Below are positions 1 to 23,281 of a stretch of 23,281 nt of DNA, one piece after another. Origin of the DNA: Bacteroidales bacterium (GTDB lineage Bacteria > Bacteroidota > Bacteroidia > Bacteroidales > UBA932); contig JAFXUS010000013.1 of the NCBI GenBank assembly GCA_017535125.1, positions 1-23,281 of the forward strand. Reading direction: 5' to 3'. Under the pieces are notes generated by a model. That model saw nothing but the letters and a program-made list of their open reading frames with translations, was not told the DNA's origin and ran no database searches. Each line of letters opens with the position of its first letter. The stretch's first letter is position 1. Both the position numbers and the translations under genes were made by a program.

Positions 1-1440
1 GCCGCCGGACTGCTTCTTGTGGCGGTACTGGGCCGTGGCCACCTTGGTGATGGTCTCGCGGTACGGCACCTTCGGGGCGAAGAGCTCGACGTCGAGCTTG
101 TATTCGTTATTCAGCAGCCACTTGACGATGTTGATGTGCTGCTCGCCGTTGCCGCTGAGGATGGTCTGACGGAGCTCCTTGGAGTACTCCACGATCACGG
201 TCGGATCCGTGTTGGCGATCTTCTTGAGGGCGTCGCCGAGCTTCTGCTCGTCCTGCTGGACCTTGGCCTTGATGGCGCAGCGGTACTTCGGAGCGGGATA
301 CTCGATCTTGTCGTACTTGATGTTGGAACCCGGCAGGGAGAGCGTGGTGTTGCTCTTGCCGTTCTTCAGCTTGACAGTGCAGCCGAAGTCACCGGCGTGC
401 AGGGAAGTCACGGCATCCTTCTTGGTGCCCGCGACGGCGTAGATGGCGGAGAAACGCTCCTTGTTGCCGGAGACGGGATCTTCGAGATCCAGGCCGGCGG
501 TGATCGTGCCGCTCATCACCTTGAAGTAAGACACTTCGCCGAGGTGCTGCTCCACGTCGTTCTTGTAGATGAACAGGGACGGGGCGCCGCCTTCCTTCAC
601 GTCGGGAGCCGGGGCGACGTCCTTGACGAAGTCGAGCAGGCGCTTCACGCCGATGTCCTTCTTCGCGCAGACGCAGAAGACCGGATAGGCCTCGCCGGCG
701 GCGATGCCCAGGTTGAGTCCCTTGTGGATCTCCTCCTCGGAGAGCTCGCCCTCCTCGAAGTACTTCTCCATCAGGGCGTCGTCGAACTCGGCAGCCTTCT
801 CGATGAGGGCAGCGCGGGCCTCTTCGGCGCGGTCCTTCAGGTTGGCGGGGATCTCAAGGTCTTCGCGGGTGCCGTTGGCATCCTTGAAATGATAATACTT
901 CATCGTCAGGACATCCACGAAACCGTCGAAGGAGGTGCCGGGGTTGACCGGGAACTGGACATAGACGGCCTTGCCGCCGATGGACTCCTTGATGGAGTTC
1001 TGGATGTTGTCCCAGTCGGCTTTCTCGCTGTCCAGCTGGTTGACCGCGATCACGAGGGGCAGCTTCTTGCTGTCGGCCAGGCGGAGGAAGTTCTCCGTGC
1101 CCACCTCGACGCCCTGCTGGGCGTTGATCACGAGCACACCGCTCTCGCACACCCGGAAGGCGGCGTACGCACCGCCGATGAAATCGTCGGCGCCCGGCGT
1201 GTCGATGAAGTTGATCTTGGCACCCTGGAACTCGGCGTACAGCGGAGTCGCATAGATGGAACGCTGGTTGAGTTTCTCGAGTTCGTCGTTGTCGGAAAGG
1301 GTGTTCTTGTCTTCGACAGTACCCCTCCGGTCGATCACCTTGCCCTCAAAGAGCATGGCTTCTGCGAGCGTGGTCTTGCCGGATTTCGTTGCACCGAGCA
1401 GGGCCACGTTGCGGATGTCTTTGGTAGAATAATCTTTCAT
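1..1440 (-). CDS. fusA2: EF-G paralogue (EF-G2-like translation factor), C-terminus cut by window edge
   Basis: Ribosomal translocase of the EF-G family. 480 codons are present from ATG at 1440-1438 and the frame runs off base 1, so part of domain III and all of domains IV-V are missing. The protein starts MKDYSTKDIRNVALLG. P-loop GATKSGKT is at residues 16-23, the G3 motif reads DTPG at 80-83 and G4 reads NQLD at 134-137. Two residues needed for GTP hydrolysis in ordinary EF-G are replaced: DTPGH is DTPGA (A84), and the switch-I RGIT segment is RSIY (60-63). The same kind of degeneration is known for Bacteroides thetaiotaomicron EF-G2, a paralogue reported to lack GTPase activity and to matter in nutrient-poor gut conditions. 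The symbol rests on that resemblance. A 70-bp gap with a -7 promoter box separates it from the small gene upstream. Family is certain; the EF-G2 assignment is probable. Confidence 0.88.
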   Translation of the reverse strand, partial: MKDYSTKDIRNVALLGATKSGKTTLAEAMLFEGKVIDRRGTVEDKNTLSDNDELEKLNQRSIYATPLYAEFQGAKINFIDTPGADDFIGGAYAAFRVCESGVLVINAQQGVEVGTENFLRLADSKKLPLVIAVNQLDSEKADWDNIQNSIKESIGGKAVYVQFPVNPGTSFDGFVDVLTMKYYHFKDANGTREDLEIPANLKDRAEEARAALIEKAAEFDDALMEKYFEEGELSEEEIHKGLNLGIAAGEAYPVFCVCAKKDIGVKRLLDFVKDVAPAPDVKEGGAPSLFIYKNDVEQHLGEVSYFKVMSGTITAGLDLEDPVSGNKERFSAIYAVAGTKKDAVTSLHAGDFGCTVKLKNGKSNTTLSLPGSNIKYDKIEYPAPKYRCAIKAKVQQDEQKLGDALKKIANTDPTVIVEYSKELRQTILSGNGEQHINIVKWLLNNEYKLDVELFAPKVPYRETITKVATAQYRHKKQSGG

Positions 1441-1478
1441 TTGTTGGTTATGCTGTATTAATTATTTGTCAAAGTCCG

Positions 1479-1510
1479 CAAATCTAATCATTTTTATAAC
1501 CATTCGCAAG
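1479..1510 (-). promoter_or_regulatory. Bacteroidota-type promoter of the EF-G2-like gene
   Basis: On the minus strand TAGATTTG (1486-1479) matches the Bacteroidota -7 box TAnnTTTG. CTTG (1510-1507), a one-base variant of the -33 box TTTG, lies 20 bp upstream, which is the expected spacing. The predicted transcription start is near 1473, giving a leader of roughly 30 nt before the ATG at 1440. No Shine-Dalgarno sequence is visible, as is usual in this phylum. Confidence 0.6.
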
Positions 1511-1693
1511 TCATTCCGGCTGCTGGCGCAAGATTAATTCTTCGCCGCCGATGCCGTACCGGCGGAGGAGCGCTTCGTTGAGTGCGCCGGGCAGCACGCG
1601 CAGGCGGCGGCAGGCGGTCGGGAAATCGGAAAGGGTGCGGTCCGTCTCGATGAGGCGGAACAGGCGGGTGAGGTCGGATTGTTTACGTTTCAT
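1511..1693 (-). CDS. Small hypothetical protein with an AraC-like half HTH
   Basis: A 60-residue basic protein beginning MKRKQSDLTRLFRLIE; stop TGA at 1513-1511. An earlier in-frame ATG at 1717 would add eight residues (MQKQNERA), but the internal Met fits better with the conserved-looking part. Residues 22-55 follow the pattern of one AraC-type helix-turn-helix: A-C-x-x-L-x-V-x-P-x-x-L-N then a G-x-x-G-E-E-L-I end. That suggests a DNA-binding fragment or a degenerate regulator. It lies upstream of the EF-G2-like gene on the same strand and is divergent from the Xre-type gene. The exact family is not recognised, and the HTH reading is by eye only. Confidence 0.55.
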   Translation of the reverse strand: MKRKQSDLTRLFRLIETDRTLSDFPTACRRLRVLPGALNEALLRRYGIGGEELILRQQPE

Positions 1694-1821
1694 GGCTCGT
1701 TCGTTTTGTTTCTGCAAAAATGAGACAGCGTATCGAAAAAAACAACATGCCGCCGGGGGTACGCAGGGGGTTTGGGATATAAAAAATACGATTTTTACAC
1801 ACCTGTTCAGAATTTACAGAC

Positions 1822-1849
1822 ATTGTTGCAGAATTCCGGCACAAACAAT
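1822..1849. promoter_or_regulatory. Possible operator: spaced inverted repeat upstream of the Xre gene
   Basis: ATTGTT (1822-1827) and AACAAT (1844-1849) form a perfect 6-bp inverted repeat with a 16-bp spacer. A direct repeat of CAGAATT occurs at 1808-1814 and 1829-1835, exactly 21 bp (two helical turns) apart. The site lies 26 bp before the Xre-type start codon, in the divergent intergenic region 1694-1875, where an autoregulatory operator would be expected. A weak -7-like sequence TATCTTGC (1864-1871) follows. Chance occurrence is possible. Confidence 0.25.
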
Positions 1850-1875
1850 CCGGGCGCGTCGCATATCTTGCGGCC

Positions 1876-2280
1876 ATGCAAAACGACTTCTTTCACACCA
1901 ATCTCCGCCAAGCGCGTTTGCGCGCCGGCATCTCCCAGACCGTGCTGGCCGAAGGCATCGGCGTCGGCCGGACGACCATTGTTTCGCTCGAAACCGGAAA
2001 GACCCGGCTGTTCAACAAAAACATCCCCAAGGTAGCCGAACGGCTCGGCATTTCACTCGAAGAGCTGCTCTGCGGCATCCCGGCCGACGCCCTGCTCCGG
2101 GACGAGCCGTCCTGGGCGGAGCGCGAGCACGCGCTGATCGCGGAGTACGAGCAGCGCATCCAGATCCTGCAGGACAAGCTCGATGACGCCTACCGCCTCA
2201 ACAAGGCCCTCCAGAACAACGTCGATTCCCTCACCACCTCGCACAGCTACCTGCTGGAACAATTAAGAAAAGACCAGTAG
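1876..2280 (+). CDS. Xre-family HTH transcriptional regulator with C-terminal coiled coil
   Basis: A 134-residue protein. Residues about 6-65 form a Cro/C1-type HTH: LRQARLRAGISQTVLAEGI, the recognition region VGRTTIVSLETGKT, then the ISLEELL helix. Residues about 83-130 are a charged heptad-like helix (EREHALIAEYEQRIQILQDK onward), probably a dimerising coiled coil, a layout common in small Bacteroidota Xre proteins. The ATG at 1876 lies 5 nt after a poor -7-like box (TATCTTGC, 1864-1871), so any transcript from it would be nearly leaderless. It is divergent from the 60-aa gene. The stop TAG at 2278-2280 is followed at once by a palindromic repeat that could end its transcript. Its target is unknown. 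Confidence 0.85.
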   Translation: MQNDFFHTNLRQARLRAGISQTVLAEGIGVGRTTIVSLETGKTRLFNKNIPKVAERLGISLEELLCGIPADALLRDEPSWAEREHALIAEYEQRIQILQDKLDDAYRLNKALQNNVDSLTTSHSYLLEQLRKDQ

Positions 2281-2310
2281 GAGATTCGCCGGTCAAGCCG
2301 GCGAATGACG
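2281..2310 (+). repeat. Palindromic element, GCCGG-stem subfamily, at the 3' end of the Xre gene
   Basis: Arms ATTCGCCGG (2284-2292) and CCGGCGAAT (2298-2306) enclose the loop TCAAG, with leading GAG and trailing GACG. It starts on the base after the Xre stop codon. It matches the element at 17677-17704 with one mismatch over 28 bases. The 9-bp perfect stem makes a strong RNA hairpin, but there is no T-tract after it, so a simple intrinsic terminator is not established. Confidence 0.85.
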
Positions 2311-2317
2311 GAGGGGG

Positions 2318-2366
2318 TCCCCGATCAGGTCGCAGATGACGAAGGGACAGGGTCGCGGATGACGAA
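2318..2366 (+). repeat. Decayed copies of the palindromic element
   Basis: GGTCGCAGATGACGAA (2328-2343) and GGTCGCGGATGACGAA (2351-2366) are near-identical tandem pieces. Both end in the GATGACGA motif that trails the intact elements. The sequence before the first, CCCCGATCAGG, looks like a mutated left arm and loop. I read this as remnants of one or two further elements following the intact copy at 2281-2310. Confidence 0.45.
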
Positions 2367-2390
2367 CCGCGGGGTTTGCGGGAATTTGTG

Positions 2391-2398
2391 TATCTTTG
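2391..2398 (+). promoter_or_regulatory. -7 box of the rnhB operon
   Basis: TATCTTTG is a perfect match to the Bacteroidota -7 consensus. It ends only 4 nt before the ATG at 2403, so the predicted transcription start falls at or next to the start codon. No -33 TTTG is present at 19-21 bp; a TTTG at 2375-2378 is only 12 bp upstream. This box supports ATG 2403 over the in-frame ATG at 2376, which lies upstream of the promoter. Confidence 0.7.
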
Positions 2399-2402
2399 TA
2401 CG

Positions 2403-3014
2403 ATGCACAAAGCGCAACTGCTCCCTTATCTGGAACCGGGCCGGCTGGAAGCCGGATGCGACGAGGCCGGACGCGGACCCCTCGCGGGGCCGGTCTATGC
2501 CGCCGCCGTCATCCTGCCCGCGGATTTCCACCATCCGCTGCTGGACGACTCCAAGAAGATGAGCGAGAAGGCGCGCGAGGAGCTCCGCCCCATCATCGAG
2601 CGCGAAGCCGTGGCCTGGGCCGTCGAGGCCGTGAGTGCGGAGGAAATCGACCGCCTCAACATCCTCGGCGCGTCGCTGGAAGGCATGCGGCGGGCCGTGC
2701 GGCGCCTGGGCGTTCGGCCGGATTTCCTGCTCATCGACGGCAACCGCTTCCGCCCGTTCGACGGCTACCCTTATCTGACCGTCGTGCACGGCGACGCCAC
2801 CTACGCAAGCATCGCGGCAGCGTCCGTGCTCGCCAAGACCTGGCGCGACGAGCATATGCGCGAACTGGCCCGTCAGTACCCGGAATACGGCTGGGAGCAC
2901 AACATGGGCTATCCCACCCCGGAGCACATCGCCGCCATCAAGGCGCACGGCTATTGCCCGGAACACCGCAAGTCCTTCCATCCCAAAGAACTCGAACCAA
3001 GTCTATTTGATTGA
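2403..3014 (+). CDS. rnhB: Ribonuclease HII
   Basis: A 203-residue enzyme that cuts the RNA strand of RNA-DNA hybrids and removes ribonucleotides misincorporated in DNA. The N-terminal signature EAGCDEAGRGPLAGPV carries catalytic D20 and E21. IDGNR gives D112, and GDATYASIAAASVLAK gives D131 and the conserved C-terminal helix. Length is normal for bacterial RNase HII. ATG 2403 is chosen because the promoter box ends at 2398; the mRNA is probably leaderless or nearly so. First gene of a plus-strand operon: the S46 peptidase ATG follows its stop after 1 nt. The C-terminus ends in SLFD, which could be a clamp-binding tail, though this is speculative. Confidence 0.96.
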   Translation: MHKAQLLPYLEPGRLEAGCDEAGRGPLAGPVYAAAVILPADFHHPLLDDSKKMSEKAREELRPIIEREAVAWAVEAVSAEEIDRLNILGASLEGMRRAVRRLGVRPDFLLIDGNRFRPFDGYPYLTVVHGDATYASIAAASVLAKTWRDEHMRELARQYPEYGWEHNMGYPTPEHIAAIKAHGYCPEHRKSFHPKELEPSLFD

Positions 3015-3015
3015 T

Positions 3016-5124
3016 ATGAAAAAAATCCTGTTGACCATTGCCACCGCCCTGCTGCTGATGCCGGCCGCCCTGCGCGCCGACGAGGGCATGTGGCTTCTCC
3101 CGCTGCTCGAGAAGATGAACGCCGACGCCCTGCGCAACCTGGGCTCCCGGCTCACCCCGGAGCAGATCTACAGCGTGAACCATTCGTCCATCAAGGACGC
3201 CGTCGTCCAGTTCGGCGGCGGCTGCACCGCCGAAATCATTTCCGGCAGCGGCCTGCTCGTCACCAACCATCATTGCGGCTACGCCAGCATCCAGGCCCTC
3301 TCCTCCACCGAGCACAACTACCTGGAGGACGGCTATTGGGCGATGAGCCGGGCCGAAGAGCTGCCCGTCCCGGGCCTGACCGTCCGCTTCCTGCAGAGCA
3401 TGACGGACGTCACGGACGAGCTGGCGGCCGGCAAGAATCGCCGCGAACTGATTGCTGCGGCGGAGCAGGAGAACCCCAACTGCCAGGTGCGCATTGTCAG
3501 TTTCTACAACGACAACGTGCAGTACCTGATCGTCTCCAAGATCTACCGCGACGTGCGCTTCGTGGGCGCCCCGCCCGCAGCGTCCGGCAAGTTCGGCGGC
3601 GACACCGACAACTGGATGTGGCCCCGCCACACCTGCGACTTCTCCATGTTCCGCGTCTATGCGGACGCGAACAACGAGCCGGCCGACTATTCTCCGGACA
3701 ACGTCCCGATGCATCCGCGCCAGTTCCTGAACATCTCCCTCAAGGGCGTGCAGGAAGGCGATTTCGCCATGATCATGGGCTACCCGGGCAGCACGCAGCG
3801 CTTCCAGACGGCCGCGCAGCTCAAGGACATGCTCGCGACCAATGACATCCGCATCGACGCCCGCGGCGTCCGCCAGGACGTCCTCTGGAAAGCCATGCGC
3901 GCCGACGACAAGGTCGGCCTGCAGTACGCCAGCAAGTATTCCGGATCCTCCAACGGCTGGAAGAAGTGGATTGGCGAGCGCGAGGCTTTCGAGGCCCTCG
4001 ACATCATCGGCCGCGAAGAGCAGAAGGAGCGCGACCTGACCGCATGGATCAACGCCGACCCGGACCGCCAGGCCGCTTACGGCGGCGCCATCGACCGCAT
4101 CGCGGCTTCCGTGGAAGCGGCCGCCGCACCCAAGCAGGCCGTCACCCTGCTGAGCGAGACCGTCGGCCGCATCGAACTGCTGGGCTTCGCCGCCACGATG
4201 GACCGTTCCATGAAAATGGCCCTCAACGCGCAGGATCAGGACACCGACACGAAAACCCGCGTCCAGCAGACCCTCGACCTGGTCATGGAAATGCTGCGCG
4301 ACGAATACAAAGACTACAACGCCGATGTGGACCGCGAGGTGACCATCGCCCTGATCGACCACTACAAGGCCCGCGTCAATCCGGCCGACGCCGTCATGCT
4401 GAACGGCAAGAGCATCCTCACCATGGACACCCGCAAGCTGGTGGACAACCTCTTCAAGAAGAGTATCTTCACCTCCGAGGAGAAGCTCATCGCCAAACCG
4501 GTCACGGAGAAGTCGCTTGCGGCCGATCCGGCCGTGCAGCTGGCAGCCGCCATCACGGCGGCCGCGCAACCGCTATCCATGAGCGCCAACGCCGGCAGCG
4601 CGGATCTCTCCGCCGCCTCCAAGGCCTACGGCGCCGCCCTGCTCAAGTGGACGGAAGGCCAGCCGAGCTACCCGGACGCCAACTCCACCTGCCGCTTCAC
4701 CTATGGCACGGTCAAGAGCTACGAGCCCAAGGACGGCGTGCTCTACAAGTACTACACGACGCTCAAGGGCGTGATGGAGAAGGAAGACCCGGACAACTAT
4801 GAGTTCCGCGTGCCCGCGAAACTGAAGGAGATCTACGAAAAGAAGGACTTCGGCCAGTACGCCAACGAGAAGGGTGAGGTGGTGACCTGCTTCCTGACCA
4901 ATCTCGACATTACGGGCGGCAACTCCGGCAGCCCGGTGATGGACGCGGACGGCAACCTGATCGGCCTCGCCTTCGACGGCAACTGGGAGGCGATGAGCAG
5001 CGACGTCATGTTCGAGCCGAACCTGCAGCGCTGCATCTGCGTGGACATCCGCTACGTGCTGCTGATGCTGGACAAGTTCGGCGGCGCCGGCTATCTGTTG
5101 AATGAAATGAATCTCGTGAAATAA
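3016..5124 (+). CDS. S46-family dipeptidyl-peptidase, DPP7-like
   Basis: A 702-residue secreted serine peptidase that releases dipeptides from peptide N-termini in the periplasm or at the cell surface, supporting peptide catabolism. Signal peptide MKKILLTIATALLLMPAALRA is followed by a mature start at DEGMW, typical of S46. The triad is visible: His in TNHHCGY (H86), Asp in PRHTCDFSMF (D208) and Ser in GGNSGSPV (S637). In Porphyromonas DPP11 an Arg 18 residues after the catalytic Ser gives Asp/Glu preference, whereas DPP7 has Gly. Here that residue is Gly (G655, in FDGNW), favouring DPP7-like preference for hydrophobic P1. Start ATG 3016 is 1 nt past rnhB; its TAA overlaps the next ATG by 1 nt (TAATG). 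The mapping of position 655 is by counting only. Confidence 0.93.
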   Translation: MKKILLTIATALLLMPAALRADEGMWLLPLLEKMNADALRNLGSRLTPEQIYSVNHSSIKDAVVQFGGGCTAEIISGSGLLVTNHHCGYASIQALSSTEHNYLEDGYWAMSRAEELPVPGLTVRFLQSMTDVTDELAAGKNRRELIAAAEQENPNCQVRIVSFYNDNVQYLIVSKIYRDVRFVGAPPAASGKFGGDTDNWMWPRHTCDFSMFRVYADANNEPADYSPDNVPMHPRQFLNISLKGVQEGDFAMIMGYPGSTQRFQTAAQLKDMLATNDIRIDARGVRQDVLWKAMRADDKVGLQYASKYSGSSNGWKKWIGEREAFEALDIIGREEQKERDLTAWINADPDRQAAYGGAIDRIAASVEAAAAPKQAVTLLSETVGRIELLGFAATMDRSMKMALNAQDQDTDTKTRVQQTLDLVMEMLRDEYKDYNADVDREVTIALIDHYKARVNPADAVMLNGKSILTMDTRKLVDNLFKKSIFTSEEKLIAKPVTEKSLAADPAVQLAAAITAAAQPLSMSANAGSADLSAASKAYGAALLKWTEGQPSYPDANSTCRFTYGTVKSYEPKDGVLYKYYTTLKGVMEKEDPDNYEFRVPAKLKEIYEKKDFGQYANEKGEVVTCFLTNLDITGGNSGSPVMDADGNLIGLAFDGNWEAMSSDVMFEPNLQRCICVDIRYVLLMLDKFGGAGYLLNEMNLVK

Positions 5125-6191
5125 TGACGAAGGAAGAGATACTCCAGGCGCTCCGCGAGGTGCATCACCCCGCCAAGGAAGACCGCGACCTCGTGGAGAT
5201 CGGCATGGTGCATGACGTGGAAATCTCGGACGGCAGCGTCGTCGTAACGCTGGCGTTCCCGAAGCGACGGGATCCGCTCGCCGAGTACCTGATCGGCAGC
5301 GCCCGGGCGGCGCTGATCCGCCACCTGCCTTCCTCCGTGAAGTCGGAAGTCAAGACCGTCGTGGTCGAGGATGAAAAGCCGAAGAAGAAAGGGCTTGCGC
5401 TTGGGCTCGAGCAGCTGGCCGAGGTGCGCCACATCATCGGCATCGCTTCCGGCAAGGGCGGCGTGGGCAAGTCCACCGTGGCCGTCAACCTCGCCTGTGC
5501 ACTGGCGCGGCTGGGCTATAAGGTCGGCCTTGCGGACGCGGACGTCTATGGTCCTTCCATTCCCGTGATGACGGGAACGGAGGGGGCCGTGCCTGCGGCT
5601 GAACCGGGCGCCGAGGAGGGCCAGGAACTGATTCTCCCACTGGAGAAATATGGCGTGAAATGGATGTCCATCGGCTATTTCGCCGAGCGGGGCCAGGCCC
5701 TGATCTGGCGCGGGCCGATGGCGTGCAACGCCCTCAAGCAGATGATCCTGCAAGTCAAATGGGGTCCGCTGGACTTCCTGCTCATCGACATGCCGCCGGG
5801 CACGGGCGACATCCACATCAGCCTGGTGCAGGACATCCCCGTGGAGGGCGCCGTGATCGTGACGACGCCGCAGACGGTGGCGCTGGCCGACGTGGAGAAG
5901 GGCGCGAACATGTTCCGCAACGAGAATGTGAACCGGCCCATCTTCGGCATCGTCGAGAACATGGCCTGGTTCACGCCGGAGGCGCATCCTGACGAGAAAT
6001 ACTACATCTTCGGCCAGGACGGCGGGGCCAACATGGCGCGCGAACTGGGCATCGATCTGCTCGGTCGCATTCCGCTCGTGCAGGGCATTCGCGAGAGCGG
6101 TGACGCCGGCGAGCCGGTCGCGCTCGGCAGCCGCCCGGACGGGCTTGCTTTTGTCGAACTCGCCAGCCGCCTGGCGGAAAAACTCGGATAG
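5124..6191 (+). CDS. mrp: Mrp/NBP35-type P-loop ATPase with N-terminal MIP18 (DUF59) domain
   Basis: A 355-residue cytoplasmic protein of the Mrp/ApbC family, usually an Fe-S cluster carrier. Residues 1 to about 80 form the MIP18/DUF59-like domain. A deviant Walker A, SGKGGVGKST (109-118), is followed by the DADVYGPSIP switch and LIDMPPGTGD. Canonical Mrp proteins have a CxxC cluster-binding pair after the ENM motif. Here the corresponding stretch is ENMAWFTPEAHPDEKYYIFG, with no CxxC, so cluster binding must differ or be absent. As I recall, this is common in Bacteroidota homologues. Its start overlaps the peptidase stop by 1 nt and rsmA begins on the next base, so translation is probably coupled. 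Confidence 0.94.
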   Translation: MTKEEILQALREVHHPAKEDRDLVEIGMVHDVEISDGSVVVTLAFPKRRDPLAEYLIGSARAALIRHLPSSVKSEVKTVVVEDEKPKKKGLALGLEQLAEVRHIIGIASGKGGVGKSTVAVNLACALARLGYKVGLADADVYGPSIPVMTGTEGAVPAAEPGAEEGQELILPLEKYGVKWMSIGYFAERGQALIWRGPMACNALKQMILQVKWGPLDFLLIDMPPGTGDIHISLVQDIPVEGAVIVTTPQTVALADVEKGANMFRNENVNRPIFGIVENMAWFTPEAHPDEKYYIFGQDGGANMARELGIDLLGRIPLVQGIRESGDAGEPVALGSRPDGLAFVELASRLAEKLG

Positions 6192-6959
6192 ATGGAAGTT
6201 CGTGCAAAAAAGGCTTTAGGCCAGCATTTCCTCACGGATCAGAGCATCGCGCGGGGTATCGTCGATGCTTTGACCGTCAGCGAGGTGAAAGACGTACTGG
6301 AGATCGGCCCCGGTATGGGTGTCCTCACCCAGTATTTGCTGCAGCGGGAGGATATTGACTTGAAGCTGGTGGAACTGGATGGGGAGTCGGTGGATTATCT
6401 GCTGACGCATTTTCCGGGGATGCAGGGACGGCTGTACCAGGCGGATTACCTGCGCCTGGACATCCATAAGCTGTTTCCGGGGGCATACCGGGTGATCGGC
6501 AATTTCCCGTACAATATTTCTTCGCAGATCTTCTTCAAGATCCTGGACGACAAGGACCGCATTCCGGAGGTGGTCTGCATGATCCAGAAGGAGGTGGCGG
6601 ACCGCATCGCCGAGGGGCCGGGCAGCAAGACCTACGGCATCCTGTCGGTGCTGCTGCAGGCCTGGTACGACATCGATTACATCATGAGCGTGGGCTCGGG
6701 TGCCTTCGCGCCGCCGCCCAAGGTGCAGTCGGCCGTGATCCGCCTGCGCCGTAACGGGCGCACCGACCTCGGCTGCGACGAGAAGCAGTTCAAGAATGTG
6801 GTGAAAACCGCGTTCAATCAGCGGCGCAAGACGCTGCGCAACGCGCTCAAGCCGCTGCTGCCGGAGGGCTTCGACAGTTCGGATCCCGTTTTCGATCTGC
6901 GCGCCGAACGGCTCGGCGTCGAGGATTTCGTCGCGCTTACGCGGCAGATTTTCGCTTAA
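6192..6959 (+). CDS. rsmA: 16S rRNA (adenine1518-N6/adenine1519-N6)-dimethyltransferase
   Basis: A 255-residue SAM-dependent enzyme that dimethylates the two adjacent adenines in the 3' hairpin of 16S rRNA during small-subunit maturation. KKALGQHFLTD (6-16) is the family N-terminal motif. SAM motif I is EIGPGMGVL (37-45) and the catalytic motif IV is NFPYNIS (104-110). The C-terminal domain has FNQRRKTLRNALKP. Length is normal. ATG 6192 immediately follows the mrp stop. The 3' end overlaps the end of the convergent yfhO-type gene by 23 bp, with no visible terminator between the two operons. Confidence 0.97.
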   Translation: MEVRAKKALGQHFLTDQSIARGIVDALTVSEVKDVLEIGPGMGVLTQYLLQREDIDLKLVELDGESVDYLLTHFPGMQGRLYQADYLRLDIHKLFPGAYRVIGNFPYNISSQIFFKILDDKDRIPEVVCMIQKEVADRIAEGPGSKTYGILSVLLQAWYDIDYIMSVGSGAFAPPPKVQSAVIRLRRNGRTDLGCDEKQFKNVVKTAFNQRRKTLRNALKPLLPEGFDSSDPVFDLRAERLGVEDFVALTRQIFA

Positions 6960-9561
6960 GCGCGGCGCCCAGGATGGCGCCGAGGGCGGCGAGGAGCAGC
7001 AGGATGGAGGTGGCGCGGGAGACTGCCTCACCGGTCCGGTAGGACGGCGGGTCGAAGCGCATCACCAGCGTGTGATCGCCGGCCGGTACCTGCGCGGCGC
7101 GCAGCAGGGTGCCTTCCAGCTCGATCGGGAGTTCTTCGCCCGTATCCTCCACCGTCAGTTTCCACCCCACGGGGTAATAGACTTCGCTGAAGACTATCCG
7201 CACGGCCTCCGGGCTGTTGTAGCGGTAGCGGAGTTCGTTGGGGGCGTAGGAGGTCAGCTCCACGCTGGGAGATTCCGGGTCAAGCCCGGAATGACTAATT
7301 GAAGGACCGGAAAGACTCTCTGTAGTCATGCCGGACCGTGATCCGGCATCTCCAAACCAGGCGTTGCCCTTGGCGTACGGATAGCGGAGCGGCGGGACAT
7401 CACCGTCCAGGATGATATACCGGCAGTTCATCTCTGCGAGGCCCGGGAGGTACGGCAGGGCGGCCTCGGCCTCTTCGAGGGTCGTGGCGTCGCCGATGGC
7501 CTTGTAAATCTGGTTGATTTCACCCGCCAGGGTGCTCTCCATGAATTCCTGGTAGCGCTGCAGTTTGGCCGGCGAATAGCCGCCGACGTTCTTGTGCCAG
7601 TAGGACGGATGCGAGTCGTTGAAGACGTTGACCGTCAGGTCCAGGACGCGGTAGGACGGGTCCGTGTCGGCGAGGATCAGCTCGTCGACCGGGCGCTTGT
7701 CGAACTGGCTCTTGAAGGCGCGCGGCGAGACGAAATCGTCCGCGTTCAGGTAACGTTTGCCGGCGATGCCGAGGTCCAGCAGCACGAGGAGCGAGATCAG
7801 CGCGACGGCGGTCAGGCGACGGGCCTGCGCCGTCTCAGGATGCGTCCGGAAGGTCTCCGCGGCCGATTTCGGGACGGAAGTGCCCCACCATAGCAGCAGG
7901 AAGGATGCGAGGATCAGGATCAGCGAGCGCATGGCGTCCAGGACCAGCAGGTAGCGGCGGTCCGCCGCGAGGGCGTCCACCAGCACGTCCGGCTGACCTG
8001 CATCAACGCTGCCGCTGAAGGTCCCGGCGATGCCGGGGAAAATCATGCAGAGCAGGCAGAAGCCGCCGGTGATGGCGGCCGCGATCCAGCCTTTCTTCTG
8101 GAAAAACGCCGCCGCTTCCGGCTGGCGGACGATGCGGTCCAGCACCAGGAAGCCGAGCATCGGCAGGGTGAACTGGAGCACTGTCAGCGCCATCGACACC
8201 GTGCGGAACTTGTTGTAGAGCGGCGCGACGTTGTAGAAGAATTTCGTGAAAGCGAGGAAATGACTGCCCAGGGCGAGCAGCACGGCGAGCACTGTGCCCG
8301 CCACGATCCACCATTTCTCCTTCCCCTTGAAGGCGAAGAGGCCTAGCACGAAGAGGAAGATGGTGATGGCGCCCATGTACATCGGCCCGGCGGTGAAGGG
8401 CTGGGGGCCCCAGTAGAGCGGCAGGTGCTTGGCCGTCTCCCGGAGGTTCGGCTGCCCGGCCCGCTTCAGGAGGTCGTAGGTTTCGGAGTGGTTGGGATTT
8501 ACCGCGCCGGAGGACGAGCCGCCGTTGAAATTGGGGATCAGCAGGTTGGGGAGTTCTTCCCAGCCGTAGGACCAGGCGGTGGCGTAGTCGATGTCGAGGC
8601 CTTTGGCGCCGACACCGCCTTCGGAGGCTTCCGTGCTGCCGCCGCGCATGGAGTACGGAGTGTATTCCATCGTCGGCAGGAGCTTGATGGCGTTGGTGGC
8701 AATGCCGGCCACGCCGAGGACCAGCAGCAAAGCCGATGCAGCGAAGAAGCGGCCCCAGGGATGAGATTCCGGGTCAAGCCCGGAATGACTATCTGTAGTC
8801 ATGCCGGACTGCGATCCGGCATCTCTATGCACCAGCAAAGAAACCACCAGGACGATGACGTAGATCAGGATCAGGATTGCCAGATAGTAGGTGATCTGCG
8901 GGTGGTTTGCCTTGACCTGGAAACTCAGCGCCAGGCCGAAGAGGGCGGCGCCGAGAAGGGTTCCCGGGAGCCAGGGTGCTTTGCTAGGAGATTCCGGGTC
9001 AAGCCCGGAATGACTACTTTGGGGCCCGGAATGACTACTTTGGGGTCCGGAATGACGGGAAAGGGCCTGATTATAAGTGAAGATCAGCGCTGCCAAAACC
9101 CAGGGGAGGAAGGCGAGGGCCTGCATCTTGGTGTTGTGGCCGACCTGGATAATCTGCAGGTTGTAGGAGCAGAAGGTCACGGCGATGGCGCCGCCAACGG
9201 CGATCAGCGGATGGATGCCGAGGGCGAGCATCAGCAGCCAGGCGCCCAGCAGCGAGATGAAGAGGTAGGTGGCCGGGCGGCGGCCCAGCAGCAGGAAGTC
9301 GTAGAGCTTCTGCGTCCAGTCGCCTTTCGTGGAGGCATGGATGGTGGCCGTCGGCATGCCGCCGAACATGGACTCCGTCCAGGCCGTCTGGTCATCGGGG
9401 TGAGCTGCGTTCCAGCTCATCATCTCGTGCGACATGCCCTGCCAGCCGGAGATGTCGCTCTGGTTGACGATCTTGCCGCTCAGGACCTGCGGCACGTAGG
9501 CGTATGAGAGAAGGAGCAGGCCGACGACGATGCCGGCGTACAGGAGGAGTTTCTTTTTCAT
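6937..9561 (-). CDS. YfhO-family polytopic membrane protein with three in-frame repeat insertions
   Basis: An 874-residue integral membrane protein of the YfhO family, with GT-C-like topology: a first TM (KKKLLLYAGIVVGLLLLSYA), then an extracytoplasmic loop with DISGWQGMSHEM, about a dozen TM segments, a soluble region from about residue 620 to 840, and a last TM near the end (LLLLAALGAILGAAL). In Firmicutes YfhO is linked to glycosylation of cell-envelope polymers; the substrate here is unknown. Residues about 169-191, 247-266 and 738-764 are encoded by palindromic elements. Their recurrent peptide is HSGLDPES, and two also carry DAGS-S-GMTT. These inserts of about 70 residues explain most of the excess over typical Bacteroidales homologues of around 800 residues. 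The ATG overlaps the glycosyltransferase stop (ATGA). It is the last gene of its operon. Confidence 0.9.
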   Translation of the reverse strand: MKKKLLLYAGIVVGLLLLSYAYVPQVLSGKIVNQSDISGWQGMSHEMMSWNAAHPDDQTAWTESMFGGMPTATIHASTKGDWTQKLYDFLLLGRRPATYLFISLLGAWLLMLALGIHPLIAVGGAIAVTFCSYNLQIIQVGHNTKMQALAFLPWVLAALIFTYNQALSRHSGPQSSHSGPQSSHSGLDPESPSKAPWLPGTLLGAALFGLALSFQVKANHPQITYYLAILILIYVIVLVVSLLVHRDAGSQSGMTTDSHSGLDPESHPWGRFFAASALLLVLGVAGIATNAIKLLPTMEYTPYSMRGGSTEASEGGVGAKGLDIDYATAWSYGWEELPNLLIPNFNGGSSSGAVNPNHSETYDLLKRAGQPNLRETAKHLPLYWGPQPFTAGPMYMGAITIFLFVLGLFAFKGKEKWWIVAGTVLAVLLALGSHFLAFTKFFYNVAPLYNKFRTVSMALTVLQFTLPMLGFLVLDRIVRQPEAAAFFQKKGWIAAAITGGFCLLCMIFPGIAGTFSGSVDAGQPDVLVDALAADRRYLLVLDAMRSLILILASFLLLWWGTSVPKSAAETFRTHPETAQARRLTAVALISLLVLLDLGIAGKRYLNADDFVSPRAFKSQFDKRPVDELILADTDPSYRVLDLTVNVFNDSHPSYWHKNVGGYSPAKLQRYQEFMESTLAGEINQIYKAIGDATTLEEAEAALPYLPGLAEMNCRYIILDGDVPPLRYPYAKGNAWFGDAGSRSGMTTESLSGPSISHSGLDPESPSVELTSYAPNELRYRYNSPEAVRIVFSEVYYPVGWKLTVEDTGEELPIELEGTLLRAAQVPAGDHTLVMRFDPPSYRTGEAVSRATSILLLLAALGAILGAALKRKSAA
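7269..7350. repeat. Composite palindromic element inside yfhO (copy with one extra 21-nt unit)
   Basis: 82 bp. The first stem is ATTCCGGG, loop TCAAG, CCCGGAAT. Then comes a 21-nt half-unit ending in CCGGAAAGACT, a degenerate copy. An inverted stem of ATGCCGGA and TCCGGCAT lies around 7328-7349. The length equals that of the 61-bp copies at 8763 and 10082 plus one 21-nt unit. It encodes about residues 738-764 of the YfhO-type protein, just before the conserved-looking ELTSYAPNELRYRY segment. Confidence 0.85.
8763..8823. repeat. Composite palindromic element inside yfhO (61 bp, three stems)
   Basis: Three inverted repeats in a row: ATTCCGGG/CCCGGAAT (8766-8773, 8779-8786) with loop TCAAG; GACTA/TAGTC (8787-8791, 8796-8800) with loop TCTG; ATGCCGGA/TCCGGCAT (8801-8808, 8815-8822) with loop CTGCGA. 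It is identical to 10082-10142 at 60 of 61 positions. It encodes about residues 247-266, in a loop between a TM ending VVSLLVHR and one starting FFAASALLL. Confidence 0.92.
8988..9056. repeat. Palindromic element with tandem 21-nt half-units inside yfhO
   Basis: One full stem (ATTCCGGG, TCAAG, CCCGGAAT), then tandem 21-nt units starting at 9004 and 9025 (CCCGGAATGACTACTTTGGGG each, with a partial third from 9046). The inverted ATGCCGGA stem found in the other copies is absent. On the coding strand this gives a seven-residue repeat HSGPQSS twice, then HSGLDPES, at about residues 169-191, in a loop between TM segments. Confidence 0.9.
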
Positions 9562-10847
9562 GGCAATATATCGACGAGCTGCGCCGTGAGGGCGCGGCGG
9601 CTGTACTTTTCAATGCCGGCCGTCTGCGGATGCTCCGCGTCCAGGAAGGCCAGCAGTTCGTCCTGCTTGTCCCAGTCGAACATGTCGCCGGCGCCGGCGT
9701 CCCGCAGGACCGTGGCGGCCGCGCCGTCTTCCTGGCCGATGCCCAGCACGGGGCGGCGGGCGGCCAGGTATTCGAAGATCTTGCCGGGCAGCACTTTCGC
9801 GTATTCGGGCTCCCGGCGCAGCGGGAGCAGAAGGATGTCGGCGGCGCGCTGCTCGCGGACGGTCTCGTCGTGCGGGAGATAGCCCAGCTCCACGAGATTG
9901 CCGCCCAGGCCGCGGGCGCGGATGGCGTCCGTGATGGCGGCGTCCACCTTGCCGGCAAGGCGGATTTCCAGCCGCTCGCGGAAGGACGGATCCTCCCCGC
10001 AGCGGCGCGCCAGGGCGTCCCAGAGGTTCAGGGGGTTGCCGTCGGCCGCAAACAGGCCCGTATGGACCAGGCGGAACTTGGGAGATTCCGAGTCAAGCCC
10101 GGAATGACTATCTGTAGTCATGCCGGACTGCGATCCGGCATCCTTAAAATCGGATTCGTCAAAGCCGTTGGTAATCAAAACGACCGGGGTTTTGGTCTTG
10201 GCACGGAAGTCCGCGGCGACGGGCGGCGACACACTGATCACGGTGTCGGCGCCGTCCAGTACGGCCTGCTCGAGGCGGTGGTGCCGGCGGTCAGCGGCGG
10301 CCGACAGGCCGAGGTGCTTGTAGTAGAACATCTCCGTCCACGGATCCCGGAAATCAGCAATCCAATGCAGCCCAAGGGCCTTTTTCAGCCCCAGGCCGAT
10401 GAGGTGCACCGACTGGGGCGGACCCGTGGTCACGACGGCATCGACGGGATGCTCCGCCAGGTATTTCTTCAGGAACCGGACCGAGGGGCGCACCCAGCCG
10501 ACCCGCGGGTCGGGAATGAAGCAGTTACCCCGCACCCACAGGGAGAGGCGCTGCTTCCAGTTTTTCTTCTGGGCGTTGACGGGGTTGACTTCCTGCCCCT
10601 GTTTGCCGCCGGTCAGGCGGCGATAGATCTCATATGGCTCGCTGATGTGCGTCTTGACGACTTCCGCGCAGGCGGGAACGTCGGCGAGCAGGCTCTCGTC
10701 GCGCGCGAGCTGTTCGGGATTCTCCGGCGTATAGACGACCGGCTGCCAGCCGAACTCCGGCAGGTACTTGCTGAACTTCACCCAGCGCTGGACCCCCGAA
10801 CCACCGGTCGGGGGCCAGTAGTAGGTGATGATCAGCAGACGTTTCAC
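9558..10847 (-). CDS. GT-B-fold glycosyltransferase, probably GT4 family, with an in-frame repeat insertion
   Basis: A 429-residue cytoplasmic or membrane-associated sugar transferase. The N-terminal Rossmann domain starts LLIITYYWPPTGGSGVQRWV, with a typical glycine-rich loop. DFRDPWTEM and GPPQSVHL lie before the interdomain region. The C-terminal domain has the nucleotide-sugar site segment PGKIFEYLAARRPVLGIG with the conserved Glu. Residues about 236-255 come from a palindromic element placed between ITNGFDESDFK and KFRLVHTG, the usual linker between the two Rossmann domains. GTG start at 10847-10845 overlaps the phosphatase TGA by 4 nt, and its own TGA overlaps the yfhO ATG by 4 nt. Donor and acceptor are unknown. 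The neighbouring YfhO-type protein suggests a shared role in envelope glycan synthesis. Confidence 0.88.
   Translation of the reverse strand: MKRLLIITYYWPPTGGSGVQRWVKFSKYLPEFGWQPVVYTPENPEQLARDESLLADVPACAEVVKTHISEPYEIYRRLTGGKQGQEVNPVNAQKKNWKQRLSLWVRGNCFIPDPRVGWVRPSVRFLKKYLAEHPVDAVVTTGPPQSVHLIGLGLKKALGLHWIADFRDPWTEMFYYKHLGLSAAADRRHHRLEQAVLDGADTVISVSPPVAADFRAKTKTPVVLITNGFDESDFKDAGSQSGMTTDSHSGLDSESPKFRLVHTGLFAADGNPLNLWDALARRCGEDPSFRERLEIRLAGKVDAAITDAIRARGLGGNLVELGYLPHDETVREQRAADILLLPLRREPEYAKVLPGKIFEYLAARRPVLGIGQEDGAAATVLRDAGAGDMFDWDKQDELLAFLDAEHPQTAGIEKYSRRALTAQLVDILP
10082..10142. repeat. Composite palindromic element inside the glycosyltransferase gene
   Basis: 61 bp, identical to 8763-8823 except for one base in the first stem: ATTCCGAG instead of ATTCCGGG, which breaks one pair. 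It is read in the same orientation and frame as the copies in yfhO, giving DAGSQSGMTT and DSHSGLDSES. It sits in the linker between the two GT-B domains. Confidence 0.92.
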
Positions 10848-12118
10848 CGCTTGTAGCCTTCGAGGTTGGCCTTGACGGTCTCCCAGTCATAGTACGGACC
10901 TTCGACCGGCTTGAGACCGCGAAGCAGGCGCTCTTTCTCCTGATACAGGAACTTTACGAGCACGCGGCCGGCCTTGTTGCGGTAGAAGATGATCTGGAGG
11001 TTGCTGGCCATGCAGATGTTCCAGAAGCCATACCAGTTGTCGCAGACTTCGTCCACCTCCCAGCGCTCGCCGACGCCCTCGATGCCAAGGTAGCTGGCGA
11101 GGGCCATCAGCGGATAGTCGTGGCCGAAACGCAGGTCGGCGGCATAGGCGCCGGTGGCGATGCACTCATCGGCCTTCGTCACGATGTCCTCGACGCAGGA
11201 CTTCGCCATGGCCACACGCTCCTGACCGACGTCAGCGGAGTTGCAGTGACCCAGGTAGAGGAAGAGGTTGTTCTGCGCCCAGCGGTTGTAGATCGCGTCG
11301 AAAGGCAGGAAGCGGTAGAGATTCTCCTCGATGTCGAAGTCCTCGGCCACCACGGCAGTGTCGAACACGTTCGCCGTCAGGCGGCGCGGGCTGTCCACGA
11401 AGGTGCGGGCCTTCTCCACGTCGGTGAAGAGGCGCGTCATCACGCCGAGGGTGTCGTCCGGCACCTGACGCATGTATTCGAAGCTCTTGCGCATGCCGGC
11501 GGAAGTGATCTGCTGCCAGCCTTTCTCGTTGTCGAGGTAGTCCATGAACTTCTCGCCCGTGTCGAGGCGGATGTTCAGCTGATTGTTCTGGCGGATCAGC
11601 GAGTTCGTGAAGGAGTTCATGCTGATGATGCAGCGCTGCACCGTGCTGGAGAAGGCGCGGACGTTCTTCTGTCCGGCGAATACCTCCGGGTAGCGGTTGT
11701 ACATGCGCTCGGCCAGGGCGGCATGCTCACGCGCACCGCGCTGCGACAGGCGGCCGTCCATGCCGCCGTAGCTCTCGAGCACCTTGCGGGCCGCAATGCG
11801 CAGGGAGTCTCCGCCCGGGGTGAGGATACCCATCCCCTTGCCCACCTCGAGGGTGCGGATCAGGTCCTCATAGGCCTTGCCGCCCCAGTTGGAACGGGAG
11901 CCGTGCCGGCCATAGTGGCTGATGTAGAAGGGGGTGTAGCCCTTCGGCGCCGGGGTGTCCGTGAGAGGATAGAACTCGTACGAGTTGAGGTTGTTGCCCG
12001 CGCGGGTCGGATCTTCCATGAGGGCCTTGGCGGCCACTTCGGAACGGTGGAACTGGGCGAAAGCCGCCGACGCGCTCAGCGTCAGCATGGCTGCCAGGAC
12101 AAAGATCAATTTCTTCAT
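10844..12118 (-). CDS. Secreted histidine-acid phosphatase (phytase/MINPP-like clade)
   Basis: A 424-residue exported phosphomonoesterase. The signal peptide is MKKLIFVLAAMLTLSASAAFA, cut before QFHRSE. The phosphate-pocket motif is YGRHGSR, with nucleophile H72. The C-terminal proton-donor motif is HD in LRFGHDYPLMALASY. Multiple inositol-polyphosphate phosphatases usually have HAE there, so this protein is closer to the HD-type acid phosphatase/phytase branch. The substrate could be phytate, sugar phosphates or nucleotides and cannot be set from sequence. First gene of the operon phosphatase-glycosyltransferase-yfhO, with a -7 box at 12158-12151. Its TGA overlaps the GTG of the glycosyltransferase. 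Confidence 0.9.
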   Translation of the reverse strand: MKKLIFVLAAMLTLSASAAFAQFHRSEVAAKALMEDPTRAGNNLNSYEFYPLTDTPAPKGYTPFYISHYGRHGSRSNWGGKAYEDLIRTLEVGKGMGILTPGGDSLRIAARKVLESYGGMDGRLSQRGAREHAALAERMYNRYPEVFAGQKNVRAFSSTVQRCIISMNSFTNSLIRQNNQLNIRLDTGEKFMDYLDNEKGWQQITSAGMRKSFEYMRQVPDDTLGVMTRLFTDVEKARTFVDSPRRLTANVFDTAVVAEDFDIEENLYRFLPFDAIYNRWAQNNLFLYLGHCNSADVGQERVAMAKSCVEDIVTKADECIATGAYAADLRFGHDYPLMALASYLGIEGVGERWEVDEVCDNWYGFWNICMASNLQIIFYRNKAGRVLVKFLYQEKERLLRGLKPVEGPYYDWETVKANLEGYKR

Positions 12119-12150
12119 ATTCTTCGTTTTGTTTGTTATTTCATAACAGA

Positions 12151-12158
12151 CAAATATA
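12151..12158 (-). promoter_or_regulatory. -7 box of the phosphatase operon
   Basis: On the minus strand TATATTTG matches TAnnTTTG exactly. The predicted start lies near 12145, leaving a leader of about 27 nt to the ATG at 12118. No -33 TTTG was found at the usual distance. The gap 12119-12232 to the mutS stop holds no other convincing signal and no clear mutS terminator. Confidence 0.6.
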
Positions 12159-12232
12159 TAACCATTTTCTTTCCTCTCGGCCCCGCTTTCCCGGAAATGG
12201 ACGCAAAAGTAACATCAGCACACGTAAATGTA

Positions 12233-14824
12233 TCAAAGGCCCAGTTCGCCCTTCAGCGCACGCAGCAGGTCAAAGGCCTGCAGGGGCGTCATGTTGTTGA
12301 GGTCGGCCGCCTCGAGCTTGTCCTTGACGGCGGAGAGGGTGGGGTCGTCGAGCTGGAAGAAGGACAGCTGCACGGAGCCGTCGTCCTCCAGGTCCATGGC
12401 GTTGGCGTGCTTCTGTCGCCGCTCCAGGTCGCGAAGCGTCTTCTCCGCCGACTCGACCACCTCGCGCGGCATGCCCGCCAGGCGCGCCACGTGGATGCCG
12501 AAGCTGTGCGCCACGCCGCCGGGCATCATTTTCCGGAGGAAGATGACGTTCTTGCCCTCCTCCTTGACGGCGATGTGGTAGTTCTTGACGCGGGGGTACT
12601 GCTCCTCGAGGTCGTTCAATTCGTGGTAGTGCGTCGCGAAGAGCGTCTTGGCGCCCTTGCCGTACTGATGGATGTATTCCACGAGGGCGCGGGCGATGGA
12701 CATGCCGTCGTAGGTGGAGGTGCCGCGTCCGATCTCGTCCAGCAGCACCAGCGAGCGGGCGCTGAGGTTGTGCATGATCATGGCTGTCTCCAGCATCTCG
12801 ACCATGAAGGTGGATTCCCCGCGGGAAATGTTGTCCGTCGCGCCGACGCGCGTGAAAATCTTGTCGAAATAGCCGATTCGCGCCTGCTGCGCCGGCACGA
12901 AGGAACCGATCTGCGCCATCAGCACGATGAGGGCGGTCTGGCGCAGGAGGGCCGATTTACCGGCCATGTTGGGGCCGGTCAGGATGATGATCTGCTCCCC
13001 CCTGCTGTCCAGGCGGACGTCGTTGGGGACGTATTCCTCGCCCGCGGGCATCAGGGTTTCGATGACGGGATGACGCCCGGCCTTGATGTCCAGCACGCTG
13101 CCCTTGTCCATTTCCGGGCGGCAGTAGCCGCGGTCGAGCGCCTGCTGCGCGAAGCCCTGCAGGACGTCGAGGCGCGCGAGGATGCGGCAGTTCTCCTGGA
13201 TGTCGCGGATGGCCTTCTGGACGGTGGCGACGAGCTCGCCGTACAGGCGGCTCTCGATCTCGTAGATGGACGCCTCCGCGCCGAGGATCTTCTCCTCGTA
13301 TTCCTTCAGCTCGGGCGTGATGTAGCGCTCCGCGCTGACAAGCGTCTGCTTGCGTATCCACTCCGGCGGCACCTTGTCGCGGAAGGTATTGCGGACCTCG
13401 ATATAGTAGCCGAAGACGTTGTTGTAGCTGATTTTCAGCGAGCTGATTCCGGTGCGTTCGCCCTCGCGCTGCTGCATCTGCAGGAGGTAGTCCTTGCCGC
13501 CGCGGGAGATGTCGCGCAGCTCGTCCAGCTGCTTGTCCACGCCGGCGGCGATCACGTCGCCCTTGCCGAGCTGGGAGGCGTCTTCCGCGAGGGTCGCGGT
13601 GATGCGCTCCAACAGTTTGTCCGTATTGCGCAGGCCCTTGATCAGCTTGTCGAGGGCAGCGCAGCCCGTGTCGCCGCAGAGCTCGCGGATGGGCGTCATA
13701 CGGCTCAGCGAGCGGCCGAGCTGGCGGACTTCGCGCGGCAGGATCTTGCCGTTGGCGGCACGGGCCAGGATGCGCTCCAGGTCGCCCACCTCGGCGAGGT
13801 TGCCCTGGAGCTCGACGAGCAGCTCTTCGTTGTCATGCAGCAGCTGCACCACGTCGTAGCGCGCATTCAACTCATTCAGGTCCATGACCGGCATGGCGAG
13901 CCACTGGCGCAGCAGGCGGGCACCCATCGGAGTGCAGCAGCGGTCGATCACATCGACCAGGCTCACGCCTTCGCGGCCCGCGTTGCTCTGGAAAATTTCC
14001 AGGTTGCGGAAGGTGAACTTGTCCATCCAGACGAACTTCTCCTCGTCGATGCGGCCGATCGAGCAGATGTTGCCGAGACCGGCATGCTGCGTCTGCTCCA
14101 GATAGACCAGCAGGGCGCCGGCGGAGCAGACGGCGAGCGGGAAGCCGTCGATGGCGAAGCCTTTAAGGCTCTGCACCTTGAGCTGCTTGCATAAGCGCTC
14201 CACGGCGGCATCCTGCACGAAGGCCCATTCGTCAAGGCCGGTGGCGTAGAAATCACCGTAGCGCTCCTTGACGGCGCGCAGCAGCTCGCGCTGGACCACC
14301 AGTTCGCGGGGCTGCAGGGAGCTGAGCAGGGTGCCGATGTAGTCCAGGCTGCCCTGGGCCACCTGGAAGGTGCCCGTGGACACATCCAGGAAGGCGGCGC
14401 CGCAGCTCTGTCCCTCGAAGGTCAGGCCGGCGAGGTAGTTGTGTTCCTTCTGGTCCAGCATGCCTTCGCCAAAGGCGATGCCGGGGGTGAGAATCTCGGT
14501 GATGCCGCGCTTGACAAGCTTGTTCTTCACGAGCGCGGGGTCCTCCAGCTGGTCGCAGATGGCCACCTTGTAGCCGCTGCGGACGAGTTTCTGGAGGTAG
14601 CCTTCGATGGCGTGGTGCGGGAAGCCGGCCATGGGCGTGTCGCCCTTGTCGCCGTTGGAGCGGCGCGTGAGCACGAGTCCGAGCACCTTGCTGGCCAGCA
14701 CGGCGTCGTCGGAGTAGGTCTCATAGAAGTCCCCGACGCGGTACAGGAGTATCGCCTCGGGGTGCTGCGCCTTGATGCTGAAATACTGCTTCAGCATCGG
14801 GGTATCTTCGCCTTTCTTTGCCAT
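12233..14824 (-). CDS. mutS: DNA mismatch repair protein MutS
   Basis: An 863-residue mismatch-recognition ATPase. The mismatch-reading motif GDFYETY lies at residues 31-37 (F33, E35). The connector, lever and clamp regions follow. The C-terminal ABC-type ATPase has Walker A GPNMAGKS at 617-624, the STFMVEM segment, Walker B LVLLDEIGRGTS and the TLFATHYHEL switch His. Length is typical and all key residues are present. ATG 14824 is supported by a -7 box at 14847-14840. It lies alone between two operons on the same strand and appears to have its own promoter. No mutL is nearby. Confidence 0.98.
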   Translation of the reverse strand: MAKKGEDTPMLKQYFSIKAQHPEAILLYRVGDFYETYSDDAVLASKVLGLVLTRRSNGDKGDTPMAGFPHHAIEGYLQKLVRSGYKVAICDQLEDPALVKNKLVKRGITEILTPGIAFGEGMLDQKEHNYLAGLTFEGQSCGAAFLDVSTGTFQVAQGSLDYIGTLLSSLQPRELVVQRELLRAVKERYGDFYATGLDEWAFVQDAAVERLCKQLKVQSLKGFAIDGFPLAVCSAGALLVYLEQTQHAGLGNICSIGRIDEEKFVWMDKFTFRNLEIFQSNAGREGVSLVDVIDRCCTPMGARLLRQWLAMPVMDLNELNARYDVVQLLHDNEELLVELQGNLAEVGDLERILARAANGKILPREVRQLGRSLSRMTPIRELCGDTGCAALDKLIKGLRNTDKLLERITATLAEDASQLGKGDVIAAGVDKQLDELRDISRGGKDYLLQMQQREGERTGISSLKISYNNVFGYYIEVRNTFRDKVPPEWIRKQTLVSAERYITPELKEYEEKILGAEASIYEIESRLYGELVATVQKAIRDIQENCRILARLDVLQGFAQQALDRGYCRPEMDKGSVLDIKAGRHPVIETLMPAGEEYVPNDVRLDSRGEQIIILTGPNMAGKSALLRQTALIVLMAQIGSFVPAQQARIGYFDKIFTRVGATDNISRGESTFMVEMLETAMIMHNLSARSLVLLDEIGRGTSTYDGMSIARALVEYIHQYGKGAKTLFATHYHELNDLEEQYPRVKNYHIAVKEEGKNVIFLRKMMPGGVAHSFGIHVARLAGMPREVVESAEKTLRDLERRQKHANAMDLEDDGSVQLSFFQLDDPTLSAVKDKLEAADLNNMTPLQAFDLLRALKGELGL

Positions 14825-14839
14825 GGTTGTCTAGAAAGA

Positions 14840-14847
14840 CAAAGATA
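14840..14847 (-). promoter_or_regulatory. -7 box of mutS
   Basis: On the minus strand TATCTTTG is a perfect -7 box, 15 nt from the ATG at 14824, so the leader is very short (about 10 nt). Where a -33 box is expected the sequence belongs to the palindromic element at 14859-14907. The nearest match, CTTG in that element's loop, is 24 bp upstream, which is longer than usual spacing. Confidence 0.65.
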
Positions 14848-14848
14848 C

Positions 14849-14883
14849 AAAAATAATTGGAGATTCCGGGTCAAGCCCGGAAT
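14849..14883 (-). terminator. Candidate intrinsic terminator built from a palindromic element, downstream of the symporter pair
   Basis: Read on the minus strand, the stem ATTCCGGG/CCCGGAAT (14883-14876 and 14870-14863, loop CTTGA) is followed by CTCC and then the T-rich run AATTATTTTT (14858-14849). This lies between the symporter stop (14930) and the mutS -7 box (14847). The CTCC gap between stem and T-run weakens the case. Confidence 0.35.
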
Positions 14884-14907
14884 GACTACAAAGGAGCCCG
14901 GAATGAC
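14859..14907. repeat. Intergenic palindromic element with one 21-nt half-unit
   Basis: The stem ATTCCGGG, loop TCAAG, CCCGGAAT (14863-14883) is followed by a 21-nt half-unit GACTACAAAGGAGCCCGGAAT (14884-14904) in two parts, then GAC. A separate 6-bp hairpin TCCCGG, loop TGC, CCGGGA lies at 14910-14924, 5 nt past the symporter stop. The 105-bp gap 14825-14929 is almost wholly occupied by these hairpins and the mutS promoter. Confidence 0.85.
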
Positions 14908-14929
14908 GGTCCCGGTGCCCGGGAACGCG

Positions 14930-16294
14930 CTACGCCAGGAAGTTCGTGATGAAGATGATGACGATCGCGAGGGGGGCGACGTAGCGGAGCAGGAAGCGGA
15001 AAGCGTCGAAGACGGCGCAGTTGAAGCGGGCGGTGCCGCCGCAGGTGAATTCGTCGCGCACGGCCGCGGTGTCCATCTTCCAGCCGACGAAAATCACGAA
15101 GAGCAAGCCGCCGAAGGTCATCAGGAAATTGGAGGTCAGCATGTCACAGAAGCTGAAGATCGACAGGCCGAAGAGCTTGACCTCCGCGAGCGGCCCGAAG
15201 GACAGCGAGCAGAGTGCACCGAGCAGCCAGGTGCCGCCGAATATCAGCAGCACGGCCTTGCGCCGCGTCATGCCGCGCTGCTCCACGAGGTAGGCCACGC
15301 CCACCTCAAACATGGAAATGGCCGAGGTGAACGCCGCGAACACAATTGTTACAAAGAAGAGCACGGCCACGCCGGAACTAAGCCAGGGCACGCTCACGCC
15401 CATTTTGGCGAAGATGTACGGCAGGGTCTCGAAGATGAGTCCGGGCCCCGCGCCCGGCTCGATCCCGGCAGCGAACACCGCGGGCATGATGGCGAAGCCG
15501 GCAATCAGGGCGAACAGCAGGTCAAAACTCACTGTACCAAGACCTGTAACAAGTATGTTCTCGCTCTTTTTGATGTAGGAGGCATAGGTCAGGATGGTCC
15601 CGACGCCCAGGGAAAGCGAGAAAAAGCTCTGCCCCATGGCGGCCGCCACGGCGGACGGCGTGATCTTGCTGAAGTCCGGCTTCACGAGGTATTCCACGCC
15701 GGCCGAAGCCCCCGGGAGCGAGAGCGAATAGGTCATGATGATCATGATCAGCACGAAGAGCAGCGGCATGGAAAGCTTGTTGAAGCGCTCGATGCCCGAT
15801 TTCACGCCGGCGGAGACGATCCAGGCGCAGCCGCCCAGGAAGAGCGTATGGCAGACCAGCGGCCCGACGGGCGAGGAAATGAAGCCGCCGAAGGCGGACG
15901 ACACCGTCCCGAGTTCGGAGGCATGGAACCCGGCCGTCAGCGACTGCCAGAGGTAGCCGATCGACCAGCCGCCCACGACGCTGTAATAGGACAGGATGAC
16001 GAGCGGCGAAATGACGGTCAGCAGGCCCAGCCATTTCCATTTCGTGCCGGGCGCGAGTTGCTCCATGGCGCCGATGGTACCCGCGTGCGTGCGGTGCCCG
16101 ATGATGGCTTCCGCCAGGAAAATGGGCAGCGACAGCAGCAGGCAGCAGACAAGGTAGATGATGATGAACGCGGCGCCGCCCGTCTGGCCGACCATGTAGG
16201 GGAAGCGCCAGATGTTGCCGAGCCCGATGGCGGAGCCCGCCAGGGCAAAAATGGCCGCGCTGCGGCCGCCGAACACTTCCCGACGCCGCTCCAT
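14930..16294 (-). CDS. Sodium:neurotransmitter symporter family (NSS/SNF) transporter, second of a tandem pair
   Basis: A 454-residue LeuT-fold secondary transporter, expected to take up an amino acid or related compound with Na+. TM1 carries the family signature GSAIGLGNIWRFPYMVG. GQSFFSLSLGVGTILTYASY marks the TM6-TM7 region that lines the substrate site. About 12 TM segments are visible. It starts at ATG 16294, 3 nt after the stop of a paralogue of the same length, so the two are co-transcribed and arose by duplication or serve related substrates. Substrate is not determinable by eye. Confidence 0.94.
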   Translation of the reverse strand: MERRREVFGGRSAAIFALAGSAIGLGNIWRFPYMVGQTGGAAFIIIYLVCCLLLSLPIFLAEAIIGHRTHAGTIGAMEQLAPGTKWKWLGLLTVISPLVILSYYSVVGGWSIGYLWQSLTAGFHASELGTVSSAFGGFISSPVGPLVCHTLFLGGCAWIVSAGVKSGIERFNKLSMPLLFVLIMIIMTYSLSLPGASAGVEYLVKPDFSKITPSAVAAAMGQSFFSLSLGVGTILTYASYIKKSENILVTGLGTVSFDLLFALIAGFAIMPAVFAAGIEPGAGPGLIFETLPYIFAKMGVSVPWLSSGVAVLFFVTIVFAAFTSAISMFEVGVAYLVEQRGMTRRKAVLLIFGGTWLLGALCSLSFGPLAEVKLFGLSIFSFCDMLTSNFLMTFGGLLFVIFVGWKMDTAAVRDEFTCGGTARFNCAVFDAFRFLLRYVAPLAIVIIFITNFLA

Positions 16295-16297
16295 CTC

Positions 16298-17662
16298 CTA
16301 CAACATGAAATTGGTGAAGAAAATGATGACCACCGCGACGGGAGCCACCCACCGGATCAGGAACCAGACCACGGAGAAGATACGCTCGTTGAAACGGTAG
16401 CGGCCCTGGCTCGTGAACTCGTCGCGCAGCGCTTCGCGAGGCAGGACGAACCCGGCGAACACCACGGCCAGCAGTGCCATCACCAGGAGCAGGATGTTCG
16501 AGCACACCCAGTCCATCAGGTCGAAGAACGTCATCCCGGCGATCTTCACGCCCGCTAGCGGGCCGAAGGACAGCGAGCAGAGCGCACCCACGCTGCCGCA
16601 AAGCAGGAAAATGCGCAAGCAGGCGCGGCCGCGGGACAGGTTGTGGCGCTCCATCAGGAACGACACGCCCACCTCAACCAGGGAGATGCTGGAGGTCATG
16701 GCCGCCACGATGATGGCCAGGAAGAAGACGATAGCTACGAGCGAACTGAGCAGCGGCACCTCCACACCCATCTTGGCGAAGACGAAGGGGACGCTCTGGA
16801 AGATCAGGCCCGGGCCGGCGCCCGGCTCGATCCCGGCGGCGAACACCGCCGGCATGATGGCGAAGCCCGCCAGGATGGCGAAAAGCAGGTCGGAGACCGC
16901 TGTGCCCGTGCTTGTGACGAGGATATTCTCCTCCTTGTTGACATAGGATCCGTAGGTGATGATGGCACCCATGCCGAGCGAGAGCGAGAAGAAGCTCTGT
17001 CCCATCGCGTAGGCGAAGGTGCGCGGCGTGAGCTCGCTCCAGTCGGGATGCAGCAGGTAGCGCACGCCGGCGGAGGCGCCGGGCAGCGTCACCGAATAGA
17101 CCAGGATCACCACGATCAGCAGGAAAAGCAGCGGGAGCGTGATCTTGCTGAATTTTTCGATACCGGCGCGCACCCCGCCCGCCACCACGCCCACCGACGC
17201 GGCCAGGAAGACCAGGTGCATCAGCACCGGCATCCAGGGCGAGGACACGAAGTTGCCGAAAAGCGAACTGGCCGCCTCCGGCGCCATCTCGGAAAAGGAG
17301 AACGAGCAGGCCTTGAAGAAATACTCCACCGACCAGCCACCGATGACGCTGTAGTAGGAGACGATCATCAGCGGGATGAGGATGGACAGATAGCCGACAC
17401 GCCGCCAGAACGGGTGCTGGCGCGACAGGCGCGCGAACGCGTCCCGGGCGTTGGTGTGGCTGCGGCGGCCGATCATCACCTCGGCGAGGAAGACCGGCAG
17501 GGAAATCAGCAGGGTGGCGAGGACATAGACGATGACAAACGCGGCGCCGCCGTGCTCCCCCACCATGTAGGGGAAGCGCCAGATGTTGCCCAGCCCGATG
17601 GCGGAGCCCGCCATCGCCAGGATCACGGCCATGCGACCGCCGAATTTCTCACGTTTTGCCAT
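16298..17662 (-). CDS. Sodium:neurotransmitter symporter family (NSS/SNF) transporter, first of a tandem pair
   Basis: A 454-residue LeuT-fold Na+-coupled transporter. It has the same TM1 signature GSAIGLGNIWRFPYMVG and TM6 region GQSFFSLSLGMGAIITYGSY as its downstream neighbour. It differs widely elsewhere, so this is an old duplication. ATG 17662 is followed by AKREKFGGRMAVILA, the usual short cytoplasmic N-terminus. Only 42 bp, mostly a palindromic element, separate it from the folA stop, and no -7 box is seen there. It may be read through from the galM-thyA-folA operon unless that hairpin stops transcription. Confidence 0.94.
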   Translation of the reverse strand: MAKREKFGGRMAVILAMAGSAIGLGNIWRFPYMVGEHGGAAFVIVYVLATLLISLPVFLAEVMIGRRSHTNARDAFARLSRQHPFWRRVGYLSILIPLMIVSYYSVIGGWSVEYFFKACSFSFSEMAPEAASSLFGNFVSSPWMPVLMHLVFLAASVGVVAGGVRAGIEKFSKITLPLLFLLIVVILVYSVTLPGASAGVRYLLHPDWSELTPRTFAYAMGQSFFSLSLGMGAIITYGSYVNKEENILVTSTGTAVSDLLFAILAGFAIMPAVFAAGIEPGAGPGLIFQSVPFVFAKMGVEVPLLSSLVAIVFFLAIIVAAMTSSISLVEVGVSFLMERHNLSRGRACLRIFLLCGSVGALCSLSFGPLAGVKIAGMTFFDLMDWVCSNILLLVMALLAVVFAGFVLPREALRDEFTSQGRYRFNERIFSVVWFLIRWVAPVAVVIIFFTNFML

Positions 17663-17676
17663 ACACTACCGTTTAC

Positions 17677-17704
17677 CGTCATTCGCCGGCCTGACCGGCG
17701 AATC
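17677..17704 (-). repeat. Palindromic element, GCCGG-stem subfamily, at the 3' end of folA
   Basis: On the minus strand it reads GATTCGCCGG, then TCAG, then GCCGGCGAAT and GACG. It begins on the base after the folA TAA (17707-17705). It matches 2283-2310 at 27 of 28 positions, and the change (A to G) is in the loop. The stem is 9 bp or more. Confidence 0.87.
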
Positions 17705-18189
17705 TTATCGTTTCACGTACGTCACGAACTCGTACTCGAGTCCGGAATCGGGATCCTTCAGGAGCCCGGAACGCGCCTCAACCGTCCAAATATCGGAATT
17801 AATTTCCGGAAAATACGCATCCGCGTCCGGAATCGTCGTCCGGATCTGCGTGACGAACAGGCGGTCCATCGTGTCGATGGCGGCCTGGTACACCGACGCG
17901 CCGCCGATCACGAACACGCGCGGCGCGTCCCCCGCGGCGGCATACGCCGCCTCGATCGAGGCCACGCACGTAGCCCCTTCGATCGGCTCGGAGCGGCGTG
18001 TCAGCACGATGTTCTGCCGCCCGGGCAGGGGCCGGCCGATCGACTCGAAGGTCGTCCGCCCCATGATCACGGGACAACCCATCGTGATCCGCTTGAAGTA
18101 CTGCAGATCCGCTTTCAAGTGCCAGGGCATGGTGCCGCCCCGGCCGATGGCGCGGTCCTGCGCCGCCGCCACGATCATGCACTTCTCCA

Positions 18190-18190
<1 letters not shown>
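17705..18190 (-). CDS. folA: Dihydrofolate reductase
   Basis: 161 residues from ATG 18190. It reduces dihydrofolate to tetrahydrofolate with NADPH, restoring the cofactor oxidised by the adjacent ThyA. MIVAAAQDRAIGRGGTMPWHLKADLQYFK contains the M20 loop and catalytic D28. IMGRTTFESIGRPLPGRQNIVLTR is the NADPH-binding part, and VIGGASVY the conserved Gly-Gly turn. A GTG three bases upstream (18193) would overlap thyA by 4 nt; ATG is preferred, with a 1-nt overlap (TGATG). The C-terminal KDPDSGLEYEFVTYVKR is the normal DHFR end. Confidence 0.97.
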
Positions 18191-18983
<793 letters not shown>

Positions 18984-18984
<1 letters not shown>

Positions 18985-20030
18985 TATTTCTTGACGCCGA
19001 AGGCGAAAATGATGGCTTCGTGATAGGTCTTGCCCGGCTGAAGGACGGTCGAAGGATAGGCCGGCTGGTTGGGGCTGTCCGGGAAATGCTGGCACTCCAG
19101 CGCCACGCCCTCATAGTCATGGTAGATGCGTCCGCGCTTGCCCACGGGGCAGCCGCCGAGCCAGTTGCCGGTATAGACCTGGATGCCCGGCTGCGTGGTG
19201 TAAACTTTGAGGACACGGCCGCTGCGGTTCGACCACAGCTCGGCGGCCTCCTGGAGCTGGCCCTTGCGGTAACCGTCGATCACCCAGCAGGCGTCATAGC
19301 CCTTGCCGTAGTTCAGGGCCGGGAAATCCTTCTTGATGTCGCGGCCGAGGGTCTTGCCGTTCAGGAAGTCCATCGGGGTGCCCGCCACCGCTTCCGGCTC
19401 ACCCAGCGGGATGAGACCCGGGTCGGTCGGGAGGTACTCGGAGCAGTTCAGTTTCAGGAACTGCCGCAGGATGGAACCGCCGCAGTTGAGGTTGAAGTAG
19501 GCGTGGTTCGTCAGGTTGATGACCGTGCGCTTGTCGGACTTGGCGCTGAAGGTAAGGCGGAGCTCGTTCTCCTCGCTCCACTCATAGCGCGCCACGACCA
19601 CGACCTGGCCGGGGTAGCCCATTTCGCCGTCGGCGGAGACGTACTTGAACTCCACGCCGCCCTTGCGCTTGCGGGACTCCCAGACCTGCTCCGAGAAGCC
19701 CTGCGGGCCGCCGTGCAGGTGGTTGGGGCCGTTGTTCACCGGCACGCTGTACGTCTTGCCGTCGAGGGTGAATTTACCCTTGGCGATACGGTTGGCGAAG
19801 CGGCCCGGGCACTTGCCCAGGTACGGGCCGTCGTTGACGTACTGCTCCGCCCTGCCGTAACCGAGCGCGACGTCGCCCAGCTTGCCGTTCTTGTCCGGCA
19901 CGTTGACGCTCACGATGGCGGCGCCGATGCTGCCAAGCACCACGGAGGCGCCGCTGGCGTTGGTCAGGGTGTACTTGTAGATGGCCTTGCCATCCGGGGT
20001 TCTGCCCCAAAGTTTTCTGTTGATAGCCAT
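18984..20030 (-). CDS. galM: Aldose 1-epimerase (galactose mutarotase)
   Basis: 348 residues. It interconverts alpha and beta anomers of galactose or glucose, feeding the Leloir pathway. The beta-sandwich mutarotase fold is shown by [32 protein letters not shown] (catalytic-site His), LTNHAYFNL (second conserved His) and [13 protein letters not shown] (catalytic Glu). No signal peptide is present, so it is cytoplasmic. It starts 4 nt after the lipoprotein stop and overlaps thyA by 1 nt. Grouping with thyA and folA is not metabolic in an obvious way. Confidence 0.95.
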
Positions 20031-20034
20031 GATG

Positions 20035-21000
20035 TTATTGATTTTGTTGGTTTTGCAGCCAGGCGACGACCCGCTCCACCGGGGCGTCTTTCAATATGAT
20101 GTGCTTCTCCCCGTCCAACAGGTAGAGCGAGGGAATCGCGCGGATGTTGTAGATGCGGTCGGCGCGGATCAGCCCGTCGGGGTCGTAGCCGCAGTTCCAG
20201 TCGCGCGGGTAATTGGGCTCGTAGGCACGCCAGGCGTCCAGGTCTTCGTCGATATAGACGTTGACCACGGCGAAATCCCCGTTCGCGATACGGTTCCGGA
20301 TGCCGGGCACCGCCTCCAGGGTATTGATGATCTCCAGGCAGGCGTTGCAGCCGGGGTTGCTGAAGAAGAGCAGCGTCGTGCGCGCCTTCACATCATGCAT
20401 GCGGCGGGTCCGGCCGCGGGCGTCCGTGAAACGGAAGTCCGGCGCCACGGAGCCGGTCGGCGCCAGGGCACACATGCGCGCCTGATAGACATAGCCCGGA
20501 CGGGCTTCCTCGCGGGTAAAGCGGGAAGCAGCCAACCCTTCGACGTACGGGAGATAAAGGTCCTCGTTCCGGACCGGAGAATTGGGGTCATAGAGGTAAC
20601 GGGACACGATTTCCTCCATCAGCAGGAAGACGTGCGAGGCCGTGTCGGCGGCCTGCCGCTCCTCCACCTGCGTGAAGAAATGGCGCATCTTGCGCTGCGC
20701 CTCGGCCAGCGGCAGCGTCTCGAGCTGCTGGGCGTACAGCGCCACCTGTCCCTCCACGTCGGAATGGCGCACCCCCAGCACGGCGCCCGTGTCGCACGGG
20801 CCGTCGCAAGCCAGGAAGGCATCCCAGAAATGGTCCAGTATCCAATCCATCCGCTCCTCGGGGTCGGTATAGACCCCCGGCACCGTCGGGTATGGGAAAT
20901 CCCGCAGCGGCAGCGCAACGGGCGTTTTCGGCTTTGCGCGGCAGCCCGCCAGCAGCAGCGCCGCCAGCAAAACACCCCATATGATTCCTGTCCTGTTCAT
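20035..21000 (-). CDS. Thioredoxin-fold lipoprotein with DUF5106-like N-terminal domain
   Basis: 321 residues. The lipoprotein signal MNRTGIIWGVLLAALLLAGC has its lipid-attachment Cys at 20. Residues about 40-180 are a helical region resembling DUF5106. Residues about 183-321 form a thioredoxin/TlpA-type domain with active-site SNPGCNAC (C218, C221) and cis-Pro in RAIPSLYLLDG (P290). It is probably a periplasmic or surface-exposed thiol oxidoreductase anchored in a membrane. Residues 65-69 add a C-x3-C pair. It starts 1 nt after the stop of the propeller/barrel protein, so the two are probably made together; the barrel protein could be a redox or folding client. Confidence 0.85.
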   Translation of the reverse strand: MNRTGIIWGVLLAALLLAGCRAKPKTPVALPLRDFPYPTVPGVYTDPEERMDWILDHFWDAFLACDGPCDTGAVLGVRHSDVEGQVALYAQQLETLPLAEAQRKMRHFFTQVEERQAADTASHVFLLMEEIVSRYLYDPNSPVRNEDLYLPYVEGLAASRFTREEARPGYVYQARMCALAPTGSVAPDFRFTDARGRTRRMHDVKARTTLLFFSNPGCNACLEIINTLEAVPGIRNRIANGDFAVVNVYIDEDLDAWRAYEPNYPRDWNCGYDPDGLIRADRIYNIRAIPSLYLLDGEKHIILKDAPVERVVAWLQNQQNQ

Positions 21001-21001
21001 G

Positions 21002-23281
21002 CTACATTTCCACGGAGAAAATCAACGAGAAGGTGTGTCGCTGCACGGGGAGCTCCTGCGCGACGAGGTCGGCGTAGGACGGGCCGCCGTTGTAGTTGTA
21101 CGACACCCCGATGCGGGTCGGATACGGCACCCATAGGAAATTGCCCAGCACTGCGGCCAGGTCGATGCCGGCGCTGAACAGCGCGCCGGAACGCTTCTCG
21201 GCCGCGAAATAGGAATAATCGCCGTGCAGCGTGAGTTCGAAGTTGCGCAGGTAGGCCACCGGACCCAGCAGGGCCCGGTCCACGGGAATGAGCGGGAGTT
21301 TGTAGTCCAGGGCGCCCTTGACTTGCGTGGGGTAGGCGGCTAGCATGCGCGCGACCGCCGACGGGAAGCCGCGCGGGGCCGTGCTGGCGTAAGATTCGCT
21401 GAACAGGCCGTCGAGGTGGGTCGCGCCGAGCACGCTCCAGCGCACGCCGTGCGTTTGGTGCAGGCCCGGCAGGTAGCCGTAGAGGTAACCGTAGGCGGCC
21501 GGGGCAATCAGCCCGGGAATCCAGCGGAAGCTGTAGCCCGCCTCAGCGCCGATGCCGAAACACGGATACACCCGGGAATCCGGGGTGTTCTCCATGATAT
21601 AGCCCCGCAGGCTCAGCGTCGTGCGGTGCATCGGACGGCCGTCCGAGAAACGGTCGTTGTTGAAGTAGAGCGTGGCCGTGGGCACGAGGCCTCGCTGCCA
21701 GCCGCCGGAGGAGAAATTCCAGGGAATGTAGGCCTTGACGCTACCGGTGACGGACGGAACGCCGCGCTGCGCCGTCTTCAGCGAAACGGTCTTCTCCTCC
21801 TCGTTGCGCTCCAGGAAGTATTCGAGCGCGTCGCGGTCGCCGAAGTCCACGGACGCCTCCAGCACGGGATACAGCCCCGTGTAGGTGAGGTTGGCGTGGA
21901 GCGAATGCCGCCAGACGCCTTCCGCGTATGCGGCATGGTATCCCGCGAAGCCGTAGCCGGTGCCGAGGTCGTTCTGCCAGAAGGCGGTCGCGCCCAAACC
22001 GGCGTCCTGCGTCAGGGATTCGAAGGACAGGTCGTCAACGGAATCGTATTGAAGGTAGAACGGCAGCCAAGAATGGAAATGGAACAGGTGCGCCAACTTG
22101 CGGTACGGCTTCGGATCGCTGACTTCCACGGGGGCTTCCCAATCGATGGCTTCCTTCTCGCCGGCCGCCAGCTCCTCCGCAAAGGGACGGCGCGGCTGCT
22201 GCGTGAAGTCGGCCGGCACAGGCTGCAGCTCGCCGACTGCCATTTTATGGATCAGGCGGCCTTCCGGCTGCAGGAGGGAGAAATAGAGCGTGTCGTTCGC
22301 TACGTTGAAATCGTCCGCGCCGAAGCGCGTATTGGTCAGGCGCTGCACCCGGCCGTCGGCCGGATCGAAGGCATAAAGTTCGTTCACTCCCGTCAGGTCG
22401 CTGGTGAACATCACCCGCTCGTCCTTCATCCACAGGGACGTGAGGCTGACCGGAACGGGGCCCAGCACCGGGGAGAAGTCTTCCACGCGGTACAGGCCGA
22501 CGCCCGCTTCCGTGATGCCGCTCACGAACAGCTCGCCGGCCGCCCAGACCGTCTCCACGACCTGCAGGCCGTCGGGAGCGCGCCATTCACGCAGGCGCGT
22601 GCCGTCCATGGCGTCCAGCAGCACCACACGGCTGGTACCATCGACCGGGTACTCAGTCACGGACAGCACCGGACGGTCCGGTGCCGGGACGGGCGCGTAA
22701 TAGCGCGTCTTGCGCGTCAGCTTCCGTACGCCATCGCCGTCGTAGCTGCGGATGATCGAATAGGAGCGCAGCGGCCAACGCGCATCGCGTACCACTTCGC
22801 TCCAGTAGAGCCGCTGCGTCACGTCGCTGAACAGGGGACCGGAGGTCGAGACGCCCAGCCGCGTGACCGGCGACATCCGGCCGTCCGGCCGCAGCTGGAC
22901 CAGCTGGTCGGGCAGCGTGAGGCCACTGCGGACGACATACAGCTTGCCGAAGGCCTCCTCCAGCTCCGAATAATCCGTGTAGCGGCGCGGAACGGGGGTG
23001 ACCTGCGTCGATGCCATGAACGGCCCGCGGGCGGCTTCATCCGCCGTCCAGAAACGCTGCAGGGTGTCGCAGACGGCCGCGAACGCGTCCTTGAAACGCA
23101 ATCCCGTGGCTTCGCGCACGGTCTTGTCCCAGTTCAGGAAGGCGATGCCGTGGTCGGCGACGCGGTCATAGAAACGTTTGCTGAGGTCCGGCACGCCGAA
23201 GGTGGCGCGGATGCCGCCGACGGCCAGGTAGCCGGCCCGGTAGTAATCCGGCGTATAGAGGCGCTGCGAGCCATAGCGCCA
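21002..23281 (-). CDS. TolB-like beta-propeller / outer-membrane beta-barrel protein, N-terminus beyond window
   Basis: 759 codons are present and the frame is open to the right edge (WRYGSQRLYTPDYYRAGYLAV and onward), so the start lies outside. A GTG at 23194 is only an internal codon. Residues about 85-330 of the visible part show TolB/WD40-like blades, for example VMFTSDLTGVNELYAFDPAD followed by GRVQRLTNTRFG. After a linker rich in charged residues, about residue 370 to the end has amphipathic alternating strands with aromatic girdles (GYSFRWIPGLIAPAAYGYLY, GDYSYFAAEKRSGALFSAGI) and ends IFSVEM, as in an outer-membrane barrel. It has no recognised catalytic motif in the window; a protease domain could lie in the missing N-terminus. 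Function unknown. Confidence 0.75.
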   Translation of the reverse strand, partial: WRYGSQRLYTPDYYRAGYLAVGGIRATFGVPDLSKRFYDRVADHGIAFLNWDKTVREATGLRFKDAFAAVCDTLQRFWTADEAARGPFMASTQVTPVPRRYTDYSELEEAFGKLYVVRSGLTLPDQLVQLRPDGRMSPVTRLGVSTSGPLFSDVTQRLYWSEVVRDARWPLRSYSIIRSYDGDGVRKLTRKTRYYAPVPAPDRPVLSVTEYPVDGTSRVVLLDAMDGTRLREWRAPDGLQVVETVWAAGELFVSGITEAGVGLYRVEDFSPVLGPVPVSLTSLWMKDERVMFTSDLTGVNELYAFDPADGRVQRLTNTRFGADDFNVANDTLYFSLLQPEGRLIHKMAVGELQPVPADFTQQPRRPFAEELAAGEKEAIDWEAPVEVSDPKPYRKLAHLFHFHSWLPFYLQYDSVDDLSFESLTQDAGLGATAFWQNDLGTGYGFAGYHAAYAEGVWRHSLHANLTYTGLYPVLEASVDFGDRDALEYFLERNEEEKTVSLKTAQRGVPSVTGSVKAYIPWNFSSGGWQRGLVPTATLYFNNDRFSDGRPMHRTTLSLRGYIMENTPDSRVYPCFGIGAEAGYSFRWIPGLIAPAAYGYLYGYLPGLHQTHGVRWSVLGATHLDGLFSESYASTAPRGFPSAVARMLAAYPTQVKGALDYKLPLIPVDRALLGPVAYLRNFELTLHGDYSYFAAEKRSGALFSAGIDLAAVLGNFLWVPYPTRIGVSYNYNGGPSYADLVAQELPVQRHTFSLIFSVEM

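Follow-up and report, generated by a model that had tools for sequence, protein, structure and literature searches.

How do two unrelated, adjacent genes of a Bacteroidales bacterium come to carry almost the same short palindrome in frame, and does that palindrome belong to a dispersed element? The window, that is the whole stretch of 23,281 nucleotides that was analysed, contains a gene for a yfhO-like membrane protein (6937..9561, minus strand, 874 aa, Pfam YfhO match below the gathering score) with three insertions and a glycosyltransferase (GT) gene (9558..10847, minus strand, 429 aa) with one. A sequence-only reading had drawn attention to a near-identical 61-bp element in both, and this pair was borne out. 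Positions 8763-8823 and 10082-10142 are identical at 60 of 61 bases, the sole mismatch being the tenth base (G/A), the 20 bases on each side show no relation, and both copies read in frame on the minus strand as DAGSQSGMTTDSHSGLD[P/S]ES. The coding strand of each 61-mer reads GATGCCGGATCGCAGTCCGGCATGAC - TACAGATA - GTCATTCCGGGCTTGAC[C/T]CGGAATC and comprises two hairpins with their GTC heads facing (a head-to-head dimer); folded as DNA, the two copies gave z values of -6.6 and -4.4. The same reading had stressed that the copies share both orientation and frame. Since each strand of the 61-mer is open in one frame, any in-frame copy in a given orientation yields the identical peptide, and since the frame is forced by stop codons its agreement is weak evidence; only the shared orientation is informative, at about 1 in 2. 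A GT protein 99% identical to that of the window (P0004) has DPES at the differing codon, as yfhO does, so the single mismatch is probably specific to the window strain.

The two dimers, in yfhO loop B (8763..8823, minus strand, reading DAGSQSGMTTDSHSGLDPES) and in the GT interdomain linker (10082..10142, minus strand, reading DAGSQSGMTTDSHSGLDSES), are real, but the earlier count of two in-gene elements was too low, as four of the seven elements in the window lie within yfhO or the GT gene. Loop C of yfhO holds a longer version of the dimer (7269..7350, minus strand, reading DAGSRSGMTTESLSGPSISHSGLDPES), and loop A a complete REP together with two tandem half-units of 21 bp (8988..9057, minus strand, reading RHSGPQSSHSGPQSSHSGLDPES). 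The three intergenic elements are a REP with a half-unit between mutS and a transporter gene (14860..14908, minus strand), a REP unit with a ATTCGCCGG stem (2282..2311, minus strand) and a REP unit with the same stem and a CGTC tag (17676..17705, plus strand). Seven of the ten units in the window are in genes, a share in which the window is atypical; three of its ten classic hairpin units are 6-nt-loop partners. Chance is excluded as their origin by two shuffle-controlled scans of the window allowing up to 3 mismatches, in which a 25-nt unit gave 5 matches and a 26-nt unit 3, against 0 for each in dinucleotide shuffles. An Rfam search of the window and a plasmid search with the 61-mer gave no match, and the exact unit was found in 10 stretches of viral contigs.

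The expectation that the insertions fall in tolerated segments was upheld for the GT linker, where an AlphaFold2 model places the insert (residues 238-253, pLDDT below 50) between the two domains; the YfhO model, with a mean pLDDT of 56.7, is too poor for placing the loops. Outgroup orthologues have short native loops; the same 20 residues in orthologues of distant genera had been named as an argument against a dispersed inserted element.

A superfamily of CGTC REPs was reported in 2013 in five phyla including the Bacteroidetes (PMC3733652). The REP class is therefore not new to the phylum, and the earlier remark that no such described system was known in Bacteroidota is to that extent too strong. 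As given there, the stem of a CGTC REP is AT-led and 8-9 bp long, the loop measures 4-5 nt, one end bears an unpaired CGTC, often TGTC or CCTC, and a short tail in most, not all, fits CCA; these REPs mostly form head-to-head dimers, in several species have in-frame intragenic copies, apparently lack a dedicated transposase, and take in Neisseria dRS3 and Rickettsia RPE-4 and RPE-6 (PMC3733652). For comparison, 146 distinct units were taken from the fetched DNA after removal of repeated contexts and of units 30 bases or less from a locus end, with a score of 25 needed for intragenic calls. The tag was CGTC in 83 and TGTC in 11 (together 94), AGTC in 49 and GGTC in 3, its GTC being imposed by the search; stems were of 8-9 bp in 145 of the 146 and perfect in 127, the AT and a length of 8-10 being likewise search-imposed. 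The window units themselves directly show the AT-led stem and the stem length of the class. Loops were of 4-5 nt in 112 units, as in the class, and of 6 nt, as in the second unit of the window dimer, in 26. Among 16 dimers (units within 40 bases) 10 were head-to-head, 4 tail-to-tail and 2 head-to-tail, also in keeping with the class.

Judged by these features, the window elements are CGTC-type REP palindromes, mostly head-to-head dimers. They resemble the published CGTC REPs in the AT-led stem of 8-9 bp, short loop, head-to-head pairing, genome-wide spread, in-frame intragenic copies, apparent lack of a dedicated transposase and, as far as a search-imposed GTC allows, the GTC-type tag; they differ in that the first tag base is A in 49 of the 146 units (the window dimers carry AGTC), in that the tail is CTC (89 of 146) rather than CCA, and in that the protein loops which they enter are common to unrelated palindromic families. 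The proposed likeness to Rickettsia palindromic elements (RPEs) holds as a pattern, since in the window and its relatives palindromes lie in frame inside conserved genes and add a peptide within tolerated segments, as RPEs do with apparent tolerance (PMC2229807); as to membership, the link to RPEs is limited to the CGTC connection given in PMC3733652. RPEs are described as 105-146 bp long and belong to obligate intracellular bacteria (PMC2229807), whereas here a 61-bp REP dimer and longer families occur in gut Bacteroidales and replace one another at one site between near-identical proteins. GTAG REP/RAYT systems are alike in palindromic units, dimers and Y1 genes, which the clade has (PMC3733652), but the tag here is GTC before AT, with no GTAG, and the REP units (family I) have no clear RAYT partner. 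Two further families of about 90-95 nt (II and III) resemble MITEs such as ERIC/RU and Correia in their inverted ends and in-frame intragenic copies (PMC2229807), except that no constant target-site duplication was seen for family II. Coding palindromes of Nematomorpha mitochondria are also inverted repeats inside protein-coding genes, but there both arms encode conserved residues (PMC6649704), whereas here the repeats are dispersed and fill variable loops. The observation is confirmed as real and as RPE-like in behaviour, in a class that was already known.

Dispersal was counted in relatives of the window, for which 80 related loci were gathered via YfhO. The tree built from YfhO and GT joins the window to L001 within a clade that includes 14 relatives; members of the clade come mostly from rumen and other stomach samples. 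Fifteen close genomes (G001-G015, from loci L001-L012, L019, L025 and L058) were compared with three outgroups, all being metagenome assemblies. In these relatives the copies are not confined to this locus, a confinement that the sequence-only reading had named as an argument against a dispersed element. With up to 2 mismatches the 25-nt unit is found genome-wide in 13 of the 15 close genomes, with many dispersed copies per genome (2 to 76 where present), and is absent from the other two and from all three outgroups; a reversed-pattern control gave 0 in all 18 genomes. When at most 1 mismatch was allowed in a sample of 101 genomes from the genus to which G006 belongs, 13 had the unit and 88 had none. 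The only stretches unbiased with respect to repeats were those of G006, the hit-centred loci and the G003 stretches being biased towards them. The 400 kb of G006 thus examined contained 23 hairpins, of which 14 are intergenic, 7 intragenic and 2 at the edge of a gene, against 3 matches for a control head. Since only 7 of the 23 are in genes although the called coding share of the G006 stretches is 84% and 93%, selection presumably removes most intragenic insertions. Gene calls were made with a custom codon-score script, which misses gene fragments at locus ends. An Rfam search of 12 loci (E up to 0.1) returned only tRNAs and weak sub-threshold matches, all in L084.

The REP units are accompanied by other palindromic families. 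Family II, a 95-nt palindrome that occurs in either orientation, has 33 matches, spread over 8 of 18 genomes. Family III, a 90-nt hairpin, has 11 matches and is present in 7 of the 18, and family IV, which is modular, in 15; none of the three was found in the three outgroups. Although unrelated, the families are found at the same places in host proteins: the YfhO loops, the GT linker and a loop of DapF. In the 15 loci comprising the window, L001-L012, L019 and L025, 33 of the 34 intragenic matches to families I-III are located in loops A, B or C of YfhO or in the GT linker, with at least one such match in 13 loci and none in L008 and L019; the 34th, a 29-bp match to family II in L005, is taken as chance. 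This concentration is not an independent test, since the locus was chosen owing to the finding. Of the 33 family II matches, 30 loci were examined, 17 in called genes, 1 at an edge and 12 called intergenic, of which three (L170, L171 and L177) actually lie in YfhO loop C. For family III, 10 of 11 loci are inside genes. By best NCBIfam match, the other hosts are DapF, LigA (near the C-terminus), an ABC-F protein, a ManA-like protein, PyrK, AmpG, MetH, Fmt, a gyrase/topoisomerase A subunit, LeuC, FtsK and a radical SAM protein, several of these matches scoring under the family cut-off, as the genes concerned are truncated or divergent. The DapF loop, which follows CGTG, is an independent case of loop sharing. 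It holds family I in G003, family II in G008 and G014 and family III in G001 and G007; remnants of family III are present in G003 and G010, and inspection by eye showed other repeats in G005 and G013, the loop sequences themselves having been compared for 7 of 19 loci. In the outgroups G017 and G018 the native loop is shorter.

The sequence-only reading had taken the near identity as a sign of recent copying, and protein comparisons agree with continuing turnover. Homologues were picked by likeness to the window proteins. Among the best 120 of 7946 GT homologues, the group of the window comprises 11 proteins with identities of 96.5% or more outside the linker, and that linker holds several unrelated repeats: the dimer in P0002 and P0004, a shortened form in P0005 and P0006, a different REP stem in P0007 and P0008, a further composite in P0014, and family II, forward in P0010 and reverse in P0009, P0012 and P0013. 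In a GT group of 29, a family III hairpin is kept in thirteen proteins and missing in three with the same neighbouring residues. For YfhO (best 120 of 5791), the 20-residue bins over loops A-C account for 0.74 of the length variation, the remainder lying mainly at 560-579 and the C-terminus, and a group of 20 proteins, whose identity outside the loops is 94.2% or more, shows 12 combinations of loops, some of which differ by substitution only. Turnover is thus read from protein sequences, in which one loop of near-identical hosts holds different repeats; a filled/empty pair on otherwise identical DNA was not seen.

The REP class, the genome-wide dispersal in relatives, the in-frame intragenic copies, the re-use of loops by unrelated families and the presence of different repeats at one loop in near-identical hosts are demonstrated by these comparisons. 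We consider it likely that they reflect CGTC-type REPs dispersed in trans through the genome by some process and kept in genes only in open-frame loops and linkers. Copying would proceed by transposition or recombination, and an intragenic copy would survive only where its frame is open and a loop or linker gains a disordered peptide, which would be translated and probably near-neutral. Elements may be lost through hairpin deletion, stems may be kept up at the DNA level, and loop contents could be swapped by renewed insertion or by allelic recombination.

Several other accounts bear on this. Loop and linker variants might owe their spread chiefly to homologous exchange of host-gene segments among related species and not to new insertion at the loop, which we regard as somewhat improbable but as the strongest of the alternatives: the host flanks are alike enough for recombination, and in P0101 the left part of a P0095-type linker is joined to the hairpin of P0093/P0094. 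Since the same families are present in unrelated genes, however, they moved between sites at some time, and exchange alone cannot create elements. It is rather doubtful that the 60/61 identity merely records a local event, by gene conversion or short-range copying, and says little on genome-wide mobility; the window copies are 1.3 kb apart and their spacer is confined to these two among the 16 dimers, yet their flanks have nothing in common and a dimer 91% identical over 61 bases lies in a methionine-synthase gene of G006. Misassembly is extremely unlikely even though all compared genomes are metagenome assemblies, since the exact YfhO protein occurs on 6 contigs (perhaps including that of the window), a 99.9% copy (P0124) has the same loops, and frames are kept throughout. 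The stable folds and their positions in linkers and loops would also suit mRNA elements, for example in translation pausing at domain borders. Wobble intermediates are expected under RNA selection but not under hairpin-templated DNA correction or replacement by perfect copies. In family III stems (9 copies, 13 of 28 pairs) there are 26 two-sided cells and 0 with one-sided wobble, and in family II (22 copies, 11 of 30 pairs) 56 and 2, with 5 and 16 broken or gapped cells respectively, all being counts of sequences and not of events. This near-absence of wobble pairs suggests that stems are maintained at the DNA level; six family III copies at one GT site have two-sided changes while the peptide drifts. 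The families are moreover unrelated to each other and occur in both orientations, and near-identical proteins lack the hairpins, so that an RNA role appears very improbable.

The sequence-only reading had named a REP-type transposase among possible movers. Y1 transposase genes (PF01797) are indeed present in 14 of the 15 close genomes and none of the three outgroups, but their number is not correlated with the copy number of family I (rho -0.24, p 0.39, 15 genomes). Mobilisation of the palindromes by RAYT-type Y1 transposases would be consistent with the family I-type units in 4 of 30 Y1 loci (in L196 and L207 immediately downstream of the Y1 gene; L197, without coordinates, was left out, and L192, L193 and L219 were outside the repeat listing) and with the family IV copies within 0.8 kb of both Y1 matches in G001, for which a rough estimate from copy density gives about 0.002 by chance. 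We nevertheless consider it unlikely, as G005 has no Y1 match yet carries 8 units and 21 family IV matches, several Y1 genes are, by eye, bracketed by inverted repeats of their own, and in CGTC-bearing species no RAYT is reported to be flanked by CGTC units (PMC3733652). One of the matches in G003 (L192) resembles an ordinary IS200 transposase truncated by the contig end. A GTAG REP mobilised by a RAYT was rejected as a class, given the GTC before AT and the few Y1 loci with units. IS110 (PF01548) was found in 0 of the 18 genomes, metagenome assemblies that may be incomplete, and in 4 of 14 control genomes. No mover was identified by these searches; the question of how CGTC REPs are mobilised dates back to 2013 or earlier (PMC3733652).

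A search of open-licence PubMed Central found no description of intragenic families of this kind in Bacteroidales, nor of loops common to several unrelated families; one shared insertion site, in recB of two Xanthomonas species, is noted in PMC3733652. The class and its in-frame habit are known, and the swapping of repeats at common loops is apparently new. More tentatively, and with less than even confidence, we suggest that a few loops of conserved proteins may serve as shared landing pads, where a DNA-hairpin process would insert, delete and exchange unrelated palindromes on near-strain timescales without a dedicated transposase, the elements entering at or growing from palindromic flanks, with stems kept perfect by hairpin-templated correction. 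The 22 aligned copies of family II have inverted ends, and 20 copies show no constant direct repeat or target-site duplication. The outer flanks of these 20 are complementary in a copy-specific manner (mean 7.8 of 12 against 6.42, sd 0.25, when re-paired; 0 of 5000 shuffles), which fits either insertion into palindromes or growth of the arms by templating.

Peptides such as SHSGLDPES or DAGSQSGMT should be regarded with caution, as hitch-hiking DNA and not as domains. The clade is a natural experiment in how readily conserved proteins accept loop inserts of 20-30 residues, and with near-identical hosts whose sites are filled, shortened or replaced, in ordinary and essential enzymes, the junctions, deletion footprints and stem correction could be read directly from the DNA of strain pairs. 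If the landing-pad reading is true, a protein loop would be repeatedly rewritten with the remainder of the protein held constant.

Family II, a 95-nt palindrome of the window's close relatives, was found to be self-complementary in the bases beyond its conserved ends, in a manner specific to each copy (for example L158:1501-1595 and L167:1501-1586). This outer complementarity may reflect either insertion of the element into palindromes or templated growth of its arms. The 90-nt hairpins of family III and the modular repeats of family IV have one end in common, CTCCACAACGCC, which was seen at L182, L211 and places in the relative G001. Both matches to Y1 (RAYT-like) transposases in G001 have family IV copies within 0.8 kb. 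At five other loci, L194 (G014), L202 (G010), L209 (G009), L214 (G011) and L215 (G008), Y1 genes of approximately 300 aa are bracketed, as judged by eye, by genome-specific inverted repeats of their own that by the same inspection differ from families I-IV.

The 25-nt unit of family I, the REP palindrome carried by the window, occurs in ten exact copies on one contig filed as viral, IMGVR_UViG_3300003667_000196 (L254, L260), which may be either host DNA or an unusual element. In G003, the dapF frame continues into an aminotransferase-like region (L142:7471-9441), and the best matches of this single 656-aa call are to DapF and MocR/aminotransferase models. Open frames of more than 500 aa are likewise present in G007, G008 and G011; these long frames may represent either a fusion or an open read-through. 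A further REP type, with the peptide CHPEPVEGS, lies in frame at L119:5955-6983 and in the G005 DapF loop (L271).

In loop A of the window's yfhO, at positions 9002-9056, a 21-bp REP half-unit occurs in tandem repeats, a length that is a multiple of three. This arrangement suggests that the insertion grew by slippage within the gene.
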